Source of the DNA: Thermus brockianus | GTDB lineage: Bacteria; Deinococcota; Deinococci; Deinococcales; Thermaceae | Assembly: GCF_001880325.1 (NCBI RefSeq) | Contig: NZ_CP016312.1 | Location: 744,001-808,000 of the forward strand | Length of the DNA stretch: 64,000 bases | Reading direction: 5' to 3' | In this document: piece by piece, positions 1 to 64,000 of the stretch | Position numbering within the stretch: position 1 is the first letter of the stretch | How the letters are laid out: each line of letters begins with the position of its first letter | Made by a program: the position numbers and the translations under genes | Notes under the pieces: model-generated | What the model was told of the DNA's origin: nothing | Databases searched by the model: none | What the model saw: the letters and a program-made list of their open reading frames with translations, nothing else

Positions 1-1675
1 CAAGGAGGCCTTAAGGGCGGGGTACAAGGCCCTCGTGTACAAGCGCCTAGGGACCAAGGAGCTCACCCTGGCCTTTGACCCCAAGGAAGGCCGCCTGAAA
101 AACCGCCCCACCCCCCCTTACCTGCGCCACCAGTTCGCCCTGAAGGACGAGGAGGCCCTGCAGCTTGCCGATTGGTCCTTGAAGATTGAGGACCATTACT
201 CTAGGAAGCGGGGCGCCCCCACCCCCATGGACATTGAGTGGGCCAAGGACGGGCCCACGGGGGAGCTTTTCATCCTCCAGGCCCGGCCCGAAACCGTGCA
301 TTCGCAAAAAAGCCCAGTGCTTAAGGTCTTTCGGCTCCTGGCCCGGGGAGAGGTGCTGGTGGAGGGCCTGGCGGTGGGGGAGGCCATCGCCGCTGGGCGG
401 GCCCGCATCCTCAAAGACCCCAGGGAGATGGACCGCTTCCAGGAGGGTGAGGTTTTGGTCACGGAAACCACCAACCCCGACTGGGAGCCCATCATGAAGA
501 AGGCGGCGGCCATCGTCACGGAAAGGGGCGGGCGCACCTCCCACGCCGCCATCGTGGCCCGGGAACTGGGGGTGCCGGCGGTGGTGGGGGCGGTGGGGGC
601 CACGCGGGCTATCCCGGAGGGGGAGGAGGTCACCGTCTCCTGCGCCGAGGGGGAGGTGGGCCGGGTCTACCGGGGGGCCTTGCCCTTTGAGGTGGAGGAG
701 GTCCACCCAGAAAGCCTGCCCCGCACCCGCACCCAGATCCTGGTCAACGTGGGCACCCCGGAGGAGGCCCTGAAAGCGAGCCTCCTGCCCACGGATGGCG
801 TGGGGCTTGCCCGGATGGAGTTCATCTTCGCCAGCCACGTGCGCATCCACCCCCTGGCCCTCACCCGCTTCCAAACCCTGCCCCCAAGCCTCCAGCGGGA
901 AGTGGAGGCCCTCACCGAGGCCTACGGCGACAAGCGGGCCTACTTTGTGGACCGCCTGGCCCAGGGCATCGGCCTCATCGCCGCCGCCTTCTACCCGAGG
1001 CCTGTGGTCCTGCGCTTTTCCGACTTCAAGACCAACGAGTACGCCCGCCTGGTGGGGGGGCACCTCTTTGAGCCCAAGGAGGAGAACCCCATGCTGGGCT
1101 GGCGGGGAGCGAGCCGCTACTACCACCCGGACTACAAGGAGGGCTTCCTTCTGGAGGTGGCCGCCGTGAAGCGGGTGCGGGAGGAGATGGGCCTGAAAAA
1201 CCTCCACGTCATGGTGCCCTTCTGCCGCACCCCGGAAGAGGGGGCGAAGGTGTTGGAGGCCATGGCGGAAGGGGGCTTAAGGCGGGGGGAGGAGGGGCTT
1301 AGGGTCTACGTGATGGCGGAGATCCCCTCCAACGTCCTCGAGGCCGAGGCCTTCGCCGAGCTCTTTGACGGCTTCTCCATCGGCAGCAACGACCTCACGC
1401 AACTGGCCCTGGGCCTGGACCGGGACTCCGAGCGGGTGGCCCACCTCTTTGACGAGAGGCGGGAAACGGTGAAGGCCCTCTGCGCCCTCCTCATAGAGAA
1501 GGCCCACGCCCGGGGCAAAACGGTGAGCATCTGCGGCCAGGCCCCTTCCGACTACCCCGAGTTCGCCGCCTTCCTGGTGGAACGGGGCATTGACGCCCTT
1601 AGCCTCAACCCCGACGCCCTTTTGCGCACGGTGAGGAAGGTGGCCGAGGTGGAAAAGAGCCTGGGCTTGGGGTAA
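1..1675 (+). CDS. ppsA: phosphoenolpyruvate synthase, C-terminal part (5' end outside window)
   Basis: The reading frame is open from base 2, so the N-terminal ATP-grasp portion lies outside the window. The visible ~558 residues hold the swivelling phosphohistidine domain, with motif GGRTSHAAIVAREL (the His codon is at 542-544). The C-terminal PEP/pyruvate-binding TIM barrel follows, with SIGSNDLTQLALGLDRDS and the catalytic Cys in ICGQAP. The enzyme converts pyruvate, ATP and water to PEP, AMP and phosphate, the entry step of gluconeogenesis. The ICGQAP and GSNDLTQ motifs and the order of domains favour PEP synthase over pyruvate phosphate dikinase. It ends 8 bases before the HlyIII gene on the same strand. 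Family call is firm; only the end of the gene is seen. Confidence 0.93.
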   Translation, partial: KEALRAGYKALVYKRLGTKELTLAFDPKEGRLKNRPTPPYLRHQFALKDEEALQLADWSLKIEDHYSRKRGAPTPMDIEWAKDGPTGELFILQARPETVHSQKSPVLKVFRLLARGEVLVEGLAVGEAIAAGRARILKDPREMDRFQEGEVLVTETTNPDWEPIMKKAAAIVTERGGRTSHAAIVARELGVPAVVGAVGATRAIPEGEEVTVSCAEGEVGRVYRGALPFEVEEVHPESLPRTRTQILVNVGTPEEALKASLLPTDGVGLARMEFIFASHVRIHPLALTRFQTLPPSLQREVEALTEAYGDKRAYFVDRLAQGIGLIAAAFYPRPVVLRFSDFKTNEYARLVGGHLFEPKEENPMLGWRGASRYYHPDYKEGFLLEVAAVKRVREEMGLKNLHVMVPFCRTPEEGAKVLEAMAEGGLRRGEEGLRVYVMAEIPSNVLEAEAFAELFDGFSIGSNDLTQLALGLDRDSERVAHLFDERRETVKALCALLIEKAHARGKTVSICGQAPSDYPEFAAFLVERGIDALSLNPDALLRTVRKVAEVEKSLGLG

Positions 1676-1683
1676 GCTCGGGC

Positions 1684-2298
1684 ATGGTCCGCGAACCCTT
1701 TAACGCCCTAAGCCACGCCTTGGGGGTGCCCTTAGCCCTTATGGGAACCCTAATCCTCCTCCTCCTAGCCCCCAAGGAGGCCTGGGGTGGCCTCCTCCTC
1801 TTCGGCCTCACCATGGCCCTGATGTTTGGGGCCAGCGCCCTCTACCACGCCCTAAAGGTGGGGGAAAGGGCCCTCGCCTGGCTAAGGCGGCTGGACCACG
1901 CCGCCATCTTCCTCTTCATCGCCGGAAGCTACACCCCTTTCCTCCTGGAAGGCATGCGGGAGGGCGCCGGATGGGTCCTGGGCCTGGTCTGGGGGCTTGC
2001 CCTTTTGGGCGTGGGCTTCCGCCTCTTTTTCCTCAGGGCCCCCCGCTGGCTCTACACCTTGGCGTACTTGGGCCTCGGGTGGCTTTCCGTCCTCTTCCTC
2101 CCCCGCCTGGCCCTACCCCTTTCCACCTTCGCCTTTATGGCCCTGGCGGGGGCTTTCTACACCCTGGGGGCCTTGGTCTACTGGCGCAAGCACCCCAACC
2201 CCTGGCCGCACGCGGTGGGCTTCCATGGGCTTTGGCACCTCTTGGTGCTTTTGGGGAGCCTCTTCATGTACCTGGCGGTCCTCAGCCTCTACACCTAG
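1684..2298 (+). CDS. hemolysin III / PAQR-family membrane protein
   Basis: This 204-residue protein is almost entirely hydrophobic, with about seven predicted membrane helices. It carries the family's metal-site signatures: an N-terminal EPFNALSHALG segment, SALYHALK near residue 55, LDHAAIFLFIAGSYTPF near residue 80, and a C-terminal HAVGFHGLWHLLV. These His and Asp residues form the zinc-like site shared with PAQR receptors. Bacterial members (YqfA/TrhA) act in membrane energy or lipid homeostasis; true hemolysin activity is doubtful. It starts 8 bases after ppsA and may be read through from it. Its stop codon touches a palindrome at the promoter of the following two-component system. Confidence 0.85.
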   Translation: MVREPFNALSHALGVPLALMGTLILLLLAPKEAWGGLLLFGLTMALMFGASALYHALKVGERALAWLRRLDHAAIFLFIAGSYTPFLLEGMREGAGWVLGLVWGLALLGVGFRLFFLRAPRWLYTLAYLGLGWLSVLFLPRLALPLSTFAFMALAGAFYTLGALVYWRKHPNPWPHAVGFHGLWHLLVLLGSLFMYLAVLSLYT

Positions 2299-2324
2299 CT
2301 TTCTCATGAGAAAGTGAGTATCCT
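2299..2324 (+). promoter_or_regulatory. 16-bp palindrome and -10 element of the response-regulator gene
   Basis: CTTTCTCATGAGAAAG at 2299-2314 is a perfect 16-base palindrome in a GC-rich context. It is followed by TATCCT at 2319-2324, seven bases before the ATG at 2332. If TATCCT is the -10 box the mRNA is leaderless and the palindrome fills the -35/-10 spacer, a typical operator position. Binding by the adjacent response regulator (autoregulation) is inference. Confidence 0.5.
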
Positions 2325-2331
2325 GGAGGGT

Positions 2332-3006
2332 ATGGAAGCCCCTCTAATCCTCATCGTGGAGGACGAGAAGGACATCGCCCGCTTCATAGAGTTAGAGCTC
2401 CAAGCGGAGGGCTACCGCACCGAGGTGGCCCACGACGGCATCACCGGCCTTTCCCGATTCCGCGAGGTGAACCCCAACCTGGTGATCCTGGACCTGATGC
2501 TTCCCGTGATGGACGGGATTGAGGTGGCCAAGCGCATCCGCAAGACCTCCAACGTGCCCATCCTTATCCTCACCGCCAAGGACCGGGTGGAGGACAAGGT
2601 GGAGGGCCTGGACGCCGGGGCGGACGACTACCTGGTGAAGCCCTTTTCCATAGAAGAGCTCCTCGCCCGGGTGCGGGCCCACCTGCGCCGGGTAAGCCCG
2701 GCCATCACCGGGGAAATCCGGGTGGCGGACCTCATCATCAACGTGGAGGGGCGGGAGGTTTTCCGGAGCGGCCGCCGCATTGAGCTTTCCAACAAGGAGT
2801 TTGAGCTTCTGGAGCTTCTCGCCAAGAACCCCGGCAAGGTCTTTAGCCGCTACGAGATAGAGGAGAAGGTCTGGCCGGGCTACCAAGGGGGAAGCAACGT
2901 GGTGGACGTGTACATCGGCTACCTGCGCAAGAAGCTGGAGGCCGGGGGGGAGCGCCGCCTCATCCACACGGTGCGGGGCGTGGGGTACGTCCTTAGGGAG
3001 GACTAA
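2332..3006 (+). CDS. OmpR/PhoB-family response regulator
   Basis: 224 residues. The N-terminal receiver domain (1-120) has the acidic pair in IVEDEKD, phosphoacceptor Asp54 in [13 protein letters not shown], the switch Thr in LTAKDR and Lys in [11 protein letters not shown]-terminal winged helix (about 130-224) carries the family end [13 protein letters not shown]...VRGVGYVL. I start at ATG 2332: an upstream GTG at 2314 lies inside the palindrome and would add six unconserved residues. The gene is ten bases upstream of its histidine kinase and forms a standard pair with it. It is a DNA-binding transcription regulator acting in the cytoplasm; the signal and targets are not evident. Confidence 0.93.
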
Positions 3007-3016
3007 CCCCCCTTCC

Positions 3017-4423
3017 ATGACCCTGCGCACCCGCATCACCCTCCTCACGGCGGGCCTCCTTTTCGTCACCCTGGTGGTCCTCGGGGTAGCCCTGGAAGGG
3101 GTCTTGCGGAGCTTCCTCTACCGAAGCCTCCGGGCAGAGCTTTTGGAGGCCAGCAACCAGGTGGTGCGCCTCCTTAACCTCGGGGGGCAGCCCCTCCTGG
3201 AGGCGGGCCTTCCCGCCGGCCTTTACGCCGAACTCCAGCTCCTCCCCGAGGAGGACCCCGCCCTTCTGGCCCGGGAAGGGGGGATTAGCCTCCAGAAAAG
3301 CCCCGCATTGGGGAGCGGGCGCCTCCTCCTCAAGGAGGGGGACTACCGGGCCCTCCTGGCCCGGGGGGAGGTCTGGGCCCGGGTGGAGCTACCCCGGGAA
3401 GGAACGCCTCTTCCCCTCCTGGTCTACGCCCGCCGGGTGGAGGTGAACGTGGCCGGCACGGTGTGGAAGGGCCTCCTCCTGGTGGGACGGCCCACGGAAG
3501 GGATAGAGGCCACCCTCACCCAGTTCACCCGCATCTACGCCGGCACCGCCCTTTTGGTGCTCCTCCTAAGCGTCCTGCTGGCGCGGAACCTGGTGGCCCG
3601 GGCCCTTTCCCCCTTGGAGTGGGTAGCCCGGAAGGCCGAGGCCATGCCCGAGCGCCCCGAGCCCCTGCCCGAGCCCGAAGGGGAGGACGAGGTGGCGGCC
3701 CTGGTCAAGGCCCTAAACGGGATGCTCTCCCGCATGCAAAAGGCCTTTGAGGCCCAGACCCGCTTCCTCCAAGACGCCTCCCACGAGCTCAGGACCCCCA
3801 TCACCGCCATCCTGGGCCACGTGGGCTACCTCCTCCGCCGCACCCCCCTGAACGAGGTCCAGCGGGAAAGCCTGGAAACCGTCCGGCGGGAGGCCGAGCG
3901 CATGGGGAAGCTGGTTTCCGACCTATTGGAGCTTTCCCAAAGCGGAAGCTGGCGCATAGAGCCCATCCCCGTGCGGGTTCTGGACCTCTTGGAGGAGGTG
4001 CGGGAGGAGTTCAAAAGGAGCTTTGAGGGGGAGATCCTGGTGGAAGCCCCCCCGGAGGTGTACGTCCGGGGGGACCCCGACCGGCTCCACCAGGTCCTGG
4101 CCAACCTGGTGTCCAACAGCCTCAAGGCCGGGGCCCGGCAGGTTTGGCTCAGGGCCTTTGACCTTAAGGACAAGGTGGTGGTGCGGGTGGAGGACGACGG
4201 GGAGGGCATCCCCGAGGAGCACCTCCCCCACCTCTTTGAGCGCTTCTACCGGGTGGATAAGGCCCGGGACCGGGAACGGGGAGGCTCTGGGCTTGGGCTT
4301 GCCATCGTGAAGGCCATCCTCGAGGCCCACGGGGGGGAGGTCTGGGTGGAAAGCGAGGTGGGCAAGGGGACGGCCTTCAGCTTTTCCCTCCCCGCAAGCG
4401 CGCCACCGCCTCCTCCACGCTGA
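3017..4423 (+). CDS. sensor histidine kinase, HAMP-HisKA-HATPase
   Basis: 468 residues. Membrane helix 1 (about 9-30), an extracytoplasmic sensor region of ~140 residues, membrane helix 2 (about 174-190), a HAMP linker, a HisKA dimerisation domain with His256 in ASHELRTPITAILGH, and a HATPase domain with N box LANLVSNSLKAG, G1 DDGEGIP and G2 GSGLGLAIVK. The sensor region has no recognised ligand domain. It autophosphorylates and passes phosphate to Asp54 of the preceding regulator. Its last 47 bases overlap, tail to tail, the end of the DUF2089 gene on the other strand, so transcription of the two units may interfere. Confidence 0.93.
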   Translation: MTLRTRITLLTAGLLFVTLVVLGVALEGVLRSFLYRSLRAELLEASNQVVRLLNLGGQPLLEAGLPAGLYAELQLLPEEDPALLAREGGISLQKSPALGSGRLLLKEGDYRALLARGEVWARVELPREGTPLPLLVYARRVEVNVAGTVWKGLLLVGRPTEGIEATLTQFTRIYAGTALLVLLLSVLLARNLVARALSPLEWVARKAEAMPERPEPLPEPEGEDEVAALVKALNGMLSRMQKAFEAQTRFLQDASHELRTPITAILGHVGYLLRRTPLNEVQRESLETVRREAERMGKLVSDLLELSQSGSWRIEPIPVRVLDLLEEVREEFKRSFEGEILVEAPPEVYVRGDPDRLHQVLANLVSNSLKAGARQVWLRAFDLKDKVVVRVEDDGEGIPEEHLPHLFERFYRVDKARDRERGGSGLGLAIVKAILEAHGGEVWVESEVGKGTAFSFSLPASAPPPPPR

Positions 4424-4760
4424 TCTCCCCCTTGCGCAAAGCCTCCAGGACCTCCAGGCGCGCCGCCTCCGCACCCTCCGGCTCCGCCTCGTCCTCGTAA
4501 CCCAACGCCCGCAGGAGGGCGTCCAACCGGGCCCGCACCGTGGGGTAGGAAACCCCTAGGAGGCGCTCCACCTCCTTGAGGTTCCCCCGGGCCTTCACGA
4601 AAAGCCGCAGGAAGTCCAGGTGTTCCTTGGGAAGGAGGGCGAACTCGTTTAGGGCGAAGCGCCCCGAAACCTCCGTGGCGCAGGCAGGGCAGAAAAGGAC
4701 CTTCGCCGCCAACGGGCTTTCGCAAACCGGGCAACGCACGGGAAGCGGTCGCATCACCAT
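4377..4760 (-). CDS. DUF2089-family transcription regulator (zinc ribbon + HTH)
   Basis: 127 residues. The N-terminus is a four-Cys zinc ribbon (CPVCESPL...CPACATEV). The middle (about 45-90) is a sigma-region-4-like helix-turn-helix with NLKEVERLLGVSYPTVRARL. The last 25 residues, EVLEALRKGEISVEEAVARL, repeat the helical-hairpin module found in two proteins upstream in the same operon. ATG 4760 is preceded by AGGTGGG and overlaps the stop of the previous gene (ATGGTGA), so translation is coupled. It is the last gene of five. DUF2089 proteins sit beside YvlB/SHOCT-type membrane-stress genes in Firmicutes; a regulator of this operon is the likely role, but that is inference. Confidence 0.8.
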   Translation of the reverse strand: MVMRPLPVRCPVCESPLAAKVLFCPACATEVSGRFALNEFALLPKEHLDFLRLFVKARGNLKEVERLLGVSYPTVRARLDALLRALGYEDEAEPEGAEAARLEVLEALRKGEISVEEAVARLRGGKS

Positions 4761-5023
4761 AGTCCCACCTTTACCTTCACCCCCTCCGCCTCCACCTCCA
4801 CGAAGACCGCAGGCGGAAGCGCCCGCAGGGCAAAGACCGCCCCCAGGGGAAGGGAGATGCGGGGGCGCTGGCCCCGGAGGGCCCGCCCCTTTTCCATCCA
4901 AAGGACCCCCAGAAGGAGCCCCTCGAGGGCGCAGAGGGGCAGGACGAGCCCCAGGGGCACCTTCCCCCACCACACCCCCAGGTAAAGGAAACGGGGGCGA
5001 AGGGCGGAAAGGGGAACCTTCAA
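4754..5023 (-). CDS. small membrane protein of the DUF2089 operon
   Basis: 89 residues, no family recognised. I start at a TTG codon that overlaps the stop of the upstream gene as TTGA; the same frame is open further upstream but would duplicate that gene. A hydrophobic stretch around residues 18-40 (PLGLVLPLCALEGLLLGVLW) suggests one membrane helix or a hairpin. The C-terminal half is basic and then amphipathic, ending EVEAEGVKVKVGLW. Its end overlaps the DUF2089 start by 7 bases. Position between a soluble SHOCT-like protein and a DNA-binding protein suggests a membrane anchor or sensor, as an inference from order only. Confidence 0.6.
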   Translation of the reverse strand: MKVPLSALRPRFLYLGVWWGKVPLGLVLPLCALEGLLLGVLWMEKGRALRGQRPRISLPLGAVFALRALPPAVFVEVEAEGVKVKVGLW

Positions 5024-5388
5024 ACCACCTCCACCAGGATGCGCACGGGCTTGCCCTCCTCCTCCGCCTCCACCTCCACCAGCTTTCCCTCCGGCACCCC
5101 TTGGCCCACCACCGCCAGGAGTTCCTTCAGGCTCACCCCCTGGCGCCCCAGGGTGAGCTGGGTCTCCTCGGGCAGGAGCTTCTCCAAAAGCTCCGCCAAA
5201 GCCAGGGGAAGGTTGACGTGCACCTTCACCGGCTTGCCGTGGTCGTGGCCGTCCACCCGCACCCGCAAAAGCCGGGCCGGGGAGGAGGCCTTGGGGCCAT
5301 TCCCCAGGGCTTCTAGAAGGGCCAGGGCCTCCTCCACCCCAATCTCCCCCGCCTTCACCATCTCCAGAACCCTCCGCTTCTCCTCCAT
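5020..5388 (-). CDS. SHOCT-like / YvlB N-terminal-type protein
   Basis: 122 residues. It begins MEEKRRVLEMVKAGEIGVEE, the helical-hairpin module of YvlB/LiaX-type envelope-stress proteins (SHOCT-like). The following 80 residues are mostly beta/alpha with VRVDGHDHGKPVKVHVNLPL and a C-terminal VEVEAEEEGKPVRILVEV. ATG 5388 has GGAGG five bases upstream and overlaps the previous stop (TGATG), so an N-terminal extension of 30 residues is rejected. It is the third gene of the five-gene unit. A role in oligomerisation with the other module-bearing proteins is inferred from the shared hairpin, not known. Confidence 0.7.
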   Translation of the reverse strand: MEEKRRVLEMVKAGEIGVEEALALLEALGNGPKASSPARLLRVRVDGHDHGKPVKVHVNLPLALAELLEKLLPEETQLTLGRQGVSLKELLAVVGQGVPEGKLVEVEAEEEGKPVRILVEVV

Positions 5389-5702
5389 CACGCCTCCTTC
5401 GTCCCAGGTTCCCGATGGCCAAGCCGCACCCGGGCCTCCAGGTGGGCCCGGCCGTCCCCAAGCCCATGCCCTTCCCAAGCCCCGTGGCCCGCTTGGGCTT
5501 GGGCCGCTGCCACGCTGGAGCCAGGGAGGAAAGGGAGCCTAGCGTGGCCTAGTCCCACCCAAAGCCGGTGGGCACCCTCCCGCACGGGAAGGCTCGCCTC
5601 CAGGCTGCCCACCTGGAGCTCCAGGCCCCATCCCCCCCAGGCTTCCTCGGGGGTGGTGGCGCCTGCCCGTAGCCTCTCCAGAATGCGCCGCTTAGCCTCC
5701 AC
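5388..5702 (-). CDS. SHOCT-like hairpin protein with beta-rich C-terminus
   Basis: 104 residues from GTG 5702, which follows GGGAGGTGG and overlaps the end of the previous gene by 11 bases. The N-terminus VEAKRRILERLRAGATTPEE is a second copy of the hairpin module in the next gene. The rest (LELQVGSLEASLPVREGAH..., later HLEARVRLGHREPG) alternates short hydrophobic stretches as in the beta-helical DUF4097 tail of YvlB proteins. Its stop overlaps the next start. It looks like a diverged paralogue of the neighbouring 122-residue protein. I do not know a function; context suggests envelope or membrane stress. Confidence 0.6.
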   Translation of the reverse strand: MEAKRRILERLRAGATTPEEAWGGWGLELQVGSLEASLPVREGAHRLWVGLGHARLPFLPGSSVAAAQAQAGHGAWEGHGLGDGRAHLEARVRLGHREPGTKEA

Positions 5703-5880
5703 GGGCCACCTCCCACCGCACCTCGGGCGCCAAGGCCTGGGCCAGGCGCCAAAGGGCCTGGGCAAGCCGCACCCGCCAGGGACGGCGCAGGGGAAGGAGA
5801 AGCCTCTCCCGCTCCGCCTCCCAAAGGCGCTCCCGGTGGCGTTCCAGGAGAGCCTCCCGGTCCCAGTGCCCTAGCCCCAT
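5692..5880 (-). CDS. small Arg/Glu-rich helical protein, first gene of the DUF2089 operon
   Basis: 62 residues; ATG 5880 has AGGAGG spaced five bases away, which decides against the GTG six bases upstream. The whole chain is a predicted amphipathic helix rich in Arg, Glu and Leu (RHRERLWEAERERLLLPL, then a Trp/Ala-rich helix). No family recognised. Promoter elements directly upstream and overlaps downstream make it the first cistron of a five-gene unit. It could be a membrane-surface or protein-protein adaptor. Short length lowers confidence, but the ribosome site and the coupling to the next gene support expression. Confidence 0.55.
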   Translation of the reverse strand: MGLGHWDREALLERHRERLWEAERERLLLPLRRPWRVRLAQALWRLAQALAPEVRWEVARGG

Positions 5881-5898
5881 GCTCACCTCCTAGCCAAA

Positions 5899-5928
5899 AG
5901 GATAAACCGGGGATTTATAGATTGTCAA
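5899..5928 (-). promoter_or_regulatory. promoter of the five-gene DUF2089 operon
   Basis: On the minus strand a perfect TTGACA (5928-5923) lies 18 bases before TATCCT (5904-5899), followed by the AGGAGG ribosome site and ATG 5880. The 5900-5945 interval is markedly AT-rich for this genome. It separates this operon from the end of the heme operon on the same strand. Confidence 0.6.
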
Positions 5929-5944
5929 GTGTTGCTTGCTATAT

Positions 5945-6697
5945 TTAAGGGGGGAGCCTCGAGGGGTGCCGGGACCCCAGGAAGGGCGCCCCCAGGAAGG
6001 CGAAGAGGAGAAGGGCGTAGGCGAGGAGGAGAAGCCCCGCCCGCACCCGGCCCCGAAGCCGGTCTTCCAGGAGAAAGTAAAGGGTAAAAAGGAGCCAGCC
6101 CAAAAAGGCGGAAACCTCCTTGGGATCTAAGCTCAAAGGGCTCCCGAAGTAGCTAAAAGCCCAGGCCATGCCGCTTCCCAAGCCCAAGGTGGCCGCCCCG
6201 TAGCCCACCCTCAGGTAGCCCCGCTCAAGCCGCCTTAGGCTCCAAAGGGGAGGCGCCCCCAGGGCTCGCTCCGGGTGCGCCCGCAGGCGCAGGTCCTGCA
6301 GGGCGCACATCACCCCCGCCCCCACCCCCACGGCCAAGGCCAGGTAGGCCACCAAAAAGGCCCCGGCGTGGAAGAGGGTGAGGAAAAGGGGAAGCTCCCC
6401 CCGGGGGTGGGGCAGGGCCTTTAGGGCGAAAAGGCCGAGGACCAAGGCGAGGGCGAGGAGATAGCGGCGCAAAGAGGAAAGCTTAGGGCGAAGGGCGAGG
6501 GCCTCGCCCCGCAGGGCCAAAAGGCCCCCGAGGACCAAGGCGGGTTGGGCCGGCCCCGAAAAAACCCCCTTAGATAGCGCATCGGCCAAGGCGGCCCCTA
6601 GGTAAAGCCAAGCCCCAAGCCCAAGCCCCCGGGGCCAAAACCACCCCAAGGCCAAAAGGGCCAGGCCCAAAAAGGCCAGGACGCTCGCCAGGCTCAT
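5945..6697 (-). CDS. hemX: HemX/CcsA-like cytochrome c assembly family membrane protein
   Basis: 250 residues with about eight membrane helices. The diagnostic segment SYFGSPLSLDPKEVSAFLGW corresponds to the WGSYW..DPKE motif of the CcsA/CcmC/HemX family, which handle heme in the membrane. It overlaps the end of hemA by four bases (ATGA), the classic hemA-hemX arrangement, where HemX affects the level of glutamyl-tRNA reductase. It is the last gene of the heme operon and is followed by the promoter of the next unit. Role as heme-related regulator rather than true c-type assembly factor is inferred from the neighbour. Confidence 0.82.
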   Translation of the reverse strand: MSLASVLAFLGLALLALGWFWPRGLGLGAWLYLGAALADALSKGVFSGPAQPALVLGGLLALRGEALALRPKLSSLRRYLLALALVLGLFALKALPHPRGELPLFLTLFHAGAFLVAYLALAVGVGAGVMCALQDLRLRAHPERALGAPPLWSLRRLERGYLRVGYGAATLGLGSGMAWAFSYFGSPLSLDPKEVSAFLGWLLFTLYFLLEDRLRGRVRAGLLLLAYALLLFAFLGAPFLGSRHPSRLPP

Positions 6698-7809
6698 GGC
6701 CGGGCCTGGGCCTTGAGGGCCAGGATCAAGGGGTGGGCCCGGCGGCCCGCCTCCTTGTGCCAGGTGAGGGGGTCGGCGTGGGGAAACTCCTTGGCCACTT
6801 CCCTAAGAAGCCTCTCCTCCAGGGCCCGGATGGCCTCCCGCACCCGGTGGCCGGCGTACCACTCCAGGTAGTCGCCCAGGGCCTTCTCTATCAGGGCCTC
6901 CACCTTGGGCACCTCGCCCAGGCGGGCCTTGAGGTTTTTCTCCACCACCCTTTGCAGGTCGTCCAGGTTGTAGAGGTAGGCGTGGGGAAGCCGCCCCACC
7001 CTGGGGTCAATGTTCCTCGGGAGGGCGATGTCTATGAGGAAAAGGGGCTTGGCCCGCCGGGGCAGGTCCTCGGGGCGCACCAGGTAGTGGGGGGCGGCCG
7101 CCGAGGCCACCACCAGGTCCGCCTCCGCCAGGACCTGGGGCAGGGCTTCCAGGGCAAAGGCCTCCCCGCCCAAGCGCTCCGCCAAGGCCTTGGCCCTTTC
7201 CGCCGTGCGGTTCACCACCAAAACCCGCCCCACCCCGTGGGCGCGGAGGTGGGTGAGGAAAAGCTCCGCCATCTCCCCCGCCCCCAGGACCGCCACGGTG
7301 AGCCCCGTGAGGTCGCCATAGACGGCCTGGGCCAGGTCCAAGGCGGCGTAGGCCACGCTCACCGCCCCAGCCCCGATGGCGGTTTCGCTCCGGGCCCGCT
7401 TGCCCAGGGCGATGGCGGACTGGAAGGCTTTTTCCAAAAGGCTTTCCGTGGCCTTGTGCGCCCTGGCCAGGAAAAGGGCTTCCCGTACCTGGCCGAGGAT
7501 CTGCGCCTCCCCCACCACCAAGGAGTCCAGCCCCGCAGCCACGCGGAAGAGGTGGCGGAGGACCTCCATCCCCTCCTTCACGTACAGGTACCGCGGTTCC
7601 ACACCCCTTTCCCGAAGGAGGGCCTTGGCCTCCTCGGGCGCACCCACCCCGTAGATCTCCGTGCGGTTGCAGGTGGAAAGCACCACCGCCTTGCCCAGGC
7701 GCCGGAGGGCGGCGGGAAGGGCCACGGCCGGGTCCAAGGCCGCCCTTTCCCGCACCTCCACGGGAGCGGTCTTGTGGGAAAGGCCCACCAGGTAGAGGGG
7801 CAGGGCCAT
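6694..7809 (-). CDS. hemA: glutamyl-tRNA reductase
   Basis: 371 residues. It reduces glutamyl-tRNA(Glu) to glutamate-1-semialdehyde with NADPH, the first committed step of tetrapyrrole synthesis. The catalytic Cys47 is in LSTCNRTEIYG; GLDSLVVGEAQILGQVR and the Rossmann motif VAVLGAGEMAELFLTHL follow, then the C-terminal helical dimerisation domain. I start at ATG 7809 (MALPLYLVGLSHKTAP); the frame is open 24 codons further upstream without conserved sequence. A TATACT element lies 11 bases upstream, so hemA may have its own promoter besides read-through from hemD 45 bases away. Confidence 0.95.
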   Translation of the reverse strand: MALPLYLVGLSHKTAPVEVRERAALDPAVALPAALRRLGKAVVLSTCNRTEIYGVGAPEEAKALLRERGVEPRYLYVKEGMEVLRHLFRVAAGLDSLVVGEAQILGQVREALFLARAHKATESLLEKAFQSAIALGKRARSETAIGAGAVSVAYAALDLAQAVYGDLTGLTVAVLGAGEMAELFLTHLRAHGVGRVLVVNRTAERAKALAERLGGEAFALEALPQVLAEADLVVASAAAPHYLVRPEDLPRRAKPLFLIDIALPRNIDPRVGRLPHAYLYNLDDLQRVVEKNLKARLGEVPKVEALIEKALGDYLEWYAGHRVREAIRALEERLLREVAKEFPHADPLTWHKEAGRRAHPLILALKAQARP

Positions 7810-7820
7810 AGCCTCCCGCC

Positions 7821-7826
7821 AGTATA
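7821..7826 (-). promoter_or_regulatory. possible internal -10 element before hemA
   Basis: TATACT on the minus strand (7826-7821), in the 44-base gap between hemD and hemA, with a GGGAGG ribosome site between it and ATG 7809. No convincing -35 box is visible, so this is a candidate internal promoter only. Confidence 0.35.
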
Positions 7827-7853
7827 CCCAAGCCGGGTAGGGACACCCGTCCC

Positions 7854-8528
7854 TCAAAGGGCCCGAAGGATAGCCTCCCATAGCCCCTCGAGCCCCGGGC
7901 GCGGGGCCTCGTACACGGCAAAGCCAAGCCCTCTCGCCGCCTCCGCCGTGGCGGGACCGATGCAGGCCGCCTTGGGCCGCCTCCCCGTCCAGCGGGCGTA
8001 GGCCCGCACCCCGCTTGGGCTAAAGAAGGCCGCCACCTCCGCCTCCTCCAGCAGGCGGCGCTCCGCTGGGGAGAGCGCCCTTTCCCGGGTGGCGTAGACC
8101 TCGAGGCGCACCACCTCCACCCCCCGCCCCCGAAGCCCCCGCTCCAGCTCCCCTCCCGCCAGGTCCCCCGCCACGAAGAGGACCCGCTTCGCCTCCGGAA
8201 AGGCCTCGGCCAGGTCCTTGGCCGTGGCCCTTTCCGGGAGGAAGGCGGGGGGAAGCCCCCCTTGCCGCAGGACCTCCCCCGTCCCCTCCCCCACCGCCGC
8301 CACCCTTAGGGGGGGCCTTCCCGCCCGCTCCCAGGCGCCAAGGAGGCGCCGCGCCCCTTCCTTGGAGGTGACGGCCACCCAGTCAAAGCCCTCCCCCAGG
8401 GCCTCAGGCAGGCGGGCCAGGCCGGGGAGGTCCACCTGCTCCAGGAGGGCCACTTCCGCCGCCCTGATCCCCCAGGCGGCCAGCCTTTCCAAAAGCGCCC
8501 TATCCTTCCCCCTCGTGAGGAGCACCAC
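7854..8528 (-). CDS. hemD: uroporphyrinogen-III synthase
   Basis: 224 residues, the usual length. Two alpha/beta lobes are evident: N-terminal VLLTRGKDRALLERLAAWGI, the conserved DWVAVTSKEGARRLLGAW, then RVAAVGEGTGEVLR, VLFVAGDLAGGELERGLRGRG, EVYATRE and a C-terminal VAAFFSPSGVRAYARW. It closes hydroxymethylbilane with ring-D inversion to uroporphyrinogen III. The sequence is poorly conserved across the family, so the call rests on this motif order and on hemA directly downstream. Start GTG 8528 overlaps the previous gene by 29 bases; a shorter start cannot be excluded. Confidence 0.9.
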   Translation of the reverse strand: MVLLTRGKDRALLERLAAWGIRAAEVALLEQVDLPGLARLPEALGEGFDWVAVTSKEGARRLLGAWERAGRPPLRVAAVGEGTGEVLRQGGLPPAFLPERATAKDLAEAFPEAKRVLFVAGDLAGGELERGLRGRGVEVVRLEVYATRERALSPAERRLLEEAEVAAFFSPSGVRAYARWTGRRPKAACIGPATAEAARGLGFAVYEAPRPGLEGLWEAILRAL

Positions 8529-8865
8529 GGCCTTTTCGCACCTTCTGGAAAAGCCTCATGGCCGCCAGGGCCCGGGGGAAGCCCAGGAAGAGGGCCGACT
8601 GGAGGATGGCCTCCCGCACCTCCTCCTCCGTGGCCCCCACCCGCAGGGCGCCCTCCAGGTGGGTGGCGAGCTCCTTAGGGCTTCCCAAGGCGATGAGGGC
8701 GGTGATGGCGAGGAGCTCCCGCGTCTTCAGGTCCAGCCCGGGCCGGGCCAGGACCTCCTCGTAGGCGAAGTCGCGGATGTAGCGGAAAAGGTCCTCGTCC
8801 ACCGCCTTGAGGCTTTCCTCTATGGCCTCCTGCTTCTCCCCCCAGATGGCCGCCCGCACGCTCAT
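8500..8865 (-). CDS. carboxymuconolactone decarboxylase / AhpD-like family protein
   Basis: 121 residues, all helical. The CMD core is visible: LDLKTRELLAITALIALGSP, ELATHLEGALRVGATEEEV and EAILQSALFLGFPRALAAM. Members without the AhpD CxxC pair, as here, include gamma-carboxymuconolactone decarboxylase and many proteins of unknown function. No Cys pair is seen, so peroxidase activity is unlikely. It sits between a HAD hydrolase (ATGA overlap) and hemD (29-base overlap), so it is cotranscribed with heme genes although no role in that pathway is known. Confidence 0.85.
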   Translation of the reverse strand: MSVRAAIWGEKQEAIEESLKAVDEDLFRYIRDFAYEEVLARPGLDLKTRELLAITALIALGSPKELATHLEGALRVGATEEEVREAILQSALFLGFPRALAAMRLFQKVRKGRGAPHEGEG

Positions 8866-9521
8866 GGGAGGAAGTCTAGCACCCTTTCCAAGGGGTGGAG
8901 GGCCTTGGGGTTTTGGCCCAAGGGGTCAAAGAGGAGGGGCCTCACCCGGGCGGCCTCCGCCCCCAAAAGGTCCGCCTCCGAGTCCCCCACGTGCACCGCC
9001 TCCTCCGGGGCCACGCCCAGGGCCTCCAGGGCCTCCTGGAAAAGCCTGGGATGGGGCTTGGCCACCCCGGAAAGGGCGCTCACCGCCAGGTGTTGGAAGT
9101 AGGGCCTTAACCCCACCACCTCCAGGATCTCCGGCAAGGTGGCGTCCCAGTTGGAGACCACGGCCAGGGAATAGCCCCGCTCCCTCAAGACCTCCAGGAC
9201 CTCCTGGGCCCCGGGGGTGATGGGCCAGAAACGGGGGTTCTTCCAGTTCTCCACCAGTTCCCGGGAAAGGGCCTCCGCCTCGGCCTCGAGGCCCATGCCC
9301 GCAAAAAGCCTCCGGTGGAACTCCCGCCAGAGGGTGAGGGCCGTGGGCAGGTCTTTGGCCGCCAGGTGGTTCTCCTCGTAGAAGCGGAAAGCGGCGAGGG
9401 CCGCTTCCTTGGGATCTTTCCTCGGCTTCAGGCCCCGCTCCTCCAAAAAGGGCAGGAGCCAAAACCGGGGGCTTGCCAGGATCAGGGTGTTCCCCACGTC
9501 AAAGAGCACGGCCCGGGTCAT
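8862..9521 (-). CDS. HAD-superfamily hydrolase
   Basis: 219 residues. HAD motif I is FDVGNTL (nucleophile Asp8; the usual second Asp is Gly), motif II is VSNWD, the lysine is in GVAKPHPRLF and motif III is HVGDSEADLLGAE. A helical cap lies between motifs I and II. Such proteins hydrolyse small phosphorylated metabolites in the cytoplasm; the substrate cannot be read from sequence. It is the first gene of the heme operon and overlaps the next gene as ATGA. Replacement of the second motif I Asp, the usual general acid, is common in DVGNT-type subgroups related to dehalogenases. Confidence 0.85.
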   Translation of the reverse strand: MTRAVLFDVGNTLILASPRFWLLPFLEERGLKPRKDPKEAALAAFRFYEENHLAAKDLPTALTLWREFHRRLFAGMGLEAEAEALSRELVENWKNPRFWPITPGAQEVLEVLRERGYSLAVVSNWDATLPEILEVVGLRPYFQHLAVSALSGVAKPHPRLFQEALEALGVAPEEAVHVGDSEADLLGAEAARVRPLLFDPLGQNPKALHPLERVLDFLP

Positions 9522-9527
9522 GGCTCA

Positions 9528-9533
9528 AGTCTA
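9528..9533 (-). promoter_or_regulatory. -10 element of the heme operon
   Basis: TAGACT on the minus strand (9533-9528) ends exactly six bases before ATG 9521, the arrangement of a leaderless mRNA. No clear -35 box. Confidence 0.4.
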
Positions 9534-9601
9534 AATCCTTTCCCTCTAACCTAGGTCTAACCCTCCCTAGCTACGCTTTTTATAGCGAGGGGGTGAACGG
9601 G

Positions 9602-10162
9602 ATGCGGTGGCTTGTGTGGAGCTTGGCCCTTTTTGTACCAGCCCTGGCCCAAACCTTTGAGGTAGCCTCGGGGGAGGCCCGTTACCGGGTGAAGGAGGAA
9701 CTTCTGCAGGTGGGCGTTGCCGACGCCGTGGGCACCACCAAGGCGGTGGAGGGCCGGGTGGTCCTCCAGGGAGGGCGGATTAGCGGGGAGTTCGTGGTGG
9801 ACCTGAGGGAGCTAAGGAGCGACCAGTCCCGCCGGGACAACTACCTGAGGCAGAACACCCTGGAGACGAGCCGCTTCCCCACCGCCACCTTCCGCCCCAA
9901 GGAGGTGAAGGGCCTTCCCAACCCCTTACCCCAAAGCGGCAAGGTCCCTATCCAGGTGGTGGGGGACCTGACCCTCCGGGACGTGACGGCGGAGGCGGTC
10001 TGGGAGGGGGAAGCGGAGTTCCGGGGCCAGGAGGTGAGGGTCTTTTTGAAGACGGAGTTCCCCTTTGAGAGGTTCCGCCTCACCCAGCCCCGGGTGCCCA
10101 TCCTCCTCAGCGTGGAGAACCGCATCCGGCTAGAGGTGGACCTCCTCCTAAGGAGGCGGTGA
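9602..10162 (+). CDS. YceI-family periplasmic lipid-binding protein
   Basis: 186 residues with an N-terminal signal peptide (MRWLVWSLALFVPALAQ, cleavage near 18). The mature part is a YceI lipocalin-like barrel: VEGRVVLQGGRISGEFVVDL, DLRELRSDQSRRDNYLR, TSRFPTATFRPKEV and GDLTLRDVT. YceI proteins bind polyisoprenoid or other amphiphilic lipids in the periplasm. ATG 9602 follows GAGGGGGTGA. The gene overlaps the exported dioxygenase-like protein (TGATG), so both are likely made together for the cell envelope. Confidence 0.9.
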   Translation: MRWLVWSLALFVPALAQTFEVASGEARYRVKEELLQVGVADAVGTTKAVEGRVVLQGGRISGEFVVDLRELRSDQSRRDNYLRQNTLETSRFPTATFRPKEVKGLPNPLPQSGKVPIQVVGDLTLRDVTAEAVWEGEAEFRGQEVRVFLKTEFPFERFRLTQPRVPILLSVENRIRLEVDLLLRRR

Positions 10163-10743
10163 TGCGAAGGCGTGCGCTCATGGGCCTTTTCCTCCTCCCC
10201 TTGGCCCGGGCCCAGGGGGCCTGCCGCCCCACCCCCGCCCTCACGGAAGGCCCCTATTACCTCCGGGAGGTGCCCCAAAGATCGGACCTGCGGGAAGGGC
10301 TTCCCGGCGTTCCCTTGCGCCTCACCCTCAAGGTGCAAAACGCCGCCTGCCGTCCCCTGGGGGGGGCCCGGGTGGACCTCTGGCACACGGACGCCCTGGG
10401 CCGCTACTCCGGGGTCAACGCCCCCGGGACCTTCTGCCGAGGATGGCAGGCCACGGACGAGAAGGGGGAAGTGGCCTTCCTCACCCTTTTCCCTGGCTGG
10501 TACCCAAGCCGCACCCCCCACCTGCACCTAAGGGTGGAGGCGGGAGGCAGGGGCTTCGCCACCCAGCTCTTCTTCCCCGAGGAGGCCCAGCGCCAGGTCT
10601 ACGCCCAGCCCCCCTACGCCCAGCGGGGCCTGCCCCGGGTGGGCAACCGCCAAGACGGCATCTTCCGCGCCGACCTCCTCCTCACCTTAAGGCCTGAGGG
10701 GGAAGGCTTCGCCGCCGCCTTCACCCTCACCCTGCCCTTCTAA
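10162..10743 (+). CDS. exported intradiol ring-cleavage dioxygenase-like protein
   Basis: 193 residues from ATG 10162, which has AGGAGG five bases upstream and overlaps the previous stop. Signal peptide (residues 1 to about 18). The dioxygenase beta-sandwich follows: TEGPYYLRE, VDLWHTDALGRYSG, PGWYPSRTPHLHLRV and TQLFFPEEA. The four non-haem iron(III) ligands of catechol dioxygenases are all present by alignment: Tyr82, Tyr114, His120 and His122. Cytoplasmic catechol dioxygenases are longer and carry an N-terminal dimer domain; this exported short form has an unknown substrate, probably an extracellular aromatic. Confidence 0.85.
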   Translation: MRRRALMGLFLLPLARAQGACRPTPALTEGPYYLREVPQRSDLREGLPGVPLRLTLKVQNAACRPLGGARVDLWHTDALGRYSGVNAPGTFCRGWQATDEKGEVAFLTLFPGWYPSRTPHLHLRVEAGGRGFATQLFFPEEAQRQVYAQPPYAQRGLPRVGNRQDGIFRADLLLTLRPEGEGFAAAFTLTLPF

Positions 10744-10770
10744 GGACACATCTCCCCCATATCCCCGGGG

Positions 10771-10776
10771 CATAAT
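10771..10776 (+). promoter_or_regulatory. -10 element of the M20 peptidase gene
   Basis: CATAAT at 10771-10776, exactly six bases before ATG 10783, fits a leaderless transcript. No -35 box is evident. Confidence 0.4.
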
Positions 10777-10782
10777 GGGGGC

Positions 10783-11898
10783 ATGGAAACCCTGGCCTGG
10801 ATGCAAGCCAAGCTCCCCGAGTTCCTCAGGGACCTCGAGGCCTTCGTGCGCCGGGAATCCCCCTCGGGGGACCGGGCAGGCCTGGAGGAAGCCGCCGCCT
10901 TCCTGGAAGAAGCCTTCGGGCCCCTGGAGGGGCGGCTCTCCCGCAAGGACACCCCCGCAGGGCCCGTCCTCCTCCTGCGGCGGGAGGGGGAAGGGGCGCC
11001 CGTCCTCGTGCTTTGCCATTACGACACCGTCCACCCCAAGGGGAGCTTCCCCGAGCCCTTCCACCTGGAAAAGGACAAGGCGGTGGGCCCTGGGGTCTAC
11101 GACATGAAGGGGGGGATCATCGCCCTCCTCTACGCCCTCCGCCACGCCGAGGCCACGGGGAGGAGGCTTCCCCCTTTGGAAATCCTCTTCACCCCCGACG
11201 AGGAAACGGGCTCCAAGGAAAGCCGCCCCCTCATTGAGGCGGCGGCCAAGAAGGCGAGGGCCGTCCTGGTCCTAGAGCCCCCCACGGCCACGGGGGACCT
11301 GAAGGTGGCCCGCAAGGGGGTGGGGCTGTACCGCCTGAAGGCCCGGGGCAAGGCCGCCCACCAGGGGGTGGAGCCGGAAAAGGGGGTGAACGCCATCCTG
11401 GAGCTGGCCCACCAGATCCTGAAGGTGGCGGCCCTGGAGGACCGGGAGAAGGGCACCACCTTAGGCCCCAACGTGGTCCGGGGGGGCACGGTGAGCAACG
11501 TGGTGGCGGAAGAGGCCTGGGTGGAGTTGGACCTCCGGGCCTGGACCCTCGAGGAGGTGCGTCGGGTGGAAGAGGCCCTTAGGGGCCTCACCCCCGTCCT
11601 CCCCGGGGCCCGGCTAGAACTTTCAGGAGGCCTGAACCGCCCCCCCATGGAGCCCACCGAGGCGAGCCTCGCCCTCTTCGCCAAGGCCAAGGCCATCGGG
11701 GAGGCCTTAGGGCTCCGCCTGGAGCCGGGCCGGGTGGGCGGGGGGTCCGACGGCAACTTCACCGCCGCCCTGGGGGTCCCCACCCTGGACGGCCTGGGGC
11801 TTTTCGGCGGGGACGCCCACCAACGGACGGAGTACGTGGTGGTCTCGGAAATCCCCCGGCGCACCGCCCTTTTGGCCGAGCTCCTCTACGCCCTATGA
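10783..11898 (+). CDS. M20-family metallopeptidase (CPG2/ArgE/DapE type)
   Basis: 371 residues. Zinc-site residues are in place: His79 in LCHYDTVHP, Asp107 in GVYDMKGG, the Glu140-Glu141 pair in PDEETGS, Glu in LEPP, and a C-terminal His in GDAHQRTEYV. The dimerisation lid lies between about 180 and 285. The arrangement resembles glutamate carboxypeptidase G2, which removes C-terminal glutamate, but M20 substrates vary and cannot be fixed from sequence. It overlaps the next gene as ATGA and heads a run of five + strand genes. Confidence 0.88.
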   Translation: METLAWMQAKLPEFLRDLEAFVRRESPSGDRAGLEEAAAFLEEAFGPLEGRLSRKDTPAGPVLLLRREGEGAPVLVLCHYDTVHPKGSFPEPFHLEKDKAVGPGVYDMKGGIIALLYALRHAEATGRRLPPLEILFTPDEETGSKESRPLIEAAAKKARAVLVLEPPTATGDLKVARKGVGLYRLKARGKAAHQGVEPEKGVNAILELAHQILKVAALEDREKGTTLGPNVVRGGTVSNVVAEEAWVELDLRAWTLEEVRRVEEALRGLTPVLPGARLELSGGLNRPPMEPTEASLALFAKAKAIGEALGLRLEPGRVGGGSDGNFTAALGVPTLDGLGLFGGDAHQRTEYVVVSEIPRRTALLAELLYAL

Positions 11899-12365
11899 GC
11901 CCCTCCGCCCGGCGCGTGCAGGAGGCCTTGGAAGCCCGGGGCTTTGGCCACCTGAGGGTGGTGGAGCTCACCGCCTCCACCCGCACCGCCCAAGAGGCGG
12001 CGGAGGCGGTGGGGGCGAAGGTGGGCCAGATCGTGAAGAGCCTGGTCTTCGTGGGGGAAAAGGGGGCCTATCTCTTCCTGGTGAGCGGCCAAAACCGCCT
12101 GGACCTGAGGAAGGCAGAGGCTTTGACCGGGGACCCCTTACGCCGGGCCACCCCGGAGGAGGTGCGGGCCTTGACGGGCTTCGCCATCGGAGGGGTGCCC
12201 CCCCTGGGCCACACCACCCCCCTGCCCGCCTTTTTGGACCAGGACCTTCTGGCCCACGGAGAGGTCTGGGCGGCGGCAGGCACGCCAAGGGCCCTCTTCC
12301 GCGCCACGCCCGAGGAGCTCCTGGCCCTCACGGGGGCAAAGGTGGCCGACCTCAAGGAGGCGTAA
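11895..12365 (+). CDS. YbaK/ProX-type aminoacyl-tRNA deacylase
   Basis: 156 residues, one YbaK domain. Visible motifs are TRTAQEAAEAVGAKVGQIVKSLVF, with the conserved Lys of the active site, VSGQNRLDLRK and FAIGGVPPLGHTTPLPAFLD. These trans-editing proteins remove misacylated Cys, Ala or similar amino acids from tRNA(Pro) and related tRNAs. The GGVPPLGH segment is family-typical. Start ATG overlaps the previous stop and its own stop overlaps the next gene (TAATG), so it is part of a tight operon. Confidence 0.88.
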   Translation: MSPSARRVQEALEARGFGHLRVVELTASTRTAQEAAEAVGAKVGQIVKSLVFVGEKGAYLFLVSGQNRLDLRKAEALTGDPLRRATPEEVRALTGFAIGGVPPLGHTTPLPAFLDQDLLAHGEVWAAAGTPRALFRATPEELLALTGAKVADLKEA

Positions 12366-12637
12366 TGTGGCCCTTCCGCCAAGACCCCCACGTGAAGCCG
12401 GAGGGCCCCTTGGCCTTCCGGGTGCGGGTGCGCACCCAAAGCGGGGAGGTGGTGGAGCTCAGGCTTTCCAAGAGCATGGAGATTAGCCCCACGGAGGAGG
12501 GCTACTACGTGCGCAAGGAGATCGTGGCTCCCCAAAGCCTGGACCGGGCGGTCTTGGAGATCTGGTTTGACCGCCGCTACCGCCCCGTGCGCAAAAACGT
12601 GGAGGGAGGCGAACTCGTGCCCATCCGGGAGTGGTAG
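12365..12637 (+). CDS. conserved hypothetical protein, 90 aa
   Basis: No family recognised. 90 residues, probably small beta-rich: FRVRVRTQSGEVVELRLSKS, ISPTEEGYYVRKEIV, then VLEIWFDRRYRPVRKNVEGG. The charge pattern and lack of hydrophobic stretches suggest a cytoplasmic protein. Codon use matches its neighbours, and the start overlaps the stop of the deacylase gene (TAATG), which supports it as a real gene. A role linked to tRNA editing is possible but has no direct support. Confidence 0.65.
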   Translation: MWPFRQDPHVKPEGPLAFRVRVRTQSGEVVELRLSKSMEISPTEEGYYVRKEIVAPQSLDRAVLEIWFDRRYRPVRKNVEGGELVPIREW

Positions 12638-12641
12638 GTTG

Positions 12642-12647
12642 TAGAAT
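12642..12647 (+). promoter_or_regulatory. internal -10 element before the 94-aa membrane protein
   Basis: TAGAAT at 12642-12647 ends six bases before ATG 12654, immediately after the stop of the upstream gene. It suggests an internal leaderless promoter; no -35 box. Confidence 0.35.
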
Positions 12648-12653
12648 AGGGCT

Positions 12654-12938
12654 ATGGCAAAAATCCTGCTTCTCCTAGGGCTTCTCCTCATGGTCTACAA
12701 CGTCCTTTACGGCCTCCGGCTCAAGCGGGCCATCCCCGGGGGGGTGATGGGGGAACGGGGTGGGCAGATGCTCTTCCTCATCGCCTTCTTCGCCCTGGCC
12801 TACCTCGCTATCCTCCTCCTCACCTGGAGCGAGCCCGCTAGCCTCCTCCTCCTTCTCCTCTCCTTGGTCCTCCTCTTGGGAGCGGTCTTCGTCTATCTGG
12901 TCCTGCGCCTGGTGGACGCCATCGTGGCCTCCTTGTAG
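12654..12938 (+). CDS. small membrane protein, three predicted helices
   Basis: 94 residues with hydrophobic segments at about 2-20, 40-60 and 66-92, separated by a basic loop (GLRLKRAIPGGVMGERGG). The chain is dominated by Leu, Ile, Val and Phe. No known family is recognised. It begins 16 bases after the previous gene and ends 2 bases before the next, so it is probably cotranscribed with the winged-helix-like protein that follows. Confidence 0.65.
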   Translation: MAKILLLLGLLLMVYNVLYGLRLKRAIPGGVMGERGGQMLFLIAFFALAYLAILLLTWSEPASLLLLLLSLVLLLGAVFVYLVLRLVDAIVASL

Positions 12939-12940
12939 CC

Positions 12941-13339
12941 ATGGTCTTCCGCCGCAACCCCAACCCTCCTGAGGCCGATTGGAAGCCCTCCCCCGAGGAG
13001 TGGCGGGTCTATACCCTCTGCGATGGCCGGCGCACGGAGGAGGAGGTGGTGCGGGATAGCGGCTTAGGGGAAAAGGCCTACGCCATCCTGGCGAGCCTCC
13101 TCAAGCGGGGCCTCATCCTCCCCGTGGAGGGCCCCAAGGCGCTTTGCGGGAAGCTCGTGGACCTCCTCAAAGCCCGTCTAGGCCCCCGGGCCGGCCCCTT
13201 CATCCCCCGGCTTCAAGCCTGCGAAAGCCGGGAGGCCCTGGAAGAGGAGGCCTTGCGCGTGGCCCTCAAGGTGAAGCTCACCCTGGACCGCAAGGCGGGG
13301 GAGGAGCTGGAAAAGGCCATCCGGGAGCTCTTCCGCTAG
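12941..13339 (+). CDS. hypothetical protein with winged-helix-like N-terminus
   Basis: 132 residues. Residues 15-60 (PSPEEWRVYTLCDGRRTEEE, then GLGEKAYAILASLLKRGLIL) resemble the small winged-helix modules found with DUF4388 and gliding-type proteins, in which a 'trigger' helix is followed by a recognition helix. The C-terminal half is helical and charged with a single Cys pair separated by ~60 residues. Function unknown; a DNA-binding or signalling adaptor is possible. It ends 4 bases into the convergent AgcS gene. Confidence 0.6.
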   Translation: MVFRRNPNPPEADWKPSPEEWRVYTLCDGRRTEEEVVRDSGLGEKAYAILASLLKRGLILPVEGPKALCGKLVDLLKARLGPRAGPFIPRLQACESREALEEEALRVALKVKLTLDRKAGEELEKAIRELFR

Positions 13340-14691
13340 CGGGGCGGCACCCAAGGCTCCCCCCGGAAGAAGCCGTAGACCAGGCGGGCCACCACAGGCC
13401 CCAAAAGGACAAGCCCCAGGAGGTTGGGGATGGCCATGAGGCCGTTGAGGGTGTCGGAGATGGCCAGGAAGGCCTCGAGGCCCCCCAAGGGCCCCACAAA
13501 GGCCAAGACGGCAAAGGTCAGGCGGTAGGGCCAGCGCACCCCCTCGCCGAGGAGGTACGCCGCCGCCTCTTCCCCGTAAAACCCCCAGGAGACCATGGTC
13601 CCAAGGGCGAACACCGCCACGGTGGCAGCTAGGATAGCCCCTCCCAGGGGATGGGCCTGGAAGAGGGCCTGGGCGGCCTCGGCGGCGCTTCCGCCCTGGC
13701 GCCAAAGCCCCGAGGCGATGAAGGTGAGGGCGGTGAGGCTCGTGACCAGGAAGCTCACGAACATCTCCGTCACCCCCCAGAAGCCCTGGCGCACGGGGTG
13801 GTCCACCTGGGCCTGGGCGTGGGCGATGGCCGCCGAACCCAGCCCCGCCTCGTTGGCGAAGATACCCCGGCCAAGCCCGGCGTTGATGGCGGCGTAGAGG
13901 CTATACCCCGCTGCCCCTCCAAGAGCAGCCTCCGGGGTAAAAGCCGCCTGGAACACCAGGGCCAAGGCCTCGGGGATACCCCCGCCGTACAGGACGAGAA
14001 GGGGCAAAACCGCCACCAAAAAGAGGAGGAGCTTCAACGGCACCACCACCTGGGCAAAGCGGGCCACCCGCATAATCCCCCCACCCAGCACCACCCCCAC
14101 CAGAAGGGCGAGGCCAAGCCCCACCAGGGCTGGGGGCACCCCCAAAGGAGTCAAGGCTCCCCCCACCGCCCCCGCCTGGGCCAGGTTGCCGATGCCAAAA
14201 GCGGCCACGGCGGCGAAAAGGGCAAAGAGGAAACCCAAAACGCGGAGGCGGGGCAAGCCCCGGGAAAGGTAGTACATGGGCCCGCCGGATACCGAGCCAT
14301 CGGCGAAGCGGCGGCGGTAGTGGACCGCCAAGGTGGCCTCGGCGAACTTGCTCCCCGTGCCAAAGAAGTAGCCCACCCACATCCAGAAGACCGCCCCTGG
14401 GCCCCCCACCAAAACCGCCGCCAGCATCCCCAGGAGGTGCCCGGTCCCCACCGTGGCGGAAAGGGCCACCATGGTGGCCTGGAAGGGGGTGATCTGGCCG
14501 CCGAAGCCGTACGCCCTTTCCCGGATGGCCCCGAAGGTCTCGCTGAAGGAAACCCGCATCATCCGGAAGGGGGCGCTAAACCAGCGGATCTGGAAAATAA
14601 CCAGGTAAGCCCCCACGAGAAGAAAGACCAGTTTCATGGGGAAGCCGTATACGATGCGGTTGAGATACTCGTTCAGGGTCAGGATATCCAT
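13336..14691 (-). CDS. sodium:alanine/glycine symporter (AgcS family)
   Basis: 451 residues, about eleven membrane helices. Family signatures include GGQITPFQATMVALSATVGTGH near residue 65, GPGAVFWMWVGYFFGTGSKFAEATLA, the conserved GGPMYYLSRGL and NEAGLGSAAIAHA. Members import alanine or glycine with sodium ions across the cytoplasmic membrane. It starts three bases after the stop of the DUF4388 gene, so the two are cotranscribed, which may point to nutrient-linked regulation by the DUF4388 protein. Confidence 0.93.
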   Translation of the reverse strand: MDILTLNEYLNRIVYGFPMKLVFLLVGAYLVIFQIRWFSAPFRMMRVSFSETFGAIRERAYGFGGQITPFQATMVALSATVGTGHLLGMLAAVLVGGPGAVFWMWVGYFFGTGSKFAEATLAVHYRRRFADGSVSGGPMYYLSRGLPRLRVLGFLFALFAAVAAFGIGNLAQAGAVGGALTPLGVPPALVGLGLALLVGVVLGGGIMRVARFAQVVVPLKLLLFLVAVLPLLVLYGGGIPEALALVFQAAFTPEAALGGAAGYSLYAAINAGLGRGIFANEAGLGSAAIAHAQAQVDHPVRQGFWGVTEMFVSFLVTSLTALTFIASGLWRQGGSAAEAAQALFQAHPLGGAILAATVAVFALGTMVSWGFYGEEAAAYLLGEGVRWPYRLTFAVLAFVGPLGGLEAFLAISDTLNGLMAIPNLLGLVLLGPVVARLVYGFFRGEPWVPPR

Positions 14692-14694
14692 AGG

Positions 14695-15477
14695 CTAAAC
14701 CTCCGGCACCGCTTCTACCTTGTCCCCGCGCCTGAGGCGCAGGCGCTTAAGGTCCTCCTCCAAAAGCCCAAGCCGCCCGGGGATGTTGGGCCTGGGCCGC
14801 ACCTCCAAGGTGGTCCCGGGGGGGGTGACCCGCAGGCGGAACCCGTGGCGGATGGCCCGGGCCCACGCCGCATAAAGGGCCTCGTCCACGTAGGCGATCC
14901 CGTGCCCCGGACCGTAGATGGGCAGGACCAAAAGGTGCTCCGGGGCCACCTCCACCACCGGCACCGCCTCCAAAGCCCCCATCCCGAGGAGGGTGTGGAG
15001 GATGCGGGCAAGGCGCAACACCCCGGGGGCCGCCAGGACCTCGGCGATGCGCTTCCCCTCCACCTGGGCCAGGACCTTTAAAGCCTCCGGGGTGAGTTCC
15101 GCCGTTCCCCCTTGGCTGGGTAGGCGGAGGACATACCCCCAGTCCGAAGGGAGGCTTAGGGACTGCCACACCGCCTGGGCCTCCGCCAGCCGGACAGGGA
15201 CGGCCAGTCCCCCCAGGAGGGTGGTGCGGGGGGGAAGGGTTTCCGGCTCAAAGCGGAAAGGGGCCCGCTTGAGCCCCGCCAAGAGGTCCAAAGCCTCCTC
15301 CCCTTCCAAGGCCTTTTCCCCAGCCTGGACCCGGGCATGGACCACTTGGCCGCCCTGCAAATAAACCTCCCCCTCGAGGTGGGGAGACCTCACCCAAAGC
15401 CTCCCCGTGCGCCCAGCGCTCATTAGGGCGCCCACCAGGGAGGGAAAGGGGAACTCCGCAAGGTTACCCTCAAGCAT
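14695..15477 (-). CDS. DUF4388-domain protein
   Basis: 260 residues. The N-terminal ~100 residues are a DUF4388/PATAN-like domain: MLEGNLAEFPFPSLVGALMS, GRTGRLWVRSPHLEGEVYLQ, GGQVVHARV, GEEALDLLAGLKRAPFRFEP. The C-terminal part has a short winged-helix-like segment (LTPEALKVLAQVEGKRIAEV) followed by a beta-rich tail. DUF4388 proteins act as adaptors in bacterial signalling and motility. ATG 15477 is chosen because the domain starts there; upstream codons lack conserved sequence. Cotranscribed with the AgcS symporter. Confidence 0.78.
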   Translation of the reverse strand: MLEGNLAEFPFPSLVGALMSAGRTGRLWVRSPHLEGEVYLQGGQVVHARVQAGEKALEGEEALDLLAGLKRAPFRFEPETLPPRTTLLGGLAVPVRLAEAQAVWQSLSLPSDWGYVLRLPSQGGTAELTPEALKVLAQVEGKRIAEVLAAPGVLRLARILHTLLGMGALEAVPVVEVAPEHLLVLPIYGPGHGIAYVDEALYAAWARAIRHGFRLRVTPPGTTLEVRPRPNIPGRLGLLEEDLKRLRLRRGDKVEAVPEV

Positions 15478-15532
15478 TCTCCCCCGTTTTACCATGCCAC
15501 CTTGGAGGCGTCCAGGCGGGGTATTCTGGAGT

Positions 15533-16225
15533 ATGCACCTCCTTCTCCTGCACGGCTTCACCTCCCATCCCGTCCTCACCCTGGGGCCTTTGCCTGGGGT
15601 ACTGCGGGAGGCGGGCTTCGCCGTGGCCCAGCCCGCCCTGCCCGGCCACGGCACCCGGCCCGAGGACCTCCTAAGGGTGCGCTGGCAAGACTGGCTAGCT
15701 ACCGCAGAGGAAGCCTATCTGGCCCTCCCCGAGCCCCGGGGGGTGGTGGGGCTTTCCATGGGGGCCCTCCTCGCCGCCCACCTGGCGGCGGCCCACCCCA
15801 CAAGGGCCCTGGTGGCCCTGGCCCCCGCCTTTTCCCTGAAAAACCCCTTGGCGCCCCTGGCCCCCTACCTGGCCTGGCTCATCCCCCGCTTTCCCGGGCC
15901 CAACTCCGTGGAAGACCCTGCCCTTAGGAAGCAAAACCCCAACTACCCCTACTTCCCCACCCGGGCGGTGGGGGAACTCCTCCACCTCATGCGCCTGACC
16001 CCAGGGGTCCTCCCCCGGGTCAAGGCCCCTGCCCTGGTGGTGGAGGCAGGGCGGGACCGGGTGGTCCAAGGGGTACGCCGCTACCATGCGCTTTTGGGAA
16101 GCCCGGAGAAGGCCTACCGGGTCTTCCCGGAAAGCGGGCACGACCTCCTCCTAGACCGGAACCGGCAAGCGGTGGCGGAGGCGGTACGGGACTGGCTTAT
16201 TGATATTAGTAATCGCTTGCAGTAA
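15533..16225 (+). CDS. alpha/beta hydrolase, Est30-like carboxylesterase
   Basis: 230 residues. Oxyanion HGF motif (LLLHGFTSHP), nucleophile Ser75 in VGLSMGAL, Asp in VVEAGRDRVV and His in SGHDLLLD make a complete triad. Length and layout match thermophilic monoacylglycerol lipase/Est30-type esterases; a soluble cytoplasmic enzyme with no signal peptide. ATG 15533 is preceded by TATTCTGGAGT, where either TATTCT acts as -10 or GGAG as ribosome site. The last codons (DWLIDISNRLQ) lie in unusually AT-rich DNA that probably holds the promoter of the ZIP gene. Confidence 0.88.
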   Translation: MHLLLLHGFTSHPVLTLGPLPGVLREAGFAVAQPALPGHGTRPEDLLRVRWQDWLATAEEAYLALPEPRGVVGLSMGALLAAHLAAAHPTRALVALAPAFSLKNPLAPLAPYLAWLIPRFPGPNSVEDPALRKQNPNYPYFPTRAVGELLHLMRLTPGVLPRVKAPALVVEAGRDRVVQGVRRYHALLGSPEKAYRVFPESGHDLLLDRNRQAVAEAVRDWLIDISNRLQ

Positions 16226-16237
16226 GCTAGATGCGGT

Positions 16238-16984
16238 ATGGAGGCCCTACCCATCTCCCCCTGGAGCGTCTTCTTCTATGCCCTCTTCACTGCCATCGCC
16301 ACCGGCCTGGGAGCCCTGCCCTTTCTCTTCACCAAGCAGATCCTCAAACGCCACCTGGGCCTGGCCAATGCTGCCGCAGCCGGGCTCATGCTGGCGGCCA
16401 GCTTCGGGCTCATCTACGAGGGGGTGGCCTACAGCCTGGGCCGCACCCTTTTGGGCGTAGCCTTGGGGCTCGTTTTCATCCTGCTATCCCACCGCTATCT
16501 GGAAGGGCGCGAGGTAAGCTTTGGAGACCTCAAGGGCCTGGATGCCCGCAAGGCCCTCATGATCGTGGGCATCATGACCCTCCACTCCTTCGCCGAGGGG
16601 GTGGGGGTAGGGGTGGCCTTCGGGGGTGGGGAGGCCTTGGGGGTCTTCATCACCTTGGCCATCGCCATCCACAACATCCCCGAGGGGCTCGCCATCAGCC
16701 TGGTGCTCATTCCCCGGGGCGTGAGCGTCCTGGGGGCCGCCTTCTGGAGCGTCTTCTCCAGCCTGCCCCAGCCCCTCATGGCCGTGCCCGCCTTCCTCTT
16801 GGTGGAGGCCTTCCGGCCGGTCCTCCCCGTGGGGCTTGGCTTCGCCGCCGGGGCCATGATCTGGATGGCGGTGGCGGAAATCCTCCCCGACGCCCTCAAG
16901 GAGGCGGAGGCGGAAGGGGTGGCCACGGTCCTAACCCTGGCCGTGGCCCTCATGGTGGCCTTCCAGATCCTCCTGGGGGGGTGA
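16238..16984 (+). CDS. ZIP-family divalent metal transporter
   Basis: 248 residues, eight predicted membrane helices. The metal-path motifs of helices 4 and 5 are intact: HSFAEGVGVG and HNIPEGLAIS. ZIP proteins import Zn2+, Fe2+ or related ions. The prominent His-rich cytoplasmic loop of some members is absent. The start codon follows AT-rich DNA with TTGATA and TAAGCT spaced by 17 bases at about 16199-16228, a plausible promoter. Its last 54 bases overlap the end of sfsA on the other strand. Confidence 0.9.
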   Translation: MEALPISPWSVFFYALFTAIATGLGALPFLFTKQILKRHLGLANAAAAGLMLAASFGLIYEGVAYSLGRTLLGVALGLVFILLSHRYLEGREVSFGDLKGLDARKALMIVGIMTLHSFAEGVGVGVAFGGGEALGVFITLAIAIHNIPEGLAISLVLIPRGVSVLGAAFWSVFSSLPQPLMAVPAFLLVEAFRPVLPVGLGFAAGAMIWMAVAEILPDALKEAEAEGVATVLTLAVALMVAFQILLGG

Positions 16985-17641
16985 GGCCCAAGGGAGCTCC
17001 CCCTCCACCACCAAGGCCGCCAGGGTAGGCCGCACCCGGTAGGCCCTAAGGACAACCCCCGTCTCCAGGGCCTCCTGGGCCGCCCGGTAGAGGGCCCCAT
17101 CGGCGGGGTCCAGGGCGAAGGCCTCCGCCAGGGGGTGCTGCACGAACCAGAGGGCGTAGGCCCCCTTTCCCTCCCGGGCCAAGGCGGCGAGAAGCCTGAG
17201 GTGCCGCGCCCCCCGGGCGGTGGGGGCATCGGGGAAGAGGGCGAGGCCCTTCTCCACCCGGTTGCAGTTTTTCGCCTCCAAGTAGGCCTCCCTCCCCCCA
17301 AGAAGGGCGAAGAAGTCTAGCCTCTCCCCAGCCAAAGGGACCTCCCGCCTAAGCCCCTCCACGGGGCCCAGGAGGCCTTCCCGCAAAAGGAGCTCCAGGA
17401 GGCGGCCCGCCAGGCCCGCATCCACCCCCACCAGAACCCCCTGGGCCTCCACCAGGACCATCCGGCCTAGGGTCTTGGGGGTAGGCTTGGGGTGGTAGTA
17501 ACAGGGCGTCCCCGGGAGGAGAAGCTCCGCCATGCGCCCGGAGTTGGGGAGGTGCAAAGGCCCCACGTCCGCCTCCACCAGGAAGCGGTTTTTCCGCCTT
17601 AGGAAGCGGCAAGGCTTAAGGGGAGGAAGGGGAAGCACCAT
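16931..17641 (-). CDS. sfsA: SfsA-family DNA/RNA nuclease
   Basis: 236 residues, the family length. The N-terminal OB-like part has RKNRFLVEADVGPLHLPNSGRM and CYYHPKPTPKT; the nuclease core has AGERLDFFALLGGREAYLEAKNCNRVEKGLALFPDAPTARG, with the conserved D-E-K type residues in LDFF, YLEAK. The family was first named for sugar fermentation stimulation and later shown to bind and cut nucleic acids. It lies directly downstream of the tRNA-Ser pair and overlaps the ZIP gene tail to tail by 54 bases. Confidence 0.93.
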   Translation of the reverse strand: MVLPLPPLKPCRFLRRKNRFLVEADVGPLHLPNSGRMAELLLPGTPCYYHPKPTPKTLGRMVLVEAQGVLVGVDAGLAGRLLELLLREGLLGPVEGLRREVPLAGERLDFFALLGGREAYLEAKNCNRVEKGLALFPDAPTARGARHLRLLAALAREGKGAYALWFVQHPLAEAFALDPADGALYRAAQEALETGVVLRAYRVRPTLAALVVEGELPWASPPQEDLEGHHEGHGQG

Positions 17642-17648
17642 ACACCAA

Positions 17649-17669
17649 GGCCCGGCCTTAGGCCGGGCC
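17649..17669 (-). terminator. hairpin after the tRNA-Ser pair
   Basis: GGCCCGGCC (17649-17657) and GGCCGGGCC (17661-17669) form a perfect nine-pair stem with a three-base loop just 3' of the second tRNA. The following bases are only weakly T-rich, so processing as well as termination is possible. Confidence 0.6.
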
Positions 17670-17670
17670 A

Positions 17671-17766
<96 letters not shown>

Positions 17767-17773
17767 ATGCTCT

Positions 17774-17864
17774 TGGCGGAGGGTGAGGGATTCGAACCCC
17801 CGGTGGGCCCAAGGCCCACAGCGGTTTTCAAGACCGCCGCCTTCAACCGCTCGGCCAACCCTCC
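17774..17864 (-). tRNA. tRNA-Ser (TGA)
   Basis: Acceptor stem GGAGGGT pairs with ACCCTCC, with CCA encoded (17776-17774). It has a class II variable arm (GTGGGCC/GGCCCAC) and anticodon loop CTTGAAA, giving TGA for UCA and related codons. First of two serine tRNAs in one transcript. Confidence 0.95.
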
Positions 17865-17884
17865 AAGGTATGGCCGCAAGCCTT

Positions 17885-17913
17885 ACTATGCGGCAAAGGC
17901 CTGGGCCTGTCAA
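17885..17913 (-). promoter_or_regulatory. promoter of the tRNA-Ser pair
   Basis: On the minus strand TTGACA (17913-17908) and CATAGT (17890-17885) are separated by exactly 17 bases, about 20 bases before the first tRNA. The -35 box contains the TGA stop codon of the upstream hydrolase gene. Confidence 0.75.
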
Positions 17914-18806
17914 GGCTTTAGCCAACCCACTAAAAAGCGCTCCACCAAAGCCTCCATGGCCGGCACCACGGCGTGGTGGAGGTCGGGGAAAAGGACCAGG
18001 TGGTCTTCCCCTAAGGGTCCGAAGCCTGTGGGCCTTAGGCAGGCCCGTCCCTTGGTAAGGGGGCCCGTCCAGGGCATCCCCTCCCGGGTCAGGGCCACCT
18101 GGAAGACCCGGCGGCCCGAGGCCTCCCGCACGTCCCGGAGCGAGCAGGCCTGGGTGGGGGGGATGAGGGGGTCATTGCCCCCCTGGAGGATGAGGAGGGG
18201 GGCTCGGAGGCGGGCCGCCTCCGGCAGGGGGCTTTGCTGGGCGTAGCAGGCGGGGCAGTCCTCGGGCAGGCCCCCAAAGAGCTCCCGCCACCGCCTTAGG
18301 GCTTCTGGGCGGCTTTGGCGCAGGAGGGCCACCTGTTCGGCGAAATCCACCGGGCCGATGACGAAGGCCACCCCCCTGGAAGCCCCCTCCCTAGCGGCGG
18401 CCCTTAGGGCCACGCAGGCCCCCAGGGAGTAGCCGGCGTAGGCGTGCCGCTTTACCCCAAGCTGGGGCAGGAGGCGGGCCAGGTGGGCAAGGTCCGCCGC
18501 CTCCTCCAGGCAGCCCGTAACCCGGCCCCCGCTTTGCCCCCGACCCCTCAGGTGGGGCACGATGGCTAAGAAGCCCTTTTCCGCATAGCGCCGGCACCGC
18601 TCCTCCATGGCCTCCGTGGGGGGACCGAACCCCCCGGGCACCAGGAGGACCGCCGCCTCGGCCTTCCCCGAAGGCCGGCACAGGCCGGCGTAGAGGGAAA
18701 CCCCTTCCCGGACGTAGCGGAGGCCTTGGCCCTCGAGGCGAAAGGAACCCCCAGGAGGCCTTAAGGCCCCAAGCCCCAGAAGGCCCAGGAAAAGGAAAGG
18801 CCACAC
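17910..18806 (-). CDS. alpha/beta hydrolase with signal-like N-terminus
   Basis: About 298 residues if GTG 18806 is the start, giving a hydrophobic leader (VWPFLFLGLLGLGA) before GGSFRLEGQGLRYVREGV. Hydrolase features are the strand LLVPGGFGPP, the nucleophile elbow YAGYSLGACVAL (Ser), the acid in LILQGGNDPLIPP and a C-terminal His in DLHHAVVP. It resembles dienelactone-hydrolase/DUF1100-type proteins; substrate unknown. The start is uncertain: the frame is open for another 69 codons upstream but that region is the acyltransferase gene, which it already overlaps by 46 bases. Export is inferred only from the leader. Confidence 0.72.
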   Translation of the reverse strand: MWPFLFLGLLGLGALRPPGGSFRLEGQGLRYVREGVSLYAGLCRPSGKAEAAVLLVPGGFGPPTEAMEERCRRYAEKGFLAIVPHLRGRGQSGGRVTGCLEEAADLAHLARLLPQLGVKRHAYAGYSLGACVALRAAAREGASRGVAFVIGPVDFAEQVALLRQSRPEALRRWRELFGGLPEDCPACYAQQSPLPEAARLRAPLLILQGGNDPLIPPTQACSLRDVREASGRRVFQVALTREGMPWTGPLTKGRACLRPTGFGPLGEDHLVLFPDLHHAVVPAMEALVERFLVGWLKP

Positions 18807-19855
18807 CCAAAGCCTCGTCGCCCAAACACCAAGGGGGAAACCCCCAAGCGGGTGAGGAAACGGGCCAGGAAAAGGGGAAGGAACAGGGCCAAAAGGAGGT
18901 AAATCAAGAAGGCCGGCTTGAAGCCCAAAGGCTCGGGAAAGCCCGGGTACCTCTCCAAAAGGCGCACCACCATGGGGTGGAGAAGGTAAATCTGCAAGGA
19001 ATACCGGCCCCAAAAGGCCAAGGGAGCCCTAAGGGGCCCCTGGGCCAAGCGGTGGGCCAAAGCGAGGAGGAGGAAGGCCATCCCCGTGGTATAGGCCCAG
19101 TGGAAGGCCTGGTAGTGGAAGGTGTTCACGGATAGGCCCCGCAAAACCTCCAAGGCCAGGGGCAGGTAGCCCCCAAGGCCTATCCCCGCCAGGAGGGAAA
19201 AAAGGGGCCACAGGCGCAAGGTATGGGGAAGGCGGTCCAGGTGCGCCGCCAGGTAAAGCCCCAAGGCGATGGCCGGCGTGTACCAGAGGACGAAACTCCC
19301 AGGATAGGGCAGGAAGCGGTAGTGCCGGTTCAGGAAGTAGACCAAAAGGGTAAGCCCTAGGGCCAAGAGGAGGAAGAAAACCCCCGGAGGGCGCCGCCTG
19401 AGGAGGGGAAGGAGGACGGGCAAGAGCAAGGTGAGCTGCAAGGCCACCGCCAGGAAGTAGAGGTGGAAGTAAGCCTTGCCCCAAAGGAGCTGGTGTAGGA
19501 GCCGCTCGGGCTGGAAGATCCCATGGTCCCAGTAGCGGAAGAAAAGGTAAATCCCGCTCCAAAGAAGGTACGGCCAAAGGAGGCGCAGGGCGCGGTTGGA
19601 AAGGTAGCGGCCCAGGCGAAAATCCCGCAACATCCCTGCCCCCAGGACCAGGGTGGTCATGAAGAGGAAGGCGGGCACGGCAAAGTGCAGGGTGCGGTTC
19701 ACCGCCGCCAGGAAAAGCCACTCCGGGCTTCCCGGGGCCAGCTCCCGCAAGAAACGACCCGTGAGGTGGTGGAGGACCACCTCCAGGATGGCAAGCCCCC
19801 GGAAGACCTCCACCCAGGGAAAGCGCTCCACCCCTCCATACTCCCCCAAGCTCAT
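18761..19855 (-). CDS. acyltransferase 3 family membrane protein
   Basis: 364 residues, ten or so membrane helices. The family N-terminus VEVFRGLAILEVVLHHLTGRF carries the catalytic His pair region, followed by NRALRLLWPYLLWSGIYLFF and, near the end, FWGRYSLQIYLLHPMVV. These proteins O-acylate sugars, lipids or peptidoglycan at the membrane. It overlaps the SWIM protein gene upstream as ATGA and the hydrolase gene downstream by 46 bases. The pairing of an acyltransferase with a putatively exported hydrolase suggests modification of an envelope compound, an inference. Confidence 0.88.
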   Translation of the reverse strand: MSLGEYGGVERFPWVEVFRGLAILEVVLHHLTGRFLRELAPGSPEWLFLAAVNRTLHFAVPAFLFMTTLVLGAGMLRDFRLGRYLSNRALRLLWPYLLWSGIYLFFRYWDHGIFQPERLLHQLLWGKAYFHLYFLAVALQLTLLLPVLLPLLRRRPPGVFFLLLALGLTLLVYFLNRHYRFLPYPGSFVLWYTPAIALGLYLAAHLDRLPHTLRLWPLFSLLAGIGLGGYLPLALEVLRGLSVNTFHYQAFHWAYTTGMAFLLLALAHRLAQGPLRAPLAFWGRYSLQIYLLHPMVVRLLERYPGFPEPLGFKPAFLIYLLLALFLPLFLARFLTRLGVSPLVFGRRGFGCGLSFSWAFWGLGP

Positions 19856-21270
19856 GAGGCTTTCCCGAGAAGGGGGTCAAGCGCCTCCCGCAGGGCGCGG
19901 CGCCGGGGGTAGGCCTGGACCAGGGCCAGGGCCATGGCCTGGGCCGCCTTAGGGTCTAGGCGGGAAGCCCTTTGCAAAAGCGCCGCCACCTCCCGGTAAC
20001 GGGCCCGCCCCCCCGCCGCCGCCAGGCGGAAGGCCGCCTCCCGGTAAAGCCTCAGGGCCTCCTCAGGGAGGCGGGAGGCAAGGGCCTCGGCCAGGGCCGG
20101 GTAGTCCTCCGGGGAGGCCCGCTGGAGGAGGCGGTCCAAGGCCTTCCAGTCCTCCTCCAGGAGGTAGATCTGGGCGAGAAGGGCCGGGTCGCGCACCCGG
20201 CGGAGGAGGGCGGGCCTCTCCTCGGCAAAGGCCTTTCCCAGCTTGGCCTTTAGGGCCAGGTAGTCCTCCAGGTTGGGCTTTAGGGAAAAGCGTGCCCGGT
20301 GGTCCTCTACCCGGCCCCGGTGGGCCACCAGGAGGTCCAAAAGGGGAAGGAGCCTGGGGTCTTTACCGAACCAGTCCCGGGCCTCCTCGGCGTAGAAGAG
20401 GGCCTCTTCCAGACGGCCCAGGCGGAGAAGGCGCCCCACCAGGAGGAGGTAGTCCTCCACCCCCTCGAGCCCCTCCTTGAGGGCCAAAAGGGCCTCCTCC
20501 TCCCGGCCCAAGCGGAAGAGGAGCTCGGCCCTTAGCGCCCGCTTGAGGCCCGAGGGGTCCTGCCCCTTGAGGAGGGAAAGTGCCTCCTCGGGGGCTCCTT
20601 CCGCCGCCCGCAAGAAGGCCTCCCCCAGGGCCTCCGAGGGGTGGCGGAGGTAAAGCCCAAGGAGGAAGGAGGGCCTGGGCGAAAGGGCTTGGTAGCGCTT
20701 GAGGGCCTCCTTCAGGTAGGGCTCGGGGTCAAAGGGGGCCTCCAGGAGGGTCCCAAGCAGGGCCTCCACCTCCTCCCTTCCCACCTCCTCCAGCCGCAGG
20801 AGGAGGGCCTTGGCCGCCTCCTCCCCTCCCCCTAAGCGGAAGGCCTGGCGCAACCGCCTAAGCCCCTCCCGGAAGGCCTCCTCGGGGGCCAGGATTTCCT
20901 TGAGGAGGAAGGCCACCTCCGGCACCCGGGAAAGGCGCAGGAGAAGCCGCTTCGCCTCCTCGGGGGAGAGGGCTTTAAGGTGGGCCTCGAGGTCCCCCGG
21001 CCGCCTCTCCAGGTAGGCGTAGAGGAGGGCGGCGGCATGCTTGCAGGGGAAGCCCGGATAGGGGCAGCCGCACCGGCCGGAAAGGCCCGGCCCCACCTCC
21101 ACCCGGTAGGGCAAGGGGGCCGAGCCCTGCACCTCGCCCAAAAGCCTCTCCCCCACCCGGAAAACCCGCCTTACCCGCCCCTCCTGGGCATAGGCCAGGC
21201 CCCGGGCGAGGACCTCCTCCGGGAAGAAGGGGGCGAAGTCCGCCTCGTCCTCTGGGGGAAAGGGCCGCAC
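19852..21270 (-). CDS. SWIM zinc-finger protein with helical repeats
   Basis: 472 residues from GTG 21270. The SWIM finger is near the N-terminus: Cys67, Cys69, Cys76 and His78 in GRCGCPYPGFPCKHAA, the CxCxnCxH pattern used for nucleic-acid or protein binding. The remaining ~380 residues are a long run of TPR-like helices (for example ALSLLKGQDPSGLKRALRAE, EEALLALKEGLEG). No helicase domain is attached, unlike SWIM proteins linked to Snf2 enzymes. Function unknown. It is the first gene of a three-gene minus-strand unit and is divergent from the AmmeMemoRadiSam pair. Confidence 0.8.
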   Translation of the reverse strand: MRPFPPEDEADFAPFFPEEVLARGLAYAQEGRVRRVFRVGERLLGEVQGSAPLPYRVEVGPGLSGRCGCPYPGFPCKHAAALLYAYLERRPGDLEAHLKALSPEEAKRLLLRLSRVPEVAFLLKEILAPEEAFREGLRRLRQAFRLGGGEEAAKALLLRLEEVGREEVEALLGTLLEAPFDPEPYLKEALKRYQALSPRPSFLLGLYLRHPSEALGEAFLRAAEGAPEEALSLLKGQDPSGLKRALRAELLFRLGREEEALLALKEGLEGVEDYLLLVGRLLRLGRLEEALFYAEEARDWFGKDPRLLPLLDLLVAHRGRVEDHRARFSLKPNLEDYLALKAKLGKAFAEERPALLRRVRDPALLAQIYLLEEDWKALDRLLQRASPEDYPALAEALASRLPEEALRLYREAAFRLAAAGGRARYREVAALLQRASRLDPKAAQAMALALVQAYPRRRALREALDPLLGKAS

Positions 21271-21276
21271 CCTCCC

Positions 21277-21282
21277 AGTTTA
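21277..21282 (-). promoter_or_regulatory. -10 element of the SWIM gene
   Basis: TAAACT on the minus strand (21282-21277) ends six bases before GTG 21270; the six bases are GGGAGG, which could also serve as a ribosome site if transcription starts further upstream. Confidence 0.4.
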
Positions 21283-21315
21283 GGGCGTGCTATTCTGGGA
21301 AAAGAAGCCTATGAA

Positions 21316-22362
21316 ATGCCGCTCGCCACGCTACGGGAAGCGGACCTAAAGCGCCCCTTGCCCAAAGGGTACGTGCAGTGCCGGGCCTGCGCCCACTACT
21401 GCGCCATCCCCAAAGGGGGCGCGGGCAAGTGCGGGGTGCGGCGGCACCTCCGGGGGAGGCTCTACCTGGTCACCTACGGCAAGGCGGCCGCGGTCCACCT
21501 GGATCCGGTGGAGAAGAAGCCCCTCTACCACTTCCACCCCGGGGAAGGCATTCTCTCCGTGGGCACCGTGGGGTGCAACCTCTTCTGCGCCTTCTGCCAG
21601 AACTGGCCCATCTCCCAGTTCCGGGAGTTCCAGGTAAGCCCGGAGGGCCTCCCGGACCGCTTTGTGGGGGAGGACTGGCCCCCAGAGCGGCTCGTGGCCG
21701 AGGCGGAGGCCCTGGGGGTGCGGCTTCTCGCCTACACCTACAACGAGCCCGCGGTCTTCGTGGAGTACGCCCACGATACCGCCCGCCTGGCCAAGGCCCG
21801 GGGCCTGAAAAACGTCTTCGTCACGAGCGGCTTTGAGACCAAAGAGGCCTGGGACTACATGCGGCCCTACCTGGACGCCGCCAACGTGGACCTCAAGGGC
21901 TTCACGGAAAGGTTCTACCGGGAGATCTGCGGGGCCCGGCTCAAGCCTGTCCTGGAAAGCTTGGAGTACCTCTTGGGCCTCGGGGTCTGGGTGGAGGTCA
22001 CCACCCTCCTCCTGGAGGGGTATAACGACGGCGAGGAGGAACTTAGGGCCATGGCCCGCTTCCTCAAGGGGCTTTCCCCCGAGATCCCCTGGCACCTCAC
22101 CGCCGCCCACCCCGATTACCGCATGCTCCACCTGAAGCCCACAGGGCACGCCACCCTGGTGCGGGCCTACGAGATCGCCAAGGAGGAGGGGCTAAGGTTC
22201 GTCTACGTGGGCAACGTGCTGGACGAGGAAAGGAACTCCACCCGCTGCCCGGACTGCGGACGGCTTCTCCTTTGGCGGCGGGGCTTTCGCGTGAAGGCCT
22301 TTTGGGAAACCCCCGGGGTCTGCCCGGGGTGTGGGCGGAGGATTCCCGGGGTATGGGCCTGA
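21316..22362 (+). CDS. amrS: AmmeMemoRadiSam system radical SAM enzyme
   Basis: 348 residues. An N-terminal zinc-binding Cys set (22, 25, 29, 39) precedes the radical SAM cluster Cys87, Cys91 and Cys94 in GTVGCNLFCAFCQNW. Downstream features are YTYNEPAVFVEYAHDTARLA, DAANVDLKGFTERFY, HLTAAHPDYRM and a C-terminal CPDC...CPGC zinc pair. The family is related to pyruvate-formate-lyase activases. AmrS occurs with Memo (AmrB) and AMMECR1 (AmrA) proteins in a conserved set whose reaction is unknown to me. It overlaps amrB by ten bases. TATTCT at 21291 is a candidate -10. Confidence 0.92.
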   Translation: MPLATLREADLKRPLPKGYVQCRACAHYCAIPKGGAGKCGVRRHLRGRLYLVTYGKAAAVHLDPVEKKPLYHFHPGEGILSVGTVGCNLFCAFCQNWPISQFREFQVSPEGLPDRFVGEDWPPERLVAEAEALGVRLLAYTYNEPAVFVEYAHDTARLAKARGLKNVFVTSGFETKEAWDYMRPYLDAANVDLKGFTERFYREICGARLKPVLESLEYLLGLGVWVEVTTLLLEGYNDGEEELRAMARFLKGLSPEIPWHLTAAHPDYRMLHLKPTGHATLVRAYEIAKEEGLRFVYVGNVLDEERNSTRCPDCGRLLLWRRGFRVKAFWETPGVCPGCGRRIPGVWA

Positions 22363-23255
22363 GGAAGCCGGCGGTGGCGGGGTACTTCTACCCAGGGGAC
22401 AAGGAGGCCCTGGCCCGGGAGGTGGAGGGCCTTCTGGCCCAGGCCCGCACCCCGCCGGAACCCCGGGCCCGGGGGGTGCTCTCCCCCCATGCGGGCTACC
22501 GGTATGCGGGGCGGGTCATGGCGGAAGGCTTCCGCCCCCTCGCCGCCTGGCGGGGAAGGGCGCGGCGGGTCTTCCTCCTGGGGCCGAGCCACTTCGTGCC
22601 CTTTTGGGGCGTGGCCCTCTTCCCCCACCGGGCCTGGGCCACCCCCTTGGGGGAGGTGGCGGTGGACCGGGAGGGGGTAGAACGCCTCCTCGCCCTGGGC
22701 AAGCCCTTTTGGGCCTACGAGGCGCCTTTTTGGGAGGAGCATAGCCTCGAGGTCCTCCTCCCCTTCCTCCAGCGCCTCCTCCCCGAAACCCCCATCCTCC
22801 CCCTCCTCTTCGGGGACGTGGACCCCAAGGAGGTGGCGGAGGCCCTCCGCCCCCACGTGGGGCGAGAAGACCTCCTTGTGGCGAGCAGCGACCTCTCCCA
22901 CCACCATCCCGACCCCGTGGCCCGGGCCCTGGACGGGAAAACCCTGGAAAGGGCCCTAGCCCTGGACGCCGAAGGCCTGGCCCAGTCGGAGGCCTGCGGC
23001 CGGCTCCCCTGGGCCTCCCTCACCCACCTGGCCCGGGGATGGGGGTGGGGGCCCCGGCTCCTCGCCTACGCCACCAGCGCCGAGGCGGGGGGCGGTCGGG
23101 AACGGGTGGTGGGCTACGCCGCCATGGCCTACCTAGGGCCGGAGGAGGGGCCGGAACCAGGGGATGGAAAGGAGGAGGACCAGATAGGCCAGGGCGAAGA
23201 GGAGCCGCGCCCTAGGCTTTCCCCTTCGGGCCTGGGCAAGGCCCGCATGGGCTAG
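22353..23255 (+). CDS. amrB: AmmeMemoRadiSam system protein B (Memo family)
   Basis: 300 residues; the Memo fold covers about 1-262. Metal-site and core motifs are PAVAGYFYPGDKEALAREVE, LSPHAGYRYAGRVMAEG, LGPSHFVPFWGVAL, EEHSLEVLLPFLQRLLP and SSDLSHHHPDPVARALD, which are homologous to extradiol dioxygenases. The normal C-terminus is VVGYAAMAYLG; here a charged tail of about 38 residues follows because the frame runs on through 123 bases antisense to the next gene. AmrA is not adjacent. ATG 22353 lies inside the end of amrS. Confidence 0.9.
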   Translation: MGLRKPAVAGYFYPGDKEALAREVEGLLAQARTPPEPRARGVLSPHAGYRYAGRVMAEGFRPLAAWRGRARRVFLLGPSHFVPFWGVALFPHRAWATPLGEVAVDREGVERLLALGKPFWAYEAPFWEEHSLEVLLPFLQRLLPETPILPLLFGDVDPKEVAEALRPHVGREDLLVASSDLSHHHPDPVARALDGKTLERALALDAEGLAQSEACGRLPWASLTHLARGWGWGPRLLAYATSAEAGGGRERVVGYAAMAYLGPEEGPEPGDGKEEDQIGQGEEEPRPRLSPSGLGKARMG

Positions 23256-23522
23256 CCCCAAGGCCACCAGCCCCCCCACCCAGTGCTCCGCCACGAAGTA
23301 GCGGGGCTCGCCCCCCGCCGCCATCACCGCCTCCAGGTTGGCCAGGGCGCCTTGGAAGAGGGGGCTTGCGAAGGCCAAAAGCACCCCCAGGACCACCTGT
23401 AGGGTGAGGGCGTGGGCGAAGAAGGCGCCCGGGCAAGGCTCAGGCCTGAAAAGGGCCCAAAGGCCGAAAAGGAGGACCAGCCAGCGTACCCAGCTATGGA
23501 GGAAAAGGAGCACCTCGTGCAT
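23133..23522 (-). CDS. small membrane protein with conserved His residues
   Basis: 129 residues, four predicted helices. His residues occur at or near helix ends (LFLHSWVRWLVLLF, FFAHALTLQVVLG, AEHWVGGLVALGLAHAGLAQ), a pattern like heme-binding cytochrome b561-type or DUF proteins, so heme or metal binding is conceivable. No family assigned with certainty. Its last 123 bases are antisense to the tail of amrB. It stands alone on its strand, 45 bases downstream of the HAD gene cluster. Confidence 0.68.
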   Translation of the reverse strand: MHEVLLFLHSWVRWLVLLFGLWALFRPEPCPGAFFAHALTLQVVLGVLLAFASPLFQGALANLEAVMAAGGEPRYFVAEHWVGGLVALGLAHAGLAQARRGKPRARLLFALAYLVLLLSIPWFRPLLRP

Positions 23523-23566
23523 GGGGGGAGTCTACCGGAAAGCCCCCCAAGCCCCTGTGAAGCGCC

Positions 23567-24313
23567 TCACGAAAGGAGGGCCAAGGCCTCCCGAAGGTCC
23601 TTCACCTCCAGGTGGGCGGGGTAGCGGGGGTCGGGGGAGCGGTGGCCCCGGTCCACGAAGACGGCGTATATCCCGGCCGCCAAGGCCCCCCGGATATCCC
23701 GCTCCGGGTTATCCCCCACCATCACCGCCTCCTCCGGGGGGACGCCGAAAGCGCAGAGGGCCATGCGGAAAAGCCTAGGGTCGGGCTTGCCAAGGCCCAC
23801 CTCCCCGGAGACCAGGGTGAGGTCAAAGGCCTCTTTAAGCCCCGAACCCACGAGCTTCTCCCGCTGGAGGTCGGGCACGCCGTTGGTGAGGAGGACCAGG
23901 GTAGCCCCCTTTGCCTTAAGGGCCTTTAGGAACTCCGGGACCTCCGGGAAAAGGGGGTACTGGCGCCGCCTCCCAAAAAAGGCCTCCGCCAGCTCCCGGG
24001 CCCGCCTCACTGGCCCCCCTAAGGCGGCCAGGGCCTCTTGGAAGACCCGCTCCCGAAAGGGCCAGGCCCAGGCCGCCCAGGCCTCCAGGCCCGGAGTGGT
24101 GTACCGGGCCCAGAGGGCCTCGAGGGCCGAGTGGCCGATCCTTTCCGCCCACGGGTAAAAGGGGGCCTCCCGGAAAAGGGCCTCGGCCTTCGCCTTCACC
24201 GCCCCGTAAAGGCCCTCTACCCCCACCTCCTCCCCCAGGGCCTCCAGCACCTCCCGGCTCACCCCGTGGTCCACCAGGAGGGTGTCGTCCAGGTCCAAAA
24301 GCCAAAGCCGCAT
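23567..24313 (-). CDS. HAD-superfamily hydrolase, YjjG-like
   Basis: 248 residues. Motif I LDLDDTLLVDHGVS has both catalytic Asp residues, motif II is LLTNGVPDLQREKL, the Lys is in VGLGKPDPRLFRMAL and motif III is VMVGDNPERDIRGALAAG. The layout matches YjjG-type nucleotide or small-phosphate phosphatases; the C-terminal GIYAVFVDRGHR is typical. Start ATG overlaps the stop of the VOC gene (TGATG). It ends a four-gene minus-strand unit (UspA, LOG, VOC, HAD). Confidence 0.88.
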   Translation of the reverse strand: MRLWLLDLDDTLLVDHGVSREVLEALGEEVGVEGLYGAVKAKAEALFREAPFYPWAERIGHSALEALWARYTTPGLEAWAAWAWPFRERVFQEALAALGGPVRRARELAEAFFGRRRQYPLFPEVPEFLKALKAKGATLVLLTNGVPDLQREKLVGSGLKEAFDLTLVSGEVGLGKPDPRLFRMALCAFGVPPEEAVMVGDNPERDIRGALAAGIYAVFVDRGHRSPDPRYPAHLEVKDLREALALLS

Positions 24314-24675
24314 CAGCCCTCCCGCACCACCACCGGGTTCCCCCCGGGGTCAAAGAGGAGGAGGTGGTCCCCCGCCTCCCGGTAGGCCAGGCCGTACTTG
24401 GCGAGGCGAAGCCGCTCGTGGGCAAGGCTTTCCACCAGGAACGAAAGCCGCCCCTCCTCCAAGCGGAGCCGGGCGAAGCCCTGCCCCTCGGGCCTTGGGC
24501 GGCTGGGGCCCCGCTCCACCCCGCCCGTACCCGGTCTGAGGAGGAGCAGGGGGCCTTCCCCCGGCACCAAAAGCGCCTCCCCGGGCACGAGCTCCTCCAG
24601 GGCCAGACCCAGGGCCTGGTAGAAGCTCGCCCCCTGGCCCAGGTCGGGCACGTAGACCACCAGGGTTTCGCTCAT
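24313..24675 (-). CDS. VOC/glyoxalase-family protein
   Basis: 120 residues, one VOC fold of two beta-alpha-beta-beta-beta units. Visible are [20 protein letters not shown] at the N-terminus and [19 protein letters not shown] at the C-terminus. Few of the usual metal ligands (His/Glu) are conserved, as in resistance-type or unknown VOC proteins, so an enzymatic role is uncertain. It overlaps both neighbours in the operon. Confidence 0.82.
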
Positions 24676-25187
24676 AGACTCCTGAGAAAGCGGCGGAGCC
24701 CCTCCTCGTCCGCCACCACCTGGAGGAGGGCGAGGTCCTCCGGGGCGATCTCCCCGTGCGCCTTGAGGAGGCCAAGCCAGTAGGGGTCCACCGCCAAGGG
24801 CCGGCCCAAGCCCCGCCGGAGGTAGAGGAGGTTCCAGGCGAGGACGAGCTCCGCCAGGGTGCCCACCCCACCCGGCAGGGCCAAGTACCCCGCCCCCAGG
24901 TCCAAAAGCCGGCCGATGCGCTCGGGAAGGCTGGCCGCGGGGAGTTCCAGGTCCACGTGGGCGTTGGGGCCCTGCCGCTCGGGAAAGAGGGCGGGGGCCG
25001 TGACCCCCACCACCAAGCCCCCCTTGGCCCTCACCCCCCGGGCCAGGGCCTCCATGCCCCCTCCGTAGCCCCCGCAGGCCAGGCCAAAGCCCTCCTCGGC
25101 CAACACCTCCCCGTAGCGCACGAGCCTAGGGTACAGGGGATCCTTGGGGGATAGCCTCGAGGAAACGAAGACGGAAAGGAGGCGCAT
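24672..25187 (-). CDS. LOG-family protein (TIGR00725/00730-like)
   Basis: 171 residues, Rossmann fold. The family's nucleotide-binding motifs are present: [14 protein letters not shown] and [19 protein letters not shown] proteins were mis-annotated as lysine decarboxylases; studied members are cytokinin-nucleotide phosphoribohydrolases or nucleotide-5'-monophosphate nucleosidases. The sequence has the compact PGG-GT-E active-site form. Its ATG directly follows the UspA stop codon (TAGATG). Confidence 0.88.
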
Positions 25188-25622
25188 CTAGCGGCAACGC
25201 ACCACCAGAACCGGCACGGAAACCCGGTGGAGCACCCCCTCCGTCACCGAGCCCAGAAGGAGCTTGTCCAGCCCCGTGCGCCCGTGGGTGCCCATGACGA
25301 GAAGGTCAAAGCCCTTGGCCGCCTCCACGATGGTGGGGATGGGGGTACCCTCCTTCACCTCCCCCGTGGCCTCCACCCCCTTTTCCCGGGCCAGATCCAA
25401 GGCCTTCCGGATGGCCTCCTCCCCCGCCTTCTTCAGGTCCTCCAAAAGTTCAAGGCCATAGGGGACGCTTTCAGGGGCGATCCAGATGGCCTGGGCGGGG
25501 TTTTCCAACACGTAGAGGAAGTGGACCTTGGCCCCCAAGGCCTTGGCCAAGGAAAGGCCGTGCTCCAGGGCCTGGAAGCTGCAGGGACTCCCGTCCGTGG
25601 GCATAAGGATGGTCCTGTACAT
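25188..25622 (-). CDS. universal stress protein (UspA family)
   Basis: 144 residues. N-terminal YRTILMPTDGSPCSFQALEH and the C-terminal ATP-binding motif VMGTHGRTGLDKLLLGSVTEGVLHRVSVPVLVV (G-2x-G-9x-G-S/T type) identify an ATP-binding UspA. Typically a dimer induced under stress or starvation. ATG 25622 has GGAGG upstream and a TATGAT at about 25640-25645 on the minus strand may be the -10. First gene of the unit with LOG, VOC and HAD genes. Confidence 0.93.
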   Translation of the reverse strand: MYRTILMPTDGSPCSFQALEHGLSLAKALGAKVHFLYVLENPAQAIWIAPESVPYGLELLEDLKKAGEEAIRKALDLAREKGVEATGEVKEGTPIPTIVEAAKGFDLLVMGTHGRTGLDKLLLGSVTEGVLHRVSVPVLVVRCR

Positions 25623-25651
25623 AAGGCCTCCTTCCCCCTCATCATACGGCG

Positions 25652-25657
25652 TAGACT
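25652..25657 (+). promoter_or_regulatory. -10 element of the SpoU methyltransferase gene
   Basis: TAGACT at 25652-25657 ends six bases before ATG 25664, fitting a leaderless mRNA. Confidence 0.45.
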
Positions 25658-25663
25658 CGGACC

Positions 25664-26380
25664 ATGTGGATCTACGGGAGGAACCCGGTTCTTGAGGCCA
25701 TCCGGGAAGGCCGCGCCCGAAAGGTCTTGGTGGCGAAGGGCGTGGAGGCGTGGCTCATCCGGGAACTGGAACGGCTTGGAGCCCCTTTTGAGTTCGTCCC
25801 CCGCATTGAGCTGGACACCCTCCTTCGCACCACCCACCACCAGGGCCTGGCGGCGGAGGTGGAGGTACCCGCCCACGCCACCTTGGAGGACGCCCTTCGC
25901 CTGGCGGAGGCCCGGGGCGAGCTTCCCCTTTTGGCGGTCCTGGACGGGATCACCGACCCCAGGAACTATGGGGCCATGATCCGGAGCGCCCTGGCCCTGG
26001 GGGCCCACGGGGTGGTCTCCGAGGAAAGGCGGGCCGCCCCCCTTTCCCCCCTGGCCCTCAAGGCGAGCGCCGGAGCCGCCCTCAAGCTTCCCGTGGTCAA
26101 GGTGAAAAACCTTCCCCGCACCCTGAAGGAACTCAAGGAACGGGGGCTTTGGATTTACGGGCTAGACCTGCGGGGGGGAAAGACGCCCAGGGAACTAGAC
26201 TTCCAAAGGCCCCTGGCCCTGGTGGTGGGCTCCGAGGGGGAAGGGATGCGGCGGCTCGTGCGGGAAACCTGCGACGAGCTTTTCCGCATCCCCATCCGGC
26301 CCGAGGCGGAGTCCCTAAACGCCTCCGTGGCCCTCGCCATCGCCCTGTACCAGGCGGGGCTTTCCCGGGGTGTAGGATAG
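25664..26380 (+). CDS. rlmB: RNA 2'-O-ribose methyltransferase, TrmH/SpoU (RlmB-like)
   Basis: 238 residues. N-terminal substrate-binding domain (WIYGRNPVLEAIREGRARKV), then the SPOUT catalytic domain with motif 1 LDGITDPRNYGAMIRSALAL, motif 2 LVVGSEGEGMRRLVRETCD and motif 3 IPIRPEAESLNASVALAIAL, forming the trefoil knot that binds S-adenosylmethionine. RlmB methylates G2251 of 23S rRNA; related paralogues act on other rRNA sites or tRNA, so the exact target is uncertain. Divergent from the UspA operon. Confidence 0.9.
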   Translation: MWIYGRNPVLEAIREGRARKVLVAKGVEAWLIRELERLGAPFEFVPRIELDTLLRTTHHQGLAAEVEVPAHATLEDALRLAEARGELPLLAVLDGITDPRNYGAMIRSALALGAHGVVSEERRAAPLSPLALKASAGAALKLPVVKVKNLPRTLKELKERGLWIYGLDLRGGKTPRELDFQRPLALVVGSEGEGMRRLVRETCDELFRIPIRPEAESLNASVALAIALYQAGLSRGVG

Positions 26381-26384
26381 GGGC

Positions 26385-27457
26385 GTGGACTGGGTTCGGC
26401 TCCTTTCCCGCCTCGTCCAGGCGGAAAGCCTCCCGGGGAAGGAAGAGGAGGTGGCGGGGCTTCTCCTGGAAGCCCTAAAGGCCCTAGGCCTTCCCGCCAC
26501 CCTGGACGAGGCGGGGAACGTGGAGGCCCTCCTGGGGGAAAAGGAGCCCGAGGTGGTCCTCACGGGACACATGGACGTGGTGCCCGTGGGCGACTTGGCC
26601 CACTGGCCCTACCCCCAAGGGGCGGTGGTGGGGGAGAGGCTTTACGGGCGGGGGGCCGTGGACATGAAAGGCGCCCTAGTGGCCATGCTCCTGGCCTTGG
26701 AGGCCCTTTCCCAAAGGCCCTTGCGGGGACGGGTGCGCTTTCTCGCCGTGGTGCAGGAGGAGGTGGGGGGCCTGGGAAGCCGCCACGCCGCCCTGCGGCT
26801 TAGCCCTTTGGCCTTCATCCTGGGAGAGCCCTCCGGGGGGAGGCTCATGCGGGGGCACCGGGGCCGGGCCGAGATCTGGGCGGACTTTGAAGGGGAAGAG
26901 GCCCACGCCGCCCTTGCCTCCGGGGAAAACCCCCTTTACGACCTCGGGGAGTACCTCCTCGCCCTAAAGGACCTCCCCTTGCCCCAGGGCCTCAAGCTCA
27001 CCCCACCCGGGTGGACACCTACCCCGGGGCCACCAACCAGACCCCCGGGGTGGTGCGGCTTTACCTGGACGTGCGCTACGAGCCCGAGGCGGAGCTGGAC
27101 GGGCTTTTGGAGCGCCTCAAGGCCCTGGGCACCGCCTCCATTTACATCCCTGAGGAGGAGCGGGCCTCGGGGGAGGTGCGGATGGCCATCCCCGCCCTCT
27201 GGCCCCCCTACCGCCTGCCGGAGGACCACCCCCTCTTGCAGGCCGCCCTAAGGGCCCTAGGCCAGGAACGGGCGGGCCTATGGCCCTTCACCACCGACGC
27301 CCCCTACCTGGGGGCTAGGGCCCCGGTCCTGGGCCTGGGCCCGGGGGACCCCAGCCTGGCCCACACCCCCAAGGAGCACATCCTCCTCTCCCAAGTGGAG
27401 GCCGCCAGCCAAGCCTACGCCCGCCTCGTGGAGGCCCTATGGAACGCCGCACGGTAG
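26385..27457 (+). CDS. lysK: [LysW]-lysine hydrolase, frameshifted
   Basis: M20 peptidase of the LysW carrier-protein pathway; it releases lysine from LysW in the last step of lysine synthesis. Frame 1 (from GTG 26385) has His62 in LTGHMDVVPVG, Asp93 in AVDMKGA, Glu125-Glu126 in VVQEEVGGLGS and EPSGG. The frame breaks in the C run at 27001-27004; adding one C restores KLTPTRVDTYPGATNQTPG, and the second frame continues to 27457 with the C-terminal His in AHTPKEHI. Together ~357 residues, the family length. Most likely a sequencing or assembly error; a true mutation would block lysine synthesis. Confidence 0.85.
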
Positions 27458-27675
27458 CCGGAACCCCTTACGCCAGGCTCCTTTCCGCCCCCAGGCCCGT
27501 GGCCGAGGGGCTCAAGGCCCGCCTCGAGGCCCGGGGCATCCCCGTCCTCCTGGAAACCCCCTTCTCCGGCCTTCCCGAGGCCGCCCTGGGCACCTACATG
27601 GGGGACGTGGCCCTCTGGGTGCCCGAGGCCCTTTTGGGCGAGGCTGAGGCCATCCTGGCGGAGGAGGCGCCATGA
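27439..27675 (+). CDS. DUF2007-like small protein
   Basis: 78 residues. The pattern YARLLSAPRPVAEGLKARLE followed by RGIPVLLETPFSGLPEAALG and VALWVPEALLGEAEAILAEE matches the ferredoxin-like DUF2007 fold ('putative signal-transducing'), which resembles the C-terminal part of PII-like proteins. No functional data are known to me for it. It begins within the end of lysK and overlaps the ROK kinase gene by four bases (ATGA), so it belongs to that operon. Confidence 0.7.
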   Translation: MERRTVAGTPYARLLSAPRPVAEGLKARLEARGIPVLLETPFSGLPEAALGTYMGDVALWVPEALLGEAEAILAEEAP

Positions 27676-28580
27676 GGGTGGTGGGCCTGGACCTGGGCGG
27701 CACCAAGATCGCCGCCGGGGTGTTTGACGGGGAAAGGCTCCTCTCCAAGGTCATCCTCCCCACGCCCAAGGAAGGAGGGATGGCGGTGGTGCGGGCCCTG
27801 GCGGAGGCGGCAAGGCAGGCGGAAGCGGAGGCGGGGGAAAAGGGGGTGGCCATCGGCCTCGGCACCCCGGGGCCTTTGGACTTCCGCCAAGGCACAATCC
27901 GCTTTACCCCCAACATCCCCGGCCTCGTGGACTTCCCCATCCGGAAGCTCCTGGAGGAGGCCACGGGCAAACCCGTCCACCTGGAAAACGACGCCAACGC
28001 CGCCGCCCTCGCCGAGCACCACCTGGGGGCGGCCAAAGGGGAGAGGAGCTCCCTCTTCCTCACGGTCTCCACCGGCATCGGGGGCGGGGTGGTCCTCGAG
28101 GGGAGGGTCCTGCGGGGGGAAAGGGGGCAAGGGGGGGAGCTCGGCCACATCACCCTCCTCCCGGGGGGACCGGTGTGCGGCTGCGGGCTGGAAGGGTGCT
28201 TGGAGGCCTTGGCCGCCGGGCGGGCTTTGGAACGGGAAGCCGCCTACGCCTACCACCGCCCCCTAAGCAACCAGGAACTCTTCGCCCTCTTTGAGGAAGG
28301 CGACCCCAAGGCGCAGCGCATCCTCCTCCAGGCGGCCCGTTACGTGGGCCTGGGCCTCGCCAGCCTGGTCAAGGCCTTTGACCCGGGGGCGGTGGTGGTG
28401 GGCGGGGGACTTGCCCTGAACGCCCCGGAAGGCTACTGGGACGCCCTGCAGTCCGCCTACCGCCACTACCTGGCGGGCTGGGAGGTACCCCCCTTGCGCA
28501 AGGCCAGGCTTGGGGGAGAGGCGGGGCTTCTGGGGGCCGCCCTCACCGCTTACCTGGAGGTGCGGGATGGAAGCGGGTAA
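27672..28580 (+). CDS. ROK-family sugar kinase (glucokinase-like)
   Basis: 302 residues. ATP site GLDLGGTKIAAGVFDG, sugar site LENDANAAALAEHHLGAAKG, catalytic-region TGIGGGVVLEGRVLRGERGQ, the ROK glycine/histidine segment GELGHITLLPGG and the zinc cluster CGCGLEGCLEALAAG are all intact. These enzymes phosphorylate glucose or related hexoses in the cytoplasm; absence of an N-terminal helix-turn-helix rules out the repressor subgroup. Glucokinase is the likeliest role in a saccharolytic Thermus. Confidence 0.9.
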   Translation: MRVVGLDLGGTKIAAGVFDGERLLSKVILPTPKEGGMAVVRALAEAARQAEAEAGEKGVAIGLGTPGPLDFRQGTIRFTPNIPGLVDFPIRKLLEEATGKPVHLENDANAAALAEHHLGAAKGERSSLFLTVSTGIGGGVVLEGRVLRGERGQGGELGHITLLPGGPVCGCGLEGCLEALAAGRALEREAAYAYHRPLSNQELFALFEEGDPKAQRILLQAARYVGLGLASLVKAFDPGAVVVGGGLALNAPEGYWDALQSAYRHYLAGWEVPPLRKARLGGEAGLLGAALTAYLEVRDGSG

Positions 28581-28791
28581 GGCGCTCGTTTACCTGGGGC
28601 TTTTCCTCGTGGCCTTGGGGCTTCTTCTCCTCTACTTCCCCAAGCTCTTCGCCTGGTTCGGCCACCTGCCGGGGGACCTCCGCATAGAGCGGGAGGGCCT
28701 AAGGGTGTACATCCCCATCACCTCGGCCCTCCTGCTTTCCCTTCTCCTCACCCTCCTTCTGAACCTCTTCGGCCACTTCTGGCGGCGCTAG
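28567..28791 (+). CDS. DUF2905-family small membrane protein
   Basis: 74 residues from ATG 28567, overlapping the kinase stop by 14 bases. Two membrane helices (about 5-25 and 50-68) flank the conserved loop FGHLPGDLRIEREGLRVYIP, the DUF2905 signature. Members are ubiquitous in thermophiles and cyanobacteria; function unknown. Convergent with folE, four bases away. Confidence 0.82.
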   Translation: MEAGKALVYLGLFLVALGLLLLYFPKLFAWFGHLPGDLRIEREGLRVYIPITSALLLSLLLTLLLNLFGHFWRR

Positions 28792-28795
28792 GGGC

Positions 28796-29404
28796 CTAGC
28801 GGAGGTGGCTCAAAAACTCCTCCCGCGTCTTCTGGCTTTCCCGGAAGACGCCGAGCATGGCGCTGGTGACGGTGCGGGAGTGCTGCTTCTCCACCCCCCG
28901 CATCATCATGCACAGGTGCACCCCCTCCACCACCACCCCCACCCCCTGGGGCTCGAGGACCTCCTGAATGGCCTCGGCGATCTGGACCGCCAGGCGCTCT
29001 TGCACCTGGAGCCGGCGGGCGAAGAGGTCCACGATGCGGGCGAACTTGGAAAGGCCCAGGATCTTGCCGTTGGGGATGTAGCCGATGTGCACCTGGCCGA
29101 AAAAGGGTAGGAGGTGGTGCTCGCAGAGGGAGTAGAACTCAATCCCTTTCACCACCACCATCTCGCTCCCCTCCGCCTGGAAAATGGCCCCGTTCACGAT
29201 TTCCTTGAGGTCTTGGCGGTAGCCCCGGGTGAGGAAGGCCCAGGCCTTGGCCACCCGCTCCGGGGTCTTCAAAAGCCCCTCCCGGTTCGGGTCCTCGCCG
29301 ATGGCCAGGAGCCAGTCCGCCGCCAGGGCCTTGAGGCGGTCCAGGTCCAGCTCGGTCTCAAAGGAAAGCCCGGTTTCTTCAATCTCCACCATCTTGCGCT
29401 CCAT
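28796..29404 (-). CDS. folE: GTP cyclohydrolase I
   Basis: 202 residues. It converts GTP to dihydroneopterin triphosphate and formate, first step of folate synthesis. Zinc ligands are in [12 protein letters not shown] and [34 protein letters not shown] and [16 protein letters not shown] are typical. I use ATG 29404 ([13 protein letters not shown]) with a GGGGG ribosome site; an alternative GTG at 29446 overlaps the upstream stop as GTGA but would add 14 unconserved residues. Last gene of the DUF1028-ndx1-gammaCA-folE unit. Confidence 0.95.
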
Positions 29405-29442
29405 GGTGCCCCCTTTTTCCCCCGCCTTCTGTGGCCCCGGGC

Positions 29443-31353
<1,911 letters not shown>

Positions 31354-31359
31354 GCCCTT

Positions 31360-31365
31360 ATCCTA
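31360..31365 (-). promoter_or_regulatory. -10 element of the DUF1028-folE operon
   Basis: TAGGAT on the minus strand (31365-31360) ends six bases before ATG 31353. On the plus strand TAGAGT (31381-31386) is a candidate -10 for typA, so this short interval holds divergent promoters. Confidence 0.45.
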
Positions 31366-31405
31366 AGCGCCTCCCCGTGGTAGAGTGGGGGGATTGGGTG
31401 CGCCC

Positions 31406-33166
31406 ATGGAGATTAGAAACATTGCCATCATTGCCCACGTGGACCACGGCAAAACCACCTTGGTGGACGCCATGCTCCGCCAAGCCAAGGCCTTGAAGAA
31501 AGAGGAGGGTGAGCGCATCCTGGACTCCTTTGACCTGGAGCGGGAGCGGGGGATCACCATCCTGGCCAAGAACACCGCCGTGGTCTGGGACGGGGTGAAG
31601 GTCAACATCGTGGATACCCCGGGCCACGCGGACTTTGGCGGGGAGGTGGAGCGGGCCCTTTCCCTGGTGGACGGGGTGCTCCTCTTGGTGGACGCCGCCG
31701 AGGGTCCCATGCCCCAGACCCGCTTCGTGCTCCGGAAGGCCCTCGAGGCCGGCCTCAAGCCCATCGTGGTCCTCAACAAGGTGGACAAAAAGGAAGCCCG
31801 CCCCGACGAGGTCCTCAACCTCACCTTTGACCTCATGGTGGAGCTTGGCGCCTCCGAGGCGCAGCTGGACTTCCCCTACCTCTACGCCATCGGCCGGGAG
31901 GGAAGGGCCTGGCGGGACGAGCCCCGGGAGGACCTGGCGGAGCTTTTCCAAACCATCTTGGACCACGTGCCCCCGCCCCGCTGGACGGAAGGCCCTTTCC
32001 AACTCCTGGTGGCCAACCTGGACCACTCCCCTTACCTGGGCCGGGTAGCCGTGGGCAAGGTGGCCCGGGGCCGGGTGCGCAAGGGGGAAACGGTGGCCAT
32101 CCTGAAGGAAGGGAACCAGGCCCTGGCCAAGGTGGCGGCGGTCTACACCCACCAGGGCCTGGAACGGGTGGAGGTGGAGGAAAGCCTTCCCGGGGACATC
32201 GTGGCCCTGGCGGGGGTGGAAGGGGCGGAGATCGGGGACACCCTGGCGAGCCCGGAGGCCCCCGAGCCCCTGCCCCGCCTGGCGGTGGACGAACCCACCG
32301 TGGCCCTCACCCTCACCCCCAACACCTCCCCCTTCGCCGGAAGGGAGGGGAAGTACGTCACGGGGCAGAAGCTCAAGGAGCGCCTAGAGCGGGAGCTTCG
32401 CACCAACGTGGCCCTACAGGTCTTGGAGGTGGCCCCCGAGGTGTTTGAGCTGAGGGGCCGCGGGGAGCTTCACCTGGCCATCCTCTTGGAAACCATGCGC
32501 CGGGAGGGCTACGAGTTCAGCGTGGGCCAGCCCCGGGTCCTCCTCAAGGATGGCCTCGAGCCCTACGAGCTTCTGGTGGTGGAAGCCCCTAAAGAGCGCT
32601 TCGGAGCGGTCATGGAGGCCCTAGGAACCAGGCGGGCGGAGATGGTGCACATGGAGGGGGGAGAAAGGGTGCGGGCGGAGTTCGTCCTCCCCGCCCGGGC
32701 CCTCTTCGGCTTCCGTAGCCTGTTCCTTTCCCTCACCGGAGGAGAAGGGATCCTAAGCCACACCTTCCACGGCTACGGCCCCGAGGCTGGCCCCATCCCC
32801 ACCCGCACCACGGGGAGCGCCGTGGCCATGGAGGCCGGGGTGGCCACCCCGTATAGCCTCCACCGCCTGCAGGAAAGGGTGCAGTTTTTCATTGAGCCCG
32901 GGACCGAGGTCTACGTGGGCATGATCGTGGGGGAGCACGTGCGGGAAAACGACCTGGAGGTGAACGTCACCACCGCCAAGAAGCTCACCAACATCCGGGC
33001 CGCAGGCTCCGACGAGAACATCCGCCTCATCCCGCCCAGGAAGCTCTCGCTGGAGGAGGCCCTGGAGTTCCTGGCCGAAGACGAGCTCTTGGAGGTCACG
33101 CCCCAAAGCCTGCGCTTGCGGAAACAGGTTTTGGACCCGGCCAAGCGCAAGCGCCTGGTGAAGTAG
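31406..33166 (+). CDS. typA: translational GTPase TypA/BipA
   Basis: 586 residues. G1 motif [12 protein letters not shown], switch [17 protein letters not shown]4 [12 protein letters not shown]; then EF-G domains II, III and V and the TypA-specific C-terminal domain ([20 protein letters not shown] and [15 protein letters not shown]). It binds ribosomes and helps 50S assembly and growth under stress. ATG 31406 is chosen because the family starts [15 protein letters not shown]. Followed closely by a hairpin terminator. Confidence 0.95.
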
Positions 33167-33168
33167 CG

Positions 33169-33191
33169 AAAGGGGGCTAAAGCCCCCCTTT
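33169..33191. terminator. hairpin after typA, possibly bidirectional
   Basis: AAAGGGGGC (33169-33177), loop TAAA, then GCCCCCCTTT. A strong GC stem with A and T tails on either side can end typA on the plus strand and the small ORF on the minus strand. Confidence 0.65.
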
Positions 33192-33205
33192 GGCTTCCCC
33201 AAGCT

Positions 33206-33280
33206 TTACTCCTCGTCCCGCTCCCCGTAGGTTTCCAAGGCCTCCTGCCACGCTTGGCTAATCTCCTTGGCCTGCTCCAT
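33206..33280 (-). CDS. candidate 24-codon small ORF
   Basis: ATG 33280 is preceded by GGAGG with an eight-base spacing (GGAGGTCAGCC), unusually good for so short a frame, and encodes 24 residues, acidic and amphipathic (MEQAKEISQAWQEALETYGE...), before TAA. The hairpin at 33169-33191 follows it. It lies between the alternative hairpins at 33340-33387 and the typA terminator. It may be a leader or small protein; chance occurrence cannot be excluded. No homologue is recognised. Confidence 0.35.
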   Translation of the reverse strand: MEQAKEISQAWQEALETYGERDEE

Positions 33281-33339
33281 GGCTGACCTCCTTAGCCTCC
33301 AAGGTAGCCTCCTGCCCGGCGTGAGGGCTTGGGCTAAAG

Positions 33340-33387
33340 AAAAAACCCGTACACCCCAAAGCGGTGTAGCCCCTCAGGGGCTACACC
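33340..33387 (-). promoter_or_regulatory. mutually exclusive hairpins with T6 tract (attenuator-like)
   Basis: In minus-strand transcripts, segment A (GGTGTAGCCCC, 33387-33377) pairs perfectly over 11 bases with B (GGGGCTACACC, 33373-33363). B can instead pair through TACACC with C (GGTGTA, 33355-33350), a stem followed by CGGG and six T (33345-33340). A starts seven bases after the stop codon of the upstream gene. The simple reading is the terminator of that gene. Confidence 0.5.
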
Positions 33388-33394
33388 AAAAGGC

Positions 33395-34078
33395 CTAGGT
33401 CTGGAGGAGGGTTTCCGCCTCGAGGCGGGCGAGAACCCGTTCCAAACTCCCTCCCCGCCAGCGCTCCACGGCGTAGGCGGCCAGGGGGAAGCGTTCTTTG
33501 AGGCGCCTGATAAGCCCAGCGGCGTCCTCCGGTCGGCTTCCCTGAAGGACCAGAAGGTACCCGCCTTCCAACAGGAAGGCTAGATCCCCCCGGCGAAGCT
33601 CCTTTGCCAAGCGCTCGGGGGGTAAGGGAGCAGCGAGGTAGACCAGGATGAGCTCCCGCCTAAGGGCTAGCCCCTCCAGGGCCCCAGCCAGGCGCAGGAG
33701 GTCCTCCCGCGTCCCCACCCCTTCCAAGGCGGGGAGGAGGGGAGCCTCCCGCCCCGTGCCCAGGAAGAAGGCCGCCCCCAAAGCCGCCGCCCCTAAGACC
33801 CCGGCCATGGCGGTGTAGAAGGACCCCTCCCGCCCGGTGAAGGCCAAGGCGCTCTCCAGGGCCAGGGTCAAGGCCAAAAACCCAAGCCCCAGCACCAAGG
33901 CGAGCTGCACGCGAAAGCCCACGGGAAACCGGGAGTAAAGGCTCGCCACCGCCGCCAGGAGAAGGGCTGCCACGAAAAGGGAAAGCCCCTTTTCCACCTG
34001 GCCTAAGGCTTCCCCTTGGGCCAGGGGCAAAAGGCCCAGGAGGAAGAGAAGCCAAGGGAGCAAAAAAAGCCAGCGCAT
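33395..34078 (-). CDS. membrane protein with degenerate GGDEF-like C-terminus
   Basis: 227 residues. N-terminal half: about four membrane helices between residues 2 and 105 (including a leader MRWLFLLPWLLFLLGLLPLA). C-terminal half (about 118-215) has the rhythm of a diguanylate-cyclase fold: TREDLLRLAGALEGLALRRE, a strand LILVYLA, RRGDLAFLLEGGYLLVLQGS, where GGDEF enzymes have RxGGDEFxxLL, then AAGLIRRLKERFP. The GGDEF signature and metal Asp residues are missing, so it should be catalytically inactive and may bind nucleotide or partners. Followed by the attenuator-like hairpins. Confidence 0.62.
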   Translation of the reverse strand: MRWLFLLPWLLFLLGLLPLAQGEALGQVEKGLSLFVAALLLAAVASLYSRFPVGFRVQLALVLGLGFLALTLALESALAFTGREGSFYTAMAGVLGAAALGAAFFLGTGREAPLLPALEGVGTREDLLRLAGALEGLALRRELILVYLAAPLPPERLAKELRRGDLAFLLEGGYLLVLQGSRPEDAAGLIRRLKERFPLAAYAVERWRGGSLERVLARLEAETLLQT

Positions 34079-34118
34079 GCTCCCTCCAAGGCTACCATGC
34101 TCCCCCTTACGCCCGCCT

Positions 34119-34124
34119 TAGCAT
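34119..34124 (+). promoter_or_regulatory. -10 element of rarA
   Basis: TAGCAT at 34119-34124 ends six bases before GTG 34131, fitting a leaderless transcript. Confidence 0.4.
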
Positions 34125-34130
34125 GGAAAG

Positions 34131-35378
34131 GTGGAACCCTTGGCGGAGCGCCTACGGCCGAGAAACCTGGACGAGGTCCTGGGCCAGCCCCACCTCACGG
34201 GGGAAAGGGGCCTCCTAAGGCGGATGCTGGAGGCCAAGCGCTTGAGCCCCATGGTCCTCTTCGGCCCCCCGGGCACGGGCAAGACCACCCTGGCCCGGCT
34301 CCTAGCGGAGGGCGTGGGCAAACCCTTCCTATGGCTTTCCGCCGTGGAGGCGGGGCTCAAAGAGGTGCGGCAGGCGGTGGAAAGGGCACGGGAGGCAGGG
34401 GGGCTCGTGCTCTTCCTAGACGAAATCCACCGCTTCAACAAGGCCCAGCAGGACGCCCTTCTGCCCCACCTGGAGTCCGGCCTCCTCACCCTCATCGGGG
34501 CCACGGCGGAAAACCCCGCCTTCCTCCTCACCCCCGCCCTGCGCTCCCGCCTCCGCCTCCTCCCCGTACGCCCCCTTTCCGAGGAGGACCTCCTCGCCCT
34601 CCTCCAGCGGGCCCTAAGGGACCCCCGGGGCCTCCCCGGCATCCCTTACGAGGAAGAGGCCCTAAAGCTCCTCGCCCAGGCGGCCCAAGGGGATGCCCGT
34701 TTCGCCCTGAACACCCTAGAGCTCGCCGCCGCCTTCGGCGAGGTGAGCCGGGAAAGCGTGCGGGAAGCCCTGGGGGCGGAGCGCTTCGCCATGGACCGCC
34801 AAGGGGACCGGTTTTACGACCTCATCTCCGCCCTGCACAAGAGCCTTAGGGGCTGCCACGTGGACGCCGCCCTCTACTACCTGGCAAGGCTTCTCAAGGG
34901 CGGGGCGGACCCCCGCTACGTCGCCCGCCGCCTCATCCGGGTGGCGGTGGAGGACGTGGGCCTCGCCGACCCCTTGGCCCTCCGCTTGGCGGTGGCAGCC
35001 CTGGAGGCCTACGAGGCCTTGGGGAGCCCGGAAGGGGAGCTCGCCCTGGTGGAGGCGGCGGTGTACCTGGCCCTGGCCCCCAAGTCCAATAGCCTCTACA
35101 CCGCCTGGCAAAGGGCGGAGGAGATAGCCCAGGCCCACCCCGAGGCTCCCGTGCCCCTCAACCTTAGGAACGCCCCCACCGCCCTCGCCCGGGCCTTAGG
35201 CCACGGCCGGGGCTACGCCTACTACCACGAGGACCAGGAGGGGAGCTTCGCCCAGCGGTACCTGCCGGAGGGCCTCGAGGACCTCCGCCTCTTTGAGGCC
35301 ACGGGGGAGGGCTGGGAAGCAAGGGTGCGGGAGCGGCTCAAAGCCCTTCGGGAGCGGTTTGCCATGAAGGAGCTGTAG
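34131..35378 (+). CDS. rarA: replication-associated recombination ATPase RarA/MgsA
   Basis: 415 residues. N-terminus [20 protein letters not shown], Walker [15 protein letters not shown], Walker [18 protein letters not shown], sensor 1 GATAENPAF and the arginine finger in ALRSR; the C-terminal tetramerisation region contains [39 protein letters not shown] and [10 protein letters not shown]. RarA acts on stalled replication forks and interacts with SSB. GTG start is supported by the family N-terminus. Confidence 0.94.
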
Positions 35379-35381
35379 ACC

Positions 35382-36167
35382 CTAGCCCTTCAGCCCCTCC
35401 TCAAAGGTGGCCACCACCCGCCGTTCAAAGAGGAGGTACAGGAGGGCGATGGGCAAAACGCTAAAAAGGGCCGCCGCCGAGAGCAGGCCCCAGTCCGTGG
35501 GGTACTTGCGCTGCAGGTCGGTGAGCCAGGTCTGCAACGTCCAAAGCCCCGGGTCCGACACCACCACCCTGGGGTAGAGTACCAGGTTCCAGTGGGCGGC
35601 GAAGGAAAGCACCCCCGCCGCCACCAAGGTGGGCCGGACCAAGGGGAAAAGGATGCGGAAAAGGAGCACCCGATGCCCCGCCCCATCCAGCCTGGCCGCC
35701 TCCAAAAGCTCCTCCGGCACGCCCCGCATGGCCTGGTAGACCAAATAGATGACAAAGGGGCTGGCGGCAAAGGGCAAGACCAAGGCCCAGAAGGTGTCCA
35801 GAAGGCCAAACCCCTTTAAAATGCCGTAAAGCGGCACCAAGAGGAGCTCTGCCGGCACCGCCATGAGGAAGAGGTAAAAGGGCAGAAGCCCAAGCCCCGC
35901 CCTCAGGGCATAAGCGGCGAGAAGCGCCGTGAAAAGCTGCAGGGCCACCACGCCCGACGAAAGGCCTAAGGAGAAGAAAAGCCGGTCCCAGAAGCCCTCC
36001 TTGGCGAGAGCCCGAACGCTTTCCAGGCTGAAACCCATCCGGGAGAAGAGCTCCCCCGAGTACACCGCCTCCTTGGGCATGAAGGCGGCGTAGGCCATCC
36101 AGAGGAAAGGGAGGGCGATGAAAAGGAGGACGGCGAAGACGAAAAGGTGCTTGAGGAAGCGGCCCAC
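35382..36167 (-). CDS. orphan ABC sugar-type permease (MalG family)
   Basis: 261 residues, six membrane helices. The EAA loop that contacts the ATPase is clear: EELLEAARLDGAGHRVLLFR. The N-terminus (FAVLLFIALPFLWMAYAAFM) and the C-terminal YLLFERRVVATFEEGLKG are typical of carbohydrate uptake permeases that work with a second permease, a binding protein and an ATPase. None of these partners is in the flanking DNA, so it must pair with subunits elsewhere or be a relic. Convergent with rarA and divergent from the CoA-transferase. Confidence 0.85.
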   Translation of the reverse strand: MGRFLKHLFVFAVLLFIALPFLWMAYAAFMPKEAVYSGELFSRMGFSLESVRALAKEGFWDRLFFSLGLSSGVVALQLFTALLAAYALRAGLGLLPFYLFLMAVPAELLLVPLYGILKGFGLLDTFWALVLPFAASPFVIYLVYQAMRGVPEELLEAARLDGAGHRVLLFRILFPLVRPTLVAAGVLSFAAHWNLVLYPRVVVSDPGLWTLQTWLTDLQRKYPTDWGLLSAAALFSVLPIALLYLLFERRVVATFEEGLKG

Positions 36168-36185
36168 GCCCCCACTATAACGGGT

Positions 36186-36191
36186 TAGGAT
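36186..36191 (+). promoter_or_regulatory. -10 element of the CoA-transferase gene
   Basis: TAGGAT at 36186-36191 ends six bases before ATG 36198 (leaderless arrangement). Confidence 0.45.
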
Positions 36192-36197
36192 GCCCCC

Positions 36198-37400
36198 ATG
36201 GGACCCCTTTCCGGCATCAAGGTCCTGGACCTTTCCCGCGTGCTTGCGGGGCCCCTTTGCACCCTGATCCTGGCGGACCTGGGGGCGGAGGTCGTCAAGG
36301 TGGAACCCCCCTGGGGGGACGAGACCCGGGGCTGGGGCCCGCCCTTCCTCCAGGGGGAAAGCGCCTACTTCCTCTCGGTGAACCGGGGCAAGAGGAGCGT
36401 GGCCCTGGACCTAAAGCACCCCGAGGGCCAGGAGGCGGTGCGGCGCCTGGCCAGGGAGGCCGACGTCCTGGTGGAAAACTTCAAGACGGGGGACCTGGCC
36501 CGCTACGGCCTGGACTACGCCGGCCTTAGTGCCATAAACCCTCGCCTCGTCTACCTCTCCCTCACCGGCTTCGGCCACACCGGCCCCAGGGCCAAGGAAC
36601 CCGGCTACGACGCCGCGCTTCAGGGCTACACCGGCATCATGTCCGTGACCGGGGAGCCCCAAGGCCCCCCCATGAAGGTGGGGGTGGCCTGGATTGACGT
36701 GATGACGGGGATGATGGGGGCCATAGCCGTGCTCGCCGCCCTTTGGGAAAGGGAGCGAAGCGGCCTGGGCCAGCACATAGACCTCTCCCTCTTTGACGTG
36801 GGCCTTTTCGCCCTGGCCAACCTGGGCCAAAGCTACCTCCTCACGGGGAAACCCCCAAAGAGGCTCGGCAACGCCCACGCCCAGATCGTTCCCTATGGGG
36901 CCTTCCCCGCGGAGGACGGATGGCTCGTCTTGGCCGTGGGGAACGACGAGCAGTTTGCCCGGCTCTGCCAGGTCCTGGGGCTTCCCGAGCTAAGGGAGCG
37001 CTTCCCCACCAACCGCGAGCGGGTAACCCACCGGGAAGAGGTGGTGGAGGCTCTCGCCCAAGTTCTCAGGACCAAGCCCAGGGCCCACTGGCTTAAGCTT
37101 TTCCAAGCGGTGGGCGTCCCCGCCGCCCCGGTGAACGACCTGGCCGAGGCCTTCCAGGACCCCCAGGCCCAGGCGCGGGGAGCGGTTTGGAGCCTGGAAC
37201 ACCCCCTGTTGGGCACGCTTCCCACCCTGGCCAACCCCTTGCGCTTCCTCTCCCGCACCCCCGCAAGCCCCCCTTCGCCCCCGCCCCTCCTTGGGGAGCA
37301 CACGGAGGCCGTCCTCCTGGAGGCGGGCTTCACCCCAGAAGAGGTGCGCCGCCTTGTGGAAAAGGGTATCGCCAGGGTGGCCAAGAGACCGGAGGGATGA
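36198..37400 (+). CDS. class III CoA-transferase (CaiB/BaiF family)
   Basis: 400 residues. N-terminal Rossmann-like half begins LSGIKVLDLSRVLAGPLCTL; the active-site Asp167 is in VGVAWIDVMTGMMGAIA, equivalent to Asp169 of formyl-CoA transferase; GEPQGPPMKVG and the linker-swap dimer region follow. It moves CoA between carboxylic acids; substrates such as succinyl-CoA, carnitine or aryl acids cannot be distinguished here. It has its own promoter and terminator, so it is monocistronic. Confidence 0.92.
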   Translation: MGPLSGIKVLDLSRVLAGPLCTLILADLGAEVVKVEPPWGDETRGWGPPFLQGESAYFLSVNRGKRSVALDLKHPEGQEAVRRLAREADVLVENFKTGDLARYGLDYAGLSAINPRLVYLSLTGFGHTGPRAKEPGYDAALQGYTGIMSVTGEPQGPPMKVGVAWIDVMTGMMGAIAVLAALWERERSGLGQHIDLSLFDVGLFALANLGQSYLLTGKPPKRLGNAHAQIVPYGAFPAEDGWLVLAVGNDEQFARLCQVLGLPELRERFPTNRERVTHREEVVEALAQVLRTKPRAHWLKLFQAVGVPAAPVNDLAEAFQDPQAQARGAVWSLEHPLLGTLPTLANPLRFLSRTPASPPSPPPLLGEHTEAVLLEAGFTPEEVRRLVEKGIARVAKRPEG

Positions 37401-37402
37401 GG

Positions 37403-37429
37403 AAAAGCGCCCTTCGGAAGGGCGCTTTT
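37403..37429. terminator. strong intrinsic terminator after the CoA-transferase
   Basis: AAAAGCGCCCTT (37403-37414), loop CGG, AAGGGCGCTTTT (37418-37429): a perfect 12-pair stem with A and T tails, able to work on both strands (CoA-transferase on plus, SRP RNA on minus). Confidence 0.85.
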
Positions 37430-37463
37430 GCACAAGACCCTCTGGCCAAGGGCGCGGAGGACT

Positions 37464-37484
37464 TGTGGATAACCCTGTGGATAA
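37464..37484. other. two tandem consensus DnaA boxes
   Basis: TGTGGATAA occurs at 37464-37472 and again at 37476-37484, 12 bases apart and in the same orientation (TTATCCACA on the minus strand). Both match the bacterial DnaA-box consensus perfectly. I found no other copy in the window and no dnaA or dnaN gene near, so this is not the main origin; a DnaA-titrating or regulatory site is possible. Confidence 0.65.
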
Positions 37485-37487
37485 GCT

Positions 37488-37587
37488 GCCCCCGGCTACC
37501 CAGCGGCACCCGGACCTGGGCGCTTAGGGCTGCTTCCTTCCGGACCTGACCCGGTTCACGCCCAGCCCGCCGCGCTGGACCGGGGGC
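37488..37587 (-). ncRNA. ffs: signal recognition particle RNA (4.5S/SRP)
   Basis: The minus strand carries the universal SRP core GGTCAGGTCCGGAAGGAAGC, with the symmetric and asymmetric loops that bind Ffh. The ends close as GCCCCCGG with CCGGGGGC, giving a single long hairpin of 100 nt. A TATACT element ends six bases before the first G (37587). With Ffh it targets nascent membrane proteins. Confidence 0.95.
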
Positions 37588-37592
37588 TTGGG

Positions 37593-37599
37593 TAGTATA
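37593..37599. promoter_or_regulatory. interleaved divergent -10 boxes for SRP RNA and the ABC transporter
   Basis: TATACT on the minus strand (37599-37594) is preceded by TGC, an extended -10, and lies six bases from the SRP RNA 5' end. On the plus strand TAGTAT (37593-37598) lies seven bases before ATG 37606. The two hexamers share five base pairs, so polymerase cannot occupy both at once. Confidence 0.6.
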
Positions 37600-37605
37600 G
37601 CACCC

Positions 37606-38484
37606 ATGGAAGCCCTGAGGCTAGAGGGCGTGGGCAAACGCTACGGCCGCAAGCCCGTGCTGCAAGGGGTGAGCCTCCAGGTGGCCCCAGGGGAGGTCTA
37701 CGCCCTGGCAGGCCCCAACGGCTCGGGCAAGACCACCTTGATCCGCCTGGTGACGGGCCTAGCCTTCCCCACGGAAGGCCGGGCGTTTCTCCTGGGGGAG
37801 GACGTGCACCAGAGCCCCTCGGCCAGGCGCCACCTGGGGGCGGTGGTGGAGGCCCCGGCGGCCTTCTACCCTTACCTCACGGGGCGGGAAAACCTCCGCT
37901 TGCAGGCCTACTTGGCCGGGGTTAGGGAGGAAAGCCGCATCGGCGAGGTGCTGGCCCGCCTAAGGCTGCTTTCGGTGGCGGACCAGAAGGTGGGGAGTTA
38001 CTCCCTCGGCCAAAGGCAACGCTTGGGCCTGGCGGCGGCCATCCTCCACCGGCCCAAGGTCCTGGTCCTGGACGAGCCCACAAGCGGCCTGGACCCCGAG
38101 GGGGTGGAACTGGTCCACGGGCTCTTAAGGGAGCTTTCCCGGGAAGGGGTGGCGGTCCTCCTCTCCACCCACCACCTGCAGGAGGTGAGCCAGTACGCCC
38201 ACAAGGTGGGGATCCTGGGCGGGGGAAGGCTTTTGGACGAGGTGGCCCTAAATGGGCGGGAGGTGTACCGCCTCGAGGCCCACCCCCCGGAAGGGGCCCT
38301 GGCCCTCCTCAAAACCCTTCCCCAGGTGGCCCAGGCCCGGCTCCAGGGAGGGGCCATCCTCTTTGAGGGGAACCCCGAAGCGGCGCTCCAAGCCCTCCTC
38401 CAAGAGGGCTACCGGGTAAAGGCCCTCTATCCCGAACGGTTTGACCTCCTCACCTACTACCAGGAGCGGGTGAAGCATGCTTAG
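37606..38484 (+). CDS. ABC transporter ATP-binding protein
   Basis: 292 residues. Walker A GPNGSGKTTLIRLV, signature YSLGQRQRLGLAAAI (LGQRQ in place of LSGGQ), Walker B VLVLDEPTSGLDPEG and switch His in LLSTHHLQEV. The C-terminal 75 residues are the extension found in drug/bacitracin-type exporters (BcrA/NatA). Start ATG 37606 follows directly the promoter shared with the SRP RNA. It overlaps the permease gene by eight bases, so the two form a simple exporter. Confidence 0.93.
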   Translation: MEALRLEGVGKRYGRKPVLQGVSLQVAPGEVYALAGPNGSGKTTLIRLVTGLAFPTEGRAFLLGEDVHQSPSARRHLGAVVEAPAAFYPYLTGRENLRLQAYLAGVREESRIGEVLARLRLLSVADQKVGSYSLGQRQRLGLAAAILHRPKVLVLDEPTSGLDPEGVELVHGLLRELSREGVAVLLSTHHLQEVSQYAHKVGILGGGRLLDEVALNGREVYRLEAHPPEGALALLKTLPQVAQARLQGGAILFEGNPEAALQALLQEGYRVKALYPERFDLLTYYQERVKHA

Positions 38485-39247
38485 GCTCTTTGTCTTTGAA
38501 CTTTACAAGCTCTTCCGCTTGCGTTCCGTGGCCCTGGGGCTCCTTTTCGCCTTCCTCCTCCCCTTCCTCTGGGCCCTGGCCCCCGGGCTTAAGGAGGTCT
38601 ATGGCCTCGTCCTAGCCTCGGGGTGGCAGGTGGTGTCCCTAAGCCTCCTCGCCGGGATGGAGTTCCTCTTCCCCTTCCTGGTGGTCATGGCGGCGAGCGA
38701 GTCCTTGGGAAGCGAGGTGGCCCAGGGCACCCTAAAAACCCTCCTCCTAAGGCCCTTGCCCCGAAGCCTCCTCCTCTTAAGCAAGCTTTTCGCCACGCTC
38801 CTTTACCCTTTCGTGCTCCTGGGGGCCAGCTTCCTCGGAAGCCTCCTTGCCGGCCTACCCCACGGGCTTGGCCCCTTTTTTGGCGGCACGGGCCTGGGGG
38901 CAGGGGGCTTCGCCGGGGTGGGGCTCCTCACCCCCGGGGAGGCGCTAAAGGAGCTCTTGCGGGCGCACCTCCTGGCGGGGGCGGTGCTCGTGCCCCTCGC
39001 CGCCCTGGCCCTCCTCTACGGGACCCTTTTCCTCTCCACCACGGCAAGCGCCCTGGCGGCGGTGGCCACCCTCCTCCTCATGCGCCTCCTCGTGGCCTTT
39101 CCCGCCCTTACGCCCTTCCTCCTCACCACCTACCTGGACCTCCACCTAAGGCCCGAGGCGGCGGGGCTTGGGCTCTCCCTCCTCCTCATCTATACCCTGG
39201 GCTTCGCCTTCCTGGCAGCCCTTCTCTTTGAACGAAAGGACCTCTAG
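38477..39247 (+). CDS. ABC-2 type permease
   Basis: 256 residues, six membrane helices, with the ABC-2 start LRLFVFELYKLFRLRSVALG and the conserved ESLGSEVAQGTLKTLLLRPL coupling helix region. It is the membrane partner of the preceding ATPase, likely exporting a drug, peptide or lipid; the substrate cannot be told. Its stop overlaps the end of the M29 peptidase gene on the opposite strand by four bases. Confidence 0.88.
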   Translation: MLRLFVFELYKLFRLRSVALGLLFAFLLPFLWALAPGLKEVYGLVLASGWQVVSLSLLAGMEFLFPFLVVMAASESLGSEVAQGTLKTLLLRPLPRSLLLLSKLFATLLYPFVLLGASFLGSLLAGLPHGLGPFFGGTGLGAGGFAGVGLLTPGEALKELLRAHLLAGAVLVPLAALALLYGTLFLSTTASALAAVATLLLMRLLVAFPALTPFLLTTYLDLHLRPEAAGLGLSLLLIYTLGFAFLAALLFERKDL

Positions 39248-40314
39248 CCCTCCAGGAAGCGGCCCTCGGAGAGAAGCGGCTCACCATCTAGAAGGAGCTT
39301 TCCCTCCTTTAGGGAAAGCACCAGGTCCCAGTGGAGGGCGCTTTGGTTTTTCCCGCCCGTTTCCGGGTAGCTTTGGCCCAAGGCCAGGTGGACCGTGCCC
39401 CCCATCTTCTCGTCCAGGAGGATGAGGCCCGTGGGCCGGGTAAGGCCGAAGTTGGTGCCGATCCCCACCTCCCCAAGCCGCCTCGCCCCCGCATCCGTGG
39501 CCAGGGCGCGGAGCAGGTAGTCCTCCCCCACCTCCGCCCGGGCCTCCACCACCTCTCCCCCCTCAAAGCGGAGGTAGACGCCTTCCACCCGCCTGCCCCC
39601 CACGAAGGCGGGGAGGTTGAAGCGCACCTCCCCTTGGGCGCTGTCCTCCACTGGACCCGTGAAGACCTCCCCCGAGGGCATGTTCCGCTTCCCGTCGGAG
39701 TTCACCCAAACCCTCCCCGCCACGGAAAGGGTTAGGTCCGTGCCCGGGGCCAGGATGCGGAGCTCCTTCCCCCGCGAAAGCCTCTGGATGAGGGCCTCCT
39801 GGAAGCGGGAAAGGGCTTTCCAGGCGGCGATGGGGTCCTCCCGGTCCAGGAAGAGGGCCCGCTCCAGGTAAGCCCTAAACTCCTCCGTGCCCATCCCCGC
39901 CCCCACGGCGTAGCCCACGGTGGGGTAGAGGGTGAGGGTCCAGCGCTTCCTCAGGCGGATCTCCTGCAAGGGCCGCCAGGCCCGCCTTTGGCGCAGGGCA
40001 AGCTCCGGGTCCAGGCTGGCCCCCTCCAGGGGGTTTTCCGCCGAAAGGATCCGCAAGAACTTGTCCGCCTTCTCGTAGAGGGCCCACTCGGCCTCGGGGA
40101 TCCTCTCCAGCCACACCCCCCCATGGAGGAGGAAGTCCCGTTCCTCCCCGGGGTAGACCAGGCGGATCAGGGGGTAGGCCCCCCGGGCGAGGAGGGCCCG
40201 CTTCAGGGGAGGGATGAGGGGAAGGGCCGGGGTTTCCGCCTCCACCAGAACGGTCTCGCCGGGGCCCGCCTCGAGGCAGTACCCCGCCAAAAGCTCGGCA
40301 AAACGCGCCTCCAC
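39244..40314 (-). CDS. M29-family aminopeptidase (AmpT/AmpS-like)
   Basis: 356 residues. M29 hallmarks: NMPSGEVFTGPVEDSAQGEV with metal Glu residues, ARRLGEVGIGTN, and HLALGQSYPETGGKNQSALH with the metal-binding His and Asp in HWD. These are dinuclear metalloenzymes of thermophiles, including aminopeptidase T of Thermus, with broad N-terminal amino acid specificity. It is slightly shorter than the usual ~410 residues because the N-terminal domain is reduced. Single gene on its strand. Confidence 0.9.
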   Translation of the reverse strand: MEARFAELLAGYCLEAGPGETVLVEAETPALPLIPPLKRALLARGAYPLIRLVYPGEERDFLLHGGVWLERIPEAEWALYEKADKFLRILSAENPLEGASLDPELALRQRRAWRPLQEIRLRKRWTLTLYPTVGYAVGAGMGTEEFRAYLERALFLDREDPIAAWKALSRFQEALIQRLSRGKELRILAPGTDLTLSVAGRVWVNSDGKRNMPSGEVFTGPVEDSAQGEVRFNLPAFVGGRRVEGVYLRFEGGEVVEARAEVGEDYLLRALATDAGARRLGEVGIGTNFGLTRPTGLILLDEKMGGTVHLALGQSYPETGGKNQSALHWDLVLSLKEGKLLLDGEPLLSEGRFLEG

Positions 40315-40334
40315 CCTGCTATCATAGGGCCAAG

Positions 40335-41480
40335 ATGGAAGAACCCAAGATCACGCCCCTGGCAAGGCGGCTCGCCGAGGAGAACGGCATAGACTGGCGC
40401 CGCCTCCAAGGCACGGGCCCCGACGGCACCATCGTGGAGCGGGACATCCTGGCCTTCTTGGCCAAGGTGATGGCGGGAGAAGTGGACCTGCCCCCCATGC
40501 CGGAAGAACCGCCCCCCGTCTTGCCGGAAGAGGACCTAAAGCGGGCCCAAGAAGCCTTGGGGAGGGAAGGGGTGGACCTCTCGGAACTCCTCCCCGAGCC
40601 TTCCAAAACCCCCACGGTGCAGCTAGAAGAGCTGGAAGAGGAAGCCCTGGAGCTGGAGCCGGTCCTGGAGGAGATGGACCTGGAGCTGGACCTGGAGGAT
40701 GAGGCCCTCCTGGCAGAGGAACCCCCGCCTCCTGTTCCTGAAGAGGACCTGGCCCTTCTCCCGGAGGAAACCCTAGAACCCCCTAAGCCAAGCCCCCTGG
40801 ACGAGGAGCTCGCCGCCCTCCTGGCCGAGGAACCCTCCCAGGAAAAGCCGGCGGAGAGCACCCCAAGCGCCCTAGAGGAAGAGCTGGCCACCTTCCTGGC
40901 CGAGGAAGAACCCCTCCCCGAAACGCTTTTGGAGGAGGACTTCCTGGCCGAGGAAACCACCCCACCGCCCACCGAACCCGCACCCCCTCCCCTGGCCCCC
41001 GTCCCCACCCCCGCGCCCAGCGGGGCCGTCTCGGCGGCCCCCATCCCGGCAACGCCCGCCCTCCTCAGGGTCCACCGCCGCCGGTTTGACCCCACCGAGC
41101 TGCAAAAGGCCCTCGAGGCCTTCGCCCGCGCCCACGGGGTACCCCAAGACCCCCTGCCCTTCCTCCTTAGGGGTGCGGAAAGGGCCTTGGCGGAGCTGGA
41201 ACTTCCCTTGAGGGCCCTGCTGGGCCATGTGGAAGGGGAAAGGGTCTGGGGCGTGAAGCCTCTAGGCGGCTTCCTCACCCTTTTCCGCCAGGAAGGGGGC
41301 GAAGAGGGAGAGGGCCTCCTCTGCTTCGTCGGGGAAGAGGAGGTCCACACGGGCCGGCCAAGCCTCTTTCTCTCCCCGGAAGGGGTCCTCGCCGCCTCGG
41401 GCCTGGAAGCCCCCGTGGCCCGGAAGCTTCTGGAGAGGGTAGCCCTTTACCTGGAAAACCCCGTGCTCCTCTTGGCCTAA
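40335..41480 (+). CDS. E2-like protein with PSBD, acidic linker and degenerate acyltransferase domain
   Basis: 381 residues. Residues 5-41 (ITPLARRLAEENGIDWRRLQ, then GTGPDGTIVERDILAFL) form a peripheral-subunit (E3/E1)-binding domain of 2-oxoacid dehydrogenase complexes. Residues 45-235 are an acidic, Pro-rich linker with repeats such as DEELAALLAEE and EEELATFLAEE. Residues 240-381 have the layout of an E2 catalytic domain (LPFLLRGAERALAELELPL, and a final LLERVALYLENPVLLLA), but the catalytic HxxxDG is replaced by SPEGVLAASG and no lipoyl domain is present. It cannot be an active acyltransferase. A scaffold or regulator of a dehydrogenase complex is possible. Confidence 0.7.
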   Translation: MEEPKITPLARRLAEENGIDWRRLQGTGPDGTIVERDILAFLAKVMAGEVDLPPMPEEPPPVLPEEDLKRAQEALGREGVDLSELLPEPSKTPTVQLEELEEEALELEPVLEEMDLELDLEDEALLAEEPPPPVPEEDLALLPEETLEPPKPSPLDEELAALLAEEPSQEKPAESTPSALEEELATFLAEEEPLPETLLEEDFLAEETTPPPTEPAPPPLAPVPTPAPSGAVSAAPIPATPALLRVHRRRFDPTELQKALEAFARAHGVPQDPLPFLLRGAERALAELELPLRALLGHVEGERVWGVKPLGGFLTLFRQEGGEEGEGLLCFVGEEEVHTGRPSLFLSPEGVLAASGLEAPVARKLLERVALYLENPVLLLA

Positions 41481-41486
41481 AAGACC

Positions 41487-41511
41487 CCGCCCCGGGGCTT
41501 ACCCGGGGCGG
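41487..41511. terminator. hairpin between convergent E2-like gene and pnt operon
   Basis: CCGCCCCGGG (41487-41496) pairs with CCCGGGGCGG (41502-41511) over ten bases with a five-base loop. It sits between two converging genes; there is no long T tract, as common in this GC-rich genome. Confidence 0.6.
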
Positions 41512-41527
41512 ACCTGCCCGAGCAAGG

Positions 41528-42880
41528 CTAAAGCTTTTTCAGGGCCTGGGTAAGGTGCGTTAGCACCTGCTGGGCGTCCCCGTAGAGCATGCGGGTGTTA
41601 TCGGCATAGAAGAGCTCGTTTTCCACCCCGGCGAACCCCTTCCCCTGCCCCCGCTTGATGACGATGACGTTCTTGGCCTTGTCCACGTCCAGGATGGGCA
41701 TGCCGTAAAGGGGGCTCCCCGGGCGGCGGGCGGCGGGGTTCACCACGTCGTTGGCCCCGATGACCACCGCCACGTCCACGGTGGGAAACTCGGGGTTGAT
41801 CTCCTCCAGGTCCTTGAGCTTATCGTAGTCCACCCCCGCCTCCGCCAGGAGGACGTTCATGTGCCCCGGCATCCGGCCCGCCACGGGGTGGATGGCGAAC
41901 TTCACCTCCACGCCCCGGCTTTCCAAGAGGTCGGCGAGCTCCTTCACCTTGTGCTGGGCCTGGGAGAGGGCCATGCCGTACCCGGGCACGAAGACCACCT
42001 TGTTGGCGTAGGCCAGCATGACGGCGGCGTCCTCCACGTCAATGGGCTTCAGGCTTCCCTTGACCTCCCCCGCCTCCTGCTCCACGCCAAAGCCCCCCAC
42101 CAGCACGCTCCACACCGAGCGGTTCATGGCCCGGGCCATGAGCACGGTGAGGAGGGTACCCGCCGCCCCCACCAGGGTGCCGGCCACCATCAGGGCCGGG
42201 TTGCCCACGGCGAAGCCCTCAAAGCCCACGGCCATGCCGGTAAAGGCGTTGTAGAAGGAGATGGCCACGGGCATGTCCCCGCCGCCGATGGGAAGCGTCA
42301 TGAGCACGCCGAAAAGAAGGGCGAGGAGGAAGAAGAGGACGATGCTAAGGGTAGGGTCGTTCCAGAGGAGGGAAAAGCCCAAGACCACCGTGAACAGAAG
42401 GACCAGGGCGTTCACCGCCTTCTGCCCTGGGAAGAGGATGGGGCGGCTTCGCATGATGCCCTGAAGCTTGGCGAAGGCGATGAGGCTTCCCGTGAAGGCC
42501 ACCGAGCCGATGAGCCCGCCCAGGATGGCCAAGGCCATGAGCCCCGGGCTCTCAAAGGCCCCCTTGAGAAGCTCCACCGCGGCGATGGTGGCGGCGGCAC
42601 CCCCGCCCATGCCGTTGTAGATGGCCACCATCTGGGGCATGTCCGTCATGGCCACCTTCACCGCCGCCCACCAGGCCACCACCGAGCCCAGCGCCAAGGC
42701 CAGGAGCATGAGGCCGAAGTTGCCCATCTCCGGCCAGAAGAAGGTGGCCAAGACGGCCAGCACCATGCCCCATCCCGCCCAGACGATGCCGCTTTTGGCG
42801 GTGGTGGGGTGGGCCATGCGCTTAAGCCCCACGATGAAGAGGATGGCCACCACGAAGTAGGCTGCCTGGATGAGGTCCAT
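41528..42880 (-). CDS. pntB: NAD(P) transhydrogenase subunit beta
   Basis: 450 residues. About eight membrane helices in the first 270 residues (domain II, proton channel; for example ALGSVVAWWAAVKVAMTDMPQM, GGGAAATIAA) and a C-terminal NADP(H)-binding domain III with VPGYGMALSQAQHKVKELAD, VKFAIHPVAGRMPGHMNVLL, VVIGANDVVNPAA and VIVIKRGQGKGFAG. Uses the proton gradient to reduce NADP+ with NADH. Overlaps pntA2 (TAATG). Last gene of three. Confidence 0.96.
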   Translation of the reverse strand: MDLIQAAYFVVAILFIVGLKRMAHPTTAKSGIVWAGWGMVLAVLATFFWPEMGNFGLMLLALALGSVVAWWAAVKVAMTDMPQMVAIYNGMGGGAAATIAAVELLKGAFESPGLMALAILGGLIGSVAFTGSLIAFAKLQGIMRSRPILFPGQKAVNALVLLFTVVLGFSLLWNDPTLSIVLFFLLALLFGVLMTLPIGGGDMPVAISFYNAFTGMAVGFEGFAVGNPALMVAGTLVGAAGTLLTVLMARAMNRSVWSVLVGGFGVEQEAGEVKGSLKPIDVEDAAVMLAYANKVVFVPGYGMALSQAQHKVKELADLLESRGVEVKFAIHPVAGRMPGHMNVLLAEAGVDYDKLKDLEEINPEFPTVDVAVVIGANDVVNPAARRPGSPLYGMPILDVDKAKNVIVIKRGQGKGFAGVENELFYADNTRMLYGDAQQVLTHLTQALKKL

Positions 42881-43182
42881 TACGGACCACCCCCTTTCCC
42901 AGGCTTTTTCTCAAACATTTCCAGCATACGCACGGTGACGGCGTAGCCCCCGGCGGCGTTGGCTGCCCCCAGGATCACGCCCAGGAAGCCGATGAGCTTT
43001 TCCAAACCGGTTTCCGCATGCCCCAGGACCACCATGGCCCCCACCACCACCACCCCGTGGATGAAGTTGGACCCGGACATGAGGGGGGTGTGGAGGATGA
43101 CCGGAACCCGGGTGATGAGCTCGTAGCCCAAGAAGGCCGTGAGCACGAAGATGTAAAGGGCTGCCCAGAAGCCGAACTCCAT
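42880..43182 (-). CDS. pntA2: NAD(P) transhydrogenase subunit alpha part 2
   Basis: 100 residues with three membrane helices (FGFWAALYIFVLTAFLGYEL, then TPLMSGSNFIHGVVVVGAMV, and EKLIGFLGVILGAANAAGGY). It supplies the N-terminal part of membrane domain II, split off as in other three-subunit transhydrogenases. ATG 43182 overlaps the pntA1 stop (TGATG). A longer frame upstream is only the antisense-free overlap of pntA1. Confidence 0.94.
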   Translation of the reverse strand: MEFGFWAALYIFVLTAFLGYELITRVPVILHTPLMSGSNFIHGVVVVGAMVVLGHAETGLEKLIGFLGVILGAANAAGGYAVTVRMLEMFEKKPGKGGGP

Positions 43183-44309
43183 CACGCACCTCCCAGAAGG
43201 GCCTTGGTGGGCCCGTGCAGGATCTCCCCTTCCTTCATCAGAAGCGCTCCCTGGATGATCTCGTCCTCCCACTTGGGGGCGAACGCGCCCTTTTCTATGA
43301 GGAGGCTAGAGAGGTTGAAGAGGTTCTTGGCGTACATCTCCGAGGCGTGCACGGAAAGCTCGCTTGGGAGGTTCAGGGGGCCGTAGATCCGCACCCCCCG
43401 CACCTCCACCACCTCCCCCGGCTTGGTGAGGACGCAGTTGCCCCCGCTCTCGGCCGCCAGGTCCACCACCACGGTGCCGGGCTTGAGCCTTTCCATCATG
43501 TCCTCGGTGAGGAGGATGGGGGCGCGGCGGCCCGGTACCTGCGCCGTGGTGATGAGGACATCCATGCCCGCCACGTGCTCCCGCAAGGCCTCGTGCTGGA
43601 TGCGCTTTTCCTCCTCGGTAAGCTCCCGGGCGTAGCCGCCCTCCCCCTCGGCGCTGATGGGGAGCTCAATGGGCTTGGCCCCCAAGGAGACCGCCTGCTC
43701 CACCGCCGCCTTGCGCACGTCGTAGGCGAAGACCTGGGCGCCCAAGCGCTTGGCGGTGGCGATGGCCATGAGCCCCGCTACCCCCACCCCCATGACCATC
43801 ACCTTGGCCGGGCGGATGGTGCCCGCCGCCGTGGTGAGCATGGGGAAGAAGCGGGGGGAAAGCCGGGCCGCGTGGACCGCCGCTAGGTAACCCGCCACCG
43901 TGGCCTGGCTGGAGAGGGCGTCCATGCTCTGGGCCCGGGTGATGCGGGGGATGAGCTCCATGGCGATCACCGTGGCCTTTTTGGCCGCCAGCGCCCGCAC
44001 CAGCTCGGGGTTCTTGTGGGCCTGGACAAAGCCCACCACGATGGCCCCTGGCTCTAGCGCCCCGATGAGGTCTTCCGGAGGCGGCTGAACGGTGAAGAGG
44101 AGGTTGGCGCCCCTTAGGAGCTCACCTCGCTCCACCACCTCTGCGCCCGCTTCCAGATAGGCGGCGTCCGGGTGGTAGGCGCCTTCCCCGGCACCCCGTT
44201 CCACCCGCACCCGGGCACCCCCCTTGACCAGGCGGGCCACCACCTCGGGCACCAGGGCTACCCTCCTTTCCCCGGGAGCCCGTTCCTTGGGAACCGCTAC
44301 GGTCACCAT
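43182..44309 (-). CDS. pntA: NAD(P) transhydrogenase subunit alpha part 1
   Basis: 375 residues, soluble domain I that binds NAD(H). Family start VTVAVPKERAPGERRVALVP, AMELIPRITRAQSMDALSSQ, Rossmann VMVMGVGVAGLMAIATAKRL and ITTAQVPGRRAPILLTEDMM, then MKPGTVVVDLAAESGGNC-type segment (LKPGTVVVDLAAESGGN). Related to alanine dehydrogenase, but the RQD-type loop and the two partner genes settle the call. GAAGGAGGTCC is a near-perfect ribosome site. Confidence 0.95.
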   Translation of the reverse strand: MVTVAVPKERAPGERRVALVPEVVARLVKGGARVRVERGAGEGAYHPDAAYLEAGAEVVERGELLRGANLLFTVQPPPEDLIGALEPGAIVVGFVQAHKNPELVRALAAKKATVIAMELIPRITRAQSMDALSSQATVAGYLAAVHAARLSPRFFPMLTTAAGTIRPAKVMVMGVGVAGLMAIATAKRLGAQVFAYDVRKAAVEQAVSLGAKPIELPISAEGEGGYARELTEEEKRIQHEALREHVAGMDVLITTAQVPGRRAPILLTEDMMERLKPGTVVVDLAAESGGNCVLTKPGEVVEVRGVRIYGPLNLPSELSVHASEMYAKNLFNLSSLLIEKGAFAPKWEDEIIQGALLMKEGEILHGPTKALLGGA

Positions 44310-44327
44310 AGGACCTCCTTCGGGGGC

Positions 44328-44333
44328 AGTATA
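44328..44333 (-). promoter_or_regulatory. extended -10 promoter of the pnt operon
   Basis: TATACT on the minus strand (44333-44328) preceded by TGG, an extended -10, with the strong ribosome site AAGGAGGTCC between it and ATG 44309. No clear -35. Confidence 0.6.
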
Positions 44334-44483
44334 CCAGTAGGGGTAAGGACGCCTGTCCCAGGCGGAAGCCTCCCTTTACACCACCCCGGGAAAAGGCCTA
44401 CACCGCCTAAACCCTCGGTCAAAACACCCGAGGAAGAGGAAAACCCCTTCGCAAAAACCCCGCTTTCGTGGAAGAATACCGCC

Positions 44484-45371
44484 ATGCGCCCCTCGAGGCT
44501 CCAAATCTTCGCCGTTCTCCTCCTGGGGATCCTGGCCATCAGCTTCGGCAGCATCCTGGTGCGCTTAAGCCTCGAGGCCTCGGGGGAGCGAAGCCTGGCC
44601 TTCAGCCTGGTGATGAGCGCCGGGCGCATGGGCCTCGCCGCCCTCCTCCTCGCCCCAGGCTGGCTTAGGCCCCTCCCTTCCCGTAAGGGCCTTCCCTTCG
44701 CCATAGCCGCCGGGGTGTTTTTAGCCCTCCACTTCGCCTTCTGGATCACCTCCCTCTCCTACACCTCCGTGGCCGCCAGCACCGCCTTGGTGACCACCAA
44801 CCCCGTCTGGGTCACCCTCTTCGGCTGGCTTTTCTTCGGGGAGAAGCCCTCTGGCACCACCCTTCTTGGGGTGGCCGTGGCCCTCATAGGGGGGCTTCTC
44901 ATTGGGCTTGGGGATGCGGAAGGGGGAGGAGGGGCAAACCCCCTCCTCGGGGACCTCCTGGCGGTTCTGGGTGCGGTGGCGGTTTCCTTTTACTTCCTCC
45001 TGGGACGGGAGGCCCAGCGGCGAGGGCTTTCCACCTTGGAATACATACGCATTGCCTACACCATGGCGGCCCTGGTGCTCCTTCCCCTCCCCTACCTCTT
45101 CGGGGGCGGGTACGGGGGGTACCCCCTGGCCGTCTACGGCTACATCCTCCTCATGGCCCTTCTGCCGCAACTCGTAGGGCACACCAGCTTCAACTGGGCC
45201 ACGCGGCACATCCCCCCGGTCCTGGTCACCCTCGCCATCCTCTTTGAGCCGGTGGGGGCAAGCCTCCTCGCCTTCCTGCTCTTTGGGGAGCTTCCAGGCC
45301 TGCCCGTGCTCCTGGGGGCCTTGGTCCTCCTTTTGGGCGTGGGCCTCGCCGTGGTGGGAGGTAGGCGGTGA
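44484..45371 (+). CDS. EamA/DMT-family transporter (first of a pair)
   Basis: 295 residues, ten membrane helices in two EamA repeats (SLSYTSVAASTALVTTNPVW in the first; FNWATRHIPPVLVTLAILFE and LLGALVLLLGVGLAVVGG in the second). Transports small metabolites or amino acids outward; substrate unknown. The frame is open far upstream but the membrane protein begins at ATG 44484. Overlaps the second DMT gene as GTGA, so the two may form a heterodimer or duplicated exporters. Confidence 0.9.
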   Translation: MRPSRLQIFAVLLLGILAISFGSILVRLSLEASGERSLAFSLVMSAGRMGLAALLLAPGWLRPLPSRKGLPFAIAAGVFLALHFAFWITSLSYTSVAASTALVTTNPVWVTLFGWLFFGEKPSGTTLLGVAVALIGGLLIGLGDAEGGGGANPLLGDLLAVLGAVAVSFYFLLGREAQRRGLSTLEYIRIAYTMAALVLLPLPYLFGGGYGGYPLAVYGYILLMALLPQLVGHTSFNWATRHIPPVLVTLAILFEPVGASLLAFLLFGELPGLPVLLGALVLLLGVGLAVVGGRR

Positions 45372-46180
45372 TTTTCGTCGTCTTGGCCGCGCTCCTTTGG
45401 GGCCTGGGGGGTGCCTTGGCTGGGCGGTTCATGGAGGGGATTCCCCCTGGGGTCCTCATCCCCTTGCGCTTTCTCCTAAGCTTCCTCCTCCTCCTGCCCC
45501 TCGTCCTCCGCTACCCCCCAAGGCCCGAGGAAAGGCGCCGCCTTCTGGGCGTGGGGTTCGCCCTCTCCGGGGCCCAGGCCTTTTACTACCTGGCCATCCA
45601 CGCCACCACCGTGGCCACGGGAATCTTCCTCCAGTACCTGGCCCCCGCCCTCCTCACCCTTTACGCCCTCCTGCGCCGGGAAAGGCTTCCCGCCCGGGCC
45701 CTTTGGGGGGTTGCCCTGGCCCTCCTGGGGGCCTACGTCCTGGTGGCCGGGGGAAAGGGGCTAGAGGGTAGCCCCGTGGGCGTGGCCTTTGGCCTTCTCG
45801 CCGCCCTTTCCTTCGCCCTCTACGCCGCCACCTCCCAGGGGCTCAAAACCCCGCCCCTGGTGAGCCTGGGGGTGGCCACGGGGGTGGGAAGCCTCCTCTC
45901 CTTGCCCGTCCTCCTCCTAAGCCTGCCCCGCCTCCCCGCCCTGGACCTGGCGGACTGGGGAGCGGTGGCCTACCTGGTGCTCTTCGGGACCCTCCTCCCC
46001 TTTGCCCTCTTCCTGCAAGGGGTACGGGTGGTCCCCGCCCGGGAGGCCACCCTCCTCGCCATGTTGGAACCCGTGGCCGGGGCCCTCTTCGCCTGGCCCT
46101 TGGCGGGGGAGCCCCTGCGGGCGGAGGCGCTTTTGGGGGGTAGCCTCATCCTTTTGGGGGTAGCCTTAAACCGGAGGTGA
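45368..46180 (+). CDS. EamA/DMT-family transporter (second of a pair)
   Basis: 270 residues, ten membrane helices: FVVLAALLWGLGGALAGRFM, AIHATTVATGIFLQYLAPAL (EamA repeat 1) and VVPAREATLLAMLEPVAGAL (repeat 2). GTG 45368 overlaps the previous stop. It is divergent in sequence from its partner, so an old duplication. The following MFS gene begins two bases after its stop, suggesting a three-gene transporter operon. Confidence 0.9.
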   Translation: MIFVVLAALLWGLGGALAGRFMEGIPPGVLIPLRFLLSFLLLLPLVLRYPPRPEERRRLLGVGFALSGAQAFYYLAIHATTVATGIFLQYLAPALLTLYALLRRERLPARALWGVALALLGAYVLVAGGKGLEGSPVGVAFGLLAALSFALYAATSQGLKTPPLVSLGVATGVGSLLSLPVLLLSLPRLPALDLADWGAVAYLVLFGTLLPFALFLQGVRVVPAREATLLAMLEPVAGALFAWPLAGEPLRAEALLGGSLILLGVALNRR

Positions 46181-46181
46181 T

Positions 46182-47330
46182 ATGGCAACGCGGGTCTTTT
46201 TCCTCTTCACCTTGGGCTACTTCCTCTCCTACTTCTACCGCTCGGCCAATGCCGTGCTCTCCAAGGACCTTTCCCAGGACCTGGGGCTTGGACCGGCGGA
46301 GCTCGGCTTCATGACGAGCCTCTTCTACCTGGCCTTCGCCGCCGTGCAACTTCCCTTGGGGGGGTTTTTGGACCGGATGGGGCCCCGGGTGGTAACCCCG
46401 GCCCTCCTCCTGGTGGCGGCCTTGGGGAGCGTGGTCTTCGCCCTGGCCCCAAGCTTTCCCATCTTGGCCCTGGGCCGGGCCCTCATCGGGGTGGGTATGG
46501 CGGCGGCCCTCATGGGGGCCCTGAAGGCCTTTAGCCTCTGGTTCCCCAAGAACTACGCCACGGTCTCCACGCTTCTCGTGGGCCTCGGGGCCACGGGCGG
46601 GCTCCTGGCGGCCACGCCCCTCGCCCTCCTCAAGGAAGTCCTGGGCTGGCGGGGGGTCTTCCTCCTGGGAGCCTTGGGGGTGGTCTTGGTGGCCCTGGCC
46701 ATCTACCTGGGGGTGCGGAACACCCCCCCGGGCGTCCCCTGGCCCAAGGCGGGAGGGGCGGGCGGGCTTCGGGAGGTCTGGGGAAACGGCAGGCTTTTAA
46801 GGGTGGCCTTCCTGGCCCTGGCCTTCGCCGGAAGCTTCCTCGCCCTGCAGACCCTCTGGGCGGGGGCCTACGGCTACCACCTGGGCCTTACGGCGGTGGC
46901 GGTGGGAAACCTCCTTTTCCTCTACTCGGGGATGGCGGTCTTGGGGTTTTTGGTCTCCGGATACCTGGCGGACCGCTTGGGCACGGCGAGGGTGCTCTTC
47001 CTCTCCGCCCTGGCCTTCGCCCTGGGCCTCCTCTTGCTCCTCCTCAAGCTCCCCGTCCCCGCCTACGCCCTCCTGGGCTTTTTCGGGGCCTTCAACATCC
47101 TCACCCTCACCCAGGCCCGGGAACTGGTGCCAAGCCACCTGGTGGGCCGGGGCACCACCTTGGTGAACCTCTTCGGCATCGGCGGCACCTTCCTCCTGCA
47201 ATGGGGGGTGGGGGTGGTGGTGGGAAGCCTGGGGTATGGGGCGGCTTTCGGGGGGCTTCTCCTTTTGCTCCTCCTCGCCCTGGGGCTTTACCTGCCCCTG
47301 CTTCACAGCCCCTCCCAACTAAAAAACTAG
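46182..47330 (+). CDS. MFS transporter
   Basis: 382 residues, twelve membrane helices. The MFS signature between helices 2 and 3 reads LGGFLDRMGPRVVTPALLLV; helix 4-5 segment GRALIGVGMAAALMGALKAF and a repeat in the second half, YLADRLGTARVLFLS, support it. It starts LFTLGYFLSYFYRSANAVLS, like hexose-phosphate/organic anion carriers. ATG follows GGAGGTGAT. Substrate unknown. Confidence 0.9.
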   Translation: MATRVFFLFTLGYFLSYFYRSANAVLSKDLSQDLGLGPAELGFMTSLFYLAFAAVQLPLGGFLDRMGPRVVTPALLLVAALGSVVFALAPSFPILALGRALIGVGMAAALMGALKAFSLWFPKNYATVSTLLVGLGATGGLLAATPLALLKEVLGWRGVFLLGALGVVLVALAIYLGVRNTPPGVPWPKAGGAGGLREVWGNGRLLRVAFLALAFAGSFLALQTLWAGAYGYHLGLTAVAVGNLLFLYSGMAVLGFLVSGYLADRLGTARVLFLSALAFALGLLLLLLKLPVPAYALLGFFGAFNILTLTQARELVPSHLVGRGTTLVNLFGIGGTFLLQWGVGVVVGSLGYGAAFGGLLLLLLLALGLYLPLLHSPSQLKN

Positions 47331-47390
47331 GGATGGGTTCCCATCCGCCTATACCTCTCTTGGCGAACCGGCCGCAAAATAGCAGCCATT

Positions 47391-47419
47391 TTGAAAAAGA
47401 GTTGGGTTTTGTGTATAAT
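47391..47419 (+). promoter_or_regulatory. near-consensus sigma-70 promoter of the ASCH-like gene
   Basis: TTGAAA (47391-47396), a 17-base spacer, then TATAAT (47414-47419). It is the closest match to the sigma-70 consensus that I noticed in the window, in AT-rich DNA foreign to its surroundings. Confidence 0.8.
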
Positions 47420-47433
47420 GAATCTCAGAAAGA

Positions 47434-47886
47434 ATGAGGATACCATTCCGAGCAGACCTATATGAGAAGGTGGCCTCCGGAGAGAAAACCGCTACTATCC
47501 GGGACGGTACCTACTGGGCACGAAGGCTACGGCCTGGCCAGAAGGTAGAGCTGGCATTCGGGCGTCGGGACCGCCCAAAGATTCTCCCAGCTCTCGTCCG
47601 GGAGATCGTGGTCCTAGACATGACGCCAGAAGTGGAGCTAGCAAGGGCCGTACTGGAAGCGCCTACAGATGAGGAAGCAGAGCGCCTATGGGAGGAGGCC
47701 GTAGCAAGGGAAGGTTCCCCTTCCGAATATGACGCGTGGCACAACGATGTCTTTGAAAAGGCCCTCCAGGACTCGGGGAATGACCCGTGGGACCTGCTGT
47801 TTGGCCTCGCGGCCGCCAACCCTCCCATCCGCGAGATCACGATCATCTGGTGGGACCTTCTCAGGGAAAGCCCGTCTGCTTCTTGA
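47434..47886 (+). CDS. ASCH-like domain protein, atypical composition
   Basis: 150 residues. The N-terminus RIPFRADLYEKVASGEKTAT fits the start of an ASCH (PUA-like) domain, with the basic GEKTATIRDG loop that binds RNA or nucleotides; LRPGQKVELAF follows. The C-terminal half is helical and acidic. Codon use and base composition differ from neighbours: by my count the first 60 bases are 52% G/C, against a usual level near 70%. Likely horizontally acquired. No partner gene is linked. ASCH proteins act in translation or RNA processing; a specific role is unknown. Confidence 0.7.
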   Translation: MRIPFRADLYEKVASGEKTATIRDGTYWARRLRPGQKVELAFGRRDRPKILPALVREIVVLDMTPEVELARAVLEAPTDEEAERLWEEAVAREGSPSEYDAWHNDVFEKALQDSGNDPWDLLFGLAAANPPIREITIIWWDLLRESPSAS

Positions 47887-47985
47887 ATACCCGCTCAGTG
47901 GCGTGAAGCGGTAAAAGTCAGAATCCACAAGGGTGTTGCAATCCCTCGCAACCGGTAAGGCAGCGCCGGCCCTGCCAATTTCTAC

Positions 47986-47991
47986 TAAACT
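47986..47991 (+). promoter_or_regulatory. -10 element of comM
   Basis: TAAACT at 47986-47991 ends six bases before ATG 47998 (leaderless arrangement). The 47887-47985 interval holds a small inverted repeat GTTGC...GCAAC at 47935-47952 and nothing else I can name. Confidence 0.45.
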
Positions 47992-47997
47992 CCTTAC

Positions 47998-49485
47998 ATG
48001 CTAGCCCAGGTGCGAAGCTACACCCTCTTCGGCCTGGACGCGGTTCCCGTGACCGTGGAGGTGGATGTTAGCCCCGGGCTTCCCTCCTACGCCCTGGTGG
48101 GCCTTCCGGACAAGGCGGTGGAGGAAAGCCGGGAAAGGGTCCGGGCCGCCCTGAAAAACGCGGGCTTCCCCTACCCCCAGGCCCGGGTGGTGGTGAACCT
48201 GGCCCCGGCGGAGCTCAGGAAGGAGGGGAGCCACTTTGACCTCCCCATCGCCCTGGGGCTTTTGGCGGCGCAAGGGGTGGTGCCCCTCGAGGCCCTGGCG
48301 GGCCTCGCCGTGGCGGGGGAGCTGGGGCTGGACGGGACCCTCCGCCCCGTGCCGGGAGCGGTGAACCTGGCCCTGGGCGCCCTAGCAGAGGGAAAAACGC
48401 TCCTCCTCCCCAAGGAAAGCGCTAAGGAAGCGGCCCTGGTGGAGGGCGTGGTGGCCCTGGGAGCGGAGACCCTGGCCCAGGCCGTGGCCCACCTAAAGGG
48501 AGAGGAAGCCCTTTCCCCAGCGGCGCCTGAAGACCCCGTGGAGGCCCTAGAGGTCCTGGACCTGCGGGACGTGAAGGGGCAGGCCAAAGCCAAACGGGCC
48601 CTGGAGATCGCCGCCGCCGGGTACCACCACCTCCTCATGGTGGGAAGCCCGGGCTCGGGAAAGACCATGCTGGCAAGGCGCCTGCCCTTCCTCCTCCCTC
48701 CCCTCTCCCGGGAGGCCGCCCTCGAGGTCACCCGCATCCACTCCGCCGCCGGCAAGCCCGTCAAGGGCCTCCTCCGCACGCCTCCCTTCCGCGCCCCCCA
48801 CCACACGGTGAGCTACGCCGGGCTCATCGGGGGCGGGGCCATCCCCAAGCCGGGGGAGGTTTCCTTGGCCCACCGGGGCGTGCTCTTTTTGGACGAGTTT
48901 CCCGAGTTTTCCCGGGACGCCCTCGAGGCCCTCCGCCAACCCCTGGAGGACGGGGTGGTCACCGTGGCCCGGGCCCGGGCAAGCCTCACCTTCCCCGCCC
49001 GCTTCCTCCTGGTGGCCGCCATGAACCCCTGCCCCTGCGGCTGGTACGGGGACCCGGAAAGGCCCTGTAGCTGCACCCCCTCGGCCCGGCAACGCTACGC
49101 CGGCCGCATCTCCGGACCCCTCTTGGACCGCTTTGACCTGGTGGTGGAGGTGCCCCGCCTCACCCCCCTAGAGCTCGCCCGCGCCCCCGAGGGCGAGCCC
49201 ACCGCGGTGGTGCGGGAGCGGGTGTTGGCCGCCCGGGAAAGAATGCAGGCCCGCCAAGGCAAGCCCAACAGCGAACTCCTGGGCCGCGAATTGCGGCAAC
49301 ACGCGAAGCTTTCCCCCTCCTCCGAGGCCCTCTTGCAAGCCGCCACCCAGCGCTTAGCCCTCAGCGCAAGGAGCTACGACCGCATCCTGCGGGTGGCCCG
49401 TACCATCGCCGACCTGGCGGGCTCGGAGCGCATTGAGGAGGCCCATCTGGCCGAGGCGCTCACCTACCGCAGGAGCCTGGGGTGA
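47998..49485 (+). CDS. comM: YifB/ComM-family Mg-chelatase-like AAA+ ATPase
   Basis: 495 residues. N-terminal ChlI domain with [20 protein letters not shown], Lon-like [13 protein letters not shown], a Walker [15 protein letters not shown], Walker [13 protein letters not shown] and the ComM zinc-like motif [18 protein letters not shown]-terminal ComM-type lid. ComM is a hexameric branch-migration helicase promoting natural transformation, which fits a highly competent genus. Confidence 0.94.
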
Positions 49486-49492
49486 GGGCACC

Positions 49493-49724
49493 ATGGGGCG
49501 ATCAGAGTGTATAAAAATCGTCACCCAAGTCTCCCCCAGAGGGCAGATCACCCTGCCCGCTTCGGTACGCAAAGCCCTGGGCCTCCAAGCCGGGGATGCC
49601 CTGCTACTCTGGGTGAGAGGAGGTCTCTCCGGTTTCAGCGGAAGAATGGGATTGGATTGTCTCTAACGGAACCCCAAGCGGTGGCAAAAGTATCCTGCAG
49701 GGCAGGGGGTGGTCACCTGGATAG
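49493..49724 (+). pseudogene. AbrB/SpoVT-type antitoxin remnant, frameshifted
   Basis: The frame from ATG 49493 gives IVTQVSPRGQITLPASVRKA plus LGLQAGDALLLWVR, an AbrB swapped-hairpin DNA-binding domain, then runs into GGLSGFSG and stops. Skipping one G at about 49619 restores EVSPVSAEEWDWIVSNGTPS... to a stop at 49724, a plausible antitoxin tail (total ~76 residues). No toxin gene (PIN or MazF) is adjacent. Either a decayed antitoxin or a sequencing error; the coding frame as given makes only 57 residues. Confidence 0.55.
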
Positions 49725-49809
49725 AAAAAGCCCCCTCTGGCCCCTGTTCTTCCCAGGGCTGCAGCACATCTTCCGCGCGGCCCCCGGGGAGAGCCTCCTC
49801 CCATTGGGG

Positions 49810-50208
<399 letters not shown>

Positions 50209-50214
50209 GGGGGC

Positions 50215-50224
50215 ATTGTACGCT
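50215..50224. promoter_or_regulatory. overlapping divergent -10 boxes for mgsA and mazG
   Basis: Minus strand TACAAT (50220-50215) is six bases from mgsA ATG 50208; plus strand TACGCT (50219-50224) is six bases from mazG ATG 50231. The two hexamers share the bases 50219-50220 and the whole intergenic region is 22 bases. Both transcripts would be leaderless. Confidence 0.5.
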
Positions 50225-50230
50225 TGGGGC

Positions 50231-50551
50231 ATGGAACCCCTCACCTTCAAGGAGGCGCAACGCCAGGTGGACGCTTGGATCTCCCAGTTCAAGGAGGGCT
50301 ATTTCCCGCCCCTCCTTATGCTCGCCCGCCTCACGGAGGAGCTCGGGGAGGTGGCCCGGGTCCTGGCCCACCGCCACGGGAAGAAGCCCAAGCCAGGGGA
50401 GGCGGAGGGGGATTTGGCGGAGGAACTCGCTGACCTCCTTTTCGTCCTCATCTCCTTGGCCAACCGGGAGGGCATTGACCTGGAGGAGGCCTTCCGCAAG
50501 GCCATGGAAAAGTACGCAAAGCGAGACGCCACCCGCTGGAGCCGCCCGTGA
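50231..50551 (+). CDS. mazG: MazG-family nucleoside triphosphate pyrophosphohydrolase
   Basis: 106 residues, one MazG domain. Metal-binding motif [14 protein letters not shown] and [20 protein letters not shown] contain the EExxE and ExxD residues. Resembles short dimeric MazG/dUTPase-type enzymes that remove abnormal nucleotides. ATG 50231 is chosen because the upstream frame lies inside mgsA on the other strand. Overlaps the MBL gene as GTGA. Confidence 0.88.
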
Positions 50552-51132
50552 GCGCCATTCCCGTCTTAAACGTGGGCTACCGCTCCACCCATTACTGGCT
50601 CATCGGCCAAGGACCGGCCCGCCTTTTGGTAGACCTGGGCTGGCCTGGCACCTTCGGCGCACTAAAAATGACGCTGCGACGGGTAGGCGTAGACCTAAAG
50701 GAGGTGCGCTTCGGCCTCGCCACCCACTACCACATAGACCACGCAGGCCTGGCCCAGGAGCTCAAGGAGGCGGGGATGACCCTTTTGGTCATGGAAAACC
50801 AGGTGGAGGCCATCCCCCACATGAGGCGCTTCGCCAAACCCCAGGACCGCTACCGCCCCATCCAGGGGGTGGGCAACCGCTTACTTTCCTTCACCGAAAG
50901 TCGGGCCTTCCTGGCCTCCTTGGGCATCCCAGGGGAGATTCTGCCCACCCCAGGGCACACAGACCACTGCGTTTCCCTTCTGCTGGACGACGGCCGGGCC
51001 TTCACCGGGGACCTACCTCCGGAAGAGGGAGCCTGGGATAACCCTGTGGCTCAACAAAGCTGGGCCTCCCTCCGGGCCAAGGGCGCCCGCCTCGTTTACC
51101 CGGGCCACGGGCCAGTACGCCCCTTAGACTAG
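50548..51132 (+). CDS. MBL-fold metal-dependent hydrolase
   Basis: 194 residues. The metal motif is THYHIDHAG (HxHxDH), with further ligands His in PTPGHTDHCV, Asp in AFTGDLPP and His in VYPGHGPV. Small cytoplasmic member close to glyoxalase II-like hydrolases; proximity to mgsA suggests detoxification of methylglyoxal-derived thioesters as one guess, not demonstrated. GTG start overlaps mazG. Confidence 0.85.
   Translation: MSAIPVLNVGYRSTHYWLIGQGPARLLVDLGWPGTFGALKMTLRRVGVDLKEVRFGLATHYHIDHAGLAQELKEAGMTLLVMENQVEAIPHMRRFAKPQDRYRPIQGVGNRLLSFTESRAFLASLGIPGEILPTPGHTDHCVSLLLDDGRAFTGDLPPEEGAWDNPVAQQSWASLRAKGARLVYPGHGPVRPLD
51125..51130 (+). promoter_or_regulatory. -10 element of the second ABC exporter
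   Basis: TAGACT at 51125-51130, across the stop codon of the MBL gene and six bases before ATG 51137. Confidence 0.4.
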
Positions 51133-51136
51133 GGCC

Positions 51137-52039
51137 ATGGAACCCCTCCTTTGGGCCCAAGGGCTTGTGAAGCGCTTCGGGGCTCTCTTCGCCGTGCGCC
51201 GCGTAAGCCTCGCCCTCCGCCCCGGCGAGGTCCTGGCCTTCTTGGGCAAGAACGGGGCCGGCAAGACCACCACGGTGAAGATGCTGGCAAGCCTCCTCCT
51301 GCCCGACGAGGGGGAGGTGCGCCTCTTGGGCCAGGACCCCTTCCAGAACCCTTGGGCCCTCCGCCACCTGGGGGCGGTGCTGGAGGGAAACCGCAACGTG
51401 TACTGGCGGCTTACCCCCTTGGAAAACCTGGTCTATTTCGGGGTGGCCCGGGGGCTCCGGCTTGGGACCGCCAGGAAGCGGGCCCTGGCCCTCTTGGAAG
51501 AGTACGGCCTCTTGGAAAAGGCCCACACCGAGGTGCGCCACCTCTCCCGGGGCATGCAGCAAAAACTGGCCCTCCTCCAAGCCCTTATCCACGACCCCGA
51601 GGTGCTCCTTTTGGACGAGCCCACCCTGGGACTGGACGTGGAAACCGCCCTTTTGGTGCGGGAAAAGGTTCGCGCCCTGGCCCAAAGCGGCAAGGCCATC
51701 CTCCTCACCACCCACCAGCTGGAGGTGGCCGAGGCCCTGGCGGACCGCATTGCCATCATCCACCGGGGGGAGGTGGTGCTGGAGGAGGAAAAGGGCGCCC
51801 TCCTCGCCCGCTTCGCCGGGGACCACTATGTGCTGGAGGTGGAAGGCCCCCTCCCAGGGGCTGTGCTCGCCCGGCTCCGGGCCTTGGGGGTGGAGGGGGA
51901 AGGGCCTTTCCTCTTTCGGGGAGATGGGGAGGCCCTTTGGGCCGTGCTGGATGCCCTAAAACCCCTTCCCCTCAAGCGCGTGGCCAAGGCGGAAGCGGAT
52001 CTTTTGGAGATTTTCTTAAAGGTGGTGGGCCATGCTTGA
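51137..52039 (+). CDS. ABC transporter ATP-binding protein
   Basis: 300 residues. Walker A LGKNGAGKTTTVKMLASL, signature HLSRGMQQKLALLQAL (LSRGM, an exporter-type variant), Walker B VLLLDEPTLGLDVETA, switch His in LTTHQLEVAEALADRI. The N-terminus has LVKRFGALFAVRRVSLALRP. Followed by ABC-2 permease gene with an eight-base overlap, so a complete exporter of the NatA/CcmA type; C-terminal 80 residues are an extension of unknown ligand binding. Confidence 0.92.
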   Translation: MEPLLWAQGLVKRFGALFAVRRVSLALRPGEVLAFLGKNGAGKTTTVKMLASLLLPDEGEVRLLGQDPFQNPWALRHLGAVLEGNRNVYWRLTPLENLVYFGVARGLRLGTARKRALALLEEYGLLEKAHTEVRHLSRGMQQKLALLQALIHDPEVLLLDEPTLGLDVETALLVREKVRALAQSGKAILLTTHQLEVAEALADRIAIIHRGEVVLEEEKGALLARFAGDHYVLEVEGPLPGAVLARLRALGVEGEGPFLFRGDGEALWAVLDALKPLPLKRVAKAEADLLEIFLKVVGHA

Positions 52040-52784
52040 ACTCTTCCTGGCCGAGTTTTGGCGAAGCCTCCTTTACCTCCGCCGCTACCCCTTGGAGCTC
52101 TTGGGAGCGGTGGTCACGCTAAGCCTTATCTTCTACCTCCTCTTCCTGGGCGCCCGCTTCCTGGCAGGGCCGGGCGCGGAGTTCGGGGGCAGGCTGGAAG
52201 CGGTCCTGGTGGGCTACCTCCTTTGGACCTTCACCCTATCCGCCTATAACGGCATTTCCTTCGGCCTCATGGAGGAAGCCCAGACGGGTACCCTGGAACA
52301 GGTCTTCCTCACCCCCTATGGGCCCATCCCCCTCTTTCTGGTGCGGAACCTGGCGGGGCTCCTTTCCCAGGGCCTCCTGGTCTTCCTCATCGCCCTGGTG
52401 CTCATGGCCCTCACCGGGGCCCGCCTCGCCTTCGCCCCTGGGGTGGTCCTCCCCTTCCTGGCGGTGCTCTTGGGCGGCTACGGCCTCGGCTTCGCCATGG
52501 GGAGCCTTGCCCTCCTCTACAAGCGGGTGGGGCAGGTTCTGGGGCTTTCCCAGTTCCTCCTCCTTTTCCTCCTCCAGGCCCCGGGCCAGGGGCTTTTCGC
52601 CCTCCTCCCCTTGGCCCCGGGGGCGGCTTTGGCCCGGAGGATGCTGGCGGAAGGCGCCCCCCTGGACCCCGCCGCTTTAGGCCTTGCCTTCCTCAACGGG
52701 CTCGCCTATATGGGCTTAGGCATCCTCCTCTTCCGGCAGGCGGTGCGCCGGGCCAAAAGGCTAGGGCTTCTCCATGGCTACTAG
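52032..52784 (+). CDS. ABC-2 type permease
   Basis: 250 residues, six membrane helices. The N-terminus LAEFWRSLLYLRRYPLELLG and the coupling segment SFGLMEEAQTGTLEQVFLTP are typical of ABC-2 permeases. A C-terminal amphipathic end ([17 protein letters not shown]) follows the last helix. It pairs with the ATPase gene before it and overlaps the MFS gene by 11 bases. Confidence 0.88.
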   Translation: MLELFLAEFWRSLLYLRRYPLELLGAVVTLSLIFYLLFLGARFLAGPGAEFGGRLEAVLVGYLLWTFTLSAYNGISFGLMEEAQTGTLEQVFLTPYGPIPLFLVRNLAGLLSQGLLVFLIALVLMALTGARLAFAPGVVLPFLAVLLGGYGLGFAMGSLALLYKRVGQVLGLSQFLLLFLLQAPGQGLFALLPLAPGAALARRMLAEGAPLDPAALGLAFLNGLAYMGLGILLFRQAVRRAKRLGLLHGY

Positions 52785-53844
52785 GGCCCTCCTCCTCGCC
52801 CTGGGGCCCGGGGTGGCCCTGGGCCTTGGGCGCTTCGCCTACGCCCTAGTCCTTCCCCTTATGCAGGCCACCTGGGGGCTTTCCTACGCCCAGGCGGGGC
52901 TTTTGGGCAGCGCCAACACCCTGGGCTACTTCCTCGGAGCCCTCTTTAGCCACCGCCTTTTGGGCTGGCTCGGCTACCGAAGGGGGTTTTTCCTGGCCCT
53001 CCTCCTCCAAGGAGGGGTCCTTGCCCTCACCGGGGCCGGGGGCTACCCCCTGGCCTTTGGCCTAAGGCTTCTCCAGGGCGTGCTTGGGGCCTTGGTCTTC
53101 GTGGGCGGGGCTGCCCTGCTCATGGCCCTGGGGGGCACGGGCCGGGCTTTGGGCGCCTACTACGGCGGGGTGGGGCTGGGGATCCTTCTCGCCCCCTGGT
53201 TCCTTTGGGGTGCGGAAACGCCGGGGGCGGCCTTTTTCCGGCTTGGCCTTGGGTCCCTTCTCCTCTCCCTGGCCCCCCTGATGGCCTGGGGTGTCCTGAA
53301 AGAGCCCCCACCCCCCGCCCGGGGGGAAGGAAGCCTCAGACCTATCCTCCCCCTTCTTCTGGCCTACGGCCTCTACGGGGCCGGGTACATCGGCTACATG
53401 ACCTTCGTGACCACGGCGGTGGGGAACTGGACCCTGCTTTTCACCCTCCTCAGCGTGGGCGCCCTCCTCACGGGGGTGGTCTGGGGCCCCTGGGTGGAGC
53501 GGGTGGGAGGCAGGAGGGGGTTATTCCACGTGCTCCTGGTGCTCTTTTTGGGAAGCCTACCCCCCCTTGCCCAAGGGCTTCCCGGCCTGAGCGCCTTCCT
53601 CTTTGGCCTGGCCTTTTTGGGGGTCATCACCGCCATTACCCAGGCCTTCCGCGCCCTTCTTCCCCCTTCCGCCTGGCCTAGGGCCATGGGGCTTTCCACG
53701 GCGGCCTTCGCCCTGGGCCAAGCCCTGGGCCCCACCCTGGCAGGCCTGGGGGCCGAGGCCCTGGGCCGGGGGGAGGGGGCTTTGTGGGTGGCCAGCGGCC
53801 TCCTGGCCCTGGCCCTCCTCCCTGCCTGGCCTCAGAGGCCGTAA
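52774..53844 (+). CDS. MFS transporter, YbfB/YjiJ type
   Basis: 356 residues, twelve helices. The N-terminal [20 protein letters not shown] plus [20 protein letters not shown] is the signature of the YbfB/YjiJ group. [20 protein letters not shown] marks the second-half loop. Substrate unknown. Its last 13 bases overlap the end of the carboxypeptidase gene on the other strand. Confidence 0.88.
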
Positions 53845-55367
53845 AGGGCGGCGAACTTGCGCTCCAGGTAGGCGAGGAAGGGCTTGGCGCTCGGTGCCTT
53901 CCCGGTCACCCGTTCCACCAGGGCCTTGGGGCGGAAACGGCTTCCCTCGGCGTGGATCTTCGCCCGGCTCCAGTCCAAAAAGGGGCGGAACTCCCCCCGG
54001 GCAAAGAGGGGCTCCAAGGCCCCAAGCTCCGCCTCCGCCTGGCTGAAGAACTGGGCGGCGTAGAGGTTGCCCAGGGTATAGGTGGGAAAGTAGCCGAAAA
54101 GCCCCCCGGACCAGTGGACGTCCTGCATGACCCCGTCCTTGTAGTCCTTGGGCGCTACCCCCAGGTAGGCCCGGTACTTCTCCGCCCAGGCCTCGGGGAG
54201 GTCCTCCAGGGCAAGCTCGCCACGGAAAAGGGCCACCTCCAGCTCCAGGCGCACCAGGATGTGGAGGTTGTAGGTGACCTCGTCCGCCTCCACCCGGATC
54301 AGGGAAGGCTCCACGGCGTTCACGGCGAAGTGGAACTCCTCCAGGCGCACGTCGGCAAGGCTGGGGAAGACCTCCTTCGCCCGGGGGAAGAAGCGCTCCC
54401 AGAAGCCCAGGGAGCGGCCCACCAGGTTCTCCCAGGTGCGGCTTTGCGACTCGTGCACCCCCAAGGAGACCGCCTCCCCCCTGGGGGTGCCCCAGTGCTC
54501 CTTGGGCAGGCCCTGCTCGTAGAGGGCGTGGCCCATCTCGTGCAGGGTGCCGAAGATGCCGGCGTTGAAAAAGTCCTCAAAGTACCGGGTGGTGATGCGC
54601 ACGTCCCCGGGGCCGATGGAGATCTCAAAGGGGTGGGCCGTGGGGTCTAGGCGGCCGGCCTCGAGGTCATACCCACACGCCTGAAGGAGCTCTAGGGCAA
54701 AGGCCCGCTGGGCCTCCTTGGGGTAGTGGCGGTGGAGGATCTCCGTCCTGGGCCGCTTGGTACTACCCTGGATGCGGTCTAGAAGTCCCCGCAGACCTTC
54801 CCTGAGCTCGGCGAAGAGGGGTAGGAGCTCCGCCACGCGCATCCCCGGCTCATAGCCGTCCAGAAGGGCATCGTAGACCTCCCCGTAAGGCGGGTCCCCG
54901 GGGGCGGAAGGAAGGCTATAGAGGATTTGCGCCTTTTCCTGGGTGAGGGAGAAAACCCGCTTCAGGTAGGGGAGAAAACCTTGCCAATCGTTGCGGGGCC
55001 TCGCCTCTTCCCAGAAGCTCTCGCTTTCGCTTTCCGCCTGGGCGAGCTCCACGGCGAGCCTTTCGGGAATCGCCCGGGCCCTCTCGTAGGCCTGGCGCCA
55101 CTCCCGCACGTTCACCGCCGCATCCGAATAGGGGTCCTGCACCAGGCTCGTGCCCTCCACCTTCTCCAACCACCCCCCGATGCGGGGGTCGGTCATGCGC
55201 TGGTGGAGGAGCCGGGCCAAGGCGGCCATCTGCCTGGCCCGGTGCTCGTGCCCCTTCTTGGGGATCATGGTGCGCTGGTCCCAAGCGGCCAAGGCCCCCA
55301 AGGAGGCCAGGTAGGCGGTTTCCCTTTGGAACTCCAGAAGGTGCTGGTAAGCGGTTTCCGGCGTCAC
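53832..55367 (-). CDS. M32 thermostable carboxypeptidase (Taq type)
   Basis: 511 residues, the size of carboxypeptidase Taq. The zinc motif HEMGH is at residues 276-280 ([17 protein letters not shown]) with the third ligand Glu in [35 protein letters not shown] and [22 protein letters not shown] are family-conserved. It removes C-terminal residues with broad specificity except Pro. Cytoplasmic, no leader. Single gene on its strand. Confidence 0.95.
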
Positions 55368-55455
55368 GGGAGCATCCTACACCGGGCGGATGAAAGCTTT
55401 GCGAAGGAGCCCTCCATCCCCCGTATCCTCCCCCGACCCCAAGTCGCCCATTCCG

Positions 55456-55461
55456 TAAAAT
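55456..55461 (+). promoter_or_regulatory. -10 element of pilD
   Basis: TAAAAT at 55456-55461 ends six bases before ATG 55468; CCGACC at 55433-55438 with a 17-base spacer is a weak -35 match. Confidence 0.45.
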
Positions 55462-55467
55462 GCCCCC

Positions 55468-56538
55468 ATGTGGCCCCTTCTCGCCCTGGTCTTGGGTCTG
55501 GTGGTGGGCTCTTTCCTCAACGTGGTCATCCACCGCCTGCCCAAGGGGGAGTCCATCGTCTTCCCCCCCTCCCGGTGCCCTTCCTGCGGGCGCCGGCTCG
55601 CCCCCATGGACCTCATTCCCGTGGTCTCCTACCTGGCCCTTAGGGGACGGTGCCGGTACTGCAACGAGCCCATAAGCCCCCGCTACCCCCTGGTGGAGGG
55701 GCTCACCGGGGGGCTTTTCCTCCTCGCTGCCCTCTTCTACCCTCCCTCGTGGGAGGCCCTCTGGGTCTTCGCCTTCTTGGCCCTCCTGGTGGCCCTAAGC
55801 TTCATTGACCTGGACACCTTTGAACTCCCCGACGCCCTCACCTACGGCCTCCTCCTCCTGGGGCTCGCCTCCGCCTGGCTCCTCTCCTTCCCCCTCCCCT
55901 TCCGGGAAGCCCTGGACGGGGCCCTTCTGGCGGCGGGGGGGCTTGGGCTCATCGCCGGCTACGCCAACCTCTTCCTGAGGCGCTTCCAAGAGGGCCGGGC
56001 GGAGGTGCCCGTGGGCCCCCACCAGGTGCACATGGCGGCCCTTTTCGGGGCGCTTTTGGGCCCCGGGGTGGGGATGGCCCTGGCCTTCCTCACCTGGGCC
56101 CTTTCCGCCCGGACGGGGAAGCCCGTGGTCCTCCCCGACCGCCTCACCCTGCCCCTTCTGCCCCTCGCCCTCCTCCTCGCCCCCATCCTGGGCCTGGACT
56201 TCCTCCTAAGCCTTAAGGGGGCCCTCCTCGCCGCCGGGGGCCTGGCCCTGGCGGGGGGGCTTTACTGGGCCTTCCGGCCGGCGCCGGAGGGCGAGGAAGA
56301 GGAACCTGTGGCCATGGGCTACGGGGACGTGAAGCTTTTGGGCGCCCTAGGGGCTTGGCTTGGGCCCTACGCCTTCTTGGCCCTTTTCCTCGGGGTCTTC
56401 GCCGGGGCGGTGGTGGGCCTTCTCCTCCGCCAGCGGAAAATCCCCTTTGGCCCCTATCTGGCCCTTGGAGGGGTGGTGGCCTTCTTCTTTGGAGAACCCC
56501 TGTGGCGGGCCTACCTGGCCTGGCTTGGGCTCGGCTAG
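55468..56538 (+). CDS. pilD: type IV prepilin peptidase / N-methyltransferase
   Basis: 356 residues. N-terminal SFLNVVIHRLPKGESIVFPP, the zinc pairs Cys37-Cys40 and Cys62-Cys65 of the methyltransferase part, then membrane helices with aspartyl-protease motifs SFIDLDTFELPD and MGYGDVKLLGALGAWLG. It processes and N-methylates type IV pilins, needed for twitching and natural competence in Thermus. Somewhat longer than E. coli GspO because of extra central helices. Confidence 0.94.
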   Translation: MWPLLALVLGLVVGSFLNVVIHRLPKGESIVFPPSRCPSCGRRLAPMDLIPVVSYLALRGRCRYCNEPISPRYPLVEGLTGGLFLLAALFYPPSWEALWVFAFLALLVALSFIDLDTFELPDALTYGLLLLGLASAWLLSFPLPFREALDGALLAAGGLGLIAGYANLFLRRFQEGRAEVPVGPHQVHMAALFGALLGPGVGMALAFLTWALSARTGKPVVLPDRLTLPLLPLALLLAPILGLDFLLSLKGALLAAGGLALAGGLYWAFRPAPEGEEEEPVAMGYGDVKLLGALGAWLGPYAFLALFLGVFAGAVVGLLLRQRKIPFGPYLALGGVVAFFFGEPLWRAYLAWLGLG

Positions 56539-56563
56539 GGGGCGCTTGCGCCCGGGATGCCAA

Positions 56564-56585
56564 GCCCCTATCTTAAAATAGGGGC
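56564..56585. repeat. 8-bp inverted repeat upstream of the DUF2939 gene
   Basis: GCCCCTAT (56564-56571), loop CTTAAA, ATAGGGGC (56578-56585). TAAAAT at 56574-56579 inside it could be a -10 box, so the repeat may be an operator or the pilD terminator. GGGCGCTTGCGCCC at 56540-56553 is a second small hairpin directly after pilD. Confidence 0.5.
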
Positions 56586-56620
56586 AAACTAAAGACGCTC
56601 CCCATGGAGGGAAAACGCGT

Positions 56621-57118
56621 ATGAGGAAACCCGTTTGGATTGCCCTTCTGGGCCTCGTCCTGATAGCCGCGGGTTTGGGCGCGTACCTCTGGGCCTCGCC
56701 CTACCTCTTCCTCCGAGAGCTGCAGGAGGCCATCCTGGCGGGCGACCGGGCCCGCTTAGAGCGGATGGTGGACTTTCCCCGGGTGCGGGAAGGGCTAAAG
56801 GCCCAGATCAACGCCCAGCTGCTTAAGGAACTGGAAAAGACCCAAGACCCCTTTGCCGGCCTGGGCTACGTTTTCGCCGCTGGCCTGATCAACGCCTTTG
56901 TGGACGCCTTCCTCACCCCCGAGGGGCTTGCCGCTATCGGCACGGGCGCCGAACCCGGCCAGGCCCCCAAGGAGGAGGTGCGGAACTGGCGGCTGAAGTA
57001 CCAGGACTTCCGCACCGCCTACATCCACCACCCGAACGACCCCCAAAGCCGCCTTTACCTGGAGCGGCAAGGGCTTTTCGGGTGGAGGGTGGTGCGGATA
57101 GACCTGCCCCCCGAGTAG
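56621..57118 (+). CDS. DUF2939-family membrane-anchored protein
   Basis: 165 residues. One N-terminal membrane anchor (VWIALLGLVLIAAGLGAYLW) followed by the DUF2939 pattern SPYLFLRELQEAILAGDRAR, LERMVDFPRVREGLKAQINA and a C-terminal beta part. GGAGGG 12 bases upstream supports ATG 56621. The family is found in proteobacteria and Thermus without known function. Placed between pilD and a nitroreductase; no functional link evident. Confidence 0.75.
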   Translation: MRKPVWIALLGLVLIAAGLGAYLWASPYLFLRELQEAILAGDRARLERMVDFPRVREGLKAQINAQLLKELEKTQDPFAGLGYVFAAGLINAFVDAFLTPEGLAAIGTGAEPGQAPKEEVRNWRLKYQDFRTAYIHHPNDPQSRLYLERQGLFGWRVVRIDLPPE

Positions 57119-57124
57119 TATCCT
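57119..57124 (+). promoter_or_regulatory. -10 element of the nitroreductase gene
   Basis: TATCCT at 57119-57124, seven bases before GTG 57132, directly after the DUF2939 stop codon. Confidence 0.4.
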
Positions 57125-57131
57125 GGCCTCC

Positions 57132-58051
57132 GTGGACCTTTTGCCCGTCCTCGCCCAAAGGCGGAGCGTCCGCCGCTTCAAGCCCGTACCCATCCCCGAG
57201 GAAGACCTAGACCGGCTCCTCTTCGCCCTGCAGCGCGCCCCCACGGACGCCAGCGCCCAACTCTACTCCGTCATCCGGGTCAAGGACCCCGGGCTCCGGG
57301 ACGAGATCGCCAGGCTTTCCGGGGAGCAGGAGCACATCCGGCAGGCGGCGGAGTTCTTCGTCCTCCTTGCCGATATCCACCGCCTGGAAAGGCTCCTCGC
57401 CCACCGGGGCCAGGCCATGGCCTCCTGGCCCAGGACCGCCCTCCACTTCGCCATCCTGGACGCGGGGCTTGCCGGGGCCTACCTGGCCCTCACGGCGGAG
57501 GCCTTGGGGTATGGGGTCTGCTTCATCGGTGGGGTGCTGAACGGGATAGAGGCCCTCCTGGACCTCCTCAAGCTTCCCCCAGGGGTCCTGCCCGTGGCGG
57601 GGCTCGCCGTGGGCGTGCCCGACGAGGAAGGCCCCCCGAGGCCCAGGCTTCCCCGGGAGCTGGTGGTCCACGAGGACCAGTACCGCCCCTACACCGAAGA
57701 GGACCTGGAACGGGCCTACCAGGCCATGGCCCCCTACAGCCGGGTGGGGGACTGGAACCGAGTGCTAAGGCGCTACTTCGCCCAAGGGGGACCATGGAGG
57801 AACGGGAAAGGCCCTATGGCCGGGCGGCGAGCCGCCAGGGCTTTGACCCCGACCTGCCCCAAGGCGCCCGCTTCTACTCCTTCGGGGCCCTCTTGGAGGA
57901 GGCCTTGGCCGAGGCCCGGGGGGTCCTCTTCCGCCCGGGCGAGGCCTGGCTGGAGCGGGAAGCCGAGGCCTTCCGGGGCGAAGGGAAGCCCGCGGAAGCC
58001 CTCCTCACCGCCCTAAGGAAGGCGAGGGGAGAGATCCCCGGCTGGCCCTAG
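57132..58051 (+). CDS. NADPH-dependent nitroreductase-family oxidoreductase, frameshifted
   Basis: FMN-dependent nitroreductase: QRRSVRRFKP at the N-terminus (phosphate-binding Arg), LQRAPTDASAQLYSVIRV, AGLAGAYLALTAEALGYGVC and LPVAGLAVGVPDEEG. The first frame runs into unrelated sequence after YFAQGG; adding one G to the five-G run at 57786-57790 restores TMEERERPYGRAASRQGFDP and a second frame to 58051. Total about 306 residues, close to NfrA-type reductases. Substrate unknown (flavin or nitro/quinone compounds). Sequencing error is likely. Confidence 0.82.
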
Positions 58052-58845
58052 CGCCCCCCTTCCTGGACCACGCGCCTAGCCCCCCGGTAGGCCTTCTGGT
58101 AGAAGGGGGCCTCGAGGCTCTCTATCACCACCCGGCTCCCGTAGCTACTGGCATGGGCGAAGACCCCCCGGCCCAAGTAGATCCCCACGTGGTCCACCTC
58201 CTTGCCCCCAAAGCTGAAGAAGACCAAATCCCCCGGACGCAAGGCATCCACGGGATAGAAGGCTTGGTACTGCTCCTTGCTGGTCCTGGGCAGGGCCACG
58301 CCTAGCTCGGCGTACACCTGGGCCACGAAGGCGGAGCAGTCCAGGGCCAGGGGGGAGTTGGCCCCGTACTTGTAGGGCAGGCCCAGGTAGCGGAGCACCA
58401 CCCGAAGGAGGGGGCTTTCGGGGTTCCATTCCTCTTCGCTTCCCCTTTCCCCCTGGGCCTCTCCCCTCTCCCCTGCCGGCGGGGTGTCTTGGGCTTTGGC
58501 GGGGAGCCTGAGGACCTGCCCCACCTTGAGCTCGGGGGAGGCGAGGCCGTTTAGGCGCATGAGCTCCTCCACCGTGGTCCCGTAGCGCCGGGCCAAGGCG
58601 TAAAGGGTCTCCCCCGGGGCCACCACGTGGGTCGGGGAAGCGGGGCCCTCCCCTGGCCTCACCCTAAGAACCTGGCCCGGCCGGATGAGGAAGCTCTCTA
58701 GCCCATTGAGCCGCATGAGCTCTTCCACCGTGGTCCCGTAGCGCCGGGCGATGGAGAAGAGGGTGTCCCCGGGGGCCACCAGGTGCGTGGCCTCTTGGGC
58801 GAAGGCCCAAAGGAGAAAGGCCACGGCCAAGAGGAAACGGGGCAT
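58048..58845 (-). CDS. LysM-LysM-NlpC/P60 peptidoglycan endopeptidase
   Basis: 265 residues. Signal peptide (MPRFLLAVAFLLWAFAQ), two LysM repeats of ~45 residues (THLVAPGDTLFSIARRYGTT and THVVAPGETLYALARRYGTT, with intact RLNGL cores), a short linker and a C-terminal NlpC/P60 domain: catalytic Cys in LALDCSAFVAQVYAELG, His in KEVDHVGIYLG, third polar residue His in FAHASSYG. It cleaves muropeptide stems. TAAAAT six bases before ATG marks the promoter. Confidence 0.93.
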   Translation of the reverse strand: MPRFLLAVAFLLWAFAQEATHLVAPGDTLFSIARRYGTTVEELMRLNGLESFLIRPGQVLRVRPGEGPASPTHVVAPGETLYALARRYGTTVEELMRLNGLASPELKVGQVLRLPAKAQDTPPAGERGEAQGERGSEEEWNPESPLLRVVLRYLGLPYKYGANSPLALDCSAFVAQVYAELGVALPRTSKEQYQAFYPVDALRPGDLVFFSFGGKEVDHVGIYLGRGVFAHASSYGSRVVIESLEAPFYQKAYRGARRVVQEGGR

Positions 58846-58851
58846 GGAGCC

Positions 58852-58857
58852 ATTTTA
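58852..58857 (-). promoter_or_regulatory. -10 element of the NlpC/P60 gene
   Basis: TAAAAT on the minus strand (58857-58852) ends six bases before ATG 58845. Confidence 0.5.
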
Positions 58858-58894
58858 CCCCGCTGCCCCCTTCCCCTTGGGCGCCGGGGTGTGC

Positions 58895-58900
58895 TAGAAT
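58895..58900 (+). promoter_or_regulatory. extended -10 promoter of tRNA-Trp
   Basis: TGCTAGAAT: TAGAAT at 58895-58900 with TGC before it (extended -10), 11 bases before the tRNA. Confidence 0.55.
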
Positions 58901-58911
58901 CGCCAAGGCGG

Positions 58912-58987
58912 GGGCCGTTAGCTCAATTGGCAGAGCACCGGTCTCCAAAACCGGGGGTTGGAGGTTCGAGTCCTTCACGGCCCGCCA
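58912..58987 (+). tRNA. tRNA-Trp (CCA)
   Basis: 76 nt including encoded CCA (58985-58987). Acceptor GGGCCGT pairs with ACGGCCC, D arm AGCTCAATTGGCAGAGC, anticodon arm CCGGTCTCCAAAACCGG (anticodon CCA) and T arm GGAGGTTCGAGTCCTTC. Followed directly by a terminator hairpin. Confidence 0.97.
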
Positions 58988-58991
58988 GCGC

Positions 58992-59010
58992 GCCCTCCTC
59001 CAAGGAGGGC
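58992..59010 (+). terminator. terminator of tRNA-Trp
   Basis: GCCCTCCT (58992-58999), loop CCA, AGGAGGGC (59003-59010), followed by GTTCTTGTT: an intrinsic terminator. Confidence 0.8.
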
Positions 59011-59024
59011 GTTCTTGTTCCGCT

Positions 59025-59723
59025 ATGCGCCGCTACCAGGTTCTCATTGTAGGGGCGGGGTTCGCCGGGGCCGAGGCCGCCTGGCACCTGGCCCGGGCCG
59101 GGGTGGAGGTGGGCCTCCTCACCCAGAGCCTGGACTCGGTGATGATGCCCTTCCTCCCCCCAAAGCCCCCTTTCCCCCAGGAAAGCCTTCTGGAAAAGGC
59201 TTACGACCCCCAGGACGAGCGGGTCTGGGCCTTCCACGCCCGGGCCAAGTACCGCCTCGAGGCCGAACCCCACCTCCACCTCTTCCAGGCCACGGCCACG
59301 GGCCTACTCCTGGAGGAAGGGCGGGTGGTGGGGGTGCGGACCTGGGAGGGCCCCCCGGCCCTGGCCGAGCGGGTGGTCCTCGCCGTGGGGAGCTTCCTCG
59401 GGGCGAGGCTTTTCCTGGGCGAGGTGGAGGAGGAGGCGGGAAGGCTTTCGGAGGCCAGCTACCCCGACCTCTTTGAGGAACTGAAAGCCCTGGGCTTCCG
59501 CTTCGTGGAACGGGAGGGCGCGGTCCCGGAAACCCCCACCACCCCCGGCTACCGGGTGCGCTACCACGCCTTCCACCCGGAGGAGTGGGAAGCGGAAACC
59601 TTCCGCCTCCAGCGCCTAGCGGGGCTCTACGCCGTGGGGCTTTGCGTGCGGGAAGGGGACTACGCCTGCATGAGCCAGGAGGGGAAGCGCCTTGCCGAGC
59701 ACCTTCTCCATGAGCTTGGGTAG
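59025..59723 (+). CDS. GidA-like stand-alone FAD-binding protein
   Basis: 232 residues. N-terminal Rossmann dinucleotide site YQVLIVGAGFAGAEAAWHLA and GidA-like LFQATATGLLLEEGRVVGVR, VVLAVGSFLGARLFLG, then AGLYAVGLCVREGDYACMSQ near the C-terminus. It corresponds to the FAD part of MnmG/TrmFO without the tRNA-modification domains, a short form I recognise from Thermus whose function is unknown. Its 3' end overlaps mutY on the other strand by 108 bases. Confidence 0.82.
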   Translation: MRRYQVLIVGAGFAGAEAAWHLARAGVEVGLLTQSLDSVMMPFLPPKPPFPQESLLEKAYDPQDERVWAFHARAKYRLEAEPHLHLFQATATGLLLEEGRVVGVRTWEGPPALAERVVLAVGSFLGARLFLGEVEEEAGRLSEASYPDLFEELKALGFRFVEREGAVPETPTTPGYRVRYHAFHPEEWEAETFRLQRLAGLYAVGLCVREGDYACMSQEGKRLAEHLLHELG

Positions 59724-60614
59724 GGGCTTCCCCTTGGGGTCCTCCCCCACCCCTTCCCAGAGGGCCCCGTAGACCTTCACCCGAAGCCGCCTATGGGTGA
59801 GGGCGTGGCGCACCTCGGCGAGGTACCGGGGGGCCACGCCGAAGGCCTTGGCCCTATCCGCCAGCTCCTCCTCGGGGAAAAGGGGAACCCCGTAAAGCCC
59901 CCGGAAACGCCCCGAAAGCCGCTCCAGGTAGACACCCCCTGCGCCCCAAAGGACCAGGGCGGCAAGCCGCTCTTCCGGGGCTTCCCGCCGCCTTGGCCTT
60001 GGGTAGCGCTCCCAGTTCCCCTGGCCCTGGCAGAAGGCCTTTAGGGGGCAGGCGGGGCAGAGGGGTTTCCGGGGAAGGCAGACGGTGGCCCCAAGCTCCA
60101 TGAGGGCCTGGTTCCACACCCCAGGGTCTTCCCCTTCGGGGAGAAGCCCCTCGGCCAGGGCGAAAAGCTCCTTGGGAGAGGGGTTTTCCCGGGCGAAGAG
60201 GCGGGCGAGCACCCGGCGCACGTTCCCGTCCACCGCCGCCACCCGTTCCCCGAAGGCCATGGAGGCCACCGCCGCCGCCGTGTAGGGGCCCAGGCCGGGA
60301 AGCCTCTTGAGCTCGGCAAAGCGACGGGGAAGCCGCTCCACCGCCTGGGCCAAGCGGTGAAGGTTTTCCGCCCGGCGGTAATACCCCGCCCCCTGCCACA
60401 CCTTGAGCACCTCTTCCAGGGGAGCTTCCCGCAGGGCCTCCAGGGTGGGGAAGCGGGCCAAAAAGCGGCGGTAGTAGGGGATGGCCTGGGCCACCCGGGT
60501 CTGTTGCAGGAGGACCTCGGAGACCAGGATGCGGTAGGGGTCCTTCTCCCCCCGCCAGGGAAGGGGGCGGGCGTTCTTTCGGTACCAGGCGAGGAGGGCT
60601 TCCTGAAGCCTCAC
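59616..60614 (-). CDS. mutY: A/G-specific adenine glycosylase
   Basis: 332 residues. Catalytic Glu33 in VSEVLLQQTRVAQAIPYYRR, HhH region LPGLGPYTAAAVASMAFGER, catalytic Asp129 in VAAVDGNVRR, the 4Fe-4S cluster C179-x6-C186-x2-C189-x5-C195, and a C-terminal NUDT1-like domain recognising 8-oxoG. Excises A opposite 8-oxoguanine. GTG 60614 overlaps the CoA-binding gene as GTGA; a longer frame is rejected. The last 108 bases are antisense to the GidA-like gene. Confidence 0.95.
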   Translation of the reverse strand: MRLQEALLAWYRKNARPLPWRGEKDPYRILVSEVLLQQTRVAQAIPYYRRFLARFPTLEALREAPLEEVLKVWQGAGYYRRAENLHRLAQAVERLPRRFAELKRLPGLGPYTAAAVASMAFGERVAAVDGNVRRVLARLFARENPSPKELFALAEGLLPEGEDPGVWNQALMELGATVCLPRKPLCPACPLKAFCQGQGNWERYPRPRRREAPEERLAALVLWGAGGVYLERLSGRFRGLYGVPLFPEEELADRAKAFGVAPRYLAEVRHALTHRRLRVKVYGALWEGVGEDPKGKPLPKLMEKVLGKALPLLAHAGVVPFPHAKPHGVEPR

Positions 60615-61036
60615 GGCAAGGGAAGGGCGCCCCGGAAGAGGCGCTTGTGCTCCACCATGAGGCAACGGTCCGCCACCACGGGTATGCCCGCCCCCCTCAG
60701 GGCCTCCTCAAAGGCCGGGTGGCGGATGCCGGACTGGAGCCAGACGAGGCCCGGCCTTAAGGCCAGGATCTCCTCCAGGTGCGCCATGAGGGCGGAAGGG
60801 GGACGGAAGACGTCCAGGAGATCCACGCTCTCCGAAACCTCCCCTAGGCTCGCCGCCACCCTCTCCCCAAAAAGCTCCTCCCCGGCGAAGCGGGGGTTCA
60901 CGGGCAGAATGCGGTAGCCCCTCTCCCACAGGTACTTGGGCACGTAGTGGGCGGGGCGGGAAGGGTCCTTGTGGGCCCCCAGGACGGCAATGGTCCGGGC
61001 CCTCTCCAAATAAGCCCGCAAGGCCGCGTCCTCCAT
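60611..61036 (-). CDS. CoA-binding protein (DUF/CoA_binding family)
   Basis: 141 residues, single CoA-binding Rossmann domain: ARTIAVLGAHKDPSRPAHYV, YLWERGYRILPVNPRFAGEE, SVDLLDVFRPPSALMAHLEE and GLVWLQSGIRHPAFEEALRG, ending in the phosphate-binding VADRCLMVEHKRL. A stand-alone homologue of the succinyl-CoA synthetase alpha N-domain, characterised only structurally. ATG 61036 overlaps the NERD gene stop (TGATG). Confidence 0.88.
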   Translation of the reverse strand: MEDAALRAYLERARTIAVLGAHKDPSRPAHYVPKYLWERGYRILPVNPRFAGEELFGERVAASLGEVSESVDLLDVFRPPSALMAHLEEILALRPGLVWLQSGIRHPAFEEALRGAGIPVVADRCLMVEHKRLFRGALPLP

Positions 61037-61686
61037 CACCTCACCTTCCTTTCCAAGACCTGGGCTACCCTTTGCGCCTCGGCAAAGCCCAGGCGGGAGG
61101 GAAGCCCCTTAAGGTAGGGCACCACCTCCTCGGGCCGGAGCACGGGAAGCCGGCCCACCTGCCGACCCTCCAGCTCGCCGCCCACGAACACGAGGAGGGG
61201 CTCCACCTCCACCCCCAAAAGCTCCCGGAGCTTGTGCGCCTGGCGCCAGGCCTGGCGGACGAGGTCATCCCGGCGCTCCCCCCGGATCCAAAGGCCCTTA
61301 GGGGTGGCCCGGATCTTGCCGGTATAGTTCTTGACCTCCACGTTGAAGACCCCAGGGGGCCCCACCACCACGTGGTCGGCGTTCTCCCCGCCCAGATCCA
61401 CGTCGTGGAACACCCGCCAGGTGGAGGGGAGGCCGGCCAGGACCTGGCCCACACGGGCTTCCCCGAGGTAGCCCCGGGCGTTGGCCACCACCGCCCGCTC
61501 CACCTCCTTGTCCTGGAGGAGCTTGCCCACCAAAAAGACCGCCACGGGTAGCGCCAAAAACCCCGCCCAGGGGACCAGAAGCTTCACCAGGAACCAAGCC
61601 AAAAACCCAAAGCCGAGCAGGACCAGGGCCACCCGCCAGAGCTTCCGCGAAAGGGTCTTGCCCGCTTTTCCGAATTGGCGCGCCAT
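61036..61686 (-). CDS. NERD-domain membrane-anchored nuclease-related protein
   Basis: 216 residues. Two hydrophobic helices (about 17-37 and 41-55) precede the NERD domain: ANARGYLGEARVGQVLAGLP, DVDLGGENADHVVVGPPGVF and NVEVKNYTGKI with the nuclease-like Asp-Glu-Lys set, then GEVEPLLVFVGGELEG-type core (EVEPLLVFVGGELEG). NERD proteins are thought to act on nucleic acids. Cotranscribed with the CoA-binding and mutY genes; DNA repair or uptake is a guess. Confidence 0.83.
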   Translation of the reverse strand: MARQFGKAGKTLSRKLWRVALVLLGFGFLAWFLVKLLVPWAGFLALPVAVFLVGKLLQDKEVERAVVANARGYLGEARVGQVLAGLPSTWRVFHDVDLGGENADHVVVGPPGVFNVEVKNYTGKIRATPKGLWIRGERRDDLVRQAWRQAHKLRELLGVEVEPLLVFVGGELEGRQVGRLPVLRPEEVVPYLKGLPSRLGFAEAQRVAQVLERKVR

Positions 61687-61688
61687 GC

Positions 61689-62533
61689 CTAAAGCCTATA
61701 GTCCAAGGGCCTCAGGTAGAACTCCCCGATGGCCGTGGAGGAAAGGAGGGCCACGGTGGGCAAGGCCCGCTTCCAGTGGGTGCGGTTCACCCTTTCCTTC
61801 ACCCGCTTAAGCTCCTCCTCGGTGTAGCCGAGGCTTAGGATGTAGGCGTCCGGGTAGCCCTTGAGGTAGTGCTCCAGGATCACGTCCGCCCGCAGGTAGC
61901 GCACCCCCAGGTCCCCCTCGTCCGTCTGGCCGGGGATGAGGTCGGCAGTGGGGGGCTTTTTCACCACCGCCTCCGGCACCCCTAGGTGCTCCGCCAGGCG
62001 CCACACCTGGGTCTTGTAGAGGTCGCCCAAGGGGTTCACCGGGGGGTGTCGTCCCCGTGCCAGGTGTAGTAGCCGAAAAGCCGCTCGGTTTTGTTGCCCG
62101 TGCCCAAGGGGAGGGCCCTATAGGCCTCGGACTTATCAAAGAGGACGATCATGCGGGCCCGGGCCATGACGTTCCCCTTGCGGTGGGGGGTGAGGTCGGG
62201 GGTGAGGGCGGCGTACCCCTCCACCATGGGGGTGATGTCCACCTCCTCCAGGGCCACGCCGAAGGCCCCCGCCACCAGATAGGCGTGCTCCCGGGAGAGG
62301 GGGCTCGAGTCCCGGTGGGGCAGGAAGAGGGCGTGGACGTTCCCGGGCCCCAAGGCCCGCACCGCCAGGGCCAGGGTGGTGGCGGAGTCCACCCCTCCCG
62401 AGACCGCCACGATGGCCTTGCTGTAGCCCCGCCAGGCGAGTTCCTCCCGGAGGAAGCGGGTGAGGAAGTCCGCCACCAGGGGCCAGTTGAGCTCCAACAC
62501 CTCGTGCGCCTTGGGGGCCTCAAGGAGCTTCAT
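61689..62533 (-). CDS. nadE: NAD synthetase (NH3-type), frameshifted
   Basis: Frame 1 (from ATG 62533) has the P-loop pyrophosphatase motif IVAVSGGVDSATTLALAVRA, GNVMARARMIVLFDKSEAYR and GTGNKTERLFGYYTWHGDD; frame 2 has NPLGDLYKTQVWRLAEHLGV, PPTADLIPGQTDEGDLG and YILSLGYTEEELKRVKERVN. One G is missing (plus strand) in the six-G run at 62041-62046; adding it joins DDTP directly to PVNPLGDL. Total about 280 residues. It makes NAD from deamido-NAD with ammonia, supplied by the neighbouring amidohydrolase. An essential gene, so sequencing error is likely. Confidence 0.9.
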
Positions 62534-63395
62534 GCCGCCTCCCGTTCAGGACCCGGGTGAGGTCTTGGAGGAGAAGGGGAAGGCCCGCCTCGAGGTCGGA
62601 GAGGAGGGGGCTATCGTAGCGCACGGGGGGAATCCTGTCCCGATCCAAGGAGAAGAGAAGGGCCGCCTCCTCAAAAAGGGGGGCCTCGGCCAGGATCCGC
62701 CCCTCGGGGCCCGCCACCAAGCTTCCCCCGCTCATCCCCTTTCCTCCCTCAAACCCCACCAGGCTCGCCAGGACCACGTACACCCCGTGCTCCGCCGCCA
62801 CCGCCTGGGCCAGGGTGCGCCAGCGGGCCACGTTCTCCGGGCGCTCCCCTTGGAAGCCCCGGGCCGGGCTCGCCGCCGGCACGTAGATGACCTCGGCCCC
62901 GTCCAAGGCGGCGATGGTGGCGGTGACGGAGTGCCAGAAGTCCTCGCAGATGAGGATGGCCGCCCGGCCGAAGCGGGTGGTAAAGGCCTCCACCCGCCTC
63001 CCCCGGGCCAGGTAACGCTCCTCGTCAAAGACCCCGTAGGTGGGGAGGAAGACCTTGCGGTGCACGTGGACCACCCGGTGGGGAAGCTCTAGGTAGGCGG
63101 CGCTATTGTAGTAGGCCCCCTCGTCCCGCTCGTAAAACCCCACCACCACGTCCAATAGCCCCTCCCACCCCACCTCCTTGTGCACCTGGGAGAGGAGCTC
63201 TAAAAGCTCAAAGCGGGTGAGGGCGAGCTCCCGCACCCCCCCTTGCAGGAAGTACCCCGTGAGGGCGGCCTCGGGCAGGACCACCACCTCGGGGGCGTGG
63301 GGCTTTAGGAGGCGCAGGGCCTCGGCCAGGCGGGCCAGGCTTTCCCGAAGCCGCCCCTTCTCCGGCCGGAACTGCACGATGGCGTGCCGGACCAC
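62520..63395 (-). CDS. carbon-nitrogen hydrolase, glutaminase partner of NAD synthetase
   Basis: 291 residues. Nitrilase-fold catalytic triad Glu42 (PEAALTGYF), Lys114 (VHRKVFLPTYG) and Cys150 (AAILICEDFWHS). In most bacteria this domain is fused to NadE; here it is a separate protein overlapping nadE by 14 bases. It hydrolyses glutamine (or another amide) to supply ammonia. GTG 63395 is supported by TAGGAT six bases upstream. First gene of the nadE unit. Confidence 0.9.
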   Translation of the reverse strand: MVRHAIVQFRPEKGRLRESLARLAEALRLLKPHAPEVVVLPEAALTGYFLQGGVRELALTRFELLELLSQVHKEVGWEGLLDVVVGFYERDEGAYYNSAAYLELPHRVVHVHRKVFLPTYGVFDEERYLARGRRVEAFTTRFGRAAILICEDFWHSVTATIAALDGAEVIYVPAASPARGFQGERPENVARWRTLAQAVAAEHGVYVVLASLVGFEGGKGMSGGSLVAGPEGRILAEAPLFEEAALLFSLDRDRIPPVRYDSPLLSDLEAGLPLLLQDLTRVLNGRRHEAP

Positions 63396-63401
63396 GGCCT
63401 T

Positions 63402-63407
63402 ATCCTA
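63402..63407 (-). promoter_or_regulatory. -10 element of the NAD synthesis operon
   Basis: TAGGAT on the minus strand (63407-63402) ends six bases before GTG 63395. Confidence 0.45.
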
Positions 63408-63410
63408 CCC

Positions 63411-64000
63411 CTAAAGGCCCAGGTAGAGCCTAGGGTCGGCCTCGGGAAAGGGGTTGTCCTCCTCCTCCAAAGCCTTGAGCTCCTCTGGGGAAACCCCTTG
63501 GAGGAGGCGGAAAAACCGCTCCGCATGGGCCTTATACCGCTCCTCGGCGTACTCCCGGGCCTGGCCCGTATCTATAAGGAAGGGCCAGTCGGAGGCCTCG
63601 AGGAGGAGAAGCTCCCGCATGGCCTGCTGCAGGACCTTAGGGGGCAAAACCCCCCGCCGCACCGCCTCCCGCATGGCCCCCTCCGCCCGGTACACCCGCC
63701 GCCAGTAGTCCCGGGTAGCCTCGTTGAGCCAGACCCGGTGGTCCCCCCCCCGGCCCCAGGACCCCTCGGGCAAGGCGGCGCGGAGGGCAGGCCCCTGGAC
63801 CGCCTCCTTGGCCGTCACCGCCCGCACCCCTTCCTCCCGGACGAGAAGGCGCAGGACCTCCTCCAGCCACGCCACCCCCTCGTACCACCAGTGGCCGAAA
63901 AGCTCGGCGTCGTAGGGGGCGAGGATCACCCCTTCCGGGTGCCCCTGGGCAAGCCGCCTTACCAGGCCCACGAAGTGGGCCGCATGCTCCCGCGCCTTGG
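63411..64000 (-). CDS. GH57 1,4-alpha-glucan branching enzyme, C-terminal part
   Basis: At least 196 residues in the window; the N-terminus lies beyond 64000. The catalytic segment [20 protein letters not shown] carries the general-acid Asp of GH57 branching enzymes (DAELFGHWW); the rest is the helical DUF1957 C-terminal domain ([53 protein letters not shown]). It adds alpha-1,6 branches to glycogen. Layout fits the ~520-residue Thermus enzyme. Confidence 0.93.

Follow-up and report, generated by a model that had tools for sequence, protein, structure and literature searches.

Does a run of five small, overlapping genes in Thermus brockianus encode a membrane-stress sensor assembled from three hairpin proteins, a membrane protein and a regulator, as had been predicted from its sequence, or does it represent a previously described kind of operon in an altered form? 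The locus lies in a window of 64,000 nt (GCF_001880325.1, contig NZ_CP016312.1, positions 744,001-808,000 of the forward strand). The reading that we favour, with a probability of roughly 0.6, is that it is the Thermus form of a DUF2089/SHOCT-like/Toastrack envelope-stress operon, probably autoregulated by its DUF2089 protein, from which the Toastrack has been lost.

Organization of the locus

The five ORFs lie on the minus strand and are referred to here as g1 (5692..5880; 62 aa, helical), g2 (5388..5702; 104 aa), g3 (5020..5388; 122 aa, a SHOCT-like hairpin followed by a C-terminal domain), g4 (4754..5023; 89 aa, one hydrophobic segment) and g5 (4377..4760; 127 aa, the DUF2089 regulator). 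These coordinates agree with the overlaps of 11, 1 (TGATG), 4 (TTGA) and 7 nt in the original prediction, and the promoter that it placed before the genes, TTGACA-N18-TATCCT (5899..5928, minus strand), is the sole promoter-like match in 5 kb (0.0 in shuffled sequences). The -10 of sister promoters reads TATAAT, TACAAT or TACACT. A CcsB-like cytochrome c assembly gene (5945..6697, minus strand) forms the conserved upstream flank together with hemA. On the plus strand, and convergent with the operon as had been described, are the genes for a sensor histidine kinase (3017..4423), whose last 47 nt lie within g5, and for its partner, an OmpR-family response regulator (2314..3006).

Erosion of the Toastrack gene

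In seven sister genomes the g2 position is occupied by a SHOCT-like + Toastrack (DUF4097, YvlB-type) protein of 217-232 aa; T. caliditerrae is a species with such a full-length g2. All seven full-length proteins match PF22746 (37-40 bits; cut-off 27 bits), the existing Pfam domain SHOCT-like_DUF2089-C to which the predicted hairpin corresponds, and the DUF4097 Toastrack was detected in three of them (best 1.3e-17). A structure model of full-length g2 (pLDDT 86) has 4QRK as its top match (E 2e-6, probability 1.0), and this entry is named as a Toastrack structure in PMC11237479, which supports a Toastrack fold for the modelled protein.

Aligned with the full-length profile (225 positions), the g2 of the window covers residues 2-21 and 135-220, with about 120 codons deleted relative to the full-length sister genes. 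Its dN/dS is 0.99 (0.53-2.22), whereas intact g2 genes give 0.25-0.44, and no DUF4097 was detected elsewhere in its own genome (2.39 Mb). The window g2 is thus shown to be a decaying, neutrally drifting stump of a Toastrack gene. Such erosion is frequent: of the 25 Thermus genomes, 18 have a truncated or vestigial Toastrack or none at all, and the losses require at least six changes on the tree, or ten if loss is irreversible. Joining of the hairpin-coding starts of g2 and g3 is a likely route of loss, in which recombination between these similar ends would shed the Toastrack.

A stump of this kind might persist because it bridges translation between g1 and g3, and not for its protein product, since most reduced genomes keep a frame ending -5 to +8 nt from the g3 start and the window g2 overlaps its neighbours by 11 and 1 nt. 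However, a G+C content of 68% makes open frames common, some of the deletions are of common ancestry, and G005 and G022 have not kept the frame (their open stretch is just 15 nt), which makes this explanation unlikely.

Conservation of the operon and its promoter

The order of hemA-ccsB, the operon and the convergent kinase-regulator pair was found in all 25 Thermus genomes and in further Thermaceae (f4), and the kinase-regulator pair occurs nearby in two more distant families. Two loci, one in a Trueperaceae and one in a Thermaceae metagenome-assembled genome, carry g1, a SHOCT-like + Toastrack g2, g3, g4 and DUF2089, arranged as here; a scan of named genomes with a single peptide pattern retrieved 14 loci only. 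The DUF2089/SHOCT-like/Toastrack operon is probably ancestral in the order. Conservation in other Thermus species had been set beforehand as the test of the original prediction, and here the genes of 62, 122, 89 and 127 aa were present in most genomes while the 104-aa form is common to just one other. The general proposal of a DUF2089/SHOCT-like operon of the envelope-stress type with one membrane protein is supported, and the operon is conserved within Thermus and across the order.

Two tandem dyads, 22 bp apart, cover the -35 and -10 elements. The upstream dyad, TAGCAA-N7-TTGACA (5923..5941, minus strand), is degenerate here relative to the consensus TGTMAA-N7-TTGACA and has the -35 box as its right arm, whereas the downstream dyad, TATAAA-N7-TTTATC (5901..5919, minus strand; consensus TRTAAA-N7-TTTAYA), covers the spacer and the -10. 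In 21 loci of Thermus and 12 others, the dyads were defined from column conservation and a centre of symmetry at -3. Because the right arms coincide with the -35 and -10, part of the arm conservation is promoter conservation. The downstream dyad has a single site at up to one mismatch in the 2.39-Mb genome, at the five-gene promoter, and 19 Thermus genomes each have a single copy of the operator core, located in every case at the promoter of the five-gene operon; the reversed-pattern control gave zero matches in the genus. The same core also lies before an MFS and LiaF-C-like gene pair in G029 and, in G031 and G035, before the genes for an ABC-2 ATPase and permease. That conserved tandem dyads lie at the promoter of its own operon points indirectly to sequence-specific DNA binding by DUF2089.

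Some larger genomes of family f5 also contain operator-like matches, and in one of them (G028) the reversed control matches too. Other single-dyad matches look like chance because several of them sit inside genes.

The dyads might instead be sites at which the convergent two-component system controls the operon, DUF2089 being just a downstream partner. What ties this pair to the operon is synteny, which extends over Thermus and the f4 Thermaceae, with the pair lying nearby in the two further families. The kinase and regulator nevertheless persist in three genomes (G002, G014 and G024) in which the operon and operator are gone and fragments are left, and no second operator was found in the window's own genome. 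OmpR-family regulators usually use 11-bp direct repeats, unlike these symmetric dyads. Control by the two-component system therefore appears improbable. The joint loss of operator and DUF2089 may be mere deletion of neighbours, a caveat to the favoured reading.

Hairpin domains and selection on the remaining genes

The hairpin was originally assigned to three proteins. In g3 it spans residues 2-32 and is clearly recovered (PF22746, 37.5 bits, E 1.5e-9). At the C-terminus of DUF2089 it is sub-threshold in the window g5 (17.5 bits, E 0.003); the 11 aligned DUF2089 proteins nevertheless all match PF22746 (best 1.6e-9). The 104-aa g2 matches no Pfam family and retains only the first helix and the beginning of the second. 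As this protein lacks an intact hairpin, the present genome has two genes that encode the hairpin and one that retains a stump of it.

The sensor as first predicted, an intact set of five proteins in which the membrane protein and the regulator are joined by three hairpin proteins, could draw on the two hairpin genes and the membrane protein that are present and under selection, and relatives with a full g2 do hold three hairpin proteins. In the window, however, g2 has lost its approximately 120 codons, has no Pfam match and evolves at a dN/dS of about 1; because the 104-aa protein is a decayed Toastrack remnant, the three-hairpin sensor is unsupported and we regard it as very unlikely for this genome.

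Both the zinc ribbon (PF22747, 43.7 bits) and the HTH (PF09862, 82.6 bits) of g5 score over cut-off, and they are followed by the SHOCT-like hairpin. A search of solved structures with DUF2089 gave no convincing match, and an experimental study of any DUF2089 protein was not found in the literature searched. The hairpin of g3 is followed by a conserved C-terminal domain without a Pfam match, modelled at low confidence as beta2-alpha3-beta2 (pLDDT 63). A match of this domain to HPr was sub-threshold (14.9 against 23 bits, with weak PDB matches). The g1 protein also has no Pfam match; similar first ORFs are present in Thermaceae and Trueperaceae. The g4 protein has its hydrophobic segment at residues 24-42 (KD19 2.09), no hairpin and no family over cut-off, including LiaI-LiaF-TM and PspC; a LapA-type match (E 0.01) was under cut-off.

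The dN/dS values of g1, g3, g4 and g5 lie between 0.05 and 0.26 (window against G007), with 0.05 for g5 and 0.14 for g1, where it denotes purifying selection. On this evidence of selection, the four genes are shown to remain functional. That the whole operon is decaying and without present function is suggested by G010, where it has shrunk to the promoter and DUF2089, by the fragments in G002, G014 and G024, by T. parvatiensis, where the g3 frame is broken near its 5' end and g4 is split in two frames, and by a g3-g4 fusion in G005, but this is hardly credible for the window given those dN/dS values and the unique and conserved operator. The junction of the G005 fusion matches a 22-nt direct repeat of the window (5058..5079 in g3 and 4780-4801 in g4, minus strand).

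Relation to known systems

Ravi et al. (2024, mSystems; PMC11237479) described a four-gene DUF2089/SHOCT-like/Toastrack context and regarded it as likely to be functionally analogous to the PSP/Lia system, and the kind of context is therefore already known. The ZnR-HTH-SHOCT-like architecture of DUF2089 and the conserved neighbourhood with Toastrack proteins are shared with that context, and the relatives of the Thermus operon belong to the Lia/PSP-like contexts of that study. The Thermus window differs in being without the Toastrack (present in the seven sister genomes), and its g4 belongs to neither of the recognised membrane-partner types, LiaI-LiaF-TM and PspC. Thermus and Deinococcota are absent from the main text of that article, and g1, the operator and the Toastrack erosion are not among the features described in its accessible text. 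The new elements are the order-wide synteny, the recurrent loss of the Toastrack, the conserved small first ORF and the pair of tandem dyads that cover both promoter elements.

YvlB of Bacillus subtilis and LiaX of Enterococcus have an N-terminal SHOCT-like hairpin and then a Toastrack, as in the full-length sister g2, whereas the window is without a Toastrack and the operon is without PspC (LiaY) or LiaFSR genes. The LiaX model (NF038025) gives a weak match to the start of g3 (19.7 bits over residues 1-29 only, against a whole-protein cut-off of 350), and on this score g3 was rejected as LiaX. The bawcin leaderless bacteriocin clusters (PMC10707071) also have a DUF2089 protein beside transporter genes. 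In contrast to these clusters, no bacteriocin gene was seen here and the operator is common to exporters in some relatives only.

Proposed mechanism and implications

In the favoured reading of a DUF2089-autoregulated operon, a g5 dimer would bind the tandem dyads that cover the -35 and the -10, repressing its own operon. The C-terminal hairpin of g5 could pair with that of g3, which g4 would bring to the membrane with the help of g1. Membrane perturbation would then shift the sharing of g5 between the g3/g4 complex and DNA, and the altered sharing would switch the operon and, in some relatives, also exporters with the same operator. The Toastrack would originally have been a second hairpin-bearing scaffold, which became dispensable in most Thermus lineages.

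More tentatively, Thermus may indicate that a DUF2089/SHOCT-like circuit can run without the Toastrack platform, on a minimal set of a small hairpin protein, a membrane peptide and an autoregulator. This set would act through a tandem-dyad operator of its own, with which relatives would also control a LiaF-like protein and exporters of the ABC-2 or MFS type, and the shared hairpins might serve both as an interaction code and as the recombination sites of repeated Toastrack loss.

DUF2089 and Toastrack proteins are widespread and have been proposed to be PSP/Lia-like. The operator provides a directly testable site, with the exporters and the LiaF-like protein as possible targets, in a genus that is harmless, heat-stable and genetically tractable. 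Thermus represents a natural series from the complete operon through the stump to loss, which reveals the parts that are dispensable.

Operon layout and hairpin domain

All five minus-strand genes of the original prediction were re-found, namely g1 (5880-5692, 62 aa), g2 (5702-5388, 104 aa, GTG start), g3 (5388-5020, 122 aa), g4 (5023-4754, 89 aa, TTG start) and g5 (4760-4377, 127 aa), with the expected overlaps of 11, 1, 4 and 7 nt. The TTGACA-N18-TATCCT promoter at 5928-5899 was likewise upheld as the sole promoter-like site within positions 3000-8000 (0.0 in shuffles). The hairpin motif, which had been placed in g2, g3 and g5, corresponds to Pfam PF22746 (SHOCT-like_DUF2089-C; cut-off 27 bits). 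It is clearly present in g3 (37.5 bits) and falls below threshold in g5 (17.5 bits), where the DUF2089 zinc ribbon and HTH score above cut-off; the hairpin model was matched by all eleven DUF2089 proteins in our alignment. No family was matched by g2 of the window in the Pfam search.

Identity of g2 and selection

A total of 25 Thermus genomes were compared, including the host genome (2.39 Mb). In seven of them a protein of 217-232 aa with a clear N-terminal hairpin (37-40 bits) occupies the place of g2, and versions of 216-290 aa occur in Thermaceae and Trueperaceae MAGs. Among seven aligned full-length proteins, including that of Thermus caliditerrae, PF22746 was found in all seven and the DUF4097 Toastrack domain in three (best E-value 1.3e-17). 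In the T. caliditerrae model (pLDDT 86.4) a helical hairpin leads into a many-stranded region, and the top PDB match of this model is 4QRK (E-value 2e-6, probability 1.0, TM-score only 0.43-0.45), which also ranks first, weakly, by sequence search (E-value 0.02). Ravi et al. (PMC11237479) list 4QRK as one of two Toastrack structures.

The window g2 aligns to the full-length profile only at residues 2-21 and 135-220; therefore about 120 codons, including the end of the hairpin, are missing. The description of the 104-aa protein as a hairpin protein was thus mistaken, and a DUF4097 search of the host genome gave no match at all. In pairwise NG86 comparison with the close relative G007, dN/dS is 0.99 for g2 (bootstrap 0.53-2.22) whereas it is 0.14, 0.21, 0.26 and 0.05 for g1, g3, g4 and g5 respectively, and the stump therefore drifts while its neighbours are kept. 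Intact g2 pairs from other genomes gave 0.25-0.44.

Erosion across Thermus

Across the 25 genomes, g2 is full-length in seven, truncated to 104-105 aa in two and vestigial or absent in sixteen. Mapped onto a tree built from four flanking proteins, these states require at least six changes, four of them forced by well-supported branches, or ten losses if loss is irreversible. Decay extends to the other genes as well: T. parvatiensis lacks g1 and g2, with the g3 frame broken near its start and g4 split, G010 retains only the promoter and DUF2089, and three genomes (G002, G014, G024) have DUF2089 fragments adjoining ccsB. In G005, g3 and g4 are fused at a 22-nt direct repeat of which the window still has both copies (5058-5079 and 4780-4801). 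In G012 and G023 the g2 upstream context and a g2-type MED(K/R) start are joined to the g3 body, as would be expected from recombination between the hairpin-coding ends of g2 and g3. An open frame ending -5 to +8 nt from the g3 start is present in most of the reduced genomes, and translational coupling into g3 may therefore be retained.

Ancestry and genomic context

The predicted family assignment and conservation proved right. In 25 of 25 Thermus genomes the locus is flanked by hemA-ccsB upstream and a convergent kinase-regulator pair downstream; the Thermaceae of group f4 share these flanks. The order's more distant families have a core of Toastrack-type g2, a g3-like gene and DUF2089, and first ORFs resembling g1 occur in Thermaceae and Trueperaceae. 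The kinase and regulator persist in genomes without the operon, which argues against an obligate tie between them.

Other features of the locus were also observed. A 394-aa MFS transporter gene is situated between g4 and g5 in G006 (L046) and G008 (L049), and in G036 g3 is followed directly by a second g3-like gene (L070, 4489-5032) that is shorter, lacks the hairpin and looks like a duplication. In the window the 3' ends of the kinase and DUF2089 genes overlap by 47 nt (4377-4423), and the kinase match is about 10 residues longer at the C-terminus there and in G007 than in other Thermus genomes. Most Thermus genomes have a haemolysin-III/PAQR (TrhA-like) membrane gene (window 1684-2298) beside the kinase-regulator pair.

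Candidate operator

Anchored on the -35 box, the regions upstream of 21 Thermus loci and 12 others contain two conserved symmetric dyads of 19 bp, spaced 22 bp centre to centre. The upstream dyad (TGTMAA-N7-TTGACA), degenerate in the window, has the -35 box as its right arm, and the right arm of the downstream dyad (TRTAAA-N7-TTTAYA) lies over the -10. The left arms occupy positions upstream of the -35 and within the spacer that a promoter alone does not require to be conserved, and the bases between arms are variable.

With up to one mismatch, the downstream dyad occurs once in the host genome, at the operon promoter, although this uniqueness is weak because only about 0.4 sites are expected by a rough estimate. 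The combined pattern TTGACA-N3-TRTAAA-N7-TTTAYA (up to two mismatches) is the stronger support, as 19 Thermus genomes have exactly one copy each, in every case at this operon, and the reversed-pattern control gave no matches in Thermus. It is absent from the three Thermus genomes having DUF2089 fragments only, and three DUF2089-bearing genomes have variants with more than two mismatches.

A second operator-promoter site directly precedes an ABC-2 ATPase-permease pair in G035 (L150, 2811-2838) and G031 (L149, 2678-2705). In G029 (L152, 868-2898) an operator-like site is followed by an MFS gene and then by a gene whose LiaF-C match stays below threshold (23.1 bits, cut-off 29). These sites suggest, without proving, that exporters and envelope proteins can be controlled by the regulator of the operon promoter.

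Proposed mechanism

The composition of the operon, its decay, the selection on its genes and the conservation of its operator are shown by the analysis. DUF2089 (g5) would act as an autoregulator on the tandem dyads, and our preferred guess is that it represses rather than activates, because the dyads cover both the -35 and the -10. Structure 1JE8 is NarL, which binds inverted repeats. The DUF2089 HTH has been described as similar to the effector domains of response regulators, 1JE8 among them (PMC2686095). In addition, g3 and g5 may contact each other through their hairpins, g4 could serve as a membrane tether and the signal is probably stress. Ravi et al. (PMC11237479) propose SHOCT-like domains as membrane anchors and a lia-operon-like action for DUF2089/Toastrack contexts, and in two-hybrid assays PspA and LiaH are partners of the Toastrack protein YvlB (PMC9239133). 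The operon is a known kind of system, here in reduced form.
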